Part shown: positions 1-64,000 of the stretch, one piece after another | Layout: every line of letters begins with the position of its first letter | How positions within the stretch are numbered: position 1 is the stretch's first letter | DNA from: Chryseobacterium daecheongense | Lineage (GTDB): Bacteria > Bacteroidota > Bacteroidia > Flavobacteriales > Weeksellaceae | Length of the DNA: 64,000 bases | Reading direction: 5' to 3' | Assembly (NCBI GenBank): GCA_027920525.1 | Contig: CP115858.1 | Coordinates: forward strand, 3,472,001-3,536,000 | Translations under genes and position numbers: made by a program | The notes under the pieces: model-generated | What the model saw: the letters and a program-made list of their open reading frames with translations, nothing else | Databases searched by the model: none | Told to the model about the DNA's origin: nothing

Positions 1-1
1 T

Positions 2-271
2 ATTTCCGGTTTAGGAACAACAATAGGAGGTGTGGCAACCGCGATTATTGTAAAATATGCTAAAGTAGCCTATGCTATTCTCATTGGTTTTATCATGCTG
101 TTCATAGCAATGCTGGATGTTATTATATTTCCTTACCATCCTACATTTTATAAAATTTCCATATTTCTTACCTTTTTCCCTTTCTCCTGGATCGGAGGTA
201 AGATTGTAGAAGTTATTTATGAGAGGAATAAGAAAAAGAGGATTGCTGATAAAATGAATAAAACAAAATAA
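2..271 (+). CDS. Partial membrane protein, C-terminal end
   Basis: The reading frame is open from the first bases of the window, so this is the 3' end of a gene starting upstream. A GTG at 32 could start it, but the frame continues Gly-rich before that codon, so truncation by the window edge is more likely. It shows two or three hydrophobic segments, then a short Lys/Arg-rich tail as expected for a cytoplasmic C-terminus. No family is recognisable from this fragment. A strong terminator follows directly. Confidence 0.6.
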   Translation: MSGLGTTIGGVATAIIVKYAKVAYAILIGFIMLFIAMLDVIIFPYHPTFYKISIFLTFFPFSWIGGKIVEVIYERNKKKRIADKMNKTK

Positions 272-301
272 AAAAAACGCTGCATTTGCAGCGTTTTTTT
301 A
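271..301. terminator. Bidirectional intrinsic terminator
   Basis: A GC-rich stem (ACGCTGC/GCAGCGT) with a four-base loop is flanked by an A-run on the left and a T-run on the right. It can therefore end both the truncated gene on the left and the convergent htrA-like gene on the right. Confidence 0.9.
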
Positions 302-320
302 TTTATAGTTTCTTTATTGA

Positions 321-1850
321 TTAAGGCATTTTGAAACCTTTTGTATAGATTCTTCCATATTCATCCACAAACTTCACCTGAACATTTCCCTGATACTTGT
401 CAAGGATCTTTTCAACATCTTTTTGTGAGTTTACAGGCTTACCGTTGATCTCTATAATGATATAGTTATCTACAACTCCTATTTTAGCCATTTCGCTTCC
501 TTCTGATACGTTTTTAGCGATAACACCACTGTTTAGTCCGTAGCTGGTTTTAAAGGAGTCACTTAATGGCTCAAATTCAGATCCTATTTTTTCTGTAACG
601 CTAAGGTCAGCCTTAGTTCTCGTAGAAGTTCCTCCTTTCTGGTCTTTTAAAGTAACCGTAGTCACATTTTCTTTACCGTTTCTCAGATAAGTAACCTGAA
701 CTTTATCACCAGGACGTTTGCTTCCTACCGCCATAGAAAGATCTGCAAAGTCTGTAATTAATGTTCCGTCTATTTTAGTGATGATATCTCCGTTTTTGAT
801 TCCTGCATTTTCAGCACCACTGTTGTCCGTAACTTCTGTAACATAAACTCCGGAACCTACTTTAACGTTGGCTTTTTTCTGCTTGTTGTACATAGCAACC
901 TGCTGATCATCTGAAAGGTCTAAAGAAGCAACTCCTAAGAATCCTCTCTGTACAATTCCAAACTTTTTAATGTCCTCAACAATTTTTCTTGCCAGGTTAG
1001 AAGGGATTGCAAATCCATATCCCTGATAATAACCTGTGGTAGATTGAATGGCCGAATTGATCCCGATCAGGTCGCCATTGGCATTTACAAGGGCTCCTCC
1101 TGAATTTCCAGGGTTAATAGCAGCATCTGTCTGGATAAAACTTTCAATCGGATTACTTGCTTTTCCTTGTGATCCAAGAATGCCGATTCCTCTTCCTTTT
1201 GCAGAAATAATACCGGCAGTTACCGTAGAGTTCAACCCAAGCGGATTACCTACAGCAAGAACCCATTGCCCTACTTCAATGTTGTCTGAATTAGCAAAAT
1301 TCAAATAGGGTAGTCCCTTTTCTTCTATCTTTAATAAGGAAATATCCGTATTAGGATCGGTTCCTACTAATGTAGCGATATATGACTTTTTATTGCTTAA
1401 AACAACTTCCAGTTTATTGGCACCTGCTACAACATGGTTGTTTGAAATGATATACCCGTCCGGAGAAATGATAACTCCTGAACCCATCCCTGAAGGCATG
1501 TTGTCCGGAATCTGTTGTTGTTTCTGTCTTTGTTGTCCGCCTCTTCCTCCAAAAGGATCTCCGAAGAAGAAATCAAATAAATCCTGCTCCGACGCTCTGC
1601 TTGAAGTCCTGGTCTGGTAATTTTTAATGGTAACTACAGCAGGAACTGTTGTTTTTGCAGCTTTTACAAAATCATCTCCTGTAGCTGCCGTATTCATTCC
1701 AGCGAAAGAAGTATTGGCAGATTTAGTAAAATAAGATTGGTCTCCGTTGTTGGCATTGTGACCGAAATATTGTATCGTGCCAACGGTAGTAGCTCCTGAG
1801 ATAACTCCTACTACAGCAAATGGTAATAGTTTTTTTAAAGTACTCTTCAT
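321..1850 (-). CDS. degQ: Periplasmic serine protease, HtrA/DegQ type
   Basis: Do/HtrA-family protease-chaperone that degrades or holds misfolded envelope proteins. At 509 aa it carries an N-terminal signal or anchor (residues 7-27), a trypsin-like domain with the triad His139 (SNNHVV), Asp169 (TDIS) and Ser250 (GNSGG), and two PDZ-like regions (about 300-400 and 420-505). A Gln/Gly-rich loop at about 97-118 matches the flexible LA loop of DegP/DegQ. It is transcribed alone. Upstream on the minus strand lie a TAAATTTG -7-like box (1900-1907) and a TTGCAC direct repeat (1921-1935). DegP, DegQ or DegS subtype cannot be settled from sequence alone. Confidence 0.93.
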   Translation of the reverse strand: MKSTLKKLLPFAVVGVISGATTVGTIQYFGHNANNGDQSYFTKSANTSFAGMNTAATGDDFVKAAKTTVPAVVTIKNYQTRTSSRASEQDLFDFFFGDPFGGRGGQQRQKQQQIPDNMPSGMGSGVIISPDGYIISNNHVVAGANKLEVVLSNKKSYIATLVGTDPNTDISLLKIEEKGLPYLNFANSDNIEVGQWVLAVGNPLGLNSTVTAGIISAKGRGIGILGSQGKASNPIESFIQTDAAINPGNSGGALVNANGDLIGINSAIQSTTGYYQGYGFAIPSNLARKIVEDIKKFGIVQRGFLGVASLDLSDDQQVAMYNKQKKANVKVGSGVYVTEVTDNSGAENAGIKNGDIITKIDGTLITDFADLSMAVGSKRPGDKVQVTYLRNGKENVTTVTLKDQKGGTSTRTKADLSVTEKIGSEFEPLSDSFKTSYGLNSGVIAKNVSEGSEMAKIGVVDNYIIIEINGKPVNSQKDVEKILDKYQGNVQVKFVDEYGRIYTKGFKMP

Positions 1851-2226
1851 TGTATATCTTCTTTTATTTTTTATTAATTAATTCTGGTTTTACAGTAAAC
1901 AAATTTAATGCTAAATAGGTGTGCAATTAGTGCAATGTGTTTCAACTTTAACTAAAATTTAACAGGAATACGGTATTTTTATGGTACTACTGATAATTGA
2001 TGAAATCTCAATTAACGAAACTTAAAAATTTATTAAAGACAATATGACATATAGATGGTTGTATTGTCACAAAGGTTAAATTATCTGTATTTTCATACAA
2101 CAAATTACCATATTTATTAATCTTTTTCTTCAGCACCATTAAAGATAGTGTTTTAAACCGAGAATAGGGCTAATAGAAAAAATGATTATCTTTGCAAAAA
2201 TTTTTCTCACTTAAAACGTTTATAGC
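1851..2226. other. Divergent intergenic region (376 nt)
   Basis: No ORF of note. On the htrA side there is a TAAATTTG box (minus strand, 1900-1907) and, upstream, two GTGCAA copies 9 bp apart on the plus strand (1921-1935). On the trhO side there is a TATCTTTG box at 2187-2194. The rest is AT-rich without clear hairpins. Confidence 0.5.
2187..2194 (+). promoter_or_regulatory. Candidate -7 box for trhO
   Basis: TATCTTTG fits the Bacteroidota TAnnTTTG consensus and lies 33 nt before the trhO ATG. No clear TTG is found at the expected -33 distance. Confidence 0.4.
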
Positions 2227-3597
2227 ATGCAACTGTACAACACCTTAAGCGCAGAAGAAAGAGCTCAACTTATTGATGAAGCCGGTAAGGAACGTCTTAC
2301 ATTGTCTTTCTATGCGTATGCCAAAATTGAAGATCCCAAAAAATTTCGCGACGAATTATTTATAGCCTGGAATGCACTTGATGCTTTAGGGCGTATCTAT
2401 GTTGCTCACGAAGGAATCAATGCTCAGATGAGCGTTCCTGCAGATCAGTTTGAGGCTTTCCGCGATACACTGGAGGTGTATGAATTTATGAAAGGAATTC
2501 GTTTGAACGTAGCTGTTGAGCAAGACAATCATTCTTTTTTAAAATTAACAATAAAGGTCAGACATAAAATCGTTGCCGATGGATTAAATGATGATACTTT
2601 TGACGTAACCAATAAAGGGGTTCACTTAAAAGCTCAGGAATTTAATAATATGCTTGAGGATCCTAACACCATTGTGGTTGATTTTAGGAACCATTATGAA
2701 AGTGAAGTCGGTCATTTTGAAGGGGCTATTACACCTGATGTGGAAAACTTCAGAGAAAGCTTACCGATTATCAACGAGCAATTACAGGATTTTAAAGAAG
2801 ACAAAAACCTGTTGATGTATTGTACCGGCGGGATCCGTTGTGAAAAAGCCAGTGCTTATTTTAAACATCAGGGCTTTAAAAACGTGTTCCAGCTAGAAGG
2901 TGGAATTATTGAATATACCCGCCAGATAAAAGAGGAAGGAATACAAAGTAAATTCATCGGTAAGAACTTTGTATTTGACCACCGTTTAGGCGAAAGAATT
3001 ACAGATGATATCATTTCACAGTGCCACCAGTGTGGAAAGCCTTGTGACAATCATACCAATTGTTCTAATGATGCGTGTCATCTACTCTTTATCCAATGTG
3101 ATGAATGTAAAGCGGCAATGGAAAACTGCTGCTCTACAGAGTGTTTGGATATCATACATTTGCCAATGGAAGAACAGGTGAAATTAAGGAAAGGATTACA
3201 GGTAGGAAACAAGGTTTTCAGAAAAGGCAAATCCGATGCTTTGAAATTTAAGAATTCCGGTGATTTACCTGCTAAACCTTTAGCAAAAGCCGAAACCAAA
3301 GATATCCGCAAAAAAATAGCGGTTAAAAAAGTATTGATTGGGAAAGCAGAACATTATTATTCAAAATCAAAGATCGGACAATTCCTGATTGAAAATAAAG
3401 AACTTACCGTGGGTGACAAAGTATTGATTTCAGGGCCCACAACAGGTGAAAAGGAATTGACCATTACTGAGATTTATGTGAATGGAAGCTCAAGTGAAAC
3501 GGCAAAAAAAGGAGATCAGATTACTTTTGAAATTCCTTTTAGAATTCGTTTGTCAGATAAATTATATAAGGTCGGACAACCTTCGGAAGGAGTATAA
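2227..3597 (+). CDS. trhO: TrhO-like rhodanese tRNA hydroxylase with extra C-terminal barrel domain
   Basis: TrhO (YceA) makes 5-hydroxyuridine at tRNA position 34 using O2. The acylphosphatase-like N-terminus, central rhodanese domain with the active-loop Cys in CTGGIRCEKASAY, and the Cys-rich segment CHQCGKPCDNHTNC with further CC pairs all match the family. E. coli TrhO is about 350 aa; this one is 456. The last roughly 95 residues (KVLIGKAEHYY to DKLYKVG) have a GD..L..GP...E pattern that resembles the C-terminal barrel of U32 peptidases such as TrhP. The MTHFS gene follows after 17 nt, so the two are probably co-transcribed. Confidence 0.88.
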   Translation: MQLYNTLSAEERAQLIDEAGKERLTLSFYAYAKIEDPKKFRDELFIAWNALDALGRIYVAHEGINAQMSVPADQFEAFRDTLEVYEFMKGIRLNVAVEQDNHSFLKLTIKVRHKIVADGLNDDTFDVTNKGVHLKAQEFNNMLEDPNTIVVDFRNHYESEVGHFEGAITPDVENFRESLPIINEQLQDFKEDKNLLMYCTGGIRCEKASAYFKHQGFKNVFQLEGGIIEYTRQIKEEGIQSKFIGKNFVFDHRLGERITDDIISQCHQCGKPCDNHTNCSNDACHLLFIQCDECKAAMENCCSTECLDIIHLPMEEQVKLRKGLQVGNKVFRKGKSDALKFKNSGDLPAKPLAKAETKDIRKKIAVKKVLIGKAEHYYSKSKIGQFLIENKELTVGDKVLISGPTTGEKELTITEIYVNGSSSETAKKGDQITFEIPFRIRLSDKLYKVGQPSEGV

Positions 3598-3614
3598 CAA
3601 GAAGAGAAGTACAA

Positions 3615-4190
3615 ATGCTAAAGTCCGAACTTAGAAAAGAATATATGCAAAAAAGAAAAACCTTGTCATCTGATGAGGTTTTCTTGTTATCTGAAGCGAT
3701 TTTCAAAAATTTTGTTAATTTTTTTAAGCCATTCCCAGGTCAGAAGGTGCATATTTTTCTTCCTATTGCAAAGTTTAATGAGATCAATACTCAGATTTTT
3801 GTTGAGTATTTCTTAAACAGTGGCATTCGTGTTTTCGTCCCGAAAGTTGTTGATCAGAAGCTTATTTCAATTGAAATATTTAGAGACTCCCTGTTTGAAA
3901 CCAGTTCCTGGGGGATTTCAGAGCCTGTTTCCAATCAGGATTCCGGCATAAAGGAATTTGACCTTGTGATAACCCCTGTTCTCTACTGCGATGGTTTAGG
4001 AAATAGGGTAGGATATGGAAAAGGTTTTTATGACAGCTTTTTTCAGGAACTTTACGGAAAACCAAAAAAAATCGGGGTGAATTACTTCAATCCCGATGAG
4101 ATTATAGATGATATCTGGGAAAATGATATCCCTTTAGATTATTTGGTTACTCCTACTGAGGTACTGTCTTTCTTTACAGGAGAGGAATAG
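3615..4190 (+). CDS. 5-formyltetrahydrofolate cyclo-ligase
   Basis: MTHFS-family enzyme that converts 5-formyl-THF to 5,10-methenyl-THF with ATP. At 191 aa it has the expected length. The basic N-terminal nucleotide-binding motif (LRKEYMQKRK) and the hallmark GNRVGYGKGFYDSFF near residues 135-150 are visible. It lies 17 nt downstream of trhO. Its last 52 nt overlap the 3' end of the convergent lipoprotein gene. Confidence 0.93.
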   Translation: MLKSELRKEYMQKRKTLSSDEVFLLSEAIFKNFVNFFKPFPGQKVHIFLPIAKFNEINTQIFVEYFLNSGIRVFVPKVVDQKLISIEIFRDSLFETSSWGISEPVSNQDSGIKEFDLVITPVLYCDGLGNRVGYGKGFYDSFFQELYGKPKKIGVNYFNPDEIIDDIWENDIPLDYLVTPTEVLSFFTGEE

Positions 4191-4723
4191 AATTTTAAAA
4201 AGTAAAATTTGAATTCTTTTTTGAATTTTATTGGTTTTGACATAAGGGTGTATTGAGCGTTTTTCTCAAAAGTTCCAAGTGATCTGTTCTTATCGTCGAA
4301 ATACTCTACATTGAATTTTGCATAATCCAAAGTATCTTTTTTATAAAAGTCCTTATGTACTTCCAGGTTATTTACTTTCACGGATTTCACCTTTAAGCTG
4401 TCTAGTTCCCTGAAAAGATTTTTGAAGGTAAGGCTGTCCGGTTTGTGAAAATAGCTTTCCATCTGGGAGTAAATTACCGTATCAATTTCCGTATTTCTTT
4501 TTCCTGACAGGTATAATGTAGATAAGTCTAAAAGCTCCTGCACTTTCTGCTTGGTAATAGAATTAATAGCCTGCATACTGTCCATCTGAACTGCCGGATA
4601 GGTTTTTGTATTATTGCTGTTCCTCAATTTATCCAGATCACTTACCTCGCTTTTCTTATTGTTACAGGAAATAAAAGCTGTTATCAGTAATAAGGCAATT
4701 AAAAATTTATTTATTCTTTTCAT
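4139..4723 (-). CDS. Lipoprotein of unknown function
   Basis: I choose the ATG giving MKRINKFLIALL; the more upstream in-frame start at 4735 would put residues before the signal peptide. The signal ends in a lipobox (AFISC), giving a lipid-anchored protein of about 175 residues. The mature part is polar, helix-rich at first and then basic/aromatic (KFKKEFKFYFLKFY). I recognise no family. The start overlaps the end of the upstream membrane-protein gene by 17 nt, so they are translationally linked. The 3' end overlaps the MTHFS gene on the other strand. Confidence 0.7.
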   Translation of the reverse strand: MKRINKFLIALLLITAFISCNNKKSEVSDLDKLRNSNNTKTYPAVQMDSMQAINSITKQKVQELLDLSTLYLSGKRNTEIDTVIYSQMESYFHKPDSLTFKNLFRELDSLKVKSVKVNNLEVHKDFYKKDTLDYAKFNVEYFDDKNRSLGTFEKNAQYTLMSKPIKFKKEFKFYFLKFYSSPVKKDSTSVGVTK

Positions 4724-5888
4724 CAGTATTTGCAATTTTAAATTTAATAGATATTATTTTACCCTTATCATCCTTTTTCATCTCAATCACCTTTAAATTT
4801 TTCAGGGATGTTGTAGGAGTCGTCACAAGGGTAATATATTTTTGTTTGTCTAAAGTTTCTATACCATACGTATCGTTGTCATATACCTGATAAATTACGG
4901 CACTGTTGCTGATTAAATTTTCTAACTGTTTTCTTTTTTGTTTGATCAGGGCAAATTGTTCTTCCGGATTTCCTCCCTTTACATCCTTGATAGAGAAGTA
5001 ATAAGCCGCCATTTTATAATCATCCGGCTTCATTTCGATCATTTCCTCCTCAGGGGCGTTTTCCAGGCTTCTGTTAACAGTTAGAGGTTCGTAGAAAGGT
5101 GCCGTGATCTGCATTTTCAGAATTTTATCCTTCGTAGAATACCTGAAACATTCTCCCGGATTAATTTTAAACAGGATCGGGGATTCGTTTTCTTTAAATA
5201 CTTTTATTTCTAAGGTATTGATTACTGCAACCCCTCTGTCTGCATCTGTGAAACAATATTTATATTCTTTGGAGAAAATTTCATCCTTAAAGCCTAAAAC
5301 TCCGGTAATGATAATTAAAATAGAGGTTATCATGGCCCAGGCATTCTTTTTCATGAACTTTTTTTCCGGTTCAGGGGAAACCGTATCGGATAAAGTGTTG
5401 AAATTTTGATTTTGGTTAACTATTTGATTTTCAGTATTTGATTTTTGTAAATCAACATTTTCTTGCCCTTTTATAGGCGTTTTTTGTGGCTGATCATCAT
5501 TTTTTGGAGTTGAAGGTAGCTGGTTGATCGTTTCTTCCAATTCCTGCAGTTCTTCATCGCTGAGATCTTTCTCATCCTGTAATAATTCTCCTGCAAAAAG
5601 ATGTTGCTTTTTAAACTCGTACCATGAGTCGTATCCCGCATAAATACTCAATAAATTGAGCATGTCTATCCTAGGCAATTTTGTTACCGGTGAGTTCTTG
5701 AAATAAGTGTAAAATGATTTTTCGCTGATGTTTCCCTTCGCCTTTTTCCGAAGATCCTCCTGAAAATAGATAATATCAATCCCTTTCCATTTAGAAATAT
5801 CATCATAGGAAGGAGTGTATTCTTCTAAATATTGAGCCTGTACATCCCTTTTCAGCTGCTCAAAGTGTAATAGATCTAAATCTGTCAA
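4707..5888 (-). CDS. Single-pass membrane protein of unknown function
   Basis: 393 aa. Residues 1-100 form a soluble, helical, Trp/Tyr-containing domain that looks regulatory. A Gln/Asn/Pro-rich linker follows (about 125-175), then one transmembrane helix near 180-200, then an extracytoplasmic region of mostly beta character. The layout, with a cytoplasmic helical domain, one TM and an outer domain, resembles anti-sigma or signal-transducing proteins, but no motif proves that. It overlaps the downstream lipoprotein gene, which suggests a two-component envelope unit. Confidence 0.65.
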   Translation of the reverse strand: MTDLDLLHFEQLKRDVQAQYLEEYTPSYDDISKWKGIDIIYFQEDLRKKAKGNISEKSFYTYFKNSPVTKLPRIDMLNLLSIYAGYDSWYEFKKQHLFAGELLQDEKDLSDEELQELEETINQLPSTPKNDDQPQKTPIKGQENVDLQKSNTENQIVNQNQNFNTLSDTVSPEPEKKFMKKNAWAMITSILIIITGVLGFKDEIFSKEYKYCFTDADRGVAVINTLEIKVFKENESPILFKINPGECFRYSTKDKILKMQITAPFYEPLTVNRSLENAPEEEMIEMKPDDYKMAAYYFSIKDVKGGNPEEQFALIKQKRKQLENLISNSAVIYQVYDNDTYGIETLDKQKYITLVTTPTTSLKNLKVIEMKKDDKGKIISIKFKIANTDEKNK

Positions 5889-5994
5889 GTTTATATAAAG
5901 TGATTAAGTTATTGATTATCAGTTGTACTTATTTGTAAAATTGTTTTACAAAGGTATTACAATTATTTTTCATAGACAAACTTTCTATCTGCTC

Positions 5995-6002
5995 TACCTT
6001 TG
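5995..6002 (+). promoter_or_regulatory. Candidate -7 box for the Ala-rich lipoprotein gene
   Basis: TACCTTTG matches TAnnTTTG and lies 70 nt before the ATG. The -33 region is not clear. Confidence 0.45.
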
Positions 6003-6071
6003 TCTTGTTCAAATAACAGAACGAAAGAAAATTTTATAAAACAATATTAACAAAATTAAATTTAATTTATT

Positions 6072-6413
6072 ATGAAAAAGTCGTTATTCGTAGCTGCTAT
6101 CGCTGCAATCTCTCTAGTTGCTTGTAAAAAAACTGAAGCTACTTCTACTGAAGGTGCTGCTGATTCTGCTGCTGTTGCTGCTACTGATTCTGCTGCTGTT
6201 GTAGCTGATTCTGCTGCTCAAGTTGTTGATTCTGCTGCTACTGCTACTGTAGACGCTGCTAAAGGTGCTGCTGCTGCAACTACTGCTGCTGCTGCTGACG
6301 CTGCTAAAGGTGCTGCTGCTGGAGCTGCTGATGCTGCTAAAGGTGCTGCTGATGCTGCTAAAGATGCAACTAAAGAAGCTGCTAAAGAAGTTAAAGACGC
6401 TGCTAAGAAATAA
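6072..6413 (+). CDS. Ala-rich low-complexity lipoprotein
   Basis: 113 aa with a signal peptide and lipobox (SLVAC). The mature chain is almost only Ala with periodic Asp, Lys, Ser and Thr. The first half is Ala/Asp/Ser and the second half repeats an AADAAKGA-like unit, then becomes Lys/Glu rich (KEAAKEVKDAAKK). Such 11-residue-like amphipathic repeats occur in LEA-like and apolipoprotein-like helices. Alanine is coded nearly always by GCT, which creates long Leu-rich shadow frames. It has its own promoter box and a strong terminator, which suggests an abundant single-gene transcript. Function unknown. Confidence 0.8.
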   Translation: MKKSLFVAAIAAISLVACKKTEATSTEGAADSAAVAATDSAAVVADSAAQVVDSAATATVDAAKGAAAATTAAAADAAKGAAAGAADAAKGAADAAKDATKEAAKEVKDAAKK

Positions 6414-6437
6414 TTCTAGTACGTTACTAAATAAAAG

Positions 6438-6467
6438 AACCGTTTCGCTCAGCGAAGCGGTTTTTTT
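6438..6467 (+). terminator. Intrinsic terminator of the Ala-rich gene
   Basis: An 11-bp stem (AACCGTTTCGC/GCGAAGCGGTT, one G-U wobble) with a 3-base loop is followed by seven T. Confidence 0.92.
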
Positions 6468-6486
6468 ATTATATATATTATCTTCC

Positions 6487-7254
6487 TTATTCCTTTTTCT
6501 GTCTCAGGGATTCGTAACACGTAATGGCTACGGCATTACTAAGATTTAAAGAATCTATACTTCCTGCCATAGGAATTAATGTATTTTCCCCTTTGCCAAT
6601 CCAGAAATCACTTAAACCCGAATGCTCGGTTCCGAATAAGATTGCAGACTTTTGGGTCAGATCCCTTTTGTAGAGATCTTCAGAGTCTTTGTCCATAATG
6701 GTTGTATAAATATCGAACTGATTCTTTTTCAGAAAATCAAGGGTTTCTTCATTCCCGGCCTGGAATACTTCCATTCCGAAAAGACATCCGACACTTGATC
6801 GGATCACATTAGGATTATAGAAATCAGCTTTTGCATCTGTTATAATCAGTGCATCTATTCCAAAGGCCTCGCAACTTCTTAAAATAGCACCAAGGTTTCC
6901 TGGTTTTTCAATTCCTTCAACAATAATTACAGTTGCATCCTTTTTAGGTTTAAAAGAGGAAAGGTCAACTTCTTTGATTTTATAAATTCCAATGATCCCT
7001 TCCGAAGTGCCTCTATATGCAATTTTTTCATATACTTTTTCACTGACATAAAATACCTTCCCAAGAGGAGTTTCTCCTTTGAAAATTTTTTCGCAGATAT
7101 AAAATTCGACCGGTTCAAAATCAAATTTCTGTGCCCTTTCATTTTCCTGTTGCCCTTCAACAACAAATACTTTGGATTTCTTTCGGAATCTGTTATCTGT
7201 AAGAAGTTTAGTAATGTTCTTGATTTTTTCGTTCTGGAAACTTTCTATTAGCAT
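6487..7254 (-). CDS. TrmH/SpoU-family RNA 2'-O-methyltransferase
   Basis: 255 aa. An N-terminal substrate-binding part (EKIKNITKLL, with VVEGQ near residue 33) precedes the SPOUT domain. All three SpoU motifs are visible: NLGAILRSCEAFG, ILFGTEHSGLS, and IPMAGSIDSLNLSNAVAI. The last two shape the trefoil knot that binds S-adenosylmethionine. The target (tRNA or 23S rRNA, as for RlmB/TsnR-like enzymes) cannot be told from the sequence. It lies 20 nt downstream of the CPBP gene. Confidence 0.92.
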   Translation of the reverse strand: MLIESFQNEKIKNITKLLTDNRFRKKSKVFVVEGQQENERAQKFDFEPVEFYICEKIFKGETPLGKVFYVSEKVYEKIAYRGTSEGIIGIYKIKEVDLSSFKPKKDATVIIVEGIEKPGNLGAILRSCEAFGIDALIITDAKADFYNPNVIRSSVGCLFGMEVFQAGNEETLDFLKKNQFDIYTTIMDKDSEDLYKRDLTQKSAILFGTEHSGLSDFWIGKGENTLIPMAGSIDSLNLSNAVAITCYESLRQKKE

Positions 7255-7274
7255 CCTGCAAAATTATGCAAAAT

Positions 7275-8066
7275 TTATTGTTCAATTTCCCTCCTTTTTA
7301 AGAAAAGGCTTTTCATGGTAATATTAAAAGGGATTTTCTTTTTCCTTTTATAATAGATGGTAATACCTATCAGTAGGAGTACGGATAGGAATTTGAATAT
7401 ATTTCCATATAAATTGCCTGAAACATTATCTGAAACGGCAAAGATTTCCCAATACAGATTCATGAAGAAGTGTACAAAAACTGCTATCCAAAGATTAAAA
7501 TTCCATTCAAAATAGATCCATGCAAAAAGGATAGATCCTAAAAATGTGATGCTTAGTATTTCGATGATTTCTTTGGTGTCACTACTTTGATATAAATGAA
7601 CCTGCGCGAACAGAAGGGAGCCAAATAGTATGGAAGTGATAAAGCCCATTCCTGTATATCTATATAAAATCCCTATTAAGAAAGCTCTGAATATTATTTC
7701 TTCAAATAAAGCTGCACATGCTGTATTGATAAATAATGAATCAAAATGAATGTCTTTCACCAGATGAAAAAATAGAAAATAACCAATTAGCATAGGTAAA
7801 GTTGTTACACAGGCTACAACATATCCAACAAAAATGGGCTTGTCAACAGAGAATAGTTCAGATAGTTTCTTTTTGGGGAATAAAAGCTTTGCTGTTAGGA
7901 TCAAAGGAATTAGTGTGACGGAATAAGCAATCACGTGGTCAATCACTTTATTATTAATGGTTTTATTGCTAAAATTCTGAATGGTTTTAAAGCAGAAAAG
8001 ATCAAAGAAATAATAGGTTAAAAACCCAAGGATAAATACAGTATAGAAATAAACAGTTTTACTCAT
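7275..8066 (-). CDS. CPBP-family intramembrane metalloprotease
   Basis: Multi-pass membrane protein of the CaaX/Abi family. The EExxxR motif is present in LFEEIIFRAFLIG, followed by the family's later conserved elements (FAQVHLY and HFFMNLYWE). I chose the ATG at 8066 because the longer reading starts with TTG at 8084 and adds residues before the first TM segment. Immediately upstream is a promoter-like pair preceded by two phased direct repeats that probably bind the LytTR protein encoded just before it. Members process membrane peptides or CaaX-like tails; the substrate here is unknown. Confidence 0.85.
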   Translation of the reverse strand: MSKTVYFYTVFILGFLTYYFFDLFCFKTIQNFSNKTINNKVIDHVIAYSVTLIPLILTAKLLFPKKKLSELFSVDKPIFVGYVVACVTTLPMLIGYFLFFHLVKDIHFDSLFINTACAALFEEIIFRAFLIGILYRYTGMGFITSILFGSLLFAQVHLYQSSDTKEIIEILSITFLGSILFAWIYFEWNFNLWIAVFVHFFMNLYWEIFAVSDNVSGNLYGNIFKFLSVLLLIGITIYYKRKKKIPFNITMKSLFLKRREIEQ

Positions 8067-8081
8067 ATTTGAAAATTTGAG

Positions 8082-8112
8082 CAAAATTGTGGCTTATTAT
8101 TCCTGTAATCAA
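8082..8112 (-). promoter_or_regulatory. Candidate promoter of the CPBP gene
   Basis: On the minus strand TTG (8110-8112), a 20-nt spacer and CAATTTTG (8082-8089) resemble the Bacteroidota -33/-7 pair with one mismatch. It lies between the phased repeats and the ATG. Confidence 0.45.
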
Positions 8113-8116
8113 ATTT

Positions 8117-8150
8117 ATGTGACGAGTAACATGATAATGTGACGGGCAAC
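8117..8150 (-). promoter_or_regulatory. Phased direct repeat, candidate LytTR operator
   Basis: On the plus strand ATGTGACGAGTAAC (8117-8130) and ATGTGACGGGCAAC (8137-8150) recur exactly 20 bp apart, two helical turns. LytTR domains bind direct repeats about two turns apart. The proximal copy ends 4 bp from the candidate -33 TTG, as expected for an activator site. The regulator gene stops 6 bp away. Confidence 0.6.
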
Positions 8151-8155
8151 AAAGG

Positions 8156-9010
8156 TCATTCAATCAGGCTTTGCAAATGACTAATGGTGGTTGAAATGAA
8201 ACTTCTAGAAACCGGAATTGTGAAGTCAATATTTTCGAGGCTTAACTTATAGCCTTGCGCATTACCTTTTACATGTGTTACTTTGGTCAGGTTAACGATA
8301 TAAGATCGATGGCTTCTTTTAATCGAATGGGTTTCTATTTGATCCAATAATTTAGATAGGCTTATTCTCAAAAGAACTTTTTTAAAAGAATTATATTCTA
8401 TGTAATAGATAGCACAGTAATTTTCAAGAGATTGGACACAAAGGAAATCATCTTCGGAAATTTGTAAATGAGTAGTACCGGCAATAATGTCCAATGTCTT
8501 TTTTTCCGAATGACTAGTAAGTTCAATTTCCTCTAATTGAGCAGAAATCTTATCAGCAGTGTTTTCGTGATTTTTTTTCAGATAAATATATCTTGATAGA
8601 ACGTAAATAATAGAAATAGGAATGCCTAATGCAAAAGTGAGCATAATCATGTAGAGATAATTTGAGAAACTCAGTTTTACATGGCTAAGGAATAATGTAT
8701 TATAAAAATAAGATGGGATAGACGCTAATAAAAGGATGACCGCTATTTTTAGTAATTCATAAACAATATTCCAGTTGTTGATTTTTATAGTGAGCAGATT
8801 GACGATAAAAAAAGCAGCTCCAAAAATAATGGAATAAGGAAAAAGTAAAAGGTACTTAAGCCTATGCTGAAATTGATCCGTTCCAAATGGTTGAAAAACT
8901 ATTAAAAACAGATAAATAAGAATTCCTGCAAGTACAGAGGAAATTAAAATCTCTTTTTGAGATTCCGATTTTGGATAGGGAAAGGATGTAAAAGAAACTC
9001 GCTGATTCAT
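8156..9010 (-). CDS. LytTR-domain transcription regulator with membrane N-terminus
   Basis: 284 aa. Residues about 20-150 contain four hydrophobic segments, followed by a cytoplasmic linker and a C-terminal LytTR DNA-binding domain (about 185-284; HLQISEDDFLCVQSLENYC, KRSHRSYIVNL). There is no receiver domain, so the membrane part probably senses directly. It lies upstream of, and in the same direction as, the CPBP protease gene, with a phased direct repeat between them that is its likely target. Confidence 0.88.
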   Translation of the reverse strand: MNQRVSFTSFPYPKSESQKEILISSVLAGILIYLFLIVFQPFGTDQFQHRLKYLLLFPYSIIFGAAFFIVNLLTIKINNWNIVYELLKIAVILLLASIPSYFYNTLFLSHVKLSFSNYLYMIMLTFALGIPISIIYVLSRYIYLKKNHENTADKISAQLEEIELTSHSEKKTLDIIAGTTHLQISEDDFLCVQSLENYCAIYYIEYNSFKKVLLRISLSKLLDQIETHSIKRSHRSYIVNLTKVTHVKGNAQGYKLSLENIDFTIPVSRSFISTTISHLQSLIE

Positions 9011-9063
9011 CTTACAAAATTTAAATCCTGTTTTTACGAAACTTCACTATTTTTTAGATGTTA

Positions 9064-10560
9064 TTATTCTATATTCGGGATGATTTCATTGGTGTCAATT
9101 AGACTTTGGGGTAACTCTTTTTTATTTTTTATTCCCAGGGATTTAAGTTTTTGTGTTTGGATAATCAGGTTGTCATTTCCGGTAGATAACTGTTTATAAG
9201 CATCATTAAAAACATTTTTGGCCTGATCTAGATTTTTACCTACTTTTTCAAGGTTTTCTACAAAACCTACAAACTTATCATATAATCTGGCCCCCCGGTC
9301 TGCAATCTCCATAGAATTTCTGTTCTGATATTCTCGTTTCCAGAGATCTGCAATGAGTTTTAAGGAAGTAATCAGGTTGCTTGGATTTAAAAGCAGGATC
9401 CTTTTGTCATAAGCAAAATTCCATAAATTCTGATCGGCCTGCATTGCTGCAATATAGGCCGGTTCACTTGGAATGAACATCATCACAAAATCTAAAGATT
9501 TGCCATAATCATCATAAGCCTTCTGACTTAATTGAGAGATATGATTTTTTACGGACGATAGATGCTGATTTAATTTCATGGCGTAGATTTCAGGATCAGT
9601 TTCGTCTACTAATTCTGTAAAGGCAGTGAGGGAAACCTTGGAGTCCACAATAACATTTCTTTCATCAGGATACTTTACTACCGCATCCGGGCGCATTTTT
9701 TTTCCGGAAAACTCTGAAAATAACGCCTTATTATCCTCATCACGCAGTTCATGTTCTAGAAAATATTCCCTTCCTTTAACCAGGCCTGATTTTTCAAGAA
9801 TGCTTTCAAGAATCATTTCTCCCCAGTTTCCCTGTGTTTTACTTTCTCCTTTTAAGGCCCGGGTCAGTTTTTTTGCATCTTCGGAAATCTGCTGATTGAG
9901 CTCTGCCAGTTCTTTTACTTTTTCAGCCAGCGAAAAACGCTCCTTGTTTTCTTTTTCATAAGCTTCATTTACCCTGTTTTTCAAATCAGTGATCTTTTCC
10001 TGAAAAGGCTCAAGAATAGTTTTAAGGTTATTTTGATTCAGAGTAGTAAATTTTTCAGCTTTTTCCTCGAGGATTTTATTGGCTAAATTTTCAAACTGAA
10101 CCTTTGAATCTTTCTGTATCTTAATAATTTCTTCTTTCTGGGTTTGAAGTGATTTCTGTAAATTTTCATTCACTGCCGAAAGTTCAGAGTTACGCGCATA
10201 CAAATGCTGCTTTTCCGTAAGAAGGCTTTCAAGCTGCGAGGCTTGTTTGGAAATAATTTGTTTCTGTTCCTGAAACTGACTATTTAAAGATGAATATTCC
10301 GCGGAAATTTTTGCATATTCATTTTTAAGATCATTGAGAAGATCTGATTGTTGCTGATTCTGATCTTTTTCATGATTGATGTCCTGATATAATTCCTGGA
10401 TTTTTTGATTGATATTTTCCAGATCAGAATTCTTTCTTATATATAAATTGTTTATCTCGTCATAAGAAGCCCTTGAAACCATTGAAGATTTCAGCATAAA
10501 ATATAAAATAACGGCACCTAATAAGGCACCGGTTATAAAACCTACGATTAAATATGTCAT
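9064..10560 (-). CDS. rmuC: DNA recombination protein RmuC
   Basis: An N-terminal TM helix (residues 1-22), a long coiled coil (about 25-220) and the RmuC domain (about 240-440; TQGNWGEMILESILEKSGL, DSKVSLTAF, FVMMFIPSEPAY) match the family. RmuC limits inversions at short repeats and has a nuclease-like fold. I chose the ATG at 10560 giving MTYLIVGF; the ATG two codons earlier is equally possible. It is monocistronic. Confidence 0.95.
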   Translation of the reverse strand: MTYLIVGFITGALLGAVILYFMLKSSMVSRASYDEINNLYIRKNSDLENINQKIQELYQDINHEKDQNQQQSDLLNDLKNEYAKISAEYSSLNSQFQEQKQIISKQASQLESLLTEKQHLYARNSELSAVNENLQKSLQTQKEEIIKIQKDSKVQFENLANKILEEKAEKFTTLNQNNLKTILEPFQEKITDLKNRVNEAYEKENKERFSLAEKVKELAELNQQISEDAKKLTRALKGESKTQGNWGEMILESILEKSGLVKGREYFLEHELRDEDNKALFSEFSGKKMRPDAVVKYPDERNVIVDSKVSLTAFTELVDETDPEIYAMKLNQHLSSVKNHISQLSQKAYDDYGKSLDFVMMFIPSEPAYIAAMQADQNLWNFAYDKRILLLNPSNLITSLKLIADLWKREYQNRNSMEIADRGARLYDKFVGFVENLEKVGKNLDQAKNVFNDAYKQLSTGNDNLIIQTQKLKSLGIKNKKELPQSLIDTNEIIPNIE

Positions 10561-10587
10561 CTCCATTCTTCAAAATTATGAAAAAAC

Positions 10588-10714
10588 GCTGGAAGCTGGA
10601 AGTGAGATCAGGAACCTGTTGTTTTCCGTTAAATAGTTTAAGTTTTTTAAATAGATAAAAATAAAATACTTGTTGACTTTTTGTGAGATTTCAATTGCTC
10701 CCAGCTTTCTTTCC
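10588..10714. repeat. Degenerate intergenic repeat
   Basis: A tandem CTGGAAG pair (10589-10602) and a partly complementary CCCAGCTTTC (10700-10709) enclose about 100 bp between rmuC and the response regulator gene. It looks like a decayed simple repeat. Confidence 0.35.
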
Positions 10715-10767
10715 ACAACCTCCTTTCTGAATAAGAATACTTATATTTATAGGAAATTTAAGTGTTT

Positions 10768-11442
10768 ATGAACATTTTGTTAGTAGAGGATGATGAGCGA
10801 ATCAGTAAATTTCTTGTCAAAGGCTTGGGCGAGGCCGGATATCAAATGGTTCTCGCAGATTCCGGAGAGAAAGCCCGTGATCTAATCAGTACCTATGACT
10901 TTGATATTATTCTCATGGATATTATGTTGCCAGGGCTGGATGGAATGCAGCTGACGCAGATCATCCGCTTCAAAAAAAATTATACTCCGATTTTGGTTCT
11001 TAGCGCTCTGAATAGTCCTGATGATAAAATAAAAATGCTTGATCTGGGAGCCGATGATTATTTATCAAAGCCATTCCATTTTGAAGAATTGATTTCGAGA
11101 ATCAAAGCATTGACCAGAAGAAATAAATTAAGCTATCAGGAAGGATCGCAGCTTTTACGTTGTGGTAACCTTACAATTGATACAGATCTCCACAAAGTGG
11201 TTCAGGATAATAAAGAAATTGAACTTTCCCCTACAGAATATAAACTTTTGACTTTCCTTTTAGAAAATAAAAACAAAGTTCTGAGCAGGACTCAGATCTT
11301 ACATAATGTATGGGGAATTGATTTTGACAGTACAACGAATGTTGTTGATGTGTACATTTCTTATGTGCGGAATAAAATTAATGAAACGGATCAAAAGATT
11401 ATCCACACAATTAAAGGAACAGGATATCTGATTAAAGATTAA
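10768..11442 (+). CDS. OmpR/PhoB-family response regulator
   Basis: The ATG at 10768 starts MNILLVEDDERI, placing the acidic pocket at the usual spot; the upstream GTG at 10762 is less likely. The receiver has the phospho-acceptor Asp in ILMDIMLPG and the conserved Lys in LSKPFHF. The C-terminal winged helix (about 130-224) shows ELSPTEYKLLTFLL and VDVYISYVRNKI. It overlaps nothing but is followed after 2 nt by the kinase gene. Its neighbours are a metal-type RND exporter, so a CusR/CzcR-like role is inferred. Four 11-bp-phased repeats upstream of the exporter are its probable binding site. Confidence 0.94.
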   Translation: MNILLVEDDERISKFLVKGLGEAGYQMVLADSGEKARDLISTYDFDIILMDIMLPGLDGMQLTQIIRFKKNYTPILVLSALNSPDDKIKMLDLGADDYLSKPFHFEELISRIKALTRRNKLSYQEGSQLLRCGNLTIDTDLHKVVQDNKEIELSPTEYKLLTFLLENKNKVLSRTQILHNVWGIDFDSTTNVVDVYISYVRNKINETDQKIIHTIKGTGYLIKD

Positions 11443-11444
11443 AG

Positions 11445-12809
11445 ATGACGTTAAGAAACAGGTTTACCATAATTTCGAGTCTTTCATTCGGTATTGTTAC
11501 CATCATCGCTTTTGCGGTGGTGTTTTTTGCTTATTATGACAGTACCAGAATCTCTTATTTTGAAAGATTAAGAAATACGGCCCTTATTTCTGCCATTTAT
11601 TATCTGGAAAAAGATGAATTGCCAAAAAGCAGGCATGCCCAGATAAAAACGGAATACAATCATTTGATAGAGAATAAAAAAGTAGCCGTTTACAATAAAT
11701 ACAATGAAGTTACTTTTGGGCAGAACCTGAATGATAAGAATATCAAAGCACTTCATCTGAAGTCTGCAAGAAATAATAAGATGGTACAGTTTATGGCCGG
11801 GAATAATTTTTATTACGGCATATTCTATCCGGATAATCAGGGTGATTTTGTCGTTTTTGTCAAAGCCCCGAATGATTCTTTTAAATCACAAATGGTAAGG
11901 CTTTCCATAATTATGCTGGCAGTACTGATTTTAGGATTACTTGCTATTTATTTCCTGAGCAGGTATCTTTCCAAAATCGTGTATAAACCTCTATCCAATG
12001 TTGTGGATAGGATCAATAATGTAGATTATACCAATATTTCCAGCGCAATTACATCTACCCATACTCATGATGAAATAGATGACCTGATCAAGTCCTATAA
12101 CAAATTGTTTGGACGGATTTCTGAAAGTATTTTGCTTCAGCAGAATTTTATCAACTATGTGTCTCATGAATTTAAAACACCATTAGCCGCTATCTCGGGC
12201 AATCTTGAGGTTTTTGCTCAAAAGGACCGGACGCCTGAAGAATATCGAAAAGTGGTCAAAGAATCATTGGATAACGTATATGAAATTGAAAGTATCCTTA
12301 ATAACCTGCTGCTGATGTCAGGTCTTACCAAGCTTGAAAGTTCTCACCAGCAGGTAAGAATTGATGAGCTGATCTGGAAGATATATGAAAAGCTGAATCC
12401 TAAAGCCCAGGAAAATAATTCTTCTATTAAAATCAATCTTCAGGTAAACACTCCGGATTTACTGGAATTTCCGGGTAATGAAACTTTGCTTTATCTGGCA
12501 TTGTACAATATTGTTGAAAATTCTATTAAATATTCCGGGCATCATTCTGTAGAGATTGTGTTGTCTGAAGAAAAGGATAGGCATTTATTGATTGAAGTTA
12601 AGGACCAGGGCAGAGGTATTTCGGAGGATGATCTTCAAAAGATCACGGAAACTTTTTATCGCGGAAAAAATGTGGATAATATAAAAGGAAGTGGCATTGG
12701 CCTATCCTTATCTAAAAGCATATTCGATCATCATCATATTCAGATGAAAATTAATTCTGTTGTAGGCTCAGGAACCCAGGTCTCGCTCATATTTCCGGTT
12801 ACAAAATAG
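11445..12809 (+). CDS. Sensor histidine kinase (HAMP, HisKA, HATPase)
   Basis: 454 aa. Two TM helices (about 10-30 and 155-177) flank a periplasmic sensor of about 120 residues. A HAMP-like linker follows, then the HisKA phospho-His in VSHEFKTPLAAISG (about residue 240) and the HATPase N, G1 and G2 boxes (NIVENSIKYSG, VKDQGRGIS, GSGIGLSLSK). It is the partner of the preceding regulator. The periplasmic domain shows no obvious Cys/Met/His metal cluster, so the signal is not certain. Confidence 0.94.
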   Translation: MTLRNRFTIISSLSFGIVTIIAFAVVFFAYYDSTRISYFERLRNTALISAIYYLEKDELPKSRHAQIKTEYNHLIENKKVAVYNKYNEVTFGQNLNDKNIKALHLKSARNNKMVQFMAGNNFYYGIFYPDNQGDFVVFVKAPNDSFKSQMVRLSIIMLAVLILGLLAIYFLSRYLSKIVYKPLSNVVDRINNVDYTNISSAITSTHTHDEIDDLIKSYNKLFGRISESILLQQNFINYVSHEFKTPLAAISGNLEVFAQKDRTPEEYRKVVKESLDNVYEIESILNNLLLMSGLTKLESSHQQVRIDELIWKIYEKLNPKAQENNSSIKINLQVNTPDLLEFPGNETLLYLALYNIVENSIKYSGHHSVEIVLSEEKDRHLLIEVKDQGRGISEDDLQKITETFYRGKNVDNIKGSGIGLSLSKSIFDHHHIQMKINSVVGSGTQVSLIFPVTK

Positions 12810-12813
12810 TTTT

Positions 12814-12851
12814 CTAATCGAATTCTAATTTTGGACTAACCGAATCTTAAT
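12814..12851 (+). promoter_or_regulatory. Four 11-bp-phased repeats, candidate response-regulator site
   Basis: CTAAT, CTAAT, CTAAC and TTAAT begin at 12814, 12825, 12836 and 12847, exactly 11 bp apart. OmpR/PhoB-type regulators bind such one-turn-spaced direct repeats. The last copy ends 11 bp before the -33 TTG of the efflux promoter. Confidence 0.65.
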
Positions 12852-12862
12852 GGTATTTGGAA

Positions 12863-12891
12863 TTGGCTTTAATGTTTACAAAATAGCTTTG
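12863..12891 (+). promoter_or_regulatory. Promoter of the RND efflux operon
   Basis: TTG (12863-12865), an 18-nt spacer and TAGCTTTG (12884-12891) fit the Bacteroidota consensus. The start codon at 12911 would lie only about 13 nt from the inferred transcription start. Confidence 0.65.
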
Positions 12892-12910
12892 TGGTCTTAA
12901 ACAGAAGACC

Positions 12911-14185
12911 TTGAAGAAAATCATTTTTACACTATTCTATATTCATTTTTTCGGGTTCTTTTCGGCACAAATTGCGGACACCTTGCAGATTGGAAGAAAA
13001 GAAGCGGAAACATTATTTCTTGCGAATAACCTGGATATTATTGCGCAAAAACTGGAAATTTCCCAGGCGGAAGCCCGTGTCGTTCAGGCGAAATTCTGGC
13101 CTAATCCTAAGCTGACTGTCAATGAAGTTAATCTTTGGCGTACTTACGATATCGAACAGCAGCCAGCTTTAATAGGGAATTGGGGAAAGAATACCCAATT
13201 CTCTGCTGAGATAGAGCAGTTAATCCAGACTGCAAGAAAAAGGAGGAAAAATATAGAACTACAGAAAATTGAAGTAGATGGAGAAAAGTATGAATTGCAG
13301 GAAGTATTGCGTGAGCTCAAAAAGTTATTGCGGAACACCCTGACAGAGGTTATCTACAATCAGGAACAGCAGAAACTGTATCGCGGTCAGATTTCCTCTA
13401 TAGAAAAACTAACAAAATCCTATCAGAATCAGTTAAACCTTGGAAACATAAGCAAATCCGAATATGTGAGGCTGAAGGCCCAGGAAATTGAATTTAAAAA
13501 GAAATTAATTTCATTACAACAGGAAATTGCGGAACAACAGGTCGAGTTGAAAGCTTTACTCATTCTTCCGGCTACATCTTATCTTGTTATTACAGATCAT
13601 TTGTCAATTCCTGAAAAGGAGCTTTCTGAGTTGGAATTACCCAACTGGGTGAATATTGCCAAAGAAAATCGTCCGGACATCCAGATTACAAAAAATAAAG
13701 AGAAATACGCACAAAAAAATCTTGAATTACAACGAGCTCTCAGAACTCCTGACATAGCGCTCTCCGTGGGATATGACCGGGGTGGAAATATAATGAAGGA
13801 TTTTGTAGGGTTGGGTATTTCATTTGACCTTCCGGTTTTCGACAGAAATAAAGGAAATATCCAGGAGGCTAAACTGGAGGTTGCCAAATCCAATTTTGAG
13901 ACCCGCAAAAACATCCTTAAATCGGAAAATGAAATCGTTTCCGTATTTCAGAATTATACCCGAACGCAAAAGATTTCTGAGGAACTTGATGGATCGTATG
14001 AAAGTACTTTGGATGGTTTATTGGCCAGTCATGAGAAAAACTTCAGGCTGAGAAATATCAGCATGCTGGAATATATGGATTTCCTGGAAACCTACATTGG
14101 AAATAAAATGATCATACTCGATACGAAAAAAGAACTTAATCAATATTATGAAAACCTGCAGTACGTTGTAGGGCAAGACTTATAA
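12911..14185 (+). CDS. TolC-family outer membrane efflux protein
   Basis: 424 aa with a signal peptide (cleavage near FFSAQ) starting at a TTG codon; no better start is present. Long helical hairpins and a conserved family feature (QAEARVVQAKFWPNPKL) place it with CzcC/CusC-like outer membrane channels. It is the first gene of an exporter operon, with the adaptor starting 2 nt after its stop. It should form the trimeric exit duct for the RND pump. Confidence 0.9.
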   Translation: MKKIIFTLFYIHFFGFFSAQIADTLQIGRKEAETLFLANNLDIIAQKLEISQAEARVVQAKFWPNPKLTVNEVNLWRTYDIEQQPALIGNWGKNTQFSAEIEQLIQTARKRRKNIELQKIEVDGEKYELQEVLRELKKLLRNTLTEVIYNQEQQKLYRGQISSIEKLTKSYQNQLNLGNISKSEYVRLKAQEIEFKKKLISLQQEIAEQQVELKALLILPATSYLVITDHLSIPEKELSELELPNWVNIAKENRPDIQITKNKEKYAQKNLELQRALRTPDIALSVGYDRGGNIMKDFVGLGISFDLPVFDRNKGNIQEAKLEVAKSNFETRKNILKSENEIVSVFQNYTRTQKISEELDGSYESTLDGLLASHEKNFRLRNISMLEYMDFLETYIGNKMIILDTKKELNQYYENLQYVVGQDL

Positions 14186-14187
14186 AT

Positions 14188-15306
14188 ATGAAAATGAATA
14201 GCACAAAATATATAGCAGCTGGCTATTTTTTAGCACTTGTTGTCCTGACCGGTTGCACAGAGAAAAAGCTCAATGAAAATACGGGATCCGAAAACTACTG
14301 CATTAGCAAAGAGCTAAAAAAAGATCTTAAGCTGGCAAAAGTAGAAATGCGCTCTGTGGAAGAAAGTATTACTCTTACCGGAGAAGTTGAAAGCAATTCT
14401 GATAAAACAGTTCCTTTTGTAAGTTTAGTGGATGGAGTGGTTACGGATACTTATTTTTCCTTGGGTGATTATGTGAAAAAAGGACAAGTCCTTGCCAGTA
14501 TAAAAAGTGTATCCCTAAACGAAATGCAGGATGATACCCAAACTTTACAGGCTCAGCTGGCTGTTGCTAAAAGAAAGCTCTCTTCTGTGGAGGCAATGTA
14601 TAAAGATGATATTGCCTCACAAAAAGATTTGCAGGAAGCAAGGTCTGAAGTTCAGATCATACAGTCCAATATTTCCAAAACCAAAAAGAATATGCAGCTG
14701 TATTCTGCAGGCAGTACAAATATGCAGGTTAAAGCTCCTGCAGATGGTTACGTAATTGCTAAAAATATTTCTACCGGTATGCCTGTAACTGCCGGAGGTG
14801 AACAGCTTTTTACCATTTCCAATCTTGATAAGGTGTGGGTAATGGCTAATGTGTATGCTACCAATATGAGACATGTGTACGTAAATCAGCCTGTCGTGGT
14901 AAAAACGCTTGCCTATCCGGATGATAGTTTTTCCGGAAAGATTAATGTCATCTCCCAGGTTTTTAATGAAAATGAAAGAGTGTTGAAAGCTAAAATTATT
15001 ATGGACAATAATAATATGAAACTTAGACCGGGAATGTCTGCAGATATTGTTTTACCTATTAATGCACAAAACAGAACAGCATTGGCAATTCCTGCCAAAG
15101 CTCTGATCTTTGATAATAACCAAAGTTATGTTGTGGTCTATAAAAAAGATTGTGCCATAGAAATGAGAGCTGTTACCGAAGTGGCATCCAACAGTCAGTA
15201 CATTTACGTAGAAGGAGACCTTAAAGAAGGGGAGATGGTTATTGCTTCCAATGGATTGCTTATCTACGAAAACATGAAAAATCAATCCAATAATTCTACG
15301 AAGTAA
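14188..15306 (+). CDS. RND efflux periplasmic adaptor lipoprotein
   Basis: 372 aa membrane fusion protein with a lipobox (VLTGC), a barrel-sandwich (lipoyl-like) half at about 65-95 (GVVTDTYFSLGDYVKKGQV), a helical hairpin (about 105-160), the second lipoyl half (VKAPADGYV), and beta-barrel parts. CzcB/CusB-type adaptors link the RND pump to the TolC duct. No His-rich metal-binding N-terminus or Met cluster is seen, unlike CusB. Its stop overlaps the pump's start by 1 nt. Confidence 0.92.
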   Translation: MKMNSTKYIAAGYFLALVVLTGCTEKKLNENTGSENYCISKELKKDLKLAKVEMRSVEESITLTGEVESNSDKTVPFVSLVDGVVTDTYFSLGDYVKKGQVLASIKSVSLNEMQDDTQTLQAQLAVAKRKLSSVEAMYKDDIASQKDLQEARSEVQIIQSNISKTKKNMQLYSAGSTNMQVKAPADGYVIAKNISTGMPVTAGGEQLFTISNLDKVWVMANVYATNMRHVYVNQPVVVKTLAYPDDSFSGKINVISQVFNENERVLKAKIIMDNNNMKLRPGMSADIVLPINAQNRTALAIPAKALIFDNNQSYVVVYKKDCAIEMRAVTEVASNSQYIYVEGDLKEGEMVIASNGLLIYENMKNQSNNSTK

Positions 15307-18300
15307 TGCGAAAATTTGTACAAAGTATAGTTTCTTTCTCGTTAAAAAATTCTTTGATTGTACTTCTGGGTACTCTGCTTTTGCTTGCTGGTGGAATTTA
15401 TTCTTACATGCATACTCCAATAGAAGCGTTTCCGGATGTTACAAACACCAGAGTGAGGGTAATTACACAATGGCCGGGACGAAGTGCTGAAGAGATAGAA
15501 AAATTTGTCACGCTTCCAATTTCAAAAGAAATGAGCACAATACCGAATAAAACCTCAGTACGGTCTATTTCTTTATTTGGTTTATCTGTGGTAACGGTTA
15601 TTTTTGATGATCATGTGGATGATTTTTATGCCCAGCAATATGCTTCGAACCGATTGGGGAATGTTGAACTTCCTAATGGAGCAAATTACAGTATAGAACC
15701 ACCTTCAGGTGCTACCGGAGAAATTTACAGATACATCATTAAAAGTAAATTGCCTATTAAAGAGGTTACCTCTATTCAGGATTGGGTGATTGAAAGAGAG
15801 CTTCGTGCGGTCCCGGGGGTTGCGGATGTTGTAAGTTTCGGGGGAGAAGAAAAGATTTATGAAATAAAGATCAATCCAACTGAATTACATAATTATGATC
15901 TTTCGCCATTGGATGTTTATGAAGCTGTTTCCAAAAGTAATATTAATGTAGGGGGAGATGTGGTTTCAAAAGGAGATCAGGCATATGTGGTTCGTGGTAT
16001 AGGGCTTCTGGAAAGTAAAGAAGATATTGAAAACATACAAATTGAGGTTAAAGGATCCACCCCGATCCTGGTGAAGCATGTGGCCGAAGTAAAAGTTTCT
16101 GCCAAGCCAAGGTTAGGGCAGGTGGGGTACAATAAAGAAAATGATGTTGTAGAAGGAATTGTGATCATGCTTCGTGGGGAGAATCCGAGTGAGGTGATTG
16201 GACGTCTTAAAGAAAGAATCGGTGAATTGAACGGAGGAGAATTGCCAGGCGATGTAAAGATCGTTCCTATCATCGATCGTACAGAACTTGTAAATACCAC
16301 TGTGCATACCGTATCCAAAAATTTGGTGGAAGGGGTGATTCTGGTATCTATTATTGTATTTATATTTTTATACAATTGGCGAACAACATTTATTGTGGCG
16401 TCGGTTATTCCTTTGGCATTTTTATTTGCGATCATTATGCTGAGGATCCAGGGATTGCCGGCTAATCTTATTTCAATGGGAGCCCTTGACTTTGGACTGC
16501 TTCTTGAGGGGACACTCGTTATTGTAGAGCATGTTTTTGTAGCTCTCGAACAAAAGGCCAAAAAGGTAGGCTTACGGCGATTCAATAAAATGTCGAAACT
16601 GGGCATTATCAAGAAAAGTGCGGGAAGTGTCGCAGGGTATATTTTCTTTGCCCTTTTAATTCTTATTGTAGCGTTAATGCCTATTTTCTCCTTCCAGAAA
16701 GTAGAAGGTAAAATGTTTTCTCCATTGGCATTTACCCTAGGGTATGCTTTGCTGGGGTCTCTGATTCTGAGTTTAACCTATGTTCCTGCGATGTGTAAAC
16801 TTTTGCTCACGAAGAATATAGAAGAGAAGGAGAATTTTATTTCGAAATTTTTCAGGGTGAACATTTTTAAACTTTATGAGTTGAGCGCCCGCTACAAAAA
16901 AGCTTTTATTATTGGATTTGGGGTTCTTTTGGTTATTTGTGGATGGAGGTTTTCCAATTATGGATCGGAATTTTTACCAAAGCTTAATGAAGGAGCAATT
17001 TACGTTCGTGCCACCCTTCCCAATAGTGTAAATCTCGATGAATCCGTGAGGCTTACTAAAGAAATGAAACAAATACTTTCCAGATATGATGAAGTGGAAT
17101 TTGTAATGACGCAAACCGGTCGTCCGAATGACGGAACAGACCCGACAGGGTTTTTTAATATTGAATTTAATATTCAGTTGAAACCTGAAAATGAATGGAA
17201 GAAAAAGATTTCCAAAGAAGAACTTCTGGAGGAAATGAGGGTTTCGCTGGAAAAATATCCGGGCATTAATTTTGGGTTCAGCCAGCCTATTCAGGATAAT
17301 GTGGAAGAATATGTGGCAGGGGTAAAGGCTCCTCTGGTGATCAAGATTTTTGGTAATGACCTTTTCCAGCTTGAAAACTATGCCAATCAGGTTGCGAATT
17401 CCATTAGAACCGTACCCGGAATTTCCGATGTGAATGTTTTTAAAAATATAGGCTTACCGGAATTAAGGATCCAGCTTCATGATTCCAAAATGGCAAAATA
17501 CGGTGTCTCAACTGCTGATGCACAGGCGGTGATTGAAATGACTATCGGAGGACAGGCAGCAACAAAATTCTATGAAGATGAAAGGATGTTTGACGTGATG
17601 CTAAGATTTGAAAAACAATATCGTGATAATCCGGAGAAAATAGGAAATATTCTGATTCCGACACAGGATAATAAGAAGGTGCCGTTGAAGGAAATTGCAA
17701 CGATTGACTACCATACCGGGCCATCCTTTATTTATCGCGAAGGTAATAGCCGATATATTGGTGTCGGATTTAATATTGAGGGACGAGATCTTGGAAGTAC
17801 GATTAAAGATGCAAAAGCAAAAGTAGCAAAAGATGTACATATTCCTAAAAACCATAAAATGACCTGGGCAGGGGAATTCGAAAGTAAAGAGAGGGCTGCC
17901 AAACAGTTGGCAATGGTTGTTCCGATTTCGCTCTTGCTTATCCTGATGTTGCTTTACTTTAACTTCGGTAACATTAAAGATACACTGATTTCATCTGTAA
18001 CATTGGCTTTTGCATTTATTGGCGGGTTTTTATCACTTTGGTTTACCGGAACTATTTTTGGAATTTCAGCGGGAATAGGGTTTATTATCCTGTTTGGTGT
18101 TGCAACAATTGACGGAATTGTATTAATAGGGGTTATGAAAGAAAATCTTCAGAATAAAATGTCCCTGAAAGAAGCAATCAGCCAGGGAGTTCAAAGCAGA
18201 ATCAGACCGGTGATAATGATTGCCTTGATGGGATCAATGGGACTTTTTCCCGCAGCAATGTCCAATGGAATGGGGTCTGAGATTCAAAAGCCTTTAGCCA

Positions 18301-18404
18301 TTATGATCGTGGGAGGATTGATTATATGCATGATATTGTCTTTTACCGTATTGCCTGTTATTTTCTATTATGCATATCAGAAAAAATACAAAGCAACATT
18401 ATAA
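15306..18404 (+). CDS. CzcA/CusA-family RND efflux pump
   Basis: 1032 aa, full length for a heavy-metal-type RND protein, with 12 TM segments and two large periplasmic loops. The N-terminal TPIEAFPDVTN and GALDFG in TM4 are family hallmarks. The TM4 motif reads DFGLLLEGTLVIVEH where CzcA-type pumps have DFGxxxDGxxxxVEN: the second acidic residue is Glu rather than Asp and the final Asn is His. The acidic pair carries protons, so the change may be tolerated or may mark a subfamily. The exported ion is not known; the neighbouring OmpR-type system fits metal sensing. Confidence 0.92.
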   Translation: MRKFVQSIVSFSLKNSLIVLLGTLLLLAGGIYSYMHTPIEAFPDVTNTRVRVITQWPGRSAEEIEKFVTLPISKEMSTIPNKTSVRSISLFGLSVVTVIFDDHVDDFYAQQYASNRLGNVELPNGANYSIEPPSGATGEIYRYIIKSKLPIKEVTSIQDWVIERELRAVPGVADVVSFGGEEKIYEIKINPTELHNYDLSPLDVYEAVSKSNINVGGDVVSKGDQAYVVRGIGLLESKEDIENIQIEVKGSTPILVKHVAEVKVSAKPRLGQVGYNKENDVVEGIVIMLRGENPSEVIGRLKERIGELNGGELPGDVKIVPIIDRTELVNTTVHTVSKNLVEGVILVSIIVFIFLYNWRTTFIVASVIPLAFLFAIIMLRIQGLPANLISMGALDFGLLLEGTLVIVEHVFVALEQKAKKVGLRRFNKMSKLGIIKKSAGSVAGYIFFALLILIVALMPIFSFQKVEGKMFSPLAFTLGYALLGSLILSLTYVPAMCKLLLTKNIEEKENFISKFFRVNIFKLYELSARYKKAFIIGFGVLLVICGWRFSNYGSEFLPKLNEGAIYVRATLPNSVNLDESVRLTKEMKQILSRYDEVEFVMTQTGRPNDGTDPTGFFNIEFNIQLKPENEWKKKISKEELLEEMRVSLEKYPGINFGFSQPIQDNVEEYVAGVKAPLVIKIFGNDLFQLENYANQVANSIRTVPGISDVNVFKNIGLPELRIQLHDSKMAKYGVSTADAQAVIEMTIGGQAATKFYEDERMFDVMLRFEKQYRDNPEKIGNILIPTQDNKKVPLKEIATIDYHTGPSFIYREGNSRYIGVGFNIEGRDLGSTIKDAKAKVAKDVHIPKNHKMTWAGEFESKERAAKQLAMVVPISLLLILMLLYFNFGNIKDTLISSVTLAFAFIGGFLSLWFTGTIFGISAGIGFIILFGVATIDGIVLIGVMKENLQNKMSLKEAISQGVQSRIRPVIMIALMGSMGLFPAAMSNGMGSEIQKPLAIMIVGGLIICMILSFTVLPVIFYYAYQKKYKATL

Positions 18405-18437
18405 TTCTTTCAATTTTATTACATGTTAGTTTTGTTT

Positions 18438-18467
18438 GCCGGAATGTGAGGATTCCGGCATTTTTTT
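18438..18467 (+). terminator. Intrinsic terminator of the RND efflux operon
   Basis: Perfect 8-bp stem GCCGGAAT/ATTCCGGC with a 6-base loop, followed by a T-run. Confidence 0.92.
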
Positions 18468-18482
18468 GATTTATGAATAAAG

Positions 18483-18506
18483 AAAGTGAGCCGGAAAGCT
18501 CACTTT
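18483..18506 (-). terminator. Hairpin terminator of the bacteriocin-like gene
   Basis: Perfect 9-bp stem AAAGTGAGC/GCTCACTTT with a 6-base loop. On the minus strand it lies about 20 nt after the peptide gene's stop and runs into a T-rich stretch. Confidence 0.75.
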
Positions 18507-18526
18507 GTATATTGTCTTTGGTCAGA

Positions 18527-18763
18527 TTATGGCGTGATGATAATCGGATCCGGGAACGGCTCAAGAACCAATGGCTTGCACATTGCGGCCGGTTCGCATC
18601 TTCCACCCATACATATAAAATTAGTCATCGTGGTAGAACCGTCAGGACATCTGATCAAGGCCTCACCAGGGCATCCTCCCGGGCATTGTGCCGGATACAA
18701 TGTTCCTCCCATTACATCTTTTAATTCTGTTCTTGAAAGTTTTTTTGAATTAGATTTTTTCAT
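18527..18763 (-). CDS. Double-glycine leader peptide, bacteriocin-like
   Basis: 78 aa. The leader ends in KKLSRTELKDVMGG (Gly19-Gly20), the pattern recognised by C39 peptidase/ABC exporters. The core of 58 residues has six Cys, several Pro/Gly (QCPGGCPGEAL) and a Pro/Ile-rich tail. Chryseobacterium genomes carry many such short bacteriocin-like genes, often as orphans. No exporter, protease or modifying enzyme is encoded nearby, so maturation must use machinery elsewhere. Whether it is toxic is not shown. Confidence 0.75.
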   Translation of the reverse strand: MKKSNSKKLSRTELKDVMGGTLYPAQCPGGCPGEALIRCPDGSTTMTNFICMGGRCEPAAMCKPLVLEPFPDPIIITP

Positions 18764-18891
18764 GGTTTAATTTTTTTGTTTAGTGATTATCTTTTATTAC
18801 TTTTTTATAATTAAGTAAATAAGAATGAGTTATATACACTAAAGTAGTAAATTATTCCATGAGAATATAACTATCTGAAAATAATTTTATT

Positions 18892-19866
18892 CTATTTGCG
18901 TTTTTCTTTGGCTTCGAGATTCGGTAGATCTTTTTTGTATTGTTCCGGGTCCCACTTCATATTCCAATGGGTTACATATTCTGCTAATGGAGGAAGTCCA
19001 ACTTCTGCCCGCCTTTTATCTACATGGTCAGGATCTTCTAAAGGTGATACATAAAATGCATGAGTTTCAGGATCTTGCCCAATCTGGCTTCCATAAATTT
19101 GCTTTTTACCTTGTCTTAAAGCGATTCTATCTTCTAAAAGAGCTAAGCTACCGCTTTGGGCTTTGCCATTTTTTACAGCTTCCCTCATCATAGGCAAATA
19201 TTTTACCTGCGTCTCCAAATCAGCATGTTGAATAACAAGAAATAAGGTGGTATTTCCCTGGTTACCTACTACATCAGGGCCTAACCAACCATATTTATCA
19301 AGAATAGCTTTTACTTCTATTAAATTTAAAGAATCCTTTTTAATTATAGTTCTCCAATGCTCTTGCATTTCCTTTGAATCCCGGCCGTATTTTTTTTCAA
19401 TTTCTCCAATCTCGCGTCTACCGTTTTGATCTTCATTATAAATGCTTCCAAGCTTTTCAACCAGAGGTTTATTCAATTTGGCATCTGCTTTCTCCTTGTT
19501 GAGTTTAATTTTTTCAAGCAATGGCTTCCATCGAACATCTGCATGCAAAGAGTTCAGATCCGTATCTCCTGTTATATGGTTATAATTACTAAATTGAGTA
19601 GCAATTTTTTCCAGCTGAGAAAATGCGCTATCCGTTACGGATGCCATTGCCCATGAGCATGCTGCATTATATCTGTCATTAAGAGAGGCTTTCCACCCAT
19701 TAGACCTAAATGCTTCGGAATAATTATTAGCAGAGTTTTTAAAATCCTTGGCTTTATAAAATGCTTCGGCCTTTTTTACTTTCTCCGTATATTCTTTTGG
19801 AGTATTTTGCCCGAAGAGTAGTTTTGCCGATACTAAAAATATCAATACAAATAGTCTTATTTTCAT
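18892..19866 (-). CDS. Secreted TPR-like protein with DUF6624-like C-terminus
   Basis: 324 aa with a signal peptide (LLFGQ). Residues 25-110 look like TPR helices (YKAKDFKNSANNYSEAFR, YNAACSWA). The C-terminal half contains DUF6624-type features (YGWLGPDVVG, IQHADLETQVKYLPMM, LLEDRIALRQGKKQIYGSQ). DUF6624 has no assigned activity. It stands alone, with AT-rich gaps on both sides. Confidence 0.75.
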   Translation of the reverse strand: MKIRLFVLIFLVSAKLLFGQNTPKEYTEKVKKAEAFYKAKDFKNSANNYSEAFRSNGWKASLNDRYNAACSWAMASVTDSAFSQLEKIATQFSNYNHITGDTDLNSLHADVRWKPLLEKIKLNKEKADAKLNKPLVEKLGSIYNEDQNGRREIGEIEKKYGRDSKEMQEHWRTIIKKDSLNLIEVKAILDKYGWLGPDVVGNQGNTTLFLVIQHADLETQVKYLPMMREAVKNGKAQSGSLALLEDRIALRQGKKQIYGSQIGQDPETHAFYVSPLEDPDHVDKRRAEVGLPPLAEYVTHWNMKWDPEQYKKDLPNLEAKEKRK

Positions 19867-20034
19867 TGTTGTTATTTTGTTATGGGTGAAGATATAATTA
19901 TTATTTTAATTGGAAATAAATAATATAAAACAAAAGCAATTAAGGACAGTTGTAACAAATACAGCCAGATTGTCTCTTGTTTTTCAGGTAATTCATCCTG
20001 TTTAATTAAATATATAAAGAGGATAAAAGCCTGT

Positions 20035-20505
20035 TTATGGATTTTCCTTAGTGATCTCTTGGTGATGCTTTACATACAGAGGCAAGGCAGCTGATCCATA
20101 CCAGGGAAGAAGTTCATAGCTGAAGACTCCGGCCTTTACTGCAGGGTCTGTTTTTACCCATTGTTCGGCTTCTTCTTTAGACTTGGTATTGAAAATAAAC
20201 ATTCCACGATAATTTTCCTTATTCTTTTCTAAAAAAGGTCCGGCTACTATAATCTTTCCCTCGTTAGCTAATTTTCCAATATTAGTCATATGTCCTTTCA
20301 TTATCTCACTCATTTTAGCTTTGTCTTCAATCTTTGCGGGTCCTGTTGTAAGCATAACAATAGTATAAGCCTTCATTCCATATTGATCTGCTCCCAGCGA
20401 AGTAGCCAGTTCCTGGTTGAATTTCGGTTTTACCTCTTTTTTCTCTTGAGCGACAGATAAAGTTGCTATCAGGAAACTAAGAGAAAAATAAATTTTAAAT
20501 TTCAT
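20035..20505 (-). CDS. Secreted YciI-like (dimeric alpha-beta barrel) protein
   Basis: 156 aa with a signal peptide (ATLSVAQ). The mature part has the YCII fold pattern: IVMLTTGPAK, MKGHMTNIGKLANEGKIIVAGPF, GMFIFNTKSKEEAEQWVKTDPAVKAGVFSYELLPW. YciI-like domains are small enzymes or binding proteins; an exported form is common in Bacteroidota but its substrate is unknown. Confidence 0.82.
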   Translation of the reverse strand: MKFKIYFSLSFLIATLSVAQEKKEVKPKFNQELATSLGADQYGMKAYTIVMLTTGPAKIEDKAKMSEIMKGHMTNIGKLANEGKIIVAGPFLEKNKENYRGMFIFNTKSKEEAEQWVKTDPAVKAGVFSYELLPWYGSAALPLYVKHHQEITKENP

Positions 20506-20530
20506 GATACAGTGGTTATTTAGTTATAAG

Positions 20531-20555
20531 TCTGAGATCTGACATCTAGCATCTA
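20531..20555. repeat. Short degenerate ATCT-type intergenic repeat
   Basis: TCTGAGATCTGACATCTAGC and a few further bases repeat an ATCTGA/ATCTAG-like unit directly after the pncB stop. This is simple-sequence-like DNA. Confidence 0.35.
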
Positions 20556-20556
20556 C

Positions 20557-21735
20557 TTAATCTTTTATTCTAAGAAACTCTTTTGCTAATTCGATCATTT
20601 TTGGATCACCTGTATATTTTCCATGTTCATCAGATAATTTTACAGTTGGGATCCATTCTTTATTTGGAGCCTGTACACCAATTAATTTCATAACTATATT
20701 CATCGGTTTCAAACCGACATCATTGGTAAGATTGGTTCCGATTCCGAATGAAACACCGATTTTACCTTTACAGTATTTAGTGATTTCTTCTACTTTTTCA
20801 AGATTTAATGCATCAGAGAAAATGATGTATTTAAAGAGTGGATTGATTCCATTGTTCTTGTAATGGGCGATCGTCTTATCAGCAAATTCCAGTGCATCAC
20901 CACTATCATGGCGTACTCCGTCAAACAACTTTGCAAACTTTTTATCAAACTGCTGGAAAAACACATCAGTGGTATATGTGTCTGAAAGAGCAACCCCAAG
21001 GTCACCTCTGTACACATCTACCCAATGTTCCAAGGCCAGTTCGTTGGCCATTTTGAAGCCATATTCGGCCGCATGAAACATGAACCATTCATGTGCATGG
21101 GTTCCGATAGGCTTTACCCCATATTTCATGGCGAAATGAACATTTGAGCTTCCTATGAAAGTGGAGTCTTTTTTTTGTGTCAGGGCTTCCATCACCAGAT
21201 TCTGAACTTTATAAGAATGTCTTCTTCTGGTTCCGAATTCTGCGAAAGTAACACCAAGCCTTCCTAATGAATCTGCTTTTTCTATGGTTCTATGCATAAC
21301 GATTTCATTGGAATCCCTTTCCATATGGTTCATTTCGTAATGCAGCTCGCTGATCAATGCTAATAAAGGAACTTCCCACAAGATAGTTCTGTACCAAAGC
21401 CCCTCAACAGTTACCGAAAGATCGCCACCATCCTGATGGATCTTTACTTCGGAAGGATCATAATGGTACCCTTCCAAAAAATCAAGGTAGGGAAGGTCGA
21501 TGTAAGGACAGGTTCTCGCCATAAACTTTTTCTCATCTTTGGTGAGTTTAAGTTCGGCCATTTTGTTTACAGCTTCTCTTAGGGCAATATCAAAACCTTC
21601 CGGAAACTGATGTTTTCCTCTGTTGATAAATTCATATTTAACTATGGAGCTTGGAAATAATTTGACCACGGCATTCTGCATGGTTATTTTATAGAAATCA
21701 TTATCTAGAATGGAATTCAATCGTACGTCGTGCAT
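20557..21735 (-). CDS. pncB: Nicotinate phosphoribosyltransferase
   Basis: 392 aa. PncB joins nicotinate and PRPP, with ATP use, in NAD salvage. The start NSILDNDFYKITMQNAV, FGTRRRHS, the phospho-His region GTHAHEW, the PRPP-site-like VRHDSGDALEFADK, and the C-terminal FGIGTNLTNDVGLKP all fit. A TAAATTTG box lies about 18 nt upstream on the minus strand (21753-21760). A terminator separates it from dps. Confidence 0.95.
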   Translation of the reverse strand: MHDVRLNSILDNDFYKITMQNAVVKLFPSSIVKYEFINRGKHQFPEGFDIALREAVNKMAELKLTKDEKKFMARTCPYIDLPYLDFLEGYHYDPSEVKIHQDGGDLSVTVEGLWYRTILWEVPLLALISELHYEMNHMERDSNEIVMHRTIEKADSLGRLGVTFAEFGTRRRHSYKVQNLVMEALTQKKDSTFIGSSNVHFAMKYGVKPIGTHAHEWFMFHAAEYGFKMANELALEHWVDVYRGDLGVALSDTYTTDVFFQQFDKKFAKLFDGVRHDSGDALEFADKTIAHYKNNGINPLFKYIIFSDALNLEKVEEITKYCKGKIGVSFGIGTNLTNDVGLKPMNIVMKLIGVQAPNKEWIPTVKLSDEHGKYTGDPKMIELAKEFLRIKD

Positions 21736-21752
21736 ATTGTGTAATTTTAACG

Positions 21753-21760
21753 CAAATTTA
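21753..21760 (-). promoter_or_regulatory. Candidate -7 box for pncB
   Basis: TAAATTTG on the minus strand fits TAnnTTTG just upstream of the pncB ATG. No TTG is seen at the right -33 distance. Confidence 0.4.
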
Positions 21761-21773
21761 ATAATTAAAAATA

Positions 21774-21804
21774 AAAATCGTCTAAATGTAAGACGATTTT
21801 TTTT
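21774..21804 (-). terminator. Intrinsic terminator of dps
   Basis: Perfect 10-bp stem AAAATCGTCT/AGACGATTTT with a 7-base loop; it has A/T-runs on both sides and ends the dps transcript on the minus strand. Confidence 0.88.
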
Positions 21805-21826
21805 ATATATCGATGATCTTTGTGGG

Positions 21827-22303
21827 TTATTTACCCAGATAAGAGTTATACATCCATACTTCTTTTTCCTGCTCCGTAATATAGTCGCTCATTTGTGAAT
21901 TTGTTCCCTCATCTCCTGCTTTTTCGGTGATATCAAGAAGCTCTCTCTGAAGATCCAAAACTACTTTGAAAGAATTTAAAATGATTTCTACGCTTTTCGT
22001 TCCGTCACTTACTTCCTTACTTTCTTTAATTGTAGATATTTTTAAATAGTCTGAATAATTATGTCCGGGAGTTGCTCCTAAGGTCAGGATTCTTTCAGCA
22101 ATTTCGTCGATCTTTAATACAAGGCTATTATATAATTCTTCAAATTTCGGATGTAGTGTGAAAAACTGGTCACCTTTGATGTTCCAGTGAGAACCTCTTG
22201 TGTTTTGATAGAATACTGAATAATTGGCTAATAGTACATTAAGCTTTTCCGAAATGTTTTTACAATCGGTTTCTTTAAGACCGATAATACTGGCATTTTT
22301 CAT
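21827..22303 (-). CDS. dps: Dps-family DNA-protecting mini-ferritin
   Basis: 158 aa. The intersubunit ferroxidase residues have exactly the E. coli Dps spacing: His39, His51, Glu55, Asp66 and Glu70 (acidic Glu replacing the usual first Asp). Dps dodecamers oxidise Fe2+ with peroxide and store iron. The N-terminus is short, with few Lys, so DNA binding may be weak. It is monocistronic with a strong terminator. Confidence 0.93.
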   Translation of the reverse strand: MKNASIIGLKETDCKNISEKLNVLLANYSVFYQNTRGSHWNIKGDQFFTLHPKFEELYNSLVLKIDEIAERILTLGATPGHNYSDYLKISTIKESKEVSDGTKSVEIILNSFKVVLDLQRELLDITEKAGDEGTNSQMSDYITEQEKEVWMYNSYLGK

Positions 22304-22405
22304 ACGTTTATTTTTTTATGCTATAAATGCAGTAAATATTGTGCCGAAATAGTAGGTTCCTGATTGATGATACTTATCTTTGGTATTCTTATAATTTATC
22401 ATAAA

Positions 22406-24001
22406 ATGTCGTCATCGCGAAATATAGGTTTGCAGAGTTTCTTTTTATCTCTTTTTGTATTTTTTGGTATCTGTATATTTTATTATATAGTTAGTATTTC
22501 AAAAACAGATGGACAATATGTATATCCTCTTGACGACGCTTATATTCATCTCGCTATCGCTAGGAATTTTGCTTTACATGATGTATGGGGAATTACAAGG
22601 TATGGGTTTTCCTCTACTTCTTCCTCTCCGTTGTTTACTTTTATGATCAGTTTTTTAATCCAAGTATTCGGTAATCATGATCAGATCCCTCTGTATTTTA
22701 ATATAACCTTCGCGTTAGGAATTCTTTATTTCCTTTCCATGTATTATGGAGAAACTTTCAGGAATGTAAAAAATACTGTTTTAGCAACGTTGGTTACTTT
22801 GTTTTTTGCTGTTTTGCATTTGCAGGTACTCTCCGGTATGGAACATGTTTTTCAGGTATTTCTTTTTATCGTCAATATGTATTCCTTCAGCAATTGGAAT
22901 AAGAGCAGGATGGCAGTTCCGGCATTTTATCTTTCCCTTATATTGATGGGGCTGGTCCGCTTCGAAAGTATGTTTTATTTTGTGATCCTCGCTGGTGTTC
23001 TTATTACGGTTAAAAAATGGAAAAATGCCTTAGGTGTTTTAATTGCAGGTTTTGTCCCTGTATTACTATTCTGTTATTTCAATTATCAGCAGGATGGTTA
23101 TTTTTTTCCCAATTCAGTTGTGGTAAAAGGAACTCAATTGACTTTAGGACCTGAAATGTTTATGCGGCTTAAAACGATCTTTCTTGATCATTTATTCCTT
23201 AATAAAAGCTTTTATAAAATAGGTATTTTTCCAATTTTAATAAGTATTGTTTTCATATGCAGAGATACTATCAGGAATAAATCTTTAAAAGAAATGATTA
23301 TAAAGGACTTTTTCCTAATTGTTTTTTCTCTCTTAATGATTTGCCATGCCATGTTTGCTGATCTTAAAGGGATGTTCAGATACGAAGCCTATATATTGAT
23401 AGGGTTTTGTATGGCAATTATTCCTAGAATATCTGCTCTGTTTTCTAACTATAAAAGTTACATCAAAGGAGAAAAACTTATTACTATCCTGGTAATTATG
23501 AATATCCTGCTTCTTTTTTATAAAAGTTGGTTCGCAGATCGTATTCTTGAGAATGGCGGAAAAAATATTTATGAACAACAAATACAATCTGCAAGATTTT
23601 TACATACCTATTATAATACATCTAAAGTGGTAGCGAACGATATTGGTGCTATAAGTTACTATACAGATATCCATTTGCTGGATATTGTGGGGCTTGGATC
23701 TGTAGAAATGATTCCTTTTACCGCTGATAAAAGAAATTTAGATGAGGAATTTGAGAATTTTCTAATTCAATATACTACTAATAACAAATATGAAATCGCA
23801 GTAATATATGATGAATGGTTTCAGGGTCATATTCCACGAAATTGGAAAAAAATTGCCGTTTTGAAGATTAAAAATATGATTGCTGTATCAAAAGATGAGG
23901 TTTCCATTTATGCGCTTGAACAAACTAACCCGGAGACATTAAGAAGAAATATCCGGGATTTTAAGTGGAATAAGAACGTTGAAGTTCGTATTGTGGACTA
24001 G
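22406..24001 (+). CDS. Polytopic membrane protein, possible GT-C glycosyltransferase
   Basis: 531 aa from the ATG giving MSSSRN; the earlier TTG/ATG starts at 22364/22367 add a hydrophobic run and are less likely. About ten TM segments are followed by a soluble C-terminal region (from about 400). The first outer loop has an Asp-Asp pair in YPLDDAYIHLAIARNFA, the usual site of GT-C catalytic acidic residues that use lipid-linked sugars. The substrate is unknown and there is no glycan gene cluster around it. Confidence 0.6.
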   Translation: MSSSRNIGLQSFFLSLFVFFGICIFYYIVSISKTDGQYVYPLDDAYIHLAIARNFALHDVWGITRYGFSSTSSSPLFTFMISFLIQVFGNHDQIPLYFNITFALGILYFLSMYYGETFRNVKNTVLATLVTLFFAVLHLQVLSGMEHVFQVFLFIVNMYSFSNWNKSRMAVPAFYLSLILMGLVRFESMFYFVILAGVLITVKKWKNALGVLIAGFVPVLLFCYFNYQQDGYFFPNSVVVKGTQLTLGPEMFMRLKTIFLDHLFLNKSFYKIGIFPILISIVFICRDTIRNKSLKEMIIKDFFLIVFSLLMICHAMFADLKGMFRYEAYILIGFCMAIIPRISALFSNYKSYIKGEKLITILVIMNILLLFYKSWFADRILENGGKNIYEQQIQSARFLHTYYNTSKVVANDIGAISYYTDIHLLDIVGLGSVEMIPFTADKRNLDEEFENFLIQYTTNNKYEIAVIYDEWFQGHIPRNWKKIAVLKIKNMIAVSKDEVSIYALEQTNPETLRRNIRDFKWNKNVEVRIVD

Positions 24002-24146
24002 TAGATGAAGAAAGCTTTTTATTAATTTCAGTTTCGTGATTTCTATTGCATACTGTTGTTATGATTAATTTTAAAAATGTATAACAATTAATTAATGTTA
24101 CTCGATGATGTATTTTCCTAATTTTAGGACCAAAATTCTACAAATT

Positions 24147-25094
24147 ATGAAAAAGACTATTTTACTTTTAGCGTTCCTTCTTTTTATTTTTTCATGTTCA
24201 GATAGAGATAAAGACAGGCAGGCGCCTACTGAAAAAAAATACGAAACCAAGAATATTGTTTTATTGGTTGTAGATGGTCCCCGTATTTCTGAGACCTGGG
24301 AAGAATCAACAAAAAAGAATATTCCTAATAGAGTGAGCCTTTTGAGTCAAGGAGTATTTATCAGTAATTTTAAAAACAATGGAACTACAAGCACCAACCC
24401 CGGGCATAGCGCCATGTGTTCTGGAGTATATGAAAATATTAAGAATGATGGGACAGAATTACCAGGCTTTCCGTCTGTAATGCAGCAATGGCTTAAATTC
24501 ACAGGAGCAGATAAAACAAAAGCATGGGTTATTGCCTCTAAAGATAAACTGGAAGTTTTGAACGATTGTAAACTGGCAGATTGGAAAGGCAAATTCCAGC
24601 CAAGTGTAGATTGCGGAGTGAGCGGAAATGGATCTGGATATAGAGCGGATGCCGTTACGATGGCCAATACAAAAGAGATCATGAAAAAGTATAATCCTAA
24701 TATGATTGTTATCAATCTTAAAGACGTAGATTCATATGGACATGATAATAAATATAATGAATACATTCAGGCAATAAAAACTACGGATGCTTCTATTAAG
24801 GATATTTGGAATTATATTCAGTCTCTGCCCGCTTATAAAGATAAGACCACACTAATTGTTTCTAATGATCATGGAAGACATCTGGACAGCAAAGGTGGAT
24901 TTAGAAATCATGGTGATGATTGTGAAGGATGTAGACATATTGAGTTCTTTGCTCTTGGGCCGGATTTTAAAAAGAACACTACGATTAGTACCGGAAATTA
25001 TGAGCAGATTGATATAGCAAGTACTATTGCCGAACTTTTAGGAGTTCCTTTACAGTACGCTAAAGGAAAAGTAATCAAAGAAGTATTCAAATAA
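24147..25094 (+). CDS. Alkaline-phosphatase-superfamily lipoprotein
   Basis: 315 aa from the ATG giving MKKTILLLAFL, with a lipobox (FIFSC); 24105 would add a non-signal extension. Metal-ligand motifs of the superfamily are present: LLVVDGPR, the nucleophile region TSTNPGHSAMCSG, DVDSYGHDN, and SNDHGRH with a later His. It should hydrolyse a phosphate, phosphodiester or sulfate ester at the cell envelope. Residue DGPR replaces the more usual DGxR/DGLR. No partner gene is evident. Confidence 0.82.
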   Translation: MKKTILLLAFLLFIFSCSDRDKDRQAPTEKKYETKNIVLLVVDGPRISETWEESTKKNIPNRVSLLSQGVFISNFKNNGTTSTNPGHSAMCSGVYENIKNDGTELPGFPSVMQQWLKFTGADKTKAWVIASKDKLEVLNDCKLADWKGKFQPSVDCGVSGNGSGYRADAVTMANTKEIMKKYNPNMIVINLKDVDSYGHDNKYNEYIQAIKTTDASIKDIWNYIQSLPAYKDKTTLIVSNDHGRHLDSKGGFRNHGDDCEGCRHIEFFALGPDFKKNTTISTGNYEQIDIASTIAELLGVPLQYAKGKVIKEVFK

Positions 25095-25132
25095 ATATTT
25101 TAGTTTCAAGTATATAAAAAATATATAACTAC

Positions 25133-25162
25133 TTGTCAATTAAAAAAATATTACTATTTTTG
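25133..25162 (+). promoter_or_regulatory. Promoter of rpsL-rpsG-fusA-rpsJ
   Basis: TTG (25133-25135), a 19-nt spacer and TATTTTTG (25155-25162) match the Bacteroidota consensus exactly. The leader to the rpsL ATG is only about 18 nt, leaving no room for a structured regulator. Confidence 0.85.
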
Positions 25163-25186
25163 CAGCTTAAAATAAAAAGCAATTAA

Positions 25187-25600
25187 ATGCCTACTATTCA
25201 ACAATTAGTAAGAAAAGGAAGAGCCACGCTTGCCAAGAAGAGCAAATCGGCTGCCCTTGATTCTTGTCCACAAAGACGAGGTGTATGTACGAGAGTATAT
25301 ACTACCACTCCTAAGAAACCTAACTCTGCACTTAGAAAAGTTGCAAGGGTAAGACTTTCAAACGGTAAAGAAGTCAACGCCTACATCCCGGGCGAAGGAC
25401 ATAATCTTCAAGAGCACTCGATAGTATTGGTAAGAGGCGGAAGGGTGAAAGACCTACCGGGAGTACGTTACCACATCGTAAGAGGTGCATTAGACACTGC
25501 AGGTGTAAATGGAAGAACACAGAGAAGATCTAAGTACGGAGCTAAGAGACCTAAACCAGGTCAGGCAGCTGCTGCACCAGCTAAAGGAAAGAAAAAATAA
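25187..25600 (+). CDS. rpsL: 30S ribosomal protein S12
   Basis: 137 aa, first gene of the str-type operon. The decoding-site loops [13 protein letters not shown] and [14 protein letters not shown], which carry the usual streptomycin-resistance positions, are intact and of sensitive type. The last ten or so residues form an Ala/Lys tail beyond the E. coli length. rpsG follows after 22 nt. Confidence 0.98.
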
Positions 25601-25622
25601 TCATTAAATAAGGTACAAAACA

Positions 25623-26099
25623 ATGAGAAAGACAAAAGCGAAAAAAAGACCGTTGTTACCAGATCCAAAATTTAATGATCAATTGGTAACTAGATTTGTA
25701 AATAACCTAATGCTAGACGGTAAAAAGTCTATCGCATTCAAAATTTTCTATGATGCATTAGACGTTGTAGAAATTAAAAAAGGAGAAACTGAAAAGACTT
25801 CTCTTGAGATCTGGAAAGATGCCCTTACTAACGTAATGCCTCACGTAGAAGTTCGTTCAAGAAGAGTAGGTGGTGCTAACTTCCAAATCCCAATGCCAAT
25901 CAGAGCTGATAGAAAAATTTCTATGGCGATGAAATGGTTAATTAAATATTCTAAAGCTAGAAATGATAAGTCTATGGCTTTGAAATTAGCTAACGAAATT
26001 GTTGCTGCTTCTAGAGAAGAAGGTGCTGCTTATAAAAAGAAAAGTGACACTCATAAAATGGCGGAAGCTAACAAAGCTTTCTCACACTTTAAATTCTAA
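25623..26099 (+). CDS. rpsG: 30S ribosomal protein S7
   Basis: 158 aa, the primary 3'-domain 16S binder and head organiser. MRKTKAKKR start and [19 protein letters not shown] are typical. It sits between rpsL and fusA with a 6-nt gap to fusA. In E. coli S7 represses its own operon; no such structure is evident here. Confidence 0.98.
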
Positions 26100-26105
26100 T
26101 CTGAA

Positions 26106-28223
26106 ATGGGAAGAGATCTTAAATTTACAAGAAATATTGGTATCGCTGCTCACATTGATGCAGGTAAGACTACCACTACAGAAAGGATTTTATTCTATAC
26201 TGGTGTAAACCACAAAATTGGAGAGGTTCACGATGGTGCTTCTACAATGGACTGGATGGAGCAGGAAGCAGAAAGAGGTATTACCATTACTTCTGCTGCA
26301 ACTACTTGTTCTTGGAACTTTCCAACAGATCAAGGAAAACCTGTAGCCGACACTAAACCTTACCACTTCAACATCATCGATACACCGGGACACGTTGACT
26401 TCACAGTAGAAGTAAACAGATCTTTGAGAGTATTGGATGGTTTGGTATTCTTATTCTCTGCAGTAGATGGAGTAGAGCCTCAGTCTGAAACAAACTGGAG
26501 ACTTGCTGACAACTACAAAGTTGCTAGAATGGGATTCGTAAACAAAATGGACAGACAAGGTGCTGACTTCCTTAACGTTGTAAAACAAGTTAAAGAAATG
26601 TTAGGATCTAATGCAGTTCCAATCGTTTTACCAATCGGTGCTGAAGAAGACTTTAAAGGTGTTGTAGACTTAATTAAAAACAGAGCTATCATCTGGGATG
26701 AAGCAGGACAAGGAGCTACTTTTGAAGTAGTGCCAATTCCTGAAGACATGAAAGCTGAGGTTCACGAATATAGAGAGAAATTAGTTGAAGCTGTAGCTGA
26801 CTATGATGAGACTTTGATGGAGAAATTCTTCGAAGATCCGGATTCAATCTCTGAAGAAGAAATCAACGAAGCTCTTAGAAAAGCTACTATTGATTTATCT
26901 ATTATCCCAATGACTTGTGGTTCTTCATTCAAAAATAAAGGAGTACAGTTCATGTTGGATGCAGTATGTAAATACTTGCCTTCTCCATTGGATAAAGATG
27001 ATATCAAAGGTACTGATCCAAGAACAGACGCTGAAATTACAAGAAAACCAGACGTAAATGAGCCTTTCGCGGCTTTAGCATTTAAGATTGCTACTGACCC
27101 ATTCGTGGGAAGATTAGCATTCTTCAGAGCATACTCTGGAAGATTAGATGCAGGTTCTTATATCCTGAACACTCGTTCTGGAGATAAAGAAAGAATCTCA
27201 AGAATCTATCAGATGCACGCTAACAAGCAAAATCCTGTAGAATATATTGAAGCAGGAGATATTGGTGCAGCAGTAGGATTCAAATCTATCAAAACTGGTG
27301 ATACAATGTGTGATGAGAAAAACCCAATCGTTCTTGAATCGATGGTTTTCCCTGATCCGGTAATCGGTATCGCTGTTGAGCCTAAAACTAAAGCGGACCA
27401 GGATAAAATGGGTAACGCATTAGCGAAATTGGCTGAAGAAGATCCAACGTTTACTGTTAGAACTGACGAAGCTTCTGGACAAACGATTATCTCTGGTATG
27501 GGTGAGCTTCACTTGGATATCATTGTAGATCGTATGAAGAGAGAGTTCAAAGTTGAGGTGAACCAAGGACAACCTCAGGTAGAGTACAAAGAAAACTTAA
27601 CAAAAGTTGCCAGCCATAGAGAAGTTTACAAAAAACAATCAGGTGGTAAAGGTAAATTTGCTGATATTGTATTTGAACTAGGACCTGCTGACGAAGGTAA
27701 AGTTGGTTTAGAATTCATCAATGAGATCAAAGGTGGTAACGTTCCAAGAGAATTCGTTCCTGCAATTGAAAAAGGATTTAAAGCTGCAATGAAGAACGGT
27801 CCATTGGCTGGTTTCGAAGTTGAAGGTATTAAAGTTACTCTTAAAGATGGATCTTTCCACGCGGTGGATTCTGATGCTCTTTCTTTCGAATTAGCTGCTA
27901 AATTAGGATTTAAGGAAGCTGGTAAAGCTGCTAAGCCGGTAATTATGGAGCCTATTATGAAACTGGAAGTTGTAACTCCGGAAGAATATATGGGTAACAT
28001 TATTGGTGACCTTAACAAGAGAAGAGGTACGATCAGTGGTCAGGAAGAAAAGAACGGTGCTGTTGTTATCAAAGGTTCTGTTCCACTTTCTGAAATGTTT
28101 GGATATGTAACAACTCTAAGAACACTTTCATCAGGAAGAGCTACATCTTCTATGGAATTAGAGAAATACGCTCAGACTCCACAAAACGTTGCTGAAGAAA
28201 TCATTGCTAAAGCAAAAGGTTAA
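26106..28223 (+). CDS. fusA: Elongation factor G
   Basis: 705 aa translocation GTPase. G1 [15 protein letters not shown]3 DTPGHVDF and G4 NKMD are intact, and all five domains are represented. Its place between rpsG and rpsJ marks it as the housekeeping copy. The tuf gene, which follows fusA in many bacteria, is absent here. Confidence 0.98.
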
Positions 28224-28239
28224 TTTTTAAATTAAAGAA

Positions 28240-28545
28240 ATGTCACAAAGAATCAGAATAAAACTAAAATCTTACGATTACAACTTGGTAGACAAGTCTG
28301 CTGAGAAAATCGTAAAAACGGTAAAGGCTACCGGGGCTGTTGTAAACGGACCTATTCCATTACCAACTAACAAGAGAATTTTCACGGTGTTGAGATCTCC
28401 ACACGTTAACAAAAAAGCAAGAGAGCAGTTCCAATTATCAGCTCACAAGAGATTGATGGATATCTACTCTTCTTCTTCTAAAACTGTTGATGCTCTAATG
28501 AAATTAGAGTTACCAAGCGGTGTTGACGTAGAAATTAAAGTGTGA
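28240..28545 (+). CDS. rpsJ: 30S ribosomal protein S10
   Basis: 101 aa, canonical length. The conserved loop [22 protein letters not shown] (shown in part) binds the 16S head and NusB in antitermination. It lies 16 nt after fusA and is the last gene before a terminator, so S10 is separated from rplC, its usual neighbour, by 13 kb. Confidence 0.97.
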
Positions 28546-28572
28546 TAATTGCATACTTTGCAATGATTATAG

Positions 28573-28604
28573 AATCCGCCTCTGTAAAAGGGGCGGATTT
28601 TTTT
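28573..28604 (+). terminator. Intrinsic terminator after rpsJ
   Basis: AATCCGCCTC pairs with GGGGCGGATT (one G-U), followed by seven T. It ends the first part of the ribosomal cluster. Confidence 0.93.
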
Positions 28605-28796
28605 ATGTATCAATAAGAAAGATTTCAATGGTATTTGGATGAGGAACCGTAAGAAGTAGAGGAGTCTGTTGAGAACGATTGACCTTTTTTTTATTTGGTA
28701 AATATTGAACTTTATGTTTGTAGAATTTTTTGCGAATTAAACTGAGAGGTAATAAAATTACAAAGAGTAATTCTTTGCAATGACATATATCACCAG

Positions 28797-28834
28797 TATT
28801 AATTTATTTAGAATTAATAAAAATAATATTTTTG
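28797..28834 (+). promoter_or_regulatory. Inverted repeat and -7 box before the TonB receptor
   Basis: An 8-bp perfect inverted repeat (28797-28819) sits just upstream of TATTTTTG (28827-28834). Its position over the -33 region suits a repressor such as an iron-responsive regulator, but AT-rich chance pairing is possible. Confidence 0.4.
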
Positions 28835-28847
28835 CAAAAAATAAAAG

Positions 28848-30854
28848 ATGAAAAGAACAGTATCTATTTATTTAGCATTGCTAGGGATTGGTTTAGCAAA
28901 TGGTCAGAAGGTAAAAGATTCTTTAAAAAACGGAAATATTGATGAAGTGGTTATAACCGGATCAGGATATGCACAAAAAATTAAAGATACTCCAGCTACT
29001 ATTTCTGTGATTACACAGGCAGATCTAAAAAAGAGGGCATATCGGGATATAACAGATGCTTTACAGGATGTTCCCGGAGTTTTTATTACGGGAGGAGGAA
29101 GTACCAGTGATTTCTCAATAAGAGGGGCTGAATCCGGGCAGACATTAGTCTTAATTGATGGGAAGAGAATTAATACAAGGGAGACAAGACCAAATTCTGA
29201 TGGTCCCGGAATTGAACAAGGATGGATGCCTCCATTGGAGACTATTGAAAGAATTGAAGTAGTAAAAGGACCGATGTCCTCACTATATGGTTCTGATGCA
29301 ATGGGAGGAGTGATCAATATCATTACTAAGAAGCTTACAGATAGCTGGAAAGGGTCAATAGCGACCAGTTTGATACAGCAAGTTCATAAAGAATCTGGTA
29401 ATACTTATCAAATAGATGGATATACTGCTGGATCTTTAATCAAAAACCTTCTTCAACTAAAAGTTACAGGAAGTTATTCGGATAGAAATGAAGATAAATT
29501 TGTTGGAGGATTTACTGAACGTATTATTAAAGCTTTTGGAACAGAACTTAGTCTTACTCCTGACACGAAGAACACGTTTAAGCTAAATTATGATTTTAAT
29601 CGTCAAGAAAGAAATCAGAATGCAGGGTATTCATTAGCTGCTAATGCAAAAAGTTCCAGTAATAATTATGAAAGAAATGTATTGTCATTAAGCCATAAGG
29701 GTGACTATTCTAATTTTCATACGAATTCCTATCTGCAATATGACAATACCAATAACCCTAACAGGGATATGAGGTATGAGACTTTTGTCGCTTATAGCCT
29801 TAACAATTTCAATATAAAGGAACATGTCATCAGTTTCGGTGCTGAATATAGATATGAAAGATTGAATGATTTTGGAAATAAACTTAAATCAGAAAATGAT
29901 GTAGTGGATCAATTAACCCGTTGGAACTGGTCCGCTTTTGCTGAAGGAAACTGGAAATTGATTCAAAGGCTTCATTTAGTTACAGGAGCACGTTTGGATA
30001 ATGATCAGAATTATGGATCCAATTTTACTCCGAGAGGCTACCTGGTATGGAGTATCAATAAAAACTTCACTGCCAAGGGTGGGGCTTCTTGGGGGTACAA
30101 GGCACCATGTTTGCGAGCTGTAAATCCAGCTTGGGGACAAGTAACCGGTGGAGGATCTCAGGATGGGGTAATTATAGGAAATAAAGACTTACAACCAGAG
30201 AAAAGTTTTAATCAGGAAGCAACTATAATGTTTGAAGATAACAAGAAAGTTATTAGTCTGAGTGTAACAGGTTTTAATACTGATTTCAAAAATAAATTGG
30301 TAGAAGTAAGAAAGTGTAATAATACTGAGGAATGTGCACAATTTGAAAGTCTATACAATCATGTTTATGATTTTATTTCAACAAGGGAAAATCTGGGTAA
30401 AGCTAAAAGTATAGGAATGGAAGCTAATCTTGGAATCAACTTGACAAAAGATCTTACCTTAAAAACCAACTATACCTATACAGACACCAAAATTAAATCC
30501 AATGAAGTTCCTTCGCTTTACAATAAAGCATATGCAAGAATACCAAAGCATATGGTAAATGCAAACTTAGCTTGGAAAGCAAATTATAGCCTCGAGTTTT
30601 GGTCAAGAATGAACTACAGAAGTGAAAGTCAGCCGGGAGTATCCAGAGGAAGAGCACAGGAATTTCCAATACCATCTTATTTTTTACTGGATTTAGGAGC
30701 GGTATATCGACTCAATAAAAATGTTCGCTTTACTTTTGGTGTTTATAATCTATTGGATAAAAATATCCGCAATGATAACTCCGATCCGGCTAATAACTTT
30801 GGCTTCAGGATCGACGGAATCAGATATCAATTTGGAGCAAATTACTTTTTCTAA
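28848..30854 (+). CDS. TonB-dependent receptor, CirA/FepA-like
   Basis: 668 aa outer membrane receptor. Signal peptide, a TonB-box-like DEVVITGSG, a plug (about 45-165; FSIRGAESGQTLVLIDGKR, IERIEVVKGPMSSLYGSDA, GGVINIITKK) and a beta-barrel ending in aromatic FGANYFF are all visible. A Cys pair in CNNTEECAQF likely forms a loop disulfide. The plug with RPNSDGPGIEQG resembles CirA/FepA siderophore receptors. An iron-permease-like gene follows, supporting a role in iron supply. The ligand is not certain. Confidence 0.9.
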   Translation: MKRTVSIYLALLGIGLANGQKVKDSLKNGNIDEVVITGSGYAQKIKDTPATISVITQADLKKRAYRDITDALQDVPGVFITGGGSTSDFSIRGAESGQTLVLIDGKRINTRETRPNSDGPGIEQGWMPPLETIERIEVVKGPMSSLYGSDAMGGVINIITKKLTDSWKGSIATSLIQQVHKESGNTYQIDGYTAGSLIKNLLQLKVTGSYSDRNEDKFVGGFTERIIKAFGTELSLTPDTKNTFKLNYDFNRQERNQNAGYSLAANAKSSSNNYERNVLSLSHKGDYSNFHTNSYLQYDNTNNPNRDMRYETFVAYSLNNFNIKEHVISFGAEYRYERLNDFGNKLKSENDVVDQLTRWNWSAFAEGNWKLIQRLHLVTGARLDNDQNYGSNFTPRGYLVWSINKNFTAKGGASWGYKAPCLRAVNPAWGQVTGGGSQDGVIIGNKDLQPEKSFNQEATIMFEDNKKVISLSVTGFNTDFKNKLVEVRKCNNTEECAQFESLYNHVYDFISTRENLGKAKSIGMEANLGINLTKDLTLKTNYTYTDTKIKSNEVPSLYNKAYARIPKHMVNANLAWKANYSLEFWSRMNYRSESQPGVSRGRAQEFPIPSYFLLDLGAVYRLNKNVRFTFGVYNLLDKNIRNDNSDPANNFGFRIDGIRYQFGANYFF

Positions 30855-30925
30855 AGTGCTTTGTAGTTATTTTGTTTAAAGAACAATATTATTTAATACT
30901 TTTATTCTTTAAAATAATAATCACT

Positions 30926-31420
30926 ATGAGTCATAAGGATAATAATTTTTTTGAAAAATTTTCAGATTGGGCAACCAAATTTACAGGAAGTTCCCATGCT
31001 TTTATTGGAGCTACTGCTATTGTTGTAATCTGGGCCCTTTCCGGACCTGTATTTCATTATTCTGAAACCTGGCAGCTGGTGATCAATACAGGAACGACGA
31101 TTATTACTTTTTTGATGGTATTTCTTATTCAGAAATCCCAGAATAAAGATTCTAAAGCTATACAGATTAAACTAAATGAGCTGATCGCAGCCCATGAAAA
31201 AGCGAGTAACCGGATTGTGGATATAGAAGACTTATCCGAAAAAGAATTGGATCAGCTGCATACCTATTATGAGAAATTAGCTGATTTTGCTCAAGATGAT
31301 GTGGATATCCATACTTCCCATTCTATTGATGCGGCTAAAAGAAATCAAAGCTTCAAACATGATCTGTTTAAAAAGAAGCATGAGGAATGGTTGGAAAAAC
31401 AAAAAAAGGAATCATTATGA
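30926..31420 (+). CDS. Low-affinity iron permease-like membrane protein
   Basis: 164 aa from the ATG giving MSHKDN (the upstream ORF start at 30872 is not needed). The N-terminal FEKFSDWATKFTGSSHAFI and two TM segments, then a Lys/Glu-rich helical tail, match the Iron_permease family (PF04120). Family function in bacteria is poorly known despite the name. It lies 71 nt after the TonB receptor. Its stop codon is inside the terminator hairpin. Confidence 0.8.
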   Translation: MSHKDNNFFEKFSDWATKFTGSSHAFIGATAIVVIWALSGPVFHYSETWQLVINTGTTIITFLMVFLIQKSQNKDSKAIQIKLNELIAAHEKASNRIVDIEDLSEKELDQLHTYYEKLADFAQDDVDIHTSHSIDAAKRNQSFKHDLFKKKHEEWLEKQKKESL

Positions 31421-31431
31421 TTCCTTTTTTT
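31401..31431. terminator. Bidirectional terminator overlapping a stop codon
   Basis: AAAAAAAGGAATC/GATTCCTTTTTTT with a 5-base loop; the stop TGA (31418-31420) of the iron permease-like gene lies in it. It also suits the convergent gene at 31456. Confidence 0.85.
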
Positions 31432-31455
31432 ATTTCAGACCGAAAGCTATTGCTC

Positions 31456-34170
31456 CTATTTCATGAAGTAACTAAAATAAGAACAGCTTCCCATTAGATT
31501 TTTGGTAGTTTCCGTATCAGAATACTGGGTTTTTAATAAAGCAAAATAGGTTCGGAACTTTTCATTCTTTATATTGTCCAGTTGCTTTTGATAGGCATCG
31601 CTTTTCTCAGAATATTGAGGATCGGAGTAGCTTATCTTTGATGGATTTTTTGCTTCGTATTGATAGTATTTTCCTTGCTCTGCACTAGCCATCTGGAATA
31701 AGATTCTCGCTTTTTCTTCCTTATTCCCTGAAAGGGCCAGTGCTTTTTTATAATAATTGATAGCCAGATCAAAATTATCCGGTTCAATGTAAGATCTGTC
31801 AAGGAAATTTTTATAATAATATTGATATGGTGTTTTCTTATCTGTATTCCAGAAATCATATTTGCCACCATTACTATTATTTACATCCATTACGAACAGC
31901 TGTCGGTAATAACCAAGAATAGAAGTATTATACAATAAATTACCAATAAGCTGGCTCGCTTTAGCAGCTTTTTCATCTTTTCCGTTACCAATTTTCTTAA
32001 GCTCTATAGCAGCATCTGCTAATTCAAGCTTATTCATCATGGTCTTTATGAAAGGAAATTGAGTGTAGTCTTCGTTTTCCATGCTGGTGGCTGCATCACT
32101 TTCGAAGCTTTCCCATACATTATGGCCAAAAACATAATCCGGGATATTTCTGAAACCATTGTATTCGTCTTTAGCATATTGATGAGGAACTTTTGGTTGT
32201 TCACTGGAAACCCAGTCATAATTGATCCTAGGAATTCCTACAAAGTCCTGCGCTTTCTGATAATATGATTTTGCTTTTTCAAAATCGGCAACTCTCATCG
32301 CCCGGTCGCCATAAATTACACTGAAGAATGCCTCAATATTTCCTACATCGTCCATGTTTTTGGCAATGATCTGCTGTTCGAATTGATTTTTATTAGGCTT
32401 CCTGTAAAAGTCCTCTACACTTTTAACCAAACTTGAATTAGGATTATATTGGAGATCAGAAAGCTTATTACTCATTAGGAATGATTTCCCATCCTCTCCC
32501 TGAAGGAAATATCGATTCGCTAAAACGTCCTTAAGGAATGAGGCAGTAGATGGAACAGGACCGTAATAATTGTCATAATCGGAATTTGTACTGTCTGTCT
32601 TCACTTCTTTTTCGATGAAATATTCCGGATAATCTTTCATTAGATGATCTTCGTAATCGGAAGTAATCTTCGGTTGGGAAACAATATCATTTAAGACCTT
32701 CATCCTTTTGATCTCTTCAAGATATTCAGGATTGGTTGTTTTAATATCTTCCAGAATTTCAGTACTTGCTTTGTAGTCTTTTTTTAAGAATTTAAGGTAT
32801 GCATCTGCAATCTGCCAATATTCATCCTTAGATTTCTCTTTGGTTTTTGAGGTAAATTTTTCAAGATCATTAAGATAATCTATCTGCTTGCTATCTCCAT
32901 ACCAAAAACTTTGATTTTTTGTGTGGATAGGAATTCGATTAGGATTATCTAATAGCTCATCATCACTTTGATCTGCTTTTCCATCAGCTGTCTTATCCGA
33001 TTTAGACCCTCCGAACAGGTTTTTAAAGAACCGGATAATCTTCTGCCAGAATGAAAGTTTTTTTTCTTTTACTTCCGGAGATTCTTTTTTCTGAGAATCA
33101 GCAGATGTACTTGAGTTTTCTTTTTGAACGGTTGCGTTATCTGTGTCGTCAGAATAATAATAAGTAGGAAGATAAGCTCTTTCCAGTTCATTGATACTTC
33201 TTACCGCCATTACTTTCAGAATTTCCGAATTAGGATCAATATCGTACATCTTCTCCATTATAGGAATAGGATTGGTGAAATCTTCATATCCCAAAAGAAA
33301 ATAAGCCATATTCTTTTCATTCGGAGTACCTGCTCTTTTTAAAATGTTATTAAAAGATGCGGTATCAGAAAGTTTCATAGAAACAAAAGCAGACTCTTTA
33401 CGGCTATCACTATTCATGAAAACCTGAAAGAAGTTCCAGTTGGCATCACTGTTCATCTTCATACCTCTTTGTGCGCCGGCTAATTGGTCAAGGGCCATAA
33501 AGTAAGGAACTCCTTTTAACTTGATCGGCTCAATATAGGTTCTGAAAGCCTGAAGTGCAGCGTCATAATTTCTGGTATAATGATTGAAACGGACCAGTTG
33601 GTAACCGTATCGCTGTTTTATCTCAGGATTTTTTGCAGCATTATATAAAGAGGTTAATGCTGAAATAGTTTTGTTATAATCAAGGTTGGTTGCATTTTTA
33701 TCACTTTGAGGGCCGTTGTAAAAATAAGAGTCAGGATTTTCAATAAAATTGATTCTCATATAGGGCTCAAGATATTTGGCTTCAATTAAGTAATCAATTC
33801 CCTCGCGATATTTCTGATAGAAACCTGTTCCCAGTTTTTTCAATAGTTGATTACCCGGATTTCCTTTTTTGAGCTCATTAAGCTCATTAAGGCTTATATT
33901 ATTTACCAGATAATTGGTTTCCTGATAGCTCAGCTGATTGCCAAAGAATTTCCTCCATGCCCCAATATTTTCATCCGGAATCTGACCTGGTTTAAAGTCA
34001 GTATAAAATCTTGTTGAGTAACTGTGCAGAAATGGCAGATATGATTTATCCTTGATAATACTTTGGGTAAAAAGATTAAAATACTCATAGTCCGGATCTG
34101 ACCAGGCGCAAGCTTCTGATTTTGTATAAAAAAGTGAAAAGACTGCAATTGTGAGAATATACTTTTTCAT
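31456..34170 (-). CDS. Large secreted protein, helical-repeat-like, unknown function
   Basis: 904 aa with a signal peptide followed by EACAWSDPDYEYF. Long helical regions of TPR/Sel1-like periodicity (YDAALQAFRTYIEPI, FEKAKSYYQKAQDF, NYYKKALALSGNKEEKARILFQMA) alternate with loops. A low-complexity patch with a short hydrophobic Trp/Phe stretch lies near 345-400. No enzymatic motif is visible. It is the last gene of a likely three-gene unit (31456-35632). Confidence 0.7.
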   Translation of the reverse strand: MKKYILTIAVFSLFYTKSEACAWSDPDYEYFNLFTQSIIKDKSYLPFLHSYSTRFYTDFKPGQIPDENIGAWRKFFGNQLSYQETNYLVNNISLNELNELKKGNPGNQLLKKLGTGFYQKYREGIDYLIEAKYLEPYMRINFIENPDSYFYNGPQSDKNATNLDYNKTISALTSLYNAAKNPEIKQRYGYQLVRFNHYTRNYDAALQAFRTYIEPIKLKGVPYFMALDQLAGAQRGMKMNSDANWNFFQVFMNSDSRKESAFVSMKLSDTASFNNILKRAGTPNEKNMAYFLLGYEDFTNPIPIMEKMYDIDPNSEILKVMAVRSINELERAYLPTYYYSDDTDNATVQKENSSTSADSQKKESPEVKEKKLSFWQKIIRFFKNLFGGSKSDKTADGKADQSDDELLDNPNRIPIHTKNQSFWYGDSKQIDYLNDLEKFTSKTKEKSKDEYWQIADAYLKFLKKDYKASTEILEDIKTTNPEYLEEIKRMKVLNDIVSQPKITSDYEDHLMKDYPEYFIEKEVKTDSTNSDYDNYYGPVPSTASFLKDVLANRYFLQGEDGKSFLMSNKLSDLQYNPNSSLVKSVEDFYRKPNKNQFEQQIIAKNMDDVGNIEAFFSVIYGDRAMRVADFEKAKSYYQKAQDFVGIPRINYDWVSSEQPKVPHQYAKDEYNGFRNIPDYVFGHNVWESFESDAATSMENEDYTQFPFIKTMMNKLELADAAIELKKIGNGKDEKAAKASQLIGNLLYNTSILGYYRQLFVMDVNNSNGGKYDFWNTDKKTPYQYYYKNFLDRSYIEPDNFDLAINYYKKALALSGNKEEKARILFQMASAEQGKYYQYEAKNPSKISYSDPQYSEKSDAYQKQLDNIKNEKFRTYFALLKTQYSDTETTKNLMGSCSYFSYFMK

Positions 34171-34217
34171 GGGTATGTAGTATTTTTTTACGTTGTGTTT
34201 TATTGTATTCTATGATG

Positions 34218-35219
34218 TTAAAAATCACTCTGGAATTTAGACATCAGTTTGAAATTTTGGTTCATAACAAATTTAGTATCTAATTGATAATAAACGATAT
34301 TAAACAACGGTATTTTTTTATCTAAAAAAGCAATGACATCTCTGAGCTGGTCGTTTGTAATTTCTTCAACTTTTATGGTAAATCCTTTATTCAGGTAATT
34401 TCCAAAGTAAAATCCATCTTTTTGAATTTCAATTTCATGATCTGAAATCTTTTTAAAATTAGGATTTTTCAGGTCATTTTGTGATAAAGCATTGATGAGC
34501 TTGTGTCTTCCTAAATGATTGGTAACAATTCCCCACGAGTAAATAGGTAAAGCCACTTCAATTTCCTTGATTGGATAATCTTCCAATTTTGAAAGATAGC
34601 TTTTAAGGATATTAACATCCAGAATTGAATTCTTATCAGATGTTTCCAAAGGAGAAGAGGTGGAGTAGCACATCAGGAATACTTTTTTTACAGGAGGGAT
34701 TCCCATTATTGCTTTATCTTTTACCTGATGAAGCCGAAGCGTACAGTCAATGTCTTTCCCGGAAATTTTGTGAAGTTCTTTTAAAAACGCGAAATAATCG
34801 TCACGTGTTCCGGCTGTCCAGTCACAATCAATCTGAATTTCATGATTGGTCTTCAGCTTATATTCTTTACTCTTTTTGTCAATTAAATGATGTATGCTTT
34901 CTGCAAGGAAGTGTATTTCCTCCCCTGAAATATTAACAAAAGTCTGGTTGGTGATAAATACGGTAGGGACAATTTGTTTGTCTGTCTCGAAACTTTCGTC
35001 TTTGGTGATGACGGCTAAAGGCTGAAATCTACCGTTTACTTTATTGATGTCAAAGAACCTTGTGTAAAGAATCGGGACGGTTGTTTTATCTAATGCTTTT
35101 TTCTCTTCATTGTCTAAAGACAATTTTGTTTTCCAGTAATAAAACGTGTACGGATGTTTCTCTCTTTCGCTGCATGAAACAAGCAAAATAAGAATGACTA
35201 AAAACTTAATTATTTTCAT
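34218..35219 (-). CDS. Lipoprotein of unknown function
   Basis: 333 aa with a lipobox (LLVSCS). The body has an alternating beta/alpha pattern, including EIQIDCDWTAGTRDDYFAFL and LRLHQVKDK, that recalls a TIM-barrel-like fold, but no catalytic family is recognised. Its start shares one base with the stop of the upstream small gene (TAATG), which indicates coupled translation. Confidence 0.7.
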   Translation of the reverse strand: MKIIKFLVILILLVSCSEREKHPYTFYYWKTKLSLDNEEKKALDKTTVPILYTRFFDINKVNGRFQPLAVITKDESFETDKQIVPTVFITNQTFVNISGEEIHFLAESIHHLIDKKSKEYKLKTNHEIQIDCDWTAGTRDDYFAFLKELHKISGKDIDCTLRLHQVKDKAIMGIPPVKKVFLMCYSTSSPLETSDKNSILDVNILKSYLSKLEDYPIKEIEVALPIYSWGIVTNHLGRHKLINALSQNDLKNPNFKKISDHEIEIQKDGFYFGNYLNKGFTIKVEEITNDQLRDVIAFLDKKIPLFNIVYYQLDTKFVMNQNFKLMSKFQSDF

Positions 35220-35632
35220 TATTGGTAAAAAGCGCTTTCACAGGTACAACTTTCTTTATCATTTTCCATCGCAGAACAGCAATCCTCAGATTTCTGGATA
35301 TTTCCCTTTTCATCAGTAAGGTATATTTTTTCTTTATCAAACTTTACATAGAAAGTTTCATTGTACTTTTTGAACTGGACCTTCATGACCTGAGGGGTGT
35401 ATTTCCCTGCATTTATTTCTTCACTGGTTTCTTCTCCGCTAGCCTGATTTACCTGTACATAGCCAAAATAAACATCGCCGTTCTTTTTTACATCAAGATA
35501 ATAGGCTGGTGTGCCGGTTCCGCTATATCCTTCTATTATATTGAAAGATCTTTTTCCAGTAAACGGAACTTTAGATTGTGAAAAGGAAAGGGTTGCGATG
35601 CAGAGGATAAGCACGCAGAATATCTTTTTCAT
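35219..35632 (-). CDS. Small secreted protein, unknown
   Basis: 137 aa from the ATG giving MKKIFCVLI; the ATG at 35644 adds four residues. A signal peptide (TLSFSQ) is followed by a beta-rich domain and a Cys-rich tail (EDCCSAMENDKESCTCE) with four Cys. It is the first gene of the unit with the 34218 lipoprotein. No family recognised. Confidence 0.65.
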   Translation of the reverse strand: MKKIFCVLILCIATLSFSQSKVPFTGKRSFNIIEGYSGTGTPAYYLDVKKNGDVYFGYVQVNQASGEETSEEINAGKYTPQVMKVQFKKYNETFYVKFDKEKIYLTDEKGNIQKSEDCCSAMENDKESCTCESAFYQ

Positions 35633-35722
35633 TTTTTTGATCAAATGTAAAAAGATTTATGCAAGAATTACACCGTAAAAACACGGTATTTACTTTGTCT
35701 TAAGGATATCAATGATATATGT

Positions 35723-35754
35723 AAAAAAGCCCATTCCGGTTGTGACCGGAATGG
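35723..35754 (-). terminator. Terminator of the glp operon
   Basis: Perfect 10-bp stem CCATTCCGGT/ACCGGAATGG with a 4-base loop; on the minus strand it runs into GCTTTTTT. Confidence 0.92.
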
Positions 35755-35776
35755 ACCTCTTATTATGTTGATTTTT

Positions 35777-36577
35777 TTAAAATACGGTTGCTGCCAGCTG
35801 AATCCTTGCATATTTATTTGATGGATTCCACATGGCCATCATTGATACGGGAAGGGTATAATGTTCCGTTATCTTTAAAGCTTTGCTGACTTTGATACCT
35901 ACATTTACGATATCAAAACTGTTTTTTCCATTACCATATAAAAATGTGCTGTCATTGAAGGCAAAGCCTCCACCAACAAATGCATCCAGATTTACTTTTT
36001 GATGGGCAATAACAGGATAGCTTACCTGAACATACGTGGAATATTTATTCTTTTTATAGCTCCCGTCCGGTTTCAAAACAACTTCTCCCGCATTAGCGCC
36101 TCCATAAAGCATGATGTCTGCTTCAATGTTTAAAGGGAACGAAGGACCGAAGGTGTAATTTGTTCTCAGATCAATAATATGGGCGGTTCTTCTGTTTGAA
36201 TAATTAAAGATATCATCCGAAGCTACTGCAGTATTGATGTTTCTGGAGTTAAATAAGTCCCATAACCCAATATAAAGCCGTCCGTCAGAATACTGAACAT
36301 AATAATTGATCTCTTTATAATGCGTGCCATCCTTGTCGTCGGTTAAAGCGGATGCTCCCCATATTCCCACTTTCCATTTTTTTTCTTTATCCAAAGCGTA
36401 AGAAAGGTTTCCCATTACCACGGGCTTATCTGTAATAATCAAGCCTCTCCACAAGTGGTTATTCTGGATATTAGCAGTGAAATCCAGGCGACCGTCATCC
36501 TTGACTTCTGTGTCCTCCTGGGCAAAGAGACTCCCTGTACCTAAAATAATCAGGCATATAAAAAGTAGTTTTTTCAT
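35777..36577 (-). CDS. Outer membrane beta-barrel protein in the glp operon
   Basis: 266 aa with a signal peptide (GTGSLFAQ), alternating amphipathic strands and a terminal aromatic residue (AATVF). It resembles TorF-type small porins (LWRGLIITDKPVVMGNLSYA). It follows glpF by 18 nt and ends the operon, so glycerol or glycerol-phosphate passage through the outer membrane is a reasonable inference, but no substrate is shown by sequence. Confidence 0.7.
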   Translation of the reverse strand: MKKLLFICLIILGTGSLFAQEDTEVKDDGRLDFTANIQNNHLWRGLIITDKPVVMGNLSYALDKEKKWKVGIWGASALTDDKDGTHYKEINYYVQYSDGRLYIGLWDLFNSRNINTAVASDDIFNYSNRRTAHIIDLRTNYTFGPSFPLNIEADIMLYGGANAGEVVLKPDGSYKKNKYSTYVQVSYPVIAHQKVNLDAFVGGGFAFNDSTFLYGNGKNSFDIVNVGIKVSKALKITEHYTLPVSMMAMWNPSNKYARIQLAATVF

Positions 36578-36595
36578 ACTGTAAACTTTCTTTGA

Positions 36596-37327
36596 TTAAC
36601 TTAAAGCGAGATGCAATAAAGCCGCAAGGGTTGCTCCTAGCACTGGTCCTGCAATAGGAATCCATGCATATCCCCAATCACTGCTTCCTTTTACCGGAAG
36701 AATAGCGTGCATAATCCTTGGTCCAAGGTCACGGGCAGGATTAATGGCATAACCTGTAGTTCCTCCTAATGATAAGCCAATAGCCCAAACAAGTAAGGTA
36801 ACAGGTAGAGCACCAACAGTCCCCAGTCCGATCTTAGCGGTCGGATCATTACCCAAAGTGAGGCTTGGATCGGCAAAATGGAAGATCACAAAAACAAGCA
36901 CGAACGTTCCTATAATTTCACTGATAAGATTCGAAACCGGCTTTCTTATTGCCGGACCTGTGCTGAAACATGCTAATTTTGCCCCTTCATCTTCGGTAAT
37001 GGCAAAGTGATCCTTATTAAATAGCCAGACAAGAAAAGCACCTAACATGGCGCCAATCATTTCTCCGGCGATATATGTGGGAACCAGATCCCATGAAAAT
37101 TTTCCCGCGATAGCCAGGCCTAACGTTACGGCAGGGTTCAGATGAGCGCCACTCACTGGCCCTGCAACCGTTACCCCAACGAAAACTGCAAGTGCCCAGG
37201 CTGTGGTAATTACAATCCAACCGGAATTGTTTCCTTTTGTATCCTTTAAAACAACATTGGCCACTACACCGTTTCCGAGTAGGATCATAAGCATTGTTCC
37301 GATGATTTCTGCTATAAATGGAGTCAT
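36596..37327 (-). CDS. glpF: Glycerol facilitator, aquaglyceroporin (MIP family)
   Basis: 243 aa with six TM helices and the two NPA loops: GAHLNPAVTLG and GYAINPARDLGPR. The Asp after the second NPAR is typical of glycerol-conducting members. It lies 22 nt after glpK and 18 nt before the barrel gene. Confidence 0.95.
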   Translation of the reverse strand: MTPFIAEIIGTMLMILLGNGVVANVVLKDTKGNNSGWIVITTAWALAVFVGVTVAGPVSGAHLNPAVTLGLAIAGKFSWDLVPTYIAGEMIGAMLGAFLVWLFNKDHFAITEDEGAKLACFSTGPAIRKPVSNLISEIIGTFVLVFVIFHFADPSLTLGNDPTAKIGLGTVGALPVTLLVWAIGLSLGGTTGYAINPARDLGPRIMHAILPVKGSSDWGYAWIPIAGPVLGATLAALLHLALS

Positions 37328-37349
37328 AGTTTATTTTATTTAGTGGAAA

Positions 37350-38846
37350 TTAATCTTCAATCCAATCTTGAGAACGCTTTACTGCTTTGTGCCAGAAGTG
37401 GATCATCTTGTCGGCTTTTTCTTTCTCAAGCTGAGGGTGGAAGTCTTTATCCACGATCCATTGAGATTGAATTTCGTCAATATTTTTCCAATAACCTACT
37501 GCAAGTCCGGCAAGATAGGCAGCACCCAGGGCTGTTGTTTCTAAAGTTCTTGGGCGTGTAATCTTGAAACCGAATAGATCAGACTGGATTTGCATTAGTA
37601 AGTCGCTATTGGAAGCACCACCATCAACTCTTAGCTCTAAACTACCAGTTCCGGAATCTGCCTCCATCGCTTTTACAATATCATATACCTGGAATGCTAT
37701 ACCTTCTAGAGTAGCTCTGGCAATATGTCCGTTAGTGGTTCCTCTTGTCACTCCAACAATAGTTCCCCTTGCATACTGATCCCAATATGGAGCTCCCAGA
37801 CCTGTAAGTGCCGGTACAAAATAAACACCTCCATTATCTTCGACGGTTTTGGCCAGACTGTTAATTTCGTCAGCTGAGTTAATTAATTTGAGCCCGTCTC
37901 TTACCCATTGAATTGCAGCCCCTCCCACAAAAACACTGCCTTCCAGTGCATAATTAACTTCTCCGTTTATCTTCCATGCAACGGTTGTCAGCAAGTTGTT
38001 CTTAGAGTGAACGGCCTCTTTCCCTGTGTTCATCAAAAGAAAGCATCCTGTACCGTATGTATTTTTTACCATTCCCGGTGTTGTACACATTTGTCCGAAC
38101 AAAGCTGCCTGCTGGTCTCCGGCAATACCTGCAATTGGGATTTTTGTTGAGAATAAAGTGGTAGCGGTTTCTCCATAAACTTCACTGCTTTGTTTTACTT
38201 CAGGAAGGATCGCTTTTGGAATATTAAATAACTTTAAAAGATCTTCATCCCATTCTAAAGATTGGATGTTTAGGAGCATTGTTCTGCTTGCGTTCGAAAC
38301 ATCTGTGATAAACATTTTTCCACGCGTTAGCTTCCATACCAGCCATGTATCAACAGTTCCAAAACACAATTTTCCTGCTTCTGCCTGCTCTCTTGCTCCA
38401 TCTACATTATCAAGGATCCACTTTACTTTGGTTGCTGAAAAATAAGCATCAAGAACCAAACCTGTTTTTTCTTTGATCATGTCTGTATACCCTTGTTCTT
38501 TTAGCGAGTCACAGTATTTTGATGTTCTCCTGTCCTGCCATACGATAGCATTATAAACGGGTTCACCTGTTTCTCTGTCCCAAACGATCGTTGTTTCGCG
38601 CTGGTTTGTAATCCCTATCGCTGCAACCTCAAGCCCTGAGATACCTGCTTTAGCGATAACTTCTGCTGCTACCGATACCTGGGAAGACCAGATTTCATTA
38701 GGGTCATGCTCTACCCAACCCGGGGTAGGAAATATCTGTTCAAAACTTTTCTGAGAAACAAATTCTATTTCTCCGCTGTGATTGAATAAAATGGCTCTTG
38801 ACGAAGTTGTGCCTTGGTCCAGAGCGAGAATTAACTTTTCACTCAT
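37350..38846 (-). CDS. glpK: Glycerol kinase
   Basis: 498 aa FGGY kinase making sn-glycerol 3-phosphate from glycerol and [18 protein letters not shown] at the start, [19 protein letters not shown] (with substrate Arg-Glu), [13 protein letters not shown] and [12 protein letters not shown] are diagnostic. It is coupled with glpD (19-nt gap) upstream and glpF downstream. Confidence 0.97.
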
Positions 38847-38865
38847 GTTGTGACGTTGATTTAGG

Positions 38866-40455
38866 TTAAATGGATCTTGGCGAATAAGGAGTTAACAGGT
38901 ATCCCTTTGCCAATTCGATAAATTCTCTTTCCTGCTCATTAGCCCATTCCTCTGAATGTCCGTTTTCTTTTGCGATAATAGAAGCAATCTTATGTGCACT
39001 GTCGATTGCTGCTCTTGCATCTAAAAATAAAAGACGGACTCTTCGGGCCAGGATGTCCTCAATGGTTTCTGCCATTTCCTGACGGATTGCCCAAATTGCT
39101 TCAGCAACTGTGAATGGATGATCAGGATGTATTTTTTCTGAAAATTCAGGATTGCTCTGCTGTAGTTTTTTGATTTCCGGAATGTCTGATCCGTAAACAT
39201 ACAAATGATTGCTTCTGTCTACCGTTTCAGGTTTTACATTTCCATGAATCGAAAGATGTTCTGTTTTGGATGTAGTTGTTCCCAGATGGTGAACTTTCAT
39301 CGCTTCATCGATAGTATCTTCTGCCATTTTTCGATAGGTAGTCCATTTTCCTCCGATAATGGAAACCAATCCTGTATCGGATGTTACCACTTTATGGCTT
39401 CTCGAAACTTCTTTTGTGCTTTTGCTTCCATCCTTTGGTGCGGCAAGCGGCCGAAGTCCTGCAAAAACAGATTTTACATCTTCCCGAGTAGGTTTTTTTG
39501 CTAAATATTGTCTTGCTGTATTTAAAACAAACTTAATTTCTTCTTCCAATGCTCGTGGCTCAAAACTTTCACTTTCCAATAATGTATCGGTTGTTCCTAC
39601 AAGCGCTCTGTCGTGCCATGGAACGACAAATAAGACCCTTCCGTCAGAAGTTTTCGGAATCATAATGGCGTCGTCACTTTTCAAGAAGGACTTATCCAGT
39701 ACCAAATGAATACCCTGGCTTGGAACAACGAATTTTCCATGTTTCGGGTTGTTCATATTCAGGATATCATTCGTGAAAACTCCTGTCGCATTAATGACTA
39801 CTTTTGCGTGGATTTCAAATTGCTGCTTAGTAAACTGATCTTCAGCGATTACACCGATTACTTTATTGGAACTGTTTTTTATCAGGTTAATTACTTTAAC
39901 ATAATTAACTGCTGTGCCTCCTTTTTCAATAATGGTCTGGGTTAAATTAACAGCCAATCTCGCGTCATCAAACTGCCCGTCCTGATATACAACCCCGCTT
40001 GCCAGATTTTTCTGTTCAATCGTCGGAAGTTTTTCAACTGTTTTTGATTTGCTGATATATTTTGTTTTACCTAAGCTTAATTTCCCTGCCAGAAAATCGT
40101 AAATCGAAAGTCCTATTTTGTAATAAATTCCTCCCCACCATGTATAATTAGGAATAATAAATGATTGATTTTTTACCACATGGGCTGCATTTTTTGCCAA
40201 TAATCCCCTTTCCTTCAATGCCTCTTTTACCAAACCGATATCTCCCTGTGCCAAATATCTTACGCCGCCGTGTACCAGCTTTGTACTTCTGCTGGAAGTA
40301 GCTTTCGCGAAATCGTGAGATTCCAGCAGTAATGTTTTAAACCCTCTGCTTACTGCGTCCAATGCCGAACCTAAACCGCTTGCTCCTCCACCAATGACTA
40401 AAAAGTCCCATTCTTTTACGGTGGTTAATTTGCTGAGTTCTTCATTTCGTTTCAT
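38866..40455 (-). CDS. glpD: FAD-dependent glycerol-3-phosphate dehydrogenase
   Basis: 529 aa. The FAD-binding [18 protein letters not shown], the membrane-type features [15 protein letters not shown] and [14 protein letters not shown] fit GlpD. It oxidises glycerol 3-phosphate and feeds electrons to quinone. It is the promoter-proximal gene of the operon, divergent from the DeoR-type regulator; three TTTCG motifs lie over its start and upstream. Confidence 0.96.
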
Positions 40456-40474
40456 AATGTTTCGTTAAGTTTCG
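40445..40474 (-). promoter_or_regulatory. TTTCG cluster, candidate GlpR operator
   Basis: TTTCG occurs three times: 40445-40449, 40460-40464 and 40470-40474, the last two 10 bp apart. E. coli GlpR operators contain the half-site ATGTTCG; here ATGTTTCGTTA is similar. The cluster lies between glpD and the divergent regulator gene. Confidence 0.45.
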
Positions 40475-40569
40475 AATTCAAAGCTAGTAATTAAAAATGA
40501 AAGTAAAAAGAAAATAAGTGAAATTTTATGTTCTTGGAAAAAAACAATAACTTTGGGGAAAGAAAAAGA

Positions 40570-41334
40570 ATGGAAAAATTAATACCAAGGCATACTGAGA
40601 TACTGCAGGAGCTGGAAAAGAAAGATTATGTTCTCGTGCAGGAATTATGCGAAAAGTATAATGTTTCTTCCGTTACCATTCGAAAGGATCTGAACTATTT
40701 AGAAAGCTTGGGTCTTCTTTTTCGAAATCATGGAGGTGCAAGCAAGCATGTGAGGTATGCGTATGAAAAGAACGTAGATGAAAAGGAGAATATTAATGTA
40801 GAGGCTAAGCAGAATATTGCCAAGGCGGCAGTGAAACTTATAGAAGAAAACGATTGTATTATTCTGGCTTCAGGAACTACAATGCATTATCTGGCAAGGA
40901 TGCTGGTGAATTTCGGCCGTCTTACTGTGCTTACGTCATCGCTGAGAGTGGCATTGGAGTTATGCAATAATCCTAATATAAATATTATACAATTGGGGGG
41001 TGAGGTTCGTAAAAGTTCTACATCGATCGTGGGCTCTATATCCGAAACAATTCTTGCTCAGTTTTCATGCAATAAATTATTCCTGGGGGTAGACGGCATT
41101 GATATGGATTTTGGAATCAGTACTTCCAATGCAGCTGAAGCACATCTCAATCAATTAATGATAGAATGTTCCGATAAAGTGATGATATTGGCGGACTCAT
41201 CCAAACTAAACAAAAAAGGCTTCGGTAAGATTTCTTCTTTAGATAAAATAGATTATCTGATTACCGATGATGGCATACTAGAAGAGGATAAAAAGAGGCT
41301 CGAAGAAATAGGTCTGAGTGTTATCACGAAGTAG
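40570..41334 (+). CDS. glpR: DeoR/GlpR-family transcription regulator
   Basis: 254 aa from the ATG giving MEKLIPRHTEIL, the normal DeoR start; the first ATG at 40528 adds 14 residues. An N-terminal HTH (VQELCEKYNVSSVTIRKDLNYL) precedes the sugar-isomerase-like effector domain (IILASGTTMHYLARML, KLFLGVDGID, MILADSSKL). It is divergent from glpD-glpK-glpF, so it probably represses that operon and responds to glycerol 3-phosphate. Confidence 0.88.
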   Translation: MEKLIPRHTEILQELEKKDYVLVQELCEKYNVSSVTIRKDLNYLESLGLLFRNHGGASKHVRYAYEKNVDEKENINVEAKQNIAKAAVKLIEENDCIILASGTTMHYLARMLVNFGRLTVLTSSLRVALELCNNPNINIIQLGGEVRKSSTSIVGSISETILAQFSCNKLFLGVDGIDMDFGISTSNAAEAHLNQLMIECSDKVMILADSSKLNKKGFGKISSLDKIDYLITDDGILEEDKKRLEEIGLSVITK

Positions 41335-41426
41335 CCATGCTATGTTCTATGCTCTGGTTAGATTCGGGCTTGAAAAGTAATTTATTTTGTAAACGACTAA
41401 AAATCAAAATATTTTGCTGTAAAAAT

Positions 41427-41456
41427 TTGTCAATCTAAAAATTATCCATAAATTTG
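41427..41456 (+). promoter_or_regulatory. Promoter of the rplC-rplQ cluster
   Basis: TTG (41427-41429), a 19-nt spacer and TAAATTTG (41449-41456) match the Bacteroidota consensus exactly. It restarts transcription after the 13-kb interruption; the inferred start near 41463 is at the foot of a leader hairpin. Confidence 0.85.
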
Positions 41457-41460
41457 CACA

Positions 41461-41524
41461 CTCATTTTAGGGGAAAAGTATGCCCATCTCAAACGTGGAA
41501 ATTACTTAGCTTGCTGAAAATGAG
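41461..41524 (+). promoter_or_regulatory. Structured leader RNA candidate before rplC
   Basis: CTCATTTT (41461-41468) pairs perfectly with AAAATGAG (41517-41524). Nested within are AAGTA/TACTT (41476-41480, 41503-41507) and CCA/TGG. The outer stem starts at the inferred transcription start. This is the place where E. coli has the L4-regulated S10 leader; no homology is claimed. Confidence 0.6.
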
Positions 41525-41560
41525 GATAAATAAAGGATAAATTTTATTATAACATAAACA

Positions 41561-42187
41561 ATGTCAGGTATTATTGGTAAAAAAATCGGTATGACGTCTT
41601 TGTTTAACGAAGAAGGAAAAAACATTCCTTGTACAGTTATTCAAGCTGGTCCGTGCTCGGTTTTACAGGTCAGAACCATTGAAAAGGACGGTTATAAGTC
41701 AGTTCAATTAGGTTTCGATGACAAGAGTGAAAAGAACGTTGGTAAAGCGTTAGCTGGCCATTTTAAAAAGGCTGGTTCTGCTCCTAAAGCTAAATTGGTA
41801 GAATTCTACAGAGAATTCGTTGATGAAGTAAAAGTAGGAGAAGAAGTAAAAGTTGATTTATTCGCTGAAGGTGAGTATGTTGACGTAACAGGGACTTCAA
41901 AAGGTAAAGGCTTCCAGGGTGTTGTTAAAAGACACGGATTTGGAGGTGTAATGCAGGCAACTCATGGTCAGCACAACAGACTTAGAGCTCCAGGTTCTAT
42001 CGGTGCTGGTTCAGACCCTTCAAGAGTATTCAAAGGGATGAGAATGGCTGGAAGAATGGGAGGTAAGCAGGTAACTGTTCAAAACCTTCAAGTATTAAAA
42101 GTGGATCAAGAACAAAATCTTTTAGTAGTAAAAGGTGCTGTTCCGGGAGCTAAAAATTCTTATGTAATTATCAGAAAATGGAACTAG
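41561..42187 (+). CDS. rplC: 50S ribosomal protein L3
   Basis: 208 aa. [13 protein letters not shown] at the start and the peptidyl-transferase-reaching loop with [17 protein letters not shown] sequence fit L3. It is the first gene after its promoter and leader. Its last 10 nt overlap rplD, so the two are translationally coupled. Confidence 0.98.
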
Positions 42188-42807
42188 TAGTATTAAATAC
42201 ATCAGGAAAAGAGACCGGAAGAAAAGTAACTCTAGACGAAACAGTATTCGGAATTGAGCCAAATCAGCACGCGGTTTACTTAGAAGTTAAGCAATATCTT
42301 GCCGCTCAGAGACAAGGTACTCATAAATCAAAAGAAAGAAGCGAAATTACGGCTTCTACTAAAAAGCTTAAGAAGCAAAAAGGATCTGGATCTGCTAGAT
42401 ATGGTGATATTAAATCTCCAACATTCAGAGGTGGAGGTAGAGTATTCGGACCTAAGCCAAGAGACTACAGATTCAAATTGAATAAAGCTCTTAAGAGATT
42501 AGCAAAAAAATCTGTTTTATCTCAGAAATTGAGAGATAACAGTATTAAAGTATTAGAGGCTTTCAATTTCGAAACTCCTAAAACTAAAGAGTTTATCAAC
42601 ATCAATAACGCTTTAGGATTCGAAGGTAAAAAATCTCTTTACATCTTAGATGAAGCAAACAAAAATGTTTATTTATCTTCAAGAAACCTACCTAAGACTA
42701 AAGTTCTTGCTTATAACGAAATTAGTTCTTATGACCTAATCAATGCAGGTGAGATCGTATTCTTAGAAGGTGCTATCGAGAAATTCCAAGAAAATTTAAA
42801 GAAATAA
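42178..42807 (+). CDS. rplD: 50S ribosomal protein L4
   Basis: 209 aa. The extended loop with [19 protein letters not shown] reaches the exit tunnel and is the place of macrolide-resistance changes in other bacteria; it is intact. In E. coli L4 represses the S10 operon, so it is a natural candidate ligand for the leader upstream of rplC. Confidence 0.98.
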
Positions 42808-42810
42808 GTC

Positions 42811-43101
42811 ATGTCTATTATTATTAAACCAGTTATTTCAGAAAAGGCTAATTACCTTACAGATTTAAGAGGTTCTTATTCTTTCTTAGTGGATACTAAG
42901 GCGAATAAAATCCAGATCAAAAAAGCTGTTGAAGCAGCTTACGGTGTAAAAGTAGCAGACGTTAACACAATGATTTATGCTCCGAAGGTTTCTTCGAAAT
43001 ACACTAAAAAAGGTCTTCAAGTAGGAAAGACAAACAAATTGAAAAAAGCGGTAATCAAACTTGCTGAAGGTGAGGTTATCGATATTTTTGCTGTAAATTA
43101 A
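42811..43101 (+). CDS. rplW: 50S ribosomal protein L23
   Basis: 96 aa, near the tunnel exit, docking site for trigger factor and SRP. KPVISEKANYLTDL and the basic loop (KVSSKYTKKGLQVGK) fit the family. It lies 3 nt after rplD. Confidence 0.97.
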   Translation: MSIIIKPVISEKANYLTDLRGSYSFLVDTKANKIQIKKAVEAAYGVKVADVNTMIYAPKVSSKYTKKGLQVGKTNKLKKAVIKLAEGEVIDIFAVN

Positions 43102-43123
43102 TTATTAATTATAAATAATAGTA

Positions 43124-43945
43124 ATGTCTGTTAGAAAATTAAAACCTATCACCCCGGGACAGAGATTCAGAATTGTAAATAATTTTGAGGAAATTACTAC
43201 CAACAAACCAGAGAAATCTCTAACAGTTGGTATTAAAAAGTCAGGTGGACGTAACCAAACAGGTAAAATGACCATGCGTTACACCGGAGGTGGACACAAA
43301 AAGAAATACAGAATTATCGACTTCAAAAGAAACAAACATGATGTTGAAGCAACGGTAAAATCTGTAGAATACGATCCAAACAGAACTGCATTTATCGCTT
43401 TATTAGAGTACGCAGATGGAGAGAAGAGATATATCATCGCTCCAAACGGTATTAAAGTTGATCAAAAGGTGATTGCAGGAGAAAGCGTAGAGCCAAATAT
43501 CGGTAACGCAATGAAATTGAAAAATATTCCATTAGGTACTGTTATTTCTTGTGTTGAAATGAAGCCTGGACAAGGTGCTATTTTAGCAAGAAGTGCTGGC
43601 TCTTCAGCTCAATTAACTTCAAGAGACGGAAAATATGCAATCATCAAATTGCCTTCAGGAGAATCTAGAATGATCCTTACTGAATGTTATGCAATGATTG
43701 GATCTGTTTCTAACTCTGATCACCAATTAACAGTATCAGGAAAAGCTGGTAGAAGCAGATGGTTAGGTAGAAGACCAAGAACAAGAGCGGTTGTAATGAA
43801 CCCGGTAGATCACCCAATGGGTGGTGGTGAAGGACGTTCTTCAGGAGGTCACCCAAGGTCTAGAAACGGTAAACCGGCTAAAGGTTACAAAACTAGAAAG
43901 AAAAACAAAGTGTCTAACCGTTACATCGTATCTAAAAGAAAATAA
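43124..43945 (+). CDS. rplB: 50S ribosomal protein L2
   Basis: 273 aa, needed for peptidyl transfer and subunit joining. The C-terminal [20 protein letters not shown], with the catalytically important His, is intact. It is followed after 2 nt by rpsS. Confidence 0.98.
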
Positions 43946-43947
43946 TT

Positions 43948-44226
43948 ATGGCAAGATCACTTAAAAAAGGACCGTTCATTCATCATACTTTAGATAAGAA
44001 GGTTCAGGCAAATATAGAGTCTGGTAAGAAGACAGTTATCAAAACTTGGTCTAGAGCATCGATGATCTCTCCGGACTTCGTAGGACAAACTATTGCTGTA
44101 CATAACGGGAAATCTTTTATCCCTGTATATGTTACAGAAAACATGGTTGGTCACAAGTTAGGCGAATTTTCTCCAACAAGATCTTTCAGAGGTCATGGTG
44201 GTAACAAAAACAAAGGAAGCAGATAA
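43948..44226 (+). CDS. rpsS: 30S ribosomal protein S19
   Basis: 92 aa, canonical. [17 protein letters not shown] and [27 protein letters not shown] (shown in part) are diagnostic; S19 binds 16S in the head with S13. Confidence 0.98.
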
Positions 44227-44228
44227 TC

Positions 44229-44627
44229 ATGGGATCAAGAAAACAAGATAGTTCAATCGCAAGAAAAGAAGCTAACAAAGACGTTGTAAAGGCTTCATTA
44301 AACAATTGCCCGTCTTCTCCAAGAAAAATGAGATTAGTTGCTGATATCATCAGAGGAGAGCAGGTAGATAAAGCTCTTTATATCCTTAAATATTCTAAAA
44401 AAGAAGCATCTAACAAGTTAGAGAAATTACTTCTTTCTGCTATGGCAAACTGGCAGACGAAAAACGAAGGTTCGGATATAGAAGAAGCTAACCTTATCAT
44501 TAAAGAAATATTCGTGGATAGTGCAAGACAATTGAAGAGACTAAGACCAGCTCCACAAGGTAGAGGTCATAGAATCAGAAAAAGATCTAACCACGTTACA
44601 CTAATCTTAGGTAATAAAGAAAATTAA
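44229..44627 (+). CDS. rplV: 50S ribosomal protein L22
   Basis: 132 aa. [20 protein letters not shown] and the C-terminal hairpin [21 protein letters not shown] (in part) line the exit tunnel. The N-terminus is about 20 residues longer than the E. coli protein. Confidence 0.97.
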
Positions 44628-44634
44628 TCAAGGT

Positions 44635-45369
44635 ATGGGACAGAAGACAAATCCAATTGGTAACAGATTAGGTATCATCAGAGGATGGGATTCTAACTGG
44701 TTTGGTGGAAACGATTATGGAGACAGAATCGCTGAAGACTACAAAATCAGAAGATACCTTGAAGCTAGATTATCTAAAGGTGGAATTTCAAAAATCTTTA
44801 TTGAAAGAACATTAAAATTAGTTACAGTTACTATTACTACTGCTAGACCGGGACTTATCATCGGGAAAGGAGGTCAGGAAGTTGATAAATTGAAAGAAGA
44901 GTTGAAGAAATTGACTGGTAAGGATATTCAGATCAACATTTTCGAAATCAAAAGACCTGAGCTTGATGCAGTATTAGTTGCTGATAGCATTGCTAAGCAA
45001 ATTGAAAACAGAATTTCTTACAGAAGAGCTGTTAAAATGGCTATTGCAAGCACAATGAGAATGGGTGCAGAAGGTATCAAAGTTCAGATCTCTGGTAGAT
45101 TGAACGGAGCTGAAATGGCAAGAAGCGAATCTTTCAAAGACGGAAGAATTCCTTTATCTACTTTCAGAGCTGATATCGATTACCACATTGCAGAGGCTCA
45201 TACTACTTATGGTAGACTTGGGGTTAAAGTTTGGATTATGAAAGGTGAAGTTTATGGTAAAAGAGAACTTTCTCCTTTAGTAGGACAACAGAAAAAAGGA
45301 CCTTCAGGAGGAGGAAACAGAGGAGACAGAGATAACAGAAGACCTTCAAGAGATAAAAAAAATAATTAA
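44635..45369 (+). CDS. rpsC: 30S ribosomal protein S3
   Basis: 244 aa. It has the KH domain with [14 protein letters not shown], and the S3 C-domain ([20 protein letters not shown]). The last 25 residues are a Gly/Arg/Asp/Asn-rich tail ([19 protein letters not shown]) of Bacteroidota type. An unusually long 78-nt gap to rplP follows. Confidence 0.97.
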
Positions 45370-45410
45370 TAAAATTTTAGAGGATAGTTTTTAAATGACC
45401 GTTACTTTTT

Positions 45411-45440
45411 TAAAATCTAAATTCTAAAATCTAAAATTTA
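45411..45440. repeat. AATCTAAA-type simple repeat between rpsC and rplP
   Basis: TAAAATCTAAATTCTAAAAT continues with CTAAAATTTAAG, repeating a TAAAATCT unit. Neighbouring gaps in the cluster are mostly under 25 nt, so this looks like inserted or expanded simple-sequence DNA. Confidence 0.4.
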
Positions 45441-45447
45441 AGAAATT

Positions 45448-45873
45448 ATGTTACAACCAAAAAGAACCAAATTCCGTAGAGTTCATAAGATGAAGATGAA
45501 GGGGATTGCTCAGAGAGGTAATCAACTTGCTTACGGAACTTTCGGAATCAAAGCTACAGAAGGAGCTTGGATCACTGCAAGACAGATTGAAGCTGCGCGT
45601 ATCGCTGCGACAAGATATATGAAGAGAGAAGGTCAACTATGGATCAAAATTTTCCCGGATAAGCCAATTACTAAAAAACCAGCTGAAGTAAGGATGGGTA
45701 AAGGTAAAGGTGCTGTGGAATATTGGGTAGCTGTAGTAAAGCCAGGTAAAATTATGTTTGAAGTGGGTGGTGTACCTTACGAAATCGCTAAGGAAGCTTT
45801 AAGACTTGCTGCTCAGAAATTACCGGTAGTGACCAAATTTGTAGTTGCGAACGATTTTGTTAAACCTCTATAA
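45448..45873 (+). CDS. rplP: 50S ribosomal protein L16
   Basis: 141 aa. [19 protein letters not shown] and [19 protein letters not shown] are diagnostic; L16 helps tRNA binding near the A site. Confidence 0.98.
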
Positions 45874-45885
45874 TCTTTGAATACA

Positions 45886-46074
45886 ATGAAAAAAGCTGAA
45901 ATTAAAAATCTAAGCGCAGAAGATATTCAAGCTAAATTGACTGAAGCTAAAGCTGAGTTCTCTAAAATGAAATTAGCTCACAAAATCAGTCCTCTTGAAA
46001 ATCCAATTCAAATCAGAGATTTGAGAAAGACAATCGCAAGACTAAATACAGAGTTAACCACTAAACAACAATAA
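45886..46074 (+). CDS. rpmC: 50S ribosomal protein L29
   Basis: 62 aa from the ATG giving [14 protein letters not shown]; the upstream TTG at 45877 is not needed. The helical hairpin with [18 protein letters not shown] and [14 protein letters not shown] fits L29. Confidence 0.96.
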
Positions 46075-46088
46075 GATTTTCATACATT

Positions 46089-46343
46089 ATGGAAAGAAAC
46101 TTAAGAAAAGAAAGAATCGGAATAGTTTCCAGCAATAAAATGGAAAAGACCATTGTTGTAAGTGAGACTACTAGAGTGAAACACCCGATGTACGGTAAAT
46201 TCGTATTAAAAACGAAAAAATATACTGCACACGACGAAAACAACGAATGCACAGAAGGAGATACAGTTCTTATCCAAGAAACTAGACCAATGAGCAAGAG
46301 TAAAAGATGGAGATTAGTAAGAATCATTGAAAAAGCTAAGTAA
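46089..46343 (+). CDS. rpsQ: 30S ribosomal protein S17
   Basis: 84 aa OB-fold primary 16S binder. [16 protein letters not shown] and [14 protein letters not shown] are typical. Its stop overlaps the rplN start by one base (TAATG). Confidence 0.97.
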
Positions 46344-46711
46344 TGTTACAAACAGAATCAAGATTAAAAGTTGCTGATAACACAGGTGCTAAAGAAGTAT
46401 TGGTTATCAGAGTTCTGGGAGGAACCAGAAGAAGATATGCTTCAGTTGGTGATAAAATCGTAGTTACGATCAAAGATTCTACACCATCAGGAAATGCTAA
46501 AAAAGGTCAGGTATCTAAAGCTGTAGTAGTAAGAACTAAAAAAGCAGTTAGAAGAAAAGATGGATCATACATCAAATTCGAAGATAACGCTTGTGTATTA
46601 CTAAACGCAGCAGGAGAAATGAGAGGAACACGTGTTTTCGGACCTGTGGCTCGTGAGTTGAGAGACAAAGAATATATGAAAATCATTTCATTAGCTCCTG
46701 AAGTACTTTAA
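46343..46711 (+). CDS. rplN: 50S ribosomal protein L14
   Basis: 122 aa, canonical length. [19 protein letters not shown] and [13 protein letters not shown] are diagnostic; L14 contacts L19 and the 16S at bridge B8. Confidence 0.98.
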
Positions 46712-46733
46712 TTTTAAAAATTTTTAAAAGAAA

Positions 46734-47060
46734 ATGTCAAAGTTAAAAATAAAAAGAGGAGATAACGTAATCATTACTACTGGTAAGAAAGATATCAAAG
46801 GTAAGACTGGTGAAGTTATTGAAGTGATCAAAAAAGAAGGTAGAGACCCTAGAGTAATTGTTGCAGGACTTAACATCATTAAGAAACACGTTAAGCCTTC
46901 AGCTTCAAATCCTCAAGGAGGAATCGTTGAAAGAGAAGCTTCTATTCATATCTCAAATGTAGCTTTAGTTGGTAAAGACGGTAAAGCTGTAAAAGTAGGT
47001 TACAAAACTGAAGGAGATAAGAAGGTAAGAATCAACAAAAAAACGGGTGAAACTTTATAA
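46734..47060 (+). CDS. rplX: 50S ribosomal protein L24
   Basis: 108 aa assembly initiator with an N-terminal KOW motif ([21 protein letters not shown] in part). It lies 22 nt after rplN. Confidence 0.97.
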
Positions 47061-47073
47061 TTTTAAATAACAC

Positions 47074-47625
47074 ATGGAATATATAGCAAGACCCAAGAAA
47101 GCATATAAAGAAACAATTGTTCCTGCAATGATGGAAGAATTTGGGTACAAATCTGTAATGCAGGTGCCTAAATTGGAAAAAATCATCTTATCTCAAGGAT
47201 TAGGTGATGCTACTGCAGACAAAAAGATCATTGATTATGCTGTAGAAGAACTTACAAACATTACTGGTCAAAAGGCCGTAGGTACTATCTCTAAGAAAGA
47301 CGAAGCTGCTTTCAAATTGAGAAAAGGAATGCCTGTAGGAGCTAAAGTTACTTTAAGAGCGAATAAAATGTATGAGTTCTTAGACAGACTTACTTCTTCT
47401 GCTTTACCACGTATTAGAGATTTTTCTGGTATCAAAGCTGATGGTTTCGATGGTAGAGGTAATTATAACTTAGGTATTACTGAGCAAATTATCTTCCCTG
47501 AGATCGTAATCGACAAAGTGAAAAAAATCCAAGGGATGGACATCACTTTCGTTACAACTGCGAAAACAGATAAAGAAGCGAAAGCATTATTAACTCACTT
47601 CGGTTTACCATTTAAAAAGAACTAA
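47074..47625 (+). CDS. rplE: 50S ribosomal protein L5
   Basis: 183 aa 5S-rRNA binder. [36 protein letters not shown] (in part) and [15 protein letters not shown] fit. In E. coli the L5 coding start is the S8 repressor target; I do not see that structure here. Confidence 0.98.
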
Positions 47626-47628
47626 GAA

Positions 47629-47898
47629 ATGGCTAAAGAATCAATGAAAGCGCGTGAGCGCAAAAGAGAAGCACTAGTTGCTAAATACGCTGACAAAAGA
47701 AAAGCTTTAAAAGAAGCTGGTGATTATGAAGCACTTCAGAAATTACCTAAAAATGCTTCTCCTGTAAGATTACACAACAGATGTAAACTAACAGGTAGAC
47801 CAAGAGGATACATGAGAACGTTCGGAATTTCCAGAGTAACTTTCAGAGAAATGGCAAACAACGGTCTTATCCCAGGAGTTAAAAAGGCTAGTTGGTAA
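47629..47898 (+). CDS. rpsN: 30S ribosomal protein S14, zinc-free type
   Basis: 89 aa, long form. [20 protein letters not shown] has a single Cys, so the CxxC zinc ribbon of the short form is missing. It is followed by a 143-nt gap with a strong hairpin before rpsH. Confidence 0.97.
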
Positions 47899-47946
47899 TC
47901 ATTAATCAATAATCGGGACAATTAAGTTGTCTGGATACTAAAGAAA

Positions 47947-47984
47947 AAAATATCAGACCTAAGATTTCTGAAGTCTGATATTTT
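47947..47984 (+). promoter_or_regulatory. Strong hairpin between rpsN and rpsH
   Basis: Perfect 12-bp stem AAAATATCAGAC/GTCTGATATTTT with a 14-nt loop, in a 143-nt gap that breaks the otherwise tight cluster. It has only a short T tract, so it could be a weak terminator/attenuator, an mRNA processing site or a protein-binding leader for rpsH. No TAnnTTTG promoter was found in the gap. Confidence 0.6.
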
Positions 47985-48041
47985 ACTCTTCAAGTCCTTT
48001 CAATACTGATTGTTCTTCAACCAATAATTTAAAATAGAAAA

Positions 48042-48440
48042 ATGGTAACAGATCCAATTTCAGATTTCCTAACCAGAGTAAGGAACGCACAAAGCGCAGG
48101 CCACAAAGTGGTGGAAATTCCTGCATCGAAAATCAAAAAGGAGATTACGAAAATCTTATTTGATCAAGGGTATATCTTAAACTTCAAGTTTGAAGATAAC
48201 GCTGTTCAAGGGACTATCAAAATCGCTTTAAAGTATGACAAGCAAACTAACAAACCAGCTATTAAATCTATCCAGAGAGCTTCAAGACCAGGTTTGAGAC
48301 AGTACAAAGGTTCTGCTGAACTTCCACGAGTATTGAACGGTTTGGGTGTAGCTATTATCTCTACTTCAAGAGGAGTAATGACAGATAAGAAAGCTAGAGA
48401 AGAGAAAGTAGGCGGTGAAGTAATCTGCTATGTTTATTAA
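48042..48440 (+). CDS. rpsH: 30S ribosomal protein S8
   Basis: 132 aa primary 16S binder. DPISDFLTRVRNAQ and GVAIISTSRGVMTDKKARE are diagnostic. In E. coli S8 represses the spc operon; the hairpin upstream is a possible place for a comparable control here. Confidence 0.98.
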   Translation: MVTDPISDFLTRVRNAQSAGHKVVEIPASKIKKEITKILFDQGYILNFKFEDNAVQGTIKIALKYDKQTNKPAIKSIQRASRPGLRQYKGSAELPRVLNGLGVAIISTSRGVMTDKKAREEKVGGEVICYVY

Positions 48441-48457
48441 TTTTTAATCAAAGGAAA

Positions 48458-49003
48458 ATGTCAAGAATTGGTAAAGCAATTATAACAATTCCTGCTGGAG
48501 TTACCATCACTGAAAATAACAGTGTAGTAACTGTAAAAGGTCCTAAAGGAGAACTTACTCAGGAACTTACAGAAGGAATTACTTTAGAACAAAAAGATGG
48601 AGAACTGAATGTAAACAGACCATCTGATTCTAAACAACACAGAGCGCTTCACGGTTTATACAGAGCGTTAATCAACAACATGATTGTTGGTGTATCTGCA
48701 GGTTTCGAAAAGAAACTAGAACTTGTAGGGGTAGGATATAGAGCATCTCACTCAGGTCAAAAACTTGAGTTGGCTTTAGGATTCTCTCACGGTATTACAT
48801 TAGAGCTTCCTAGCGAAGTTAAAATTGATACATTGACTGAAAAAGGTAAAAACCCAATTATTACTTTAACGTCTTTCGACAAGCAACTTCTTGGAATGGT
48901 GGCTGCGAAGATCCGTTCATTCAGAAAACCTGAACCATACAAAGGAAAAGGTGTAAGATTCGTAGGTGAAAATGTTAGACGTAAAGCTGGTAAATCTGCT
49001 TAA
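48458..49003 (+). CDS. rplF: 50S ribosomal protein L6
   Basis: 181 aa. [28 protein letters not shown] and [16 protein letters not shown] fit; L6 binds near the sarcin-ricin loop. Confidence 0.98.
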
Positions 49004-49017
49004 TAAATTATAAGAAA

Positions 49018-49371
49018 ATGGCATTAAGTAAATTAGAAAAAAGAATAAGAATCAAAAGAAGAGTAAGAGGAAAAATCTCTGGATCTTCTGAATTGCCAAG
49101 ATTATCGGTATATAAGAGTAATAAGGAAATTTACGCTCAGTTAATCGACGATAAAGATGGTAAAACTTTAGTAGCTGCTTCTTCAAGAGAGAAAGGAGTA
49201 GACGCTAATGGAACTAAAATTGAAGTTTCTGCTGCTGTTGGTAAAGCTATCGCTGCTAAAGCTATCGCTGCAGGAATTGAAAATATTGTGTTTGATAGAA
49301 ACGGTTTCGTATACCATGGAAGAGTGAAAGCTCTAGCTGATGGTGCGAGAGAAGGTGGACTTAAATTCTAA
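49018..49371 (+). CDS. rplR: 50S ribosomal protein L18
   Basis: 117 aa 5S-rRNA binder. [21 protein letters not shown] (in part) and [24 protein letters not shown] (in part) are typical. Confidence 0.97.
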
Positions 49372-49390
49372 TCATTAAATTTCGGAAAAT

Positions 49391-49912
49391 ATGTTAGGAC
49401 TAGATAATATAGAAAGAGTAAAACCGGGAGGATTAGAATTAAAAGATCGTCTCGTAGCTGTAAACAGAGTAACAAAAGTAACTAAAGGGGGTAGAGCTTT
49501 CGGCTTTTCTGCTATTGTAGTTGTTGGAAATGAAGATGGAATTATTGGTTACGGTTTAGGAAAATCTAAGGAAGTTGCTTCTGCAATTGCTAAAGCAGTT
49601 GAAGATGCTAAGAAAAACCTTGTGAAAGTTCCTGTAATGAACCACACTATTCCTCACCAAACTACTGCTAGATACGGTGGTGCAGATATCTTCTTAAGAC
49701 CTGCTTCTCACGGTACAGGACTTATCGCCGGTGGTGCGGTAAGAGCGGTATTGGAATCTGCTGGTATTCACGATATCCTTTCAAAATCTAAAGGATCTTC
49801 TAACCCTCACAACGTGGTGAAAGCTACTTTCAAAGCATTGTTAGACATCAGAAGACCTGAGGAAATTGCAAGAATGAGAGGAGTTTCTTTAACTAAAGTG
49901 TTTAACGGTTAA
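49391..49912 (+). CDS. rpsE: 30S ribosomal protein S5
   Basis: 173 aa. [21 protein letters not shown] and the GxG loop ([13 protein letters not shown]) are intact. The spectinomycin-contact loop (TKVTKGGR) is of wild type. It is followed by rpmD after 10 nt. Confidence 0.98.
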
Positions 49913-49922
49913 TATAAAAACA

Positions 49923-50099
49923 ATGGCAACAATTAAAGTAAAGCAAGTAAGAAGCGCTATTGGAAGAACGAAAACCCAAAAGAGAACGCTTGAAGCATTA
50001 GGATTTAAGAAACTTCACCAAGTTGTAGAGCACGAAGCTACGCCTTCTATTTTAGGAATGATAGCTGCAGTTAGTCATTTACTTGAAGTTCAAAAATAA
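49923..50099 (+). CDS. rpmD: 50S ribosomal protein L30
   Basis: 58 aa, between rpsE and rplO. The translated start MATIKVKQVRSAIGRTKTQK and LGFKKLHQVVEH match L30. Its TAA is at 50097-50099. Confidence 0.97.
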   Translation: MATIKVKQVRSAIGRTKTQKRTLEALGFKKLHQVVEHEATPSILGMIAAVSHLLEVQK

Positions 50100-50117
50100 T
50101 TTTAAAAAGAAATTAAA

Positions 50118-50567
50118 ATGAATTTAAACAACATAAAACCTGCTGCAGGTTCTACTTTTAATTCAAAAAGAATTGGTAGAGGACAAGGTAGTGGAAAAGG
50201 AGGTACTTCTACAAAAGGACACAAAGGTCAGAAATCTAGAGCTGGTTATTCTCAGAAGATCGGTTTCGAAGGTGGACAGATGCCTTTACAAAGAAGATTA
50301 CCGAAATTTGGTTTCAAAAATGTAAACAGAAAAGAATATAGAGCTATTAACCTGGACTCTATCCAAACTTTAATAGAAAATAAATCTATCACTGGAGATA
50401 TTACTAAAGAAGTTTTGGTAGCAAACGGTTTAGCTACTAAAAACGAAATAGTGAAAATTATGGGTAGAGGAGAATTGAAATCTGCGGTTTCAATCTCTGC
50501 TGACAAATTCACTAAATCTGCTGAAGAGCTTATTGCTAAGGCAGGTGGAAAAGCAATTACATTATAA
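50118..50567 (+). CDS. rplO: 50S ribosomal protein L15
   Basis: 149 aa. The Gly/Arg-rich N-terminus (RIGRGQGSGKGGTSTKGHKG) and GFEGGQMPLQRRLPKFGF are diagnostic. secY follows after 9 nt. Confidence 0.98.
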   Translation: MNLNNIKPAAGSTFNSKRIGRGQGSGKGGTSTKGHKGQKSRAGYSQKIGFEGGQMPLQRRLPKFGFKNVNRKEYRAINLDSIQTLIENKSITGDITKEVLVANGLATKNEIVKIMGRGELKSAVSISADKFTKSAEELIAKAGGKAITL

Positions 50568-50576
50568 TAGTAACTA

Positions 50577-51956
50577 ATGAAAGAATTTATACAAACCCTC
50601 AAAAATATTTGGAGCCTAAAGGAATTAAGAGATAAAATTCTTTTTACGTTAGGTATTATCCTTGTGTATAGATTCGCATCTTATATCTCTCTACCTGCAA
50701 TTAACCTTGCACAAGTAGGAGATCTCTTAGAGCATTATAAAAGTCAAGGCGGTAACAAGCAAGGAGCAGGTCTCCTTGGCTTGCTTTCGTCGTTTACAGG
50801 GGGGGCTTTCAGCCACGCTTCTGTTATGGCACTTGGTATAATGCCTTATATTTCAGCTTCTATTATTGTTCAGTTGATGGGGATGGCTATTCCTTATCTT
50901 CAGAAACTTCAGAAAGATGGAGAGTCAGGTAGAAATACATTGAATCAAATTACAAGATGGTTAACAATCGGTGTGTGTTTAGTACAAGCACCTTCTTATT
51001 TAACTTCTATTACTCAATTATTTTTACCATATGCTCAGTTCCAGTCTGCATACTATGTAGAGCCAAATTCTATCATGTTCTGGTTACCAAGTATTGTTAT
51101 TTTGGTTGCCGGTTCAGTATTTGCAATGTGGCTAGGTGAGAAAATTACCGATAAAGGAATAGGAAATGGTATTTCTATCCTTATTATGGTAGGTATCTTA
51201 TCTAGACTTCCAGAAGCATTTGTTCAGGAAATGGCCGTGCAGAACGGAAAAGGAGGGATGGGATCTATTATGATCCTTATTGAGGTGATATTCTGGATGT
51301 TGGTTGTTCTTTTAGCAGTAGTGTTATCTGTTGCTGTGAGAAAGATTCCAATTCAATATGTAAGCAGAGCACAAGCAAGAGGAGGTGTAAATAAAAATCT
51401 TATGCAGGGAGCAAGACAGTGGATCCCATTGAAAGTTAACGCTGCCGGAGTTATGCCAATTATCTTTGCTCAGGCATTGATGTTTGTTCCAGGTTTATTA
51501 ACTAAATTTGATGAATCCAATACTTTTCTTGCAGGTTTCAAGAATGTTTTTAGCTGGCAGTACAATGTATTGTTTGCATTACTGATTATAATCTTTTCAT
51601 TTTTCTATACTGCAATTACAATTCCGGTGAACCAAATGGCCGATGATTTAAAGAGAAACGGAGGTTTGGTACCGAAAGTAAGACCAGGAAAAGAGACGGC
51701 TGATTATTTAGATGATATTTTATCTAAAATTACCTTGCCAGGTGCAATATTTTTATCTATCTTTGCAATCCTTCCGGCAATTGTACACGGAAGCTTAGTT
51801 CAGACAGATGCGTTCGCCCTATTTTTCGGGGGAACGTCACTATTGATTATGGTTGGAGTTATTTTAGATACTGTTCAACAGATTAATACATATCTGCTGA
51901 ACCATCATTATGATGGCTTAATGCAGTCTAAATTATCAAGAACGACTGGATATTAA
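50577..51956 (+). CDS. secY: Protein translocase subunit SecY
   Basis: 459 aa with ten TM helices forming the Sec channel. GLLGLLSSFTGGAFSHASVMALGIMPYISASI (in part), the lateral-gate and plug region, and PVNQMADDLKRNGG are diagnostic. Its place between rplO and infA is the usual one. Confidence 0.98.
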   Translation: MKEFIQTLKNIWSLKELRDKILFTLGIILVYRFASYISLPAINLAQVGDLLEHYKSQGGNKQGAGLLGLLSSFTGGAFSHASVMALGIMPYISASIIVQLMGMAIPYLQKLQKDGESGRNTLNQITRWLTIGVCLVQAPSYLTSITQLFLPYAQFQSAYYVEPNSIMFWLPSIVILVAGSVFAMWLGEKITDKGIGNGISILIMVGILSRLPEAFVQEMAVQNGKGGMGSIMILIEVIFWMLVVLLAVVLSVAVRKIPIQYVSRAQARGGVNKNLMQGARQWIPLKVNAAGVMPIIFAQALMFVPGLLTKFDESNTFLAGFKNVFSWQYNVLFALLIIIFSFFYTAITIPVNQMADDLKRNGGLVPKVRPGKETADYLDDILSKITLPGAIFLSIFAILPAIVHGSLVQTDAFALFFGGTSLLIMVGVILDTVQQINTYLLNHHYDGLMQSKLSRTTGY

Positions 51957-51959
51957 TTT

Positions 51960-52175
51960 ATGGCGAAACAAAAACATATTGAACAAGACGGCGTAATAAC
52001 GGAAGCACTTTCGAACGCTCAGTTCCGTGTAGAGCTAGAAAATGGGCATATACTTATAGCTCATATTTCTGGTAAAATGAGAATGCATTATATTAAACTT
52101 TTACCTGGAGATAAGGTAAAACTAGAAATGTCTCCCTATGATTTGACAAAAGGGAGAATTACTTTTAGATATTAA
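51960..52175 (+). CDS. infA: Translation initiation factor IF-1
   Basis: 71 aa OB-fold. [21 protein letters not shown] (in part) and [18 protein letters not shown] fit. It starts 3 nt after secY and is followed by a UUCG-type hairpin before rpmJ. Confidence 0.98.
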
Positions 52176-52181
52176 ACAAAC

Positions 52182-52212
52182 GCCAAATGGAGTCTTCGGG
52201 TTTCCATTTGGC
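52182..52212 (+). promoter_or_regulatory. UUCG-tetraloop hairpin between infA and rpmJ
   Basis: Perfect 10-bp stem GCCAAATGGA/TCCATTTGGC enclosing GTCTTCGGGTT, where C(UUCG)G can form a tetraloop. It starts 6 nt after the infA stop, with no U tract after it, so it is not a standard terminator. S4-binding leader candidates have been proposed for Flavobacteria near the alpha operon genes; this could be one, though I cannot verify a match. Confidence 0.65.
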
Positions 52213-52238
52213 TATTGTTAAAAAATAAATACTATCAA

Positions 52239-52355
52239 ATGAAAGTTAGAGCATCAATTAAGAAAAGAAGCGCTGATTGCAAAATTGTACGCAGAAAAGG
52301 TGTACTTTTTGTGATCAACAAGAAGAACCCAAAATTTAAACAAAGACAAGGCTAA
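52239..52355 (+). CDS. rpmJ: 50S ribosomal protein L36, zinc-free type
   Basis: 38 aa; [20 protein letters not shown] is the usual L36 start. Only one Cys is present, so the CxxC...C...H zinc site of the classic form is missing. It comes right after the infA hairpin and just before rpsM. Confidence 0.96.
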
Positions 52356-52364
52356 TATTAAATT

Positions 52365-52742
52365 ATGGCGAGAATTGCAGGTATTGATTTACCAAAAAAC
52401 AAAAGAGGCGTTATCGGTTTAACTTATATTTATGGGGTGGGAAGAAGTACTTCTTCTGAAATCCTTAAAGCTGCCGGTATCAGCGAAGACAAGAAAGTCA
52501 ACGAATGGAATGACGATGAATTGGCTGCAATTAGAACTTATATCTCTGAAAACATTAAAGTAGAAGGAGAATTACGTTCTGAAGTGCAATTGAACATCAA
52601 GAGATTGATGGACATAGGATGCCAACGAGGAATACGTCACAGACTAGGACTACCTTTAAGAGGCCAGAGAACGAAAAACAACTCTAGAACCCGTAAAGGA
52701 AAGAGAAAAACTGTTGCTAACAAGAAAAAAGCTAGTAAATAA
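52365..52742 (+). CDS. rpsM: 30S ribosomal protein S13
   Basis: 125 aa. [21 protein letters not shown] and [22 protein letters not shown] (in part) are diagnostic; the tail contacts P-site tRNA. Confidence 0.98.
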
Positions 52743-52754
52743 TCGTTAGGAATT

Positions 52755-53144
52755 ATGGCAAAACAAACTAAAGTAGTTAAGAAAAGAAAAGTAAAAGTTG
52801 AAGCTATTGGTGAAGCGCATATTCAGGCTTCTTTCAATAACATCATCATTTCTTTAACAAATAAAAGCGGAGAAGTTATCTCTTGGGCATCTGCCGGTAA
52901 AATGGGATTCAGAGGTTCTAAAAAGAATACTCCATTTGCTGCTCAAATGGCAGCAGAAAATTGCTCTAATGTTGCTCATGAAGCTGGATTAAGAAGAGTA
53001 AAGGTGTTTGTGAAAGGTCCTGGGGCAGGTAGAGAATCTGCAATCAGAACTATTCACAATTCAGGAATTGAAGTTAGCGAAATCATTGATGTGACTCCAA
53101 TGCCGCACAATGGATGTAGACCACCAAAAAGAAGAAGAGTTTAA
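52755..53144 (+). CDS. rpsK: 30S ribosomal protein S11
   Basis: 129 aa. [20 protein letters not shown] and the C-terminal [18 protein letters not shown] fit. Confidence 0.98.
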
Positions 53145-53163
53145 TTTTTAGAATTTACCCATT

Positions 53164-53772
53164 ATGGCAAGATATATTGGACCTAAAACTAAGATTGCTA
53201 GAAAGTTTGGTGCTGCAATCTACGGAGATGATAAAAACTTCGAGAAAAGAAAAAACCAACCGCCAGGACAACACGGTCCTAACAAAAGAAGAGGTGCTAA
53301 GAAATCAGAATATGCAGTTCAGTTAGCTGAAAAACAAAAAGCTAAATATACTTATGGTATTTTAGAAAGACAGTTTGCAAACTTATTCGATAAAGCACAC
53401 AGAAGTAAAGGTGTAACAGGTGAAGTTCTATTACAACTTTGCGAATCTAGATTGGATAACGTAGTATACAGATTAGGTTTTGCTAAAACCAGAGCTGGTG
53501 CTAGACAATTGGTTTCTCACAGACACATCACTGTGAATGGAGAACTGGTAAACATTCCATCTTATTTGCTTAAAGCTGGTGATGTAATTGCAGTAAGAGA
53601 AAAGTCTAAGTCTCTTGAAGTAGTTACTGATGCATTAGCTTATAAAGCAAACTATGAGTGGTTACAATTCAACGATGAGAAGAAAGAAGGTACTTTCGTA
53701 TCTGCGCCTGAAAGAATCCAGATTCCGGAGGAGATCAAGGAACAGCTTATCGTCGAACTTTACTCTAAATAA
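53164..53772 (+). CDS. rpsD: 30S ribosomal protein S4, zinc-free type
   Basis: 202 aa. The S4 domain ([24 protein letters not shown]) and N-terminal [19 protein letters not shown] are present. The Cys4 zinc cluster of the C-plus form is missing. S4 represses the alpha operon in E. coli. Confidence 0.98.
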
Positions 53773-53805
53773 TTTTTTAATCAAATTTTTGCTCAACCCA
53801 ATAAT

Positions 53806-54801
53806 ATGGCAATTTTACAATTCATAAAACCCGATAAAGTAATTTTACTTAACTCTGATGAATTTAAAGGTCAATTTGAATTCAGACCTTTAGAACCAGG
53901 TTTCGGGCTTACAATAGGTAATGCTTTGAGAAGAGTGTTGCTTTCTTCTCTGGAAGGATATGCTATTTCATCTATCAAAATAGAAGGTGTAGAGCACGAA
54001 TTTTCAACTATTCCAGGAGTAATCGAAGATGTTACCGAAATTATTCTTAACCTTAAGCAGGTAAGATTAAAATCTATAGCGGAAAACCAGTCCAACGAGC
54101 AGGTTGTTGCTAAGGTTTCTGGTCAAACGATTATTACTGCTGGAGATTTAGGTAAATCAATCAACGGATTTGAGATCTTGAATCCTGAGTTGGTGATTTG
54201 CAACCTGAACAGTGATGTAACTTTCGAAATTACTTTCAATATAGAAAAGGGTAGAGGGTATGTTCCTTCTGAACAAAATAAGTCAAACAATGCACCTGTA
54301 GGTACTATTGCTATTGACTCTATTTTCACTCCAATTAAGAAAGTGCAGTACAGTATTGAAAATTATCGTGTAGAGCAAAAAACAGACTACGAAAAACTTG
54401 TATTAGATATAGAAACTGATGGTTCCATCAGTCCTCAAAATGCTTTGACAGAAGCTTCTAAGATATTAATTTATCACTTCATGTTGTTCTCTGATGAGAG
54501 AATCACGCTTGAAACAGAAGCTGTAAAAGCATCTATCCAATATGACGAAGAAACTCTTCACACAAGACAACTTCTTAAATCTAAACTAGCAGATATGGAT
54601 CTTTCAGTAAGAGCTCTGAACTGTTTGAAGGCTGCAGAAGTTGAAACGTTAGGAGAATTAGTTTCTTACAGTAAGTCTGATTTGATGAAATTCAGAAATT
54701 TTGGTAAAAAATCTTTGACAGAACTAGAAGAATTAGTGCATTCAAAAGGTCTTAACTTCGGTTTCGACGTTGCAAAATATAAGTTAGACGCTGATAAATA
54801 A
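53806..54801 (+). CDS. rpoA: RNA polymerase alpha subunit
   Basis: 331 aa. The NTD with [21 protein letters not shown] and the helix-hairpin CTD ([20 protein letters not shown]) are intact. It lies 33 nt after rpsD and 6 nt before rplQ. Confidence 0.98.
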
Positions 54802-54807
54802 TTAATA

Positions 54808-55335
54808 ATGAGACACGGTAAAAAATTCAATCACTTAGGAAGGACAGCTTCTCACAGAAGTGCGTTACTTTCTAATATGGCTTGTTCTCTAATTGAGCAT
54901 AAAAGAATCAACACTACTGTTGCTAAAGCTAAAGCTTTAAGAGTATATGTTGAGCCCCTATTAACAAAAGCAAAAGAAGATACTACACATAATAGAAGAA
55001 CTGTATTTTCATATCTTCAAAATAAAGAAGCTGTTACTGAATTATTCAGAACTGTAGCACCTAAAATCGCTGAAAGAAATGGCGGTTATACAAGAATCAT
55101 CAAGACTGGTTTCAGACAAGGTGATGCTGCTGATATGGCTCTTATCGAGTTAGTAGACTTCAATGAGCTTTACAATCCTAATGCTGAAGAGAAAAAAGCT
55201 ACAAGAAGAAGCAGAAGATCTACAACTGCTAAAAAAGCAGAAACTGTAGTTGCTGATGCTCCTGTAGTAGAAGAAAAAGTTGAAGAGCCTAAGGCTGAAG
55301 CAGCTGATTCTACAGAGGAAAAGACTGAAGAATAA
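54808..55335 (+). CDS. rplQ: 50S ribosomal protein L17 with long acidic tail
   Basis: 175 aa. The core ([36 protein letters not shown]) ends at about residue 125. The last 50 or so residues are a basic-then-acidic low-complexity tail (Lys/Arg/Ser, then Glu/Ala/Val). Many Bacteroidota L17 have such an extension. It closes the cluster at a strong terminator. Confidence 0.97.
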
Positions 55336-55354
55336 TATTCATTCAGATATAAAT

Positions 55355-55387
55355 AAAAACCGTTCAGGACTCTGAACGGTTTTTTTA
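55355..55387. terminator. Bidirectional terminator after rplQ
   Basis: AAAAACCGTTCAG/CTGAACGGTTTTT with a 4-base loop ends the ribosomal cluster on the plus strand and the lipoprotein gene on the minus strand. Confidence 0.93.
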
Positions 55388-55390
55388 TTT

Positions 55391-55825
55391 TTATATTTTG
55401 GTTCTTACTAATTCGATCACATTGTTTCCTTGCTCAAGGTGCAGGCTATCTCCTTTTACCCTTGCAGTCATGTCGTCTTTTTTATAGACTGTTTCCCCAT
55501 CTTTAGTTTCTTCTTTAGGAAGGGTAAACGTCTTTTTGTTACTGGTTATTGCGACAGTATTCTCTTTTGGATCATTTTTGAAAACTACTTTTACCAAGGA
55601 TCCATCGGTTGCCTTATATACAAAATCTGTTTTTTCAATTCTTTTACCGTTTACGTTTATAATGGATGAACTTGCCGAAGCTGAATCTATCTTTCCATTT
55701 TGATCAGATACTGCTGATACTGAACTATCAGTTTTAATGATGTTTTTATTGCCATCGGTTGATTTTTTACAGCCTACTACTGCTAAAAGAAATATAGTGT
55801 TGAGTAAAATGATCGTTTTTTTCAT
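55391..55825 (-). CDS. Small lipoprotein of unknown function
   Basis: 144 aa with a lipobox (AVVGC). A Ser/Asp/Asn-rich linker of about 35 residues leads to a beta-rich domain (DFVYKATDGSLVKVVF, KTFTLPKEE, LHLEQGNNVIELV) that recalls small MliC-like or lipocalin-like barrels, but no family is assigned. It is divergent from the GH35 gene. Confidence 0.68.
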   Translation of the reverse strand: MKKTIILLNTIFLLAVVGCKKSTDGNKNIIKTDSSVSAVSDQNGKIDSASASSSIINVNGKRIEKTDFVYKATDGSLVKVVFKNDPKENTVAITSNKKTFTLPKEETKDGETVYKKDDMTARVKGDSLHLEQGNNVIELVRTKI

Positions 55826-55893
55826 GATTGATAAAGTTTAATATGAAGTCTTTAATTTTATTCTTTATTTTTACAAAAATCATGCCTTGCCCT

Positions 55894-57759
55894 ATGAAAT
55901 CTCACTATAAATATTTTCTTCTGATCATTCTGATTATGTCCTTTAATTCAGTGTTTTCTCAAATAAAAAGAAATCAATTTGAAATTAAAGACGGTCATTT
56001 TTTTTTGAATGAAAAAGAGTTTATTATCCATTCGGGTGAACTTCATTATCCTAGAGTGCCATCAGAGTACTGGAAACACCGTCTTCAGATGATGAAAGCA
56101 ATGGGGCTAAACACGGTTACTACCTATGTATTTTGGAATTATCATGAAGAAGCTCCTGGAAAGTGGAATTTCTCTGGAGAAAAAGATCTGAAAAAATTTA
56201 TAAAAACAGCACAGGAAGTTGGATTGTATGTGATTATACGTCCTGGACCTTACGTGTGTGCAGAGTGGGAATTTGGAGGATATCCATGGTGGTTGCAAAA
56301 GGATAAAAATTTAGAAATAAGGACCTATAACCAGCCCTTTTTGAAAGAGTGCGAAAAATATATTAATCAACTGGCAAAGCAGATCATTCCTTTGCAGATC
56401 AATAATGGCGGACCTGTTATAATGGTTCAGGCAGAAAATGAGTTTGGCTCCTATGTTGCCCAAAGAAAAGACATACCATTGGAGCAGCATCGAAGATACA
56501 GCCATGAAATTAAAAATATGTTGATTAAATCGGGCATTTCTGTCCCATTCTTTACCTCGGACGGAAGCTCCCTTTTTGAGGGCGGAGCGATAGAAGGTGC
56601 ATTACCGACGGCCAACGGGGAAGATAATATTGAGACCCTTAAAGAGAAAGTGAATGCATATAACGGAAATAAAGGACCGTATATGGTAGCTGAATATTAT
56701 CCGGGATGGCTTGACCACTGGGCCGAACCTTTTGTGAAAGTTCCTGTAGAAGATGTAGTAAAACAAACTGAGTTATACATCAAGAATGGAGTGTCATTTA
56801 ATTATTATATGATTCATGGAGGAACCAATTTCGGATTTACCAGTGGTGCTAATTATGATAAGAACCACGACATTCAACCGGATATTACAAGCTATGATTA
56901 TGACGCTCCGATAAGCGAAGCAGGATGGGAAACTCCAAAGTATACAGCACTACGTACTATATTTCAAAAACTGAATCCAAAAAAGCTTCCTGAAGTACCC
57001 GCCAGGGAAAGGGTTATTACATTCTCACATGTGAAATTTTCTAAAACTCTTTCTATTTTTGATTTAGTACAGGGACAGAAATTTATATCAGCAGAAAGAC
57101 CCTATACATTTGAAGAACTGAATCAAGGTAACGGCTACGTTCTTTACTGGATAAAATTTGATAAGGATCATAAAGGGAAACTTGAAATAAAAGGGTTGAG
57201 AGATTATGCAAATATTTATATTGATAAGGTTTGGAAAGGTGAATTGAACAGATACTATAAAAAATATGATCTTGATATCTCAATCAAAGCCGGGGAGACT
57301 TTGGATATCCTTGTTGAAAATATGGGACGGATCAATTACGGAGCTGAAATTGTACATAACCTTAAGGGAATAATAAGTCCTGTTGAAATCAATGGAGATC
57401 CTGTTAAAGGTCTATGGAAAATGTATTCGCTTCCTTTTGATAAGATACCTGAACTAAAAAATAAGTCGAAAGATATTCCTGAAAGGAGCCCTGTAATAAA
57501 AGAAGCAAAATTTCAACTCAAAGAAAAAGGAGATACTTTTCTTGATATGAGAAATTTCGGAAAAGGAATTGTGTTTGTGAATGGAAAAAATGTAGGGAGA
57601 TACTGGAGCAAGGTAGGTCCCCAGCTTACATTGTATGTTCCTGGTGTATGGTTGAAAAAAGGAGAAAACACTATTCAGGTTTTTGAGCAGATTAATGATA
57701 AAAACATATCAGAAATTAACAGTGTAAGTACACCAGTTCTAGATGAATTGATTAAATAA
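55894..57759 (+). CDS. GH35 beta-galactosidase, secreted
   Basis: 622 aa from the ATG giving MKSHYKYFLL; in-frame upstream starts at 55828 and 55843 would place a second hydrophobic run before this signal peptide (ending SVFSQ). The TIM barrel has FIIHSGELHYPRVPSEYW, the acid/base Glu183 in QAENEFGSY, and the nucleophile in MVAEYYPGWLDHW. C-terminal jelly-roll domains (about 400-620; KNVGRYW) complete it. GH35 enzymes release beta-linked galactose from glycans. No SusC/D pair or other glycoside hydrolase is nearby. Confidence 0.92.
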   Translation: MKSHYKYFLLIILIMSFNSVFSQIKRNQFEIKDGHFFLNEKEFIIHSGELHYPRVPSEYWKHRLQMMKAMGLNTVTTYVFWNYHEEAPGKWNFSGEKDLKKFIKTAQEVGLYVIIRPGPYVCAEWEFGGYPWWLQKDKNLEIRTYNQPFLKECEKYINQLAKQIIPLQINNGGPVIMVQAENEFGSYVAQRKDIPLEQHRRYSHEIKNMLIKSGISVPFFTSDGSSLFEGGAIEGALPTANGEDNIETLKEKVNAYNGNKGPYMVAEYYPGWLDHWAEPFVKVPVEDVVKQTELYIKNGVSFNYYMIHGGTNFGFTSGANYDKNHDIQPDITSYDYDAPISEAGWETPKYTALRTIFQKLNPKKLPEVPARERVITFSHVKFSKTLSIFDLVQGQKFISAERPYTFEELNQGNGYVLYWIKFDKDHKGKLEIKGLRDYANIYIDKVWKGELNRYYKKYDLDISIKAGETLDILVENMGRINYGAEIVHNLKGIISPVEINGDPVKGLWKMYSLPFDKIPELKNKSKDIPERSPVIKEAKFQLKEKGDTFLDMRNFGKGIVFVNGKNVGRYWSKVGPQLTLYVPGVWLKKGENTIQVFEQINDKNISEINSVSTPVLDELIK

Positions 57760-57867
57760 TCAAAAAAATATTATTTTAAATTAAGTGATATGATATCAGT
57801 CGTTAACTGAAAGAAATTGATTAACTTTAAAAGAAGAAAAACTAAATAAACCAACTCAAATTTAAAG

Positions 57868-57915
57868 ATTACACAAAAGTGTAATTGATTCTGCTTTGTT
57901 TTCTGTAGATATTTG
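57868..57915 (+). promoter_or_regulatory. Palindromic operator and promoter of the NarL-type operon
   Basis: A perfect 7-4-7 palindrome, ATTACAC-AAAA-GTGTAAT (57868-57885), runs into TTG (57885-57887), a 20-nt spacer and GATATTTG (57908-57915). The same arrangement recurs at 60774-60821. The site covers the -33 region, so the product of the first gene may regulate itself. Confidence 0.65.
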
Positions 57916-57934
57916 TCTCAAATAAGTAAAGGAC

Positions 57935-58567
57935 ATGACCATTTCAATAGCCATAGTAGAAGATGAAAAAAACTACAACAATGCGTTGAAGAAGGTCATC
58001 AATTATCAGGCTGATATGAAAGTCATTGCCCAGTTCTTTGACGGCAACGATGCACTGCATAATTTACCTCTTATTTCTCCGGACGTTGTGATGATGGATA
58101 TTCAACTTCAGGATATGCTTGGAATTGAAATCATTGAAAAAGTACGGAAAGATATGCCCGATACCCAGTTTATCATGTGTACAAGCTTCGAAGATGATGA
58201 AAAGATCTTTAATTCTCTAAAAGCAGGAGCAATGGGATATCTCATCAAAGGAGAAAGCATGGACAAAATTCTCGCCTCTATTCGTGATGTATACAATGGA
58301 GGTGCACCGATGAGCTTTTCTATAGCACGAAGGGTGCTAAATCATTTTGAAAAAAAGACAACCGATGTAAAAGAATTTGATGAATTGACGCATCGGGAAA
58401 AAGAAATTCTTGAACTACTTTCACAAGGCTTGTTGTATAAAGAAATTGCAGATCAAAAATGCATAAGCATGGATACGGTAAAAAAGCATGTTGGAAATAT
58501 CTATCGAAAATTGCATGTAAGCAATAAAGTAGAAGCTATCAATAAATTTAACCACTTTAAAAACTAA
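57935..58567 (+). CDS. NarL/FixJ-family response regulator
   Basis: 210 aa. The receiver has EDEKNY, the phospho-acceptor in VVMMDIQLQD and the Lys in YLIKGES. The LuxR-type HTH has LTHREKEILELLSQG and MDTVKKHVGNIYRKL. It is the first gene of a unit with a 7-TM protein and a kinase, starting about 14 nt after the inferred transcription start. The palindrome at its own promoter and at 60774 is the probable target. Confidence 0.92.
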   Translation: MTISIAIVEDEKNYNNALKKVINYQADMKVIAQFFDGNDALHNLPLISPDVVMMDIQLQDMLGIEIIEKVRKDMPDTQFIMCTSFEDDEKIFNSLKAGAMGYLIKGESMDKILASIRDVYNGGAPMSFSIARRVLNHFEKKTTDVKEFDELTHREKEILELLSQGLLYKEIADQKCISMDTVKKHVGNIYRKLHVSNKVEAINKFNHFKN

Positions 58568-58573
58568 AAAACC

Positions 58574-59329
58574 ATGAGAAACTTAGAGAATGAAAGCACA
58601 GACTGTGCTGAAAAAAAATTGGACTTAATAAGAGATATTTTACAATTAGATTGCGAGGTAATCAATGATTATTCTACACTGAGTCCACTTGTGAACTTGA
58701 AACTTTCAGCAGAACAAACCGGATGTATGAACGAGGGAGCAAATAGAATACTGAAGGAAACTCTTGAAGACTTTAAAATTGAAACCGGATCTTTCAAAAA
58801 CCTTCCCATAAAATATAAATATATACACTTTATTTTTGTGGATAAAACCTCTTTGATGAGATTCCCTACTATTCAACCGGGAAGTCATAAGCATAATTTA
58901 TACTATATAATTGTTGTGTGTGATCATGAAGATCTGAATGTTTTTGATTTTATCACTTATGATGCTTATTTAGTAGATAGTGCCGGAATGGCTAAAACAA
59001 TAGAACTGCCAAATGAAATTTATGCTGAAATGAGAAAAGAGTTTTTGGGAGGAGTAGGAAAGGCTATTAGAGAAAACTCTACGTACAATGCAATTACAGA
59101 ATATATATCTTTTTCTAATGTTATGTTTGAAACCTTTAGAAATGATTTGTCCGGAAACTTTAAAGAGGTGAATGTGAGGTTAATTGCAATACATAAAAAT
59201 TGTGATATTAACAGTCAAAATGTTGCAGTATCAAGAGTTTTAAATGATAATAAAAAACAAAGCAGATTATCATTAGCATTTCAAAAGGAAGATCAAGGAT
59301 TCTATGATATAGGTAATATGCAACCATAA
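58574..59329 (+). CDS. Hypothetical cytoplasmic protein
   Basis: 251 aa, no signal peptide or TM. Mixed alpha/beta, with several Cys and His scattered (CEVINDYS, PGSHKHNLYYIIVVCDHED, LIAIHKNCDINSQN). No family recognised. It lies 6 nt after the regulator gene, and its stop overlaps the 7-TM gene's start by one base, so it belongs to the signalling operon. Confidence 0.7.
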   Translation: MRNLENESTDCAEKKLDLIRDILQLDCEVINDYSTLSPLVNLKLSAEQTGCMNEGANRILKETLEDFKIETGSFKNLPIKYKYIHFIFVDKTSLMRFPTIQPGSHKHNLYYIIVVCDHEDLNVFDFITYDAYLVDSAGMAKTIELPNEIYAEMRKEFLGGVGKAIRENSTYNAITEYISFSNVMFETFRNDLSGNFKEVNVRLIAIHKNCDINSQNVAVSRVLNDNKKQSRLSLAFQKEDQGFYDIGNMQP

Positions 59330-59982
59330 TGTACTCTGATTTCCAATTAGCATATTTGATTATTCTTTTTCTTGTTGCTTCTTTTTCGTTGATCCTAAGT
59401 ATAAGGAATGGAAAGAAGCAACAGGAATTTTTGTGTCTCTACCTCGGATTGACTTTTATTCTTGAATTTTTAATGTACATTGTCCAGATATATTTTAAGA
59501 CCACCGCGAACTTTGGTTTCTTATACAATGCTTATATTCTATTTTGTACATTATTTTTCCTCATTTATTTTAATCGGGGACAGGATATCGTCCTGGTTAA
59601 AATCAATAATGTAATTTTCTTTCTTTTTCTCATTATCTATCTTGGTTTCATTTTAAAAAATTATAAAGAAGTCAATCAGACAATAGGTATTGCTTTTTCG
59701 TTAGTATACATACTTTATAGTCTAATTTGGTTCTATGGAAAATTAAAACGTCCAAATACCAGGAGCATCATGCAGGATCCAAAGTTCTGGATTTCCTGTG
59801 GGCTATTATTTTGGGGAGTATTTTTTATTTTAAGAATTATACCGCGGTACGTTTTTGATAAAATTGATGATAAAGTATTAATTGCGTCACAGTCATTTTT
59901 TTTTATTGTTAATATCATTTTTTATTTCCTTTTTTTAATTTCTTTATCCAAATACACAAAAAAACATAATGACTTCTCTTAA
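59329..59982 (+). CDS. 7-TM membrane protein, putative sensor
   Basis: 217 aa made almost wholly of seven hydrophobic helices with short loops; a short basic tail (SKYTKKHNDFS). Such proteins often sit in signalling operons of Bacteroidota. The kinase gene downstream overlaps its 3' end by 14 nt and lacks a sensor domain, so this protein is a plausible sensing partner. Confidence 0.7.
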   Translation: MYSDFQLAYLIILFLVASFSLILSIRNGKKQQEFLCLYLGLTFILEFLMYIVQIYFKTTANFGFLYNAYILFCTLFFLIYFNRGQDIVLVKINNVIFFLFLIIYLGFILKNYKEVNQTIGIAFSLVYILYSLIWFYGKLKRPNTRSIMQDPKFWISCGLLFWGVFFILRIIPRYVFDKIDDKVLIASQSFFFIVNIIFYFLFLISLSKYTKKHNDFS

Positions 59983-60754
59983 TGAATTAAAATTAACCTA
60001 TGCAATCATTACAGTTGTTATGCTGTTCTTTGTGGTATTTATCATCTTTGTAGTATTAATGTACAATAGGAAGCAGCTTTTGTTTGTAAAAGAAAAACAA
60101 CTTAAAGAAGCAGAATACCAAAATCAATTGTTACAAAAAGAGCTCGAAAAACAAAAACTGATTGAGCAGGAGCGGGAACGGATCTCACATGATATGCACG
60201 ATGATCTGGGAGCAGGAATTTCAGCTCTTAAGCTTCAGGCAGAATTTTTAAAACAAAAAGCAGAAAATAGTGATCTAACAAATGATATTGACGAGCTGCT
60301 AAAAACATCTGAAGAAATGAATATTTCGATGAGGGAAATGCTTTGGAATTTGAATACAGGAAACGATACGATTGGAAGCTTTACAAGTTACTCAAAAATG
60401 TATACTGAAAGCTTCCTGAAAAAAACATCCATCAATTTTATTGTGACAGATCGGGGGATCATTCACAATATGCCGGTTTCCGCTGAAATTAGAAGAAATA
60501 TGTTTTTGTGCTTAAAAGAATCATTGAATAATGCCTATAAACATAGCAAGGCAAATAAAATATCAATTTCGTTTTCACAAATGGATCGTGAATTTAGTAT
60601 GGAGATTTCGGATGATGGAATAGGGATGATTGAAGGAAAAAATGAAGGGAATGGTCTTCGAAATATGAAACGCAGGATGAAGGAACTAAATGGAGAATTT
60701 GAAATTGTTTCCAAAGAAGATGGAACTGCTTTGATTTTTACAATAGTGATATAA
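59969..60754 (+). CDS. NarL-type sensor histidine kinase with one TM
   Basis: 261 aa. One N-terminal TM helix (about 10-32), a coiled coil of about 40 residues, the HisKA_3 phospho-His in RERISHDMHDDLGAGI, and a C-terminal HATPase (LKESLNNAYKHSKA, DDGIGM, GNGLRNMKRRM). No input domain is seen, so the neighbouring 7-TM protein may act in trans. It is the kinase partner of the regulator at 57935. Confidence 0.92.
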   Translation: MTSLNELKLTYAIITVVMLFFVVFIIFVVLMYNRKQLLFVKEKQLKEAEYQNQLLQKELEKQKLIEQERERISHDMHDDLGAGISALKLQAEFLKQKAENSDLTNDIDELLKTSEEMNISMREMLWNLNTGNDTIGSFTSYSKMYTESFLKKTSINFIVTDRGIIHNMPVSAEIRRNMFLCLKESLNNAYKHSKANKISISFSQMDREFSMEISDDGIGMIEGKNEGNGLRNMKRRMKELNGEFEIVSKEDGTALIFTIVI

Positions 60755-60773
60755 CCATCAGACTAATTGCATA

Positions 60774-60821
60774 ATAACCCTTTTGTGTAATTGACTTTAA
60801 TCTCTTTTAGTGAGAAATTTG
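60774..60821 (+). promoter_or_regulatory. Operator and promoter of the downstream small-protein unit
   Basis: ATAACCC-TTTT-GTGTAAT (60774-60791) has the same 7-4-7 layout as the upstream site, with 5 of 7 left-arm bases in common and an identical right arm plus TGA. TTG (60791-60793), a 20-nt spacer and GAAATTTG (60814-60821) follow in the same register. Confidence 0.62.
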
Positions 60822-60841
60822 ATAGAGTAAAATTCACCATC

Positions 60842-61168
60842 ATGAAAACTACAATTAACAACAGTTTTGAAGATTTCAAACAGACACTAAGCAACAACAA
60901 TAAACTACAGCAGGAATTTAGGGATAATCCTATTCAGGCTGTCAATAGTATTGAAGTAAAAAATCCCAAAGAAACCGATACCTGGATATATAGAATTATC
61001 GTCCTGATGTTTGGGCTTGCGATTATTGGTATCATAACAGGATTGATTATATTATCCTTGCACAAGGAAATTACTTTAAACGAGCAGTTAATTACCATTT
61101 TTACTGCTATTTCATCAGGAGCGATTGGAGCCCTGGCAGGACTTTTAGCTCCTTCACCTAACAAATAA
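60842..61168 (+). CDS. Small two-TM membrane protein
   Basis: 108 aa from the ATG giving MKTTINN. The N-terminal 45 residues are helical and polar (EDFKQTLSNNNKLQQEFRDN) and recall a Nif11-like leader only loosely. Two TM helices follow (IYRIIVLMFGLAIIGIITGL, and a Gly/Ala-rich second helix, SGAIGALAGLL), and a Pro/Ser tail ends it. No family is recognised. It is the first gene of the second unit carrying the NarL-type site. Confidence 0.68.
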   Translation: MKTTINNSFEDFKQTLSNNNKLQQEFRDNPIQAVNSIEVKNPKETDTWIYRIIVLMFGLAIIGIITGLIILSLHKEITLNEQLITIFTAISSGAIGALAGLLAPSPNK

Positions 61169-61184
61169 CCTAAAAACTATAATC

Positions 61185-61388
61185 ATGACTAAAATTATCA
61201 CAAACTACCTATTAGATTGGAACATTAAATCCAGAAGCGGAAAGATCATCTTAAAGTTTAAAGATGCAGGATCTGAAGAAATCATGGAGGATTTAGATTA
61301 CGAAACTTTCAGTGCATTAGCACATGTACTTGGAAAAGGCAAAGCCAAATATGACCCAACTGATAACTCAATTTATAATGTAATGTGA
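61185..61388 (+). CDS. Small hypothetical protein
   Basis: 67 aa, no signal peptide. A beta-hairpin-like start (NYLLDWNIKSRSGKIILKF) is followed by an acidic stretch (GSEEIMEDLDYETFSALAHV) and a Lys-rich end. Unknown. Its stop overlaps the next ATG (TGATG), so the three genes are one transcript. Confidence 0.65.
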   Translation: MTKIITNYLLDWNIKSRSGKIILKFKDAGSEEIMEDLDYETFSALAHVLGKGKAKYDPTDNSIYNVM

Positions 61389-61969
61389 TGAAAAATATAT
61401 TTTTAACATTGGGAACAGTTCTTTTGTTCACTTCTTGCAGTAACCTGCATAAGGCAACATTGGAAGAACTGAAAAGTACAACCTCAAACTATCAGATGTC
61501 GTATGATGCCATGCGAAGAGGAGCCATAGTAAGCATCAAACCAGATGGGAAAATCAACAAAATATTATCGGAGGTGCAACCAGATGCTGCCATTGCCAGA
61601 ACCACAGATATAACAAGTACGCTCATGGGTAAGCTGAAGTCGGGGGATAGTGTTTCTGCTGAACAAATGACTAAAATTACAGAAAGCCTTTCCAGGCTTG
61701 GTGAAAGGACTGCTCCAGTTAATATGCTTAGAGATGCATTATACAGATTGGAAGAACATTGTATTAATTTTGAAGAGCAATGCAAAGGAGAGCTCTATTG
61801 GACTAGTTTTAATAATATTGTTAATAATATAACTGAACTTCAGGGCAAAATTTCAGAAACGGCAAAAGAGGAAGCCAATAAAGCAAAAGCCCAGGCTGAA
61901 GAAGAAAAAGCTAAAACTTTAAGAACATTAACGCCGGAAGAACGAAAAAAATATGATTTGACACCGTGA
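61388..61969 (+). CDS. Lipoprotein with C-terminal coiled coil
   Basis: 193 aa from the ATG at 61388 (the GTG at 61385 is unlikely). Lipobox (LFTSCS), a mixed central part with two Cys (EEHCINFEEQC), and a strongly charged helical end (ANKAKAQAEEEKAKTLRTL). No family recognised. It is the last gene of the regulated unit; a terminator follows. Confidence 0.72.
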   Translation: MKNIFLTLGTVLLFTSCSNLHKATLEELKSTTSNYQMSYDAMRRGAIVSIKPDGKINKILSEVQPDAAIARTTDITSTLMGKLKSGDSVSAEQMTKITESLSRLGERTAPVNMLRDALYRLEEHCINFEEQCKGELYWTSFNNIVNNITELQGKISETAKEEANKAKAQAEEEKAKTLRTLTPEERKKYDLTP

Positions 61970-62006
61970 AATAAGCAACAAAAATCAGTTGCTATGTCAT
62001 GCATTT

Positions 62007-62055
62007 TTAAATTCTCCAAATTACCCTGAAAATTTTGGAGAATTTTATGTTTTTA
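62007..62055 (+). terminator. Terminator after the small-protein unit
   Basis: AAATTCTCCAAA (62009-62020) pairs perfectly with TTTGGAGAATTT (62034-62045) over a 13-nt loop, followed by a T-rich stretch. Confidence 0.75.
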
Positions 62056-62102
62056 TTACCAAATATTAAAGTCCAGTTTTTTCATACCACTGTTTTTTTC
62101 AT

Positions 62103-62110
62103 TAAATTTG
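62103..62110 (+). promoter_or_regulatory. Candidate -7 box for eno
   Basis: TAAATTTG matches the consensus; the start codon is 68 nt downstream. The -33 region is T-rich without a clear TTG. Confidence 0.45.
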
Positions 62111-62127
62111 TAACTCAAGTATATTAA

Positions 62128-63471
<1,344 letters not shown>

Positions 63472-63555
63472 TTGAAAATATAAATAACGGCGAACGATAA
63501 TTTGTTTGCTGTTTTTTTATGGAATTTTAGTAAATTTAAAAAAAATAAATAAATA

Positions 63556-64000
63556 ATGTCAGACAACAAAGTTATATTGAATTACGACGGTAATTCATAT
63601 GAATATCCTATCGTGGATAGTACTATCGGAGACAGAGGGATAGATATTTCAAAACTAAGAGACCAGACGGGTCTTATTACCCTGGATTTAGGGTATAAAA
63701 ACACCGGAGCTACCATTAGTGATATTACTTACTTAGACGGAGATAAAGGAGAATTATTCTACAGAGGTTATCCAATCGAGCAGATTGCTGAAAAATCTAA
63801 CTTTACGGAGGTAATGTATCTTTTATTACACGGTGAATTACCTACTCAGGATCAGTACAGTTCTTTCGAAAACAATATCAAAAAATATAACTTCATCGCA
63901 GACGAAATGAAAAAGATCATTGATGTTTTTCCTCGTTCTGCTCACCCTATGGGAGTATTATCTTCCCTGACTTCTGCATTAACCGCTTTTAACCCAAAAG
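63556..64000 (+). CDS. gltA: Citrate synthase, 5' part
   Basis: 148 codons are visible and the gene runs past the window. LDLGYKNTGATISDITYLDG and FYRGYPIEQIAEKS are typical N-terminal citrate synthase features, as is the later RSAHPMGVLSSL. The ATG follows an AT-rich leader. It makes citrate from acetyl-CoA and oxaloacetate in the TCA cycle. Confidence 0.95.
   Translation, partial: MSDNKVILNYDGNSYEYPIVDSTIGDRGIDISKLRDQTGLITLDLGYKNTGATISDITYLDGDKGELFYRGYPIEQIAEKSNFTEVMYLLLHGELPTQDQYSSFENNIKKYNFIADEMKKIIDVFPRSAHPMGVLSSLTSALTAFNPK

Follow-up and report, generated by a model that had tools for sequence, protein, structure and literature searches.

A palindrome shared by two promoters is the probable operator of a NarL-type regulator beside a hypervariable sensor block in Chryseobacterium

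The locus and the systems it resembles

In two-component systems such as NarXL, UhpAB and LiaSR, a regulator of the NarL/FixJ (GerE) type is paired with a HisKA_3 kinase, and such regulators commonly have a palindromic site that overlaps the -35 region. In Bacteroidota, a -33 element is a feature of primary-sigma promoters. The agr (AgrBDCA) specificity groups of Staphylococcus combine a polymorphic, matched ligand-receptor block with conserved kinase and regulator parts and positive feedback. The ComQXPA pherotype locus of Bacillus comprises adjacent genes for a variable element, a membrane sensor and a regulator, and PMC4008528 gives its order of conservation as ComA > ComP > ComQ > ComX. 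Among the papers listed by a search on regulators and operators in Chryseobacterium, none concerned the locus described here.

The window analysed, 64,000 nucleotides of Chryseobacterium daecheongense contig CP115858.1, contains an operon in the order regulator, gene 2, seven-helix membrane protein and kinase, with cargo genes downstream (Table 1). The regulator has both a receiver and a GerE helix-turn-helix above the Pfam cut-off, and the HisKA_3 and HATPase kinase encoded in the same operon belongs to a cluster (c4) present in 80/80 related loci. The locus shares this pairing with the NarXL-like systems; it differs from them in having no close equivalog (all NCBIfam matches listed for the regulator and kinase are below the curated cut-off), in the splitting of the sensor into a separate seven-helix protein and a kinase, in a hypervariable extra gene within the operon, and in a -7/-33 promoter of the Bacteroidota kind whose deviant -7 box is conserved. 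The kinase has a hydrophobic N-terminal segment, and no sensor domain was found in it. Cargo gene 1 (c16) is present in 50 of 148 genomes of the genus.

As at a pherotype locus, a hypervariable element and a candidate receptor stand beside a conserved regulator, and their alleles are inherited as matched pairs. Mean identity over the 80 loci is 88% for the regulator, 71% for the kinase, 33% for the membrane protein and 17% at the gene 2 position, an order that parallels the one in PMC4008528. By analogy, then, the sensor block resembles ComQXPA-like signalling, with differences. Gene 2 products are 194-317 aa long, not 52-73 aa precursors like ComX, and within a class no part of gene 2 is better conserved than its C-terminal tail, whereas PMC4008528 describes ComX as most variable at its C-terminus. 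Moreover, the sensor here is a separate protein, the host is Gram-negative and the cargo is exchanged too. Neither a small peptide precursor nor a dedicated processing enzyme was found in the operon, and the locus maps showed no further gene in that operon. The likeness to agr lies in the matched polymorphic block beside conserved kinase and regulator parts and in the positive feedback proposed below; the differences are that no AgrB-like protease and no small thiolactone precursor were found.

Table 1. Coordinates of sites and genes in the window
Feature	Position	Strand	Remarks
Operator 1, ATTACAC AAAA GTGTAAT (putative)	57868..57885	+	Upstream of regulator; read from sequence
TTG, -33-type element overlapping operator 1 edge	57885..57887	+	Read from sequence
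GATATTTG, deviant -7 box (consensus TAnnTTTG)	57908..57915	+	20 nt after TTG
NarL/FixJ-type response regulator, receiver + GerE HTH, 210 aa	57935..58567	+	Pfam PF00072 5.2e-22, PF00196 4.1e-17
Gene 2, hypervariable, 251 aa, candidate ligand or co-sensor	58574..59329	+	No family; no Pfam match at cut-off
Gene 2 C-terminal tail YDIGNMQP (class IGNMQP)	59303..59326	+	
Seven-helix membrane protein (c3), 217 aa, candidate receptor	59329..59982	+	
Histidine kinase, HisKA_3 + HATPase, 261 aa	59969..60754	+	PF07730 5.5e-12, PF02518 1.8e-8
Operator 2, ATAACCC TTTT GTGTAAT (putative)	60774..60791	+	Downstream of kinase; read from sequence
TTG, -33-type element of operator 2 promoter	60791..60793	+	Read from sequence
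GAAATTTG, deviant -7 box	60814..60821	+	20 nt after TTG
Cargo gene 1 (c16), 108 aa, hydrophobic segments in C-terminal half	60842..61168	+	No family
Cargo gene 2 (c27), 67 aa	61185..61388	+	
Cargo gene 3 (c26), 193 aa, lipoprotein-like N-terminus	61388..61969	+	

Two palindromic sites in one register

Direct reading of the sequence bore out the original prediction that two promoters carry the palindrome in the same register, since both copies lead into TTG-N20-GAnnTTTG. Site 1 is a perfect 7-4-7 palindrome, and in site 2 two positions of the left half are mismatched. The start codons that follow are the regulator ATG at 57935 and the next ATG at 60842. From the placement of the flavobacterial primary-sigma box TAnnTTTG at -12 to -5, as given in PMC9723704, transcription starts are expected near 57920 and 60826. 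Operator 2 begins after a gap of 19 nt from the kinase stop, so close that transcription of the target unit might also come by read-through from the kinase.

The shared sites are not due to chance, which had been predicted to be an unlikely source of them. Only two places in the 4.86 Mb genome match the pattern GTGTAATTGA-N19-GANNTTTG perfectly, both at this operon and 2.9 kb apart; with up to two mismatches there are 8 matches, compared with 4 for the reversed control. The bare 10-mer GTGTAATTGA is at chance level in the window (6 observed, 6.17 expected, up to one mismatch), and the short pattern with up to two mismatches has a high background, with matches in 98/98 genomes and the reversed control also matching in most. 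A longer pattern containing both half-sites (up to three mismatches) was found in 52/60 genomes and its reversed control in 0. Scanning of 80 related loci (1.17 Mb, both strands) gave 132 strict sites, of which 79 precede the regulator, 52 fall between the kinase and eno, and 1 lies elsewhere; this set admitted only T or G as the first -7 base, leaving out the C-first sites of L144 (upstream of the regulator) and L074 (target), and the loci are related to each other, so that the counts are not independent. No strict site appeared in any of three simple shuffles of these loci.

In 80/80 related loci the regulator is preceded by an operator site no more than 1 kb away, at -63 to -69 in 77 of them and further away in L114 (-381), L141 (-386) and L126 (-932, with another gene in between). 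The nearest upstream gene of at least 100 aa is c6 on the opposite strand in 60/80 loci; 18 loci have GH35 (c19) there, encoded on the regulator's strand, and the remaining 2 have a different gene. The second site follows the kinase in 58/59 loci with cargo genes, the one remaining locus (L110) having cargo and no site of 14 or more, and in 0/21 loci without cargo, even though the species tree of 75 loci requires at least 16 changes in the presence of cargo. The motif search in related Chryseobacterium that the original prediction called for thus found conservation at both places. Presence of regulator and motif agrees in 60/60 genomes (52 with both, the same 8 without either), an agreement that is partly trivial as site 1 adjoins the regulator gene. 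The recognition-helix stretch DTVKKHVGNIYRKL is exact in 76/80 regulators.

Some operator sites stand alone elsewhere in the chromosome, which, like the opposite-strand neighbour at most loci, speaks against the sites lying inside longer transcripts. Among 20 regions read around unlinked sites in other genomes, the site in 5 precedes BLAST relatives of the cargo of the 80 loci, and BLAST found no cargo relative in the other 15. The same operon, with an operator at -66/-67, is present in 4/4 loci read from a genus of another family (5 of its genomes matched). In other genera of Weeksellaceae a site of 14 or more stands at the regulator in only 11/19 loci, and none was found at the regulator in L247 and L248. 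In six loci from other genera of the family a different palindrome was seen by eye at the regulator. Operon and operator recur in other genera and in another family.

Since the motif tracks both regulator and cargo, the proposal that the regulator encoded at 57935 controls its own operon and the target unit is well supported, and the palindrome is very probably the operator that this regulator would bind at both promoters. That the two sites are alike through recent local duplication or chance is extremely improbable. They are only 2.9 kb apart, as duplication might produce, but spacer and left half are not the same in the two, a difference maintained across the 80 loci (AAAN-type spacers at site 1, NTTT-type at site 2); they are also kept in diverged genomes and found unlinked, and the tracking of cargo by site 2 and the strict-site scan already contradict such an origin. 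The fixed N20 spacing and the conserved variant of both elements would also suit a promoter for an alternative (ECF-type) sigma factor, with GTGTAATTG as -35 and GAAMTTTG as -10 and the response regulator without a role. This is very unlikely, because what is conserved is a palindrome of 18 bp that extends 17 bp upstream of the TTG, as would suit a dimer, and that is present or absent together with the NarL regulator gene; moreover, the TTTG of the primary -7 box is retained and no gene for a sigma factor was detected in the operon.

The deviant -7 box and the direction of control

Both promoters share with flavobacterial primary-sigma promoters the TTTG of the -7 box and a TTG at the usual -33 distance. 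They differ in the first -7 base, which is G in both and not T, so that TAnnTTTG is absent from both and replaced by GAnnTTTG. This base is G in 131/131 strict sites at the two positions, in a search admitting T or G, and C in the two sites left out of that set and in four loci of another family. Upstream of eno, in the same 80 loci, TAAATTTG occurs 78 times. Where the operator of the target site has decayed (14 of 16), TA is found in 4/5 cases, compared with 0/53 where 15-16 of 16 are kept. The box was treated as an activated variant of the primary-sigma -7 box, and the earlier suggestion that GAnnTTTG suits dependence on an activator fits both the constancy of G and the occurrence of TA at decayed operators.

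The regulator might instead be a repressor that occupies the palindrome over the -33 element and keeps polymerase out, in which case autoregulation would be negative and the cargo repressed. The operator does touch the -33 TTG at both promoters, and many autoregulators repress. Repression is nevertheless unlikely here, because a weak, G-first -7 box throughout the strict sites, with TA upstream of eno and TA at most decayed operators, is expected for an activated and not a repressed promoter.

In the activation model, the palindrome would be centred ~43.5 bp upstream of the expected start and would abut the -33 element, where an activator in contact with polymerase would sit, while the -7 box would be kept weak by the G that replaces its first T. 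Stimulation of a split sensor, made up of the seven-helix protein and the kinase with gene 2, would lead the kinase to phosphorylate the regulator. The phosphorylated regulator would then bind the operator of its own promoter, giving positive feedback, and the same operator at the promoter of the adjoining exchangeable cargo unit. From the sequence comparisons we infer the binding, activation rather than repression, the phosphorylation and the signal.

A matched and hypervariable sensor block

Relatives of gene 2 of the window occur in 6/148 genomes of the genus, its own included, and a search of 5.8 billion proteins gave a single relative (99%) among the matches listed. A signal-like hydrophobic N-terminus is present in 18/75 gene 2 proteins and not in the rest. 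Gene 2 and the membrane protein have been swapped between species as one matched block that ends inside the kinase N-terminus. Indeed, gene 2 family changes 8 times on the membrane-protein tree (8 states, minimum 7) compared with 43 times on the species tree. Within each class the short gene 2 tail is conserved, and the classes map one-to-one on membrane-protein clades (10 changes for 11 states); the classes were defined after the tails had been viewed, and automatic cluster labels gave nearly the same result (8 changes, minimum 7). Linkage of the two genes could by itself produce co-inheritance; that the block stops within the neighbouring kinase gene suggests, without proving it, that linkage is not the whole cause. 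We infer that gene 2 and the membrane protein jointly serve as the sensor that sets specificity. The cargo varies independently of this block.

One possible reading, advanced tentatively, is that Bacteroidota here use self-recognition signalling of a pherotype-like kind. The gene 2 tail would be the ligand or docking key of a seven-helix receptor that drives the sensorless kinase, matched tail-receptor alleles would be swapped like cassettes, and the regulator would close a positive-feedback loop and, via the same operator, plug interchangeable output cassettes into several chromosomal slots. No matched-allele signalling system in Bacteroidota was among the open-licence papers listed in the literature searches. 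It is also conceivable, though short of probable, that the block makes no self-produced signal and instead detects foreign agents such as phage or competitor products, having been diversified by outside selection in an arms race, with the cargo as a defence or stress output; this alternative competes with pherotype-like signalling and leaves the operator unaffected. The extreme divergence of gene 2 and the exchange of the block between species fit such an arms race, as do the trypsin-like, YLATT and pYEATS cargo at the locus and the S8, M23, YLATT and pYEATS genes at unlinked sites. On the other hand, the tail is kept within a class and tied to a membrane-protein clade, as expected of a self-made matched pair, and a PADLOC scan of 10 proteins (7 from the cargo of other loci, 3 from the window) yielded nothing beyond weak trypsin-type and marginal matches.

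Overall, three parts of the locus evolve independently of one another: the regulator with its operator, which are conserved; the sensor block, which is matched and hypervariable; and the output genes, which are exchangeable. The operator is recognisable directly in the sequence and carries a built-in test for activator-dependent -7 boxes. If the sensor block is a ligand/receptor pair, the locus would represent a matched-allele signalling system in Bacteroidota, and the operator would offer a ready-made reporter in the search for its signal.

Two operators in one register

The original prediction that two promoters share one palindromic operator in identical register was borne out: the palindrome, the TTG, the 20 nt that follow and GAnnTTTG were read at both sites. 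In the whole 4.86 Mb genome just two stretches match the complete pattern GTGTAATTGA-N19-GANNTTTG perfectly; the 10-mer by itself is not enriched in the window (6 occurrences against 6.17 expected). Because the -7 box is taken as -12 to -5, following the accessible text on Flavobacterium psychrophilum (PMC9723704), transcription would be expected to start at the tabulated positions, relative to which the centre of each operator falls at about -43.5.

Window positions of the features discussed
Feature	Position	Context
GH35 beta-galactosidase gene	55828-57759	immediately 5' of operator 1
Operator 1	57868-57885	upstream of the regulator
Expected transcription start 1	near 57920	leader of 15 nt
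NarL-type response regulator	ATG at 57935	first gene of the operon
Operator 2	60774-60791	upstream of the cargo unit
Expected transcription start 2	near 60826	leader of 16 nt

GTDB genomes were scanned with the regulator and the best 80 of 108 confirmed loci (80-99% identity), all titled Chryseobacterium, were retained. Measured from the regulator ATG, 77 of them have the palindrome at -63 to -69 and three have it further upstream (L114, -381; L141, -386; L126, -932, where a 191-aa reading frame intervenes). Strict sites, defined as 15-16 of 16 consensus positions plus [TG]AnnTTT[GA] at fixed distance, numbered 132: 79 upstream of the regulator, from which the promoter consensus ATTACaCaAA.GtGTAATTGatTc...ttTgTTTTCTgttGAAATTTG was derived, 52 in the kinase-eno interval and one elsewhere. 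Three simple shuffles of the 80 loci gave none. The asymmetric spacer is reversed between the two positions, AAAN-type at the regulator and NTTT-type at the cargo (the exchangeable genes between kinase and eno), and on this pattern the two promoters seem to use the same site in opposite orientations. The GH35 family (cluster c19) is present in 18 of the 80 loci, so the gene next to operator 1 looks like an insertion. Extra operator-like sites in L106 (-2922 from the regulator), L137 (-1541) and L141 (-1893) precede a c24 gene (274-284 aa) that lies in the rplQ-c6 interval or close to it, and possibly mark another target slot.

The first base of the -7 box is G in 131/131 strict sites at regulator and cargo positions, in a search that admitted T or G, never found T and excluded C; C occurs at the regulator site of L144 and the target site of L074. 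TAAATTTG is found 78 times in the eno upstream region of the 80 loci. TA opens the box in none of the 53 target sites scoring 15-16 of 16 (52 GA, 1 CA) and in four of the five scoring 14, a small contrast that would fit an activated promoter regaining the consensus box upon operator decay.

Operator, cargo and regulator across genomes

Cargo, in the form of at least one reading frame between kinase and eno, is present in 59 of the 80 loci, where this interval measures at least 601 nt (taken from kinase to locus end in L113 and L144). A site matching at least 14 of 16 positions occurs in 58 of these; the sole exception, L110, scores 12 at best. No such site was found in the 21 loci without cargo (intervals of 106-305 nt), where the best score, 13 in L101, is a relic. 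Since cargo was gained or lost at least 16 times on the species tree (75 loci), the site-cargo agreement is not one event. Cargo type tracks neither species nor gene 2, with 40 changes on both trees against 43-44 when shuffled. A gene-2-like second protein, which may be an unpaired spare allele, lies 3' of the kinase and before operator 2 in L088 (+3032 from the regulator) and L094 (+3111).

Across 60 genus genomes, the motif (at most 3 mismatches; reversed control 0/60) and the regulator (E <= 1e-80) each occur in 52, and the same genomes lack both (G008, G010, G018, G019, G029, G031, G058, G059). This agreement is partly trivial, because site 1 adjoins the regulator gene; unlinked sites provide less trivial support. 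In five of 20 regions taken around further motif matches, a gene downstream of the site is related by BLAST to cargo of the 80 loci (L189, c66; L190, c118; L193 and L194, c17; L199, c41), and BLAST found none in the remaining regions. Among 10 proteins encoded downstream of unlinked sites, Pfam identified peptidases of the S8 (L196) and M23 (L192, with YLATT) types and, in L199, a pYEATS protein. The site position is ambiguous in L191 and L202. Six loci (L185, L186, L187, L188, L195, L203) share a second chromosomal cargo slot, in which the same operator type lies upstream of a variable gene. These genes encode 425, 281, 455, 135 and 338 aa, L188 has no gene, and the called frame in L187 begins within the site; all six continue with genes on the reverse strand (334-336 and 328 aa).

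A search of 246 family genomes found the regulator (E <= 1e-50) in 8 of 33 genera. The consensus site (15-16 of 16) was found at the regulator in 11 of 19 loci from other genera (L235-L242, L244-L246; the called start in L235 seems too early) and was absent from eight. By eye, six of the eight (L243, L249-L252, L254) carry a different palindrome in this position (ATACC-N8-GGTAT, for example); L247 and L248 show neither. In L239, L244, L245 and L252 a long kinase (577-668 aa) follows a related regulator without gene 2 or the membrane gene, possibly the older, unsplit arrangement, and in L236 two additional genes intervene. Elsewhere in the order, the membrane protein was matched in five genomes of one genus that belongs to another family; the four loci examined all have the same four-gene operon, regulators of 63-66% identity and, at -66 or -67, a site scoring 16 of 16. 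In L279, from yet another family, gene 2, membrane protein, kinase and regulator are reordered (24-28% identity), and the operator site was not found. L253 (genome G060) is a locus in decay: the regulator at position 3067 is in pieces with stop codons, eno comes next, and gene 2, membrane protein and kinase were not found there; its upstream operator is intact (16 of 16) despite the broken regulator.

A matched putative sensor block and its possible signal

The regulator is followed by gene 2 (251 aa in the window), a 217-aa membrane protein (c3) with seven predicted helices (pLDDT 89.6) and a HisKA_3 kinase whose N-terminus is hydrophobic and in which no sensor domain was found. Mean pairwise identity over the 80 loci falls from rpoA (98%) through regulator (88%), kinase (71%) and membrane protein (33%) to gene 2 (17%); eno stands at 94% (78 loci). 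Among the matches listed from 5.8 billion proteins, the window's gene 2 has one relative (99%) and its membrane protein 30 (56-98% identity). Gene 2 of L073, of another class, has a confident predicted fold (pLDDT 87.3) that resembles no clear known fold.

Gene 2 was assigned to 8 families (72/75 loci labelled). The label changes 43 times each on the species and regulator trees, for which shuffled labels average about 45 changes with lows of 41 and 42, respectively; it changes 32 times on the kinase tree and only 8 times on the membrane-protein tree, where the minimum is 7. Same-class and other pairs were also compared window by window (AUC, 70 rows): same-class pairs are hardly more alike than others in regulator, c6 and eno (0.47-0.55). 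Their likeness is strong across the membrane protein (0.91 to 0.78), extends to some degree into the kinase windows that start at 1 and 21 (0.73, 0.66) and is slight further on (0.50-0.59). On these values the exchanged block spans gene 2, the membrane protein and the N-terminal part of the kinase.

The C-terminal tails of gene 2 proteins are specific to each class (YDMGSLYP, YDAGDLKP, YDQGSLEP, DRNGLCPPGC, IGNMQP and others), and tails of this style were also seen in other genera and another family. On the membrane-protein tree the 11 tail classes can be placed with 10 changes (70 rows), the lowest number possible. Within the seven classes of at least four members, identity is 75-100% in the tail, 31-52% in the gene 2 body and 55-68% in the membrane protein. 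Two records titled Chryseobacterium lathyri, L109 and L111, differ in tail class (NGLCPPGC, FCLKPPGC), a polymorphism within one named species. Outside agents might drive this sensor diversification; that reading and the self-made signal proposed below both fit, and we consider the two equally, if somewhat less than evenly, probable.

The conservation order and variable sensor block resemble those of ComQXPA as far as described in the accessible text of PMC4008528. The large size of gene 2, a tail that within a class is conserved instead of variable, and the lack of a processing enzyme kept the system from being filed as a ComQXPA member. The accessible part of one review (PMC8895600) attributes peptide signals to Gram-positive bacteria. 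Of 75 gene 2 proteins, 18 have a signal-like N-terminus, in most cases of lipoprotein type, and the others, the window's included, have none, which makes simple models of export hard to sustain.

In the proposed mechanism a split sensor would activate the kinase, and the regulator would bind the palindrome at about -43.5 and activate both its own operon and the cargo. This regulatory part is the best supported, and we regard it as very probable. For the sensor input, our preferred and novel reading, offered tentatively, is that the bacterium would respond to a self-made signal carried by gene 2.
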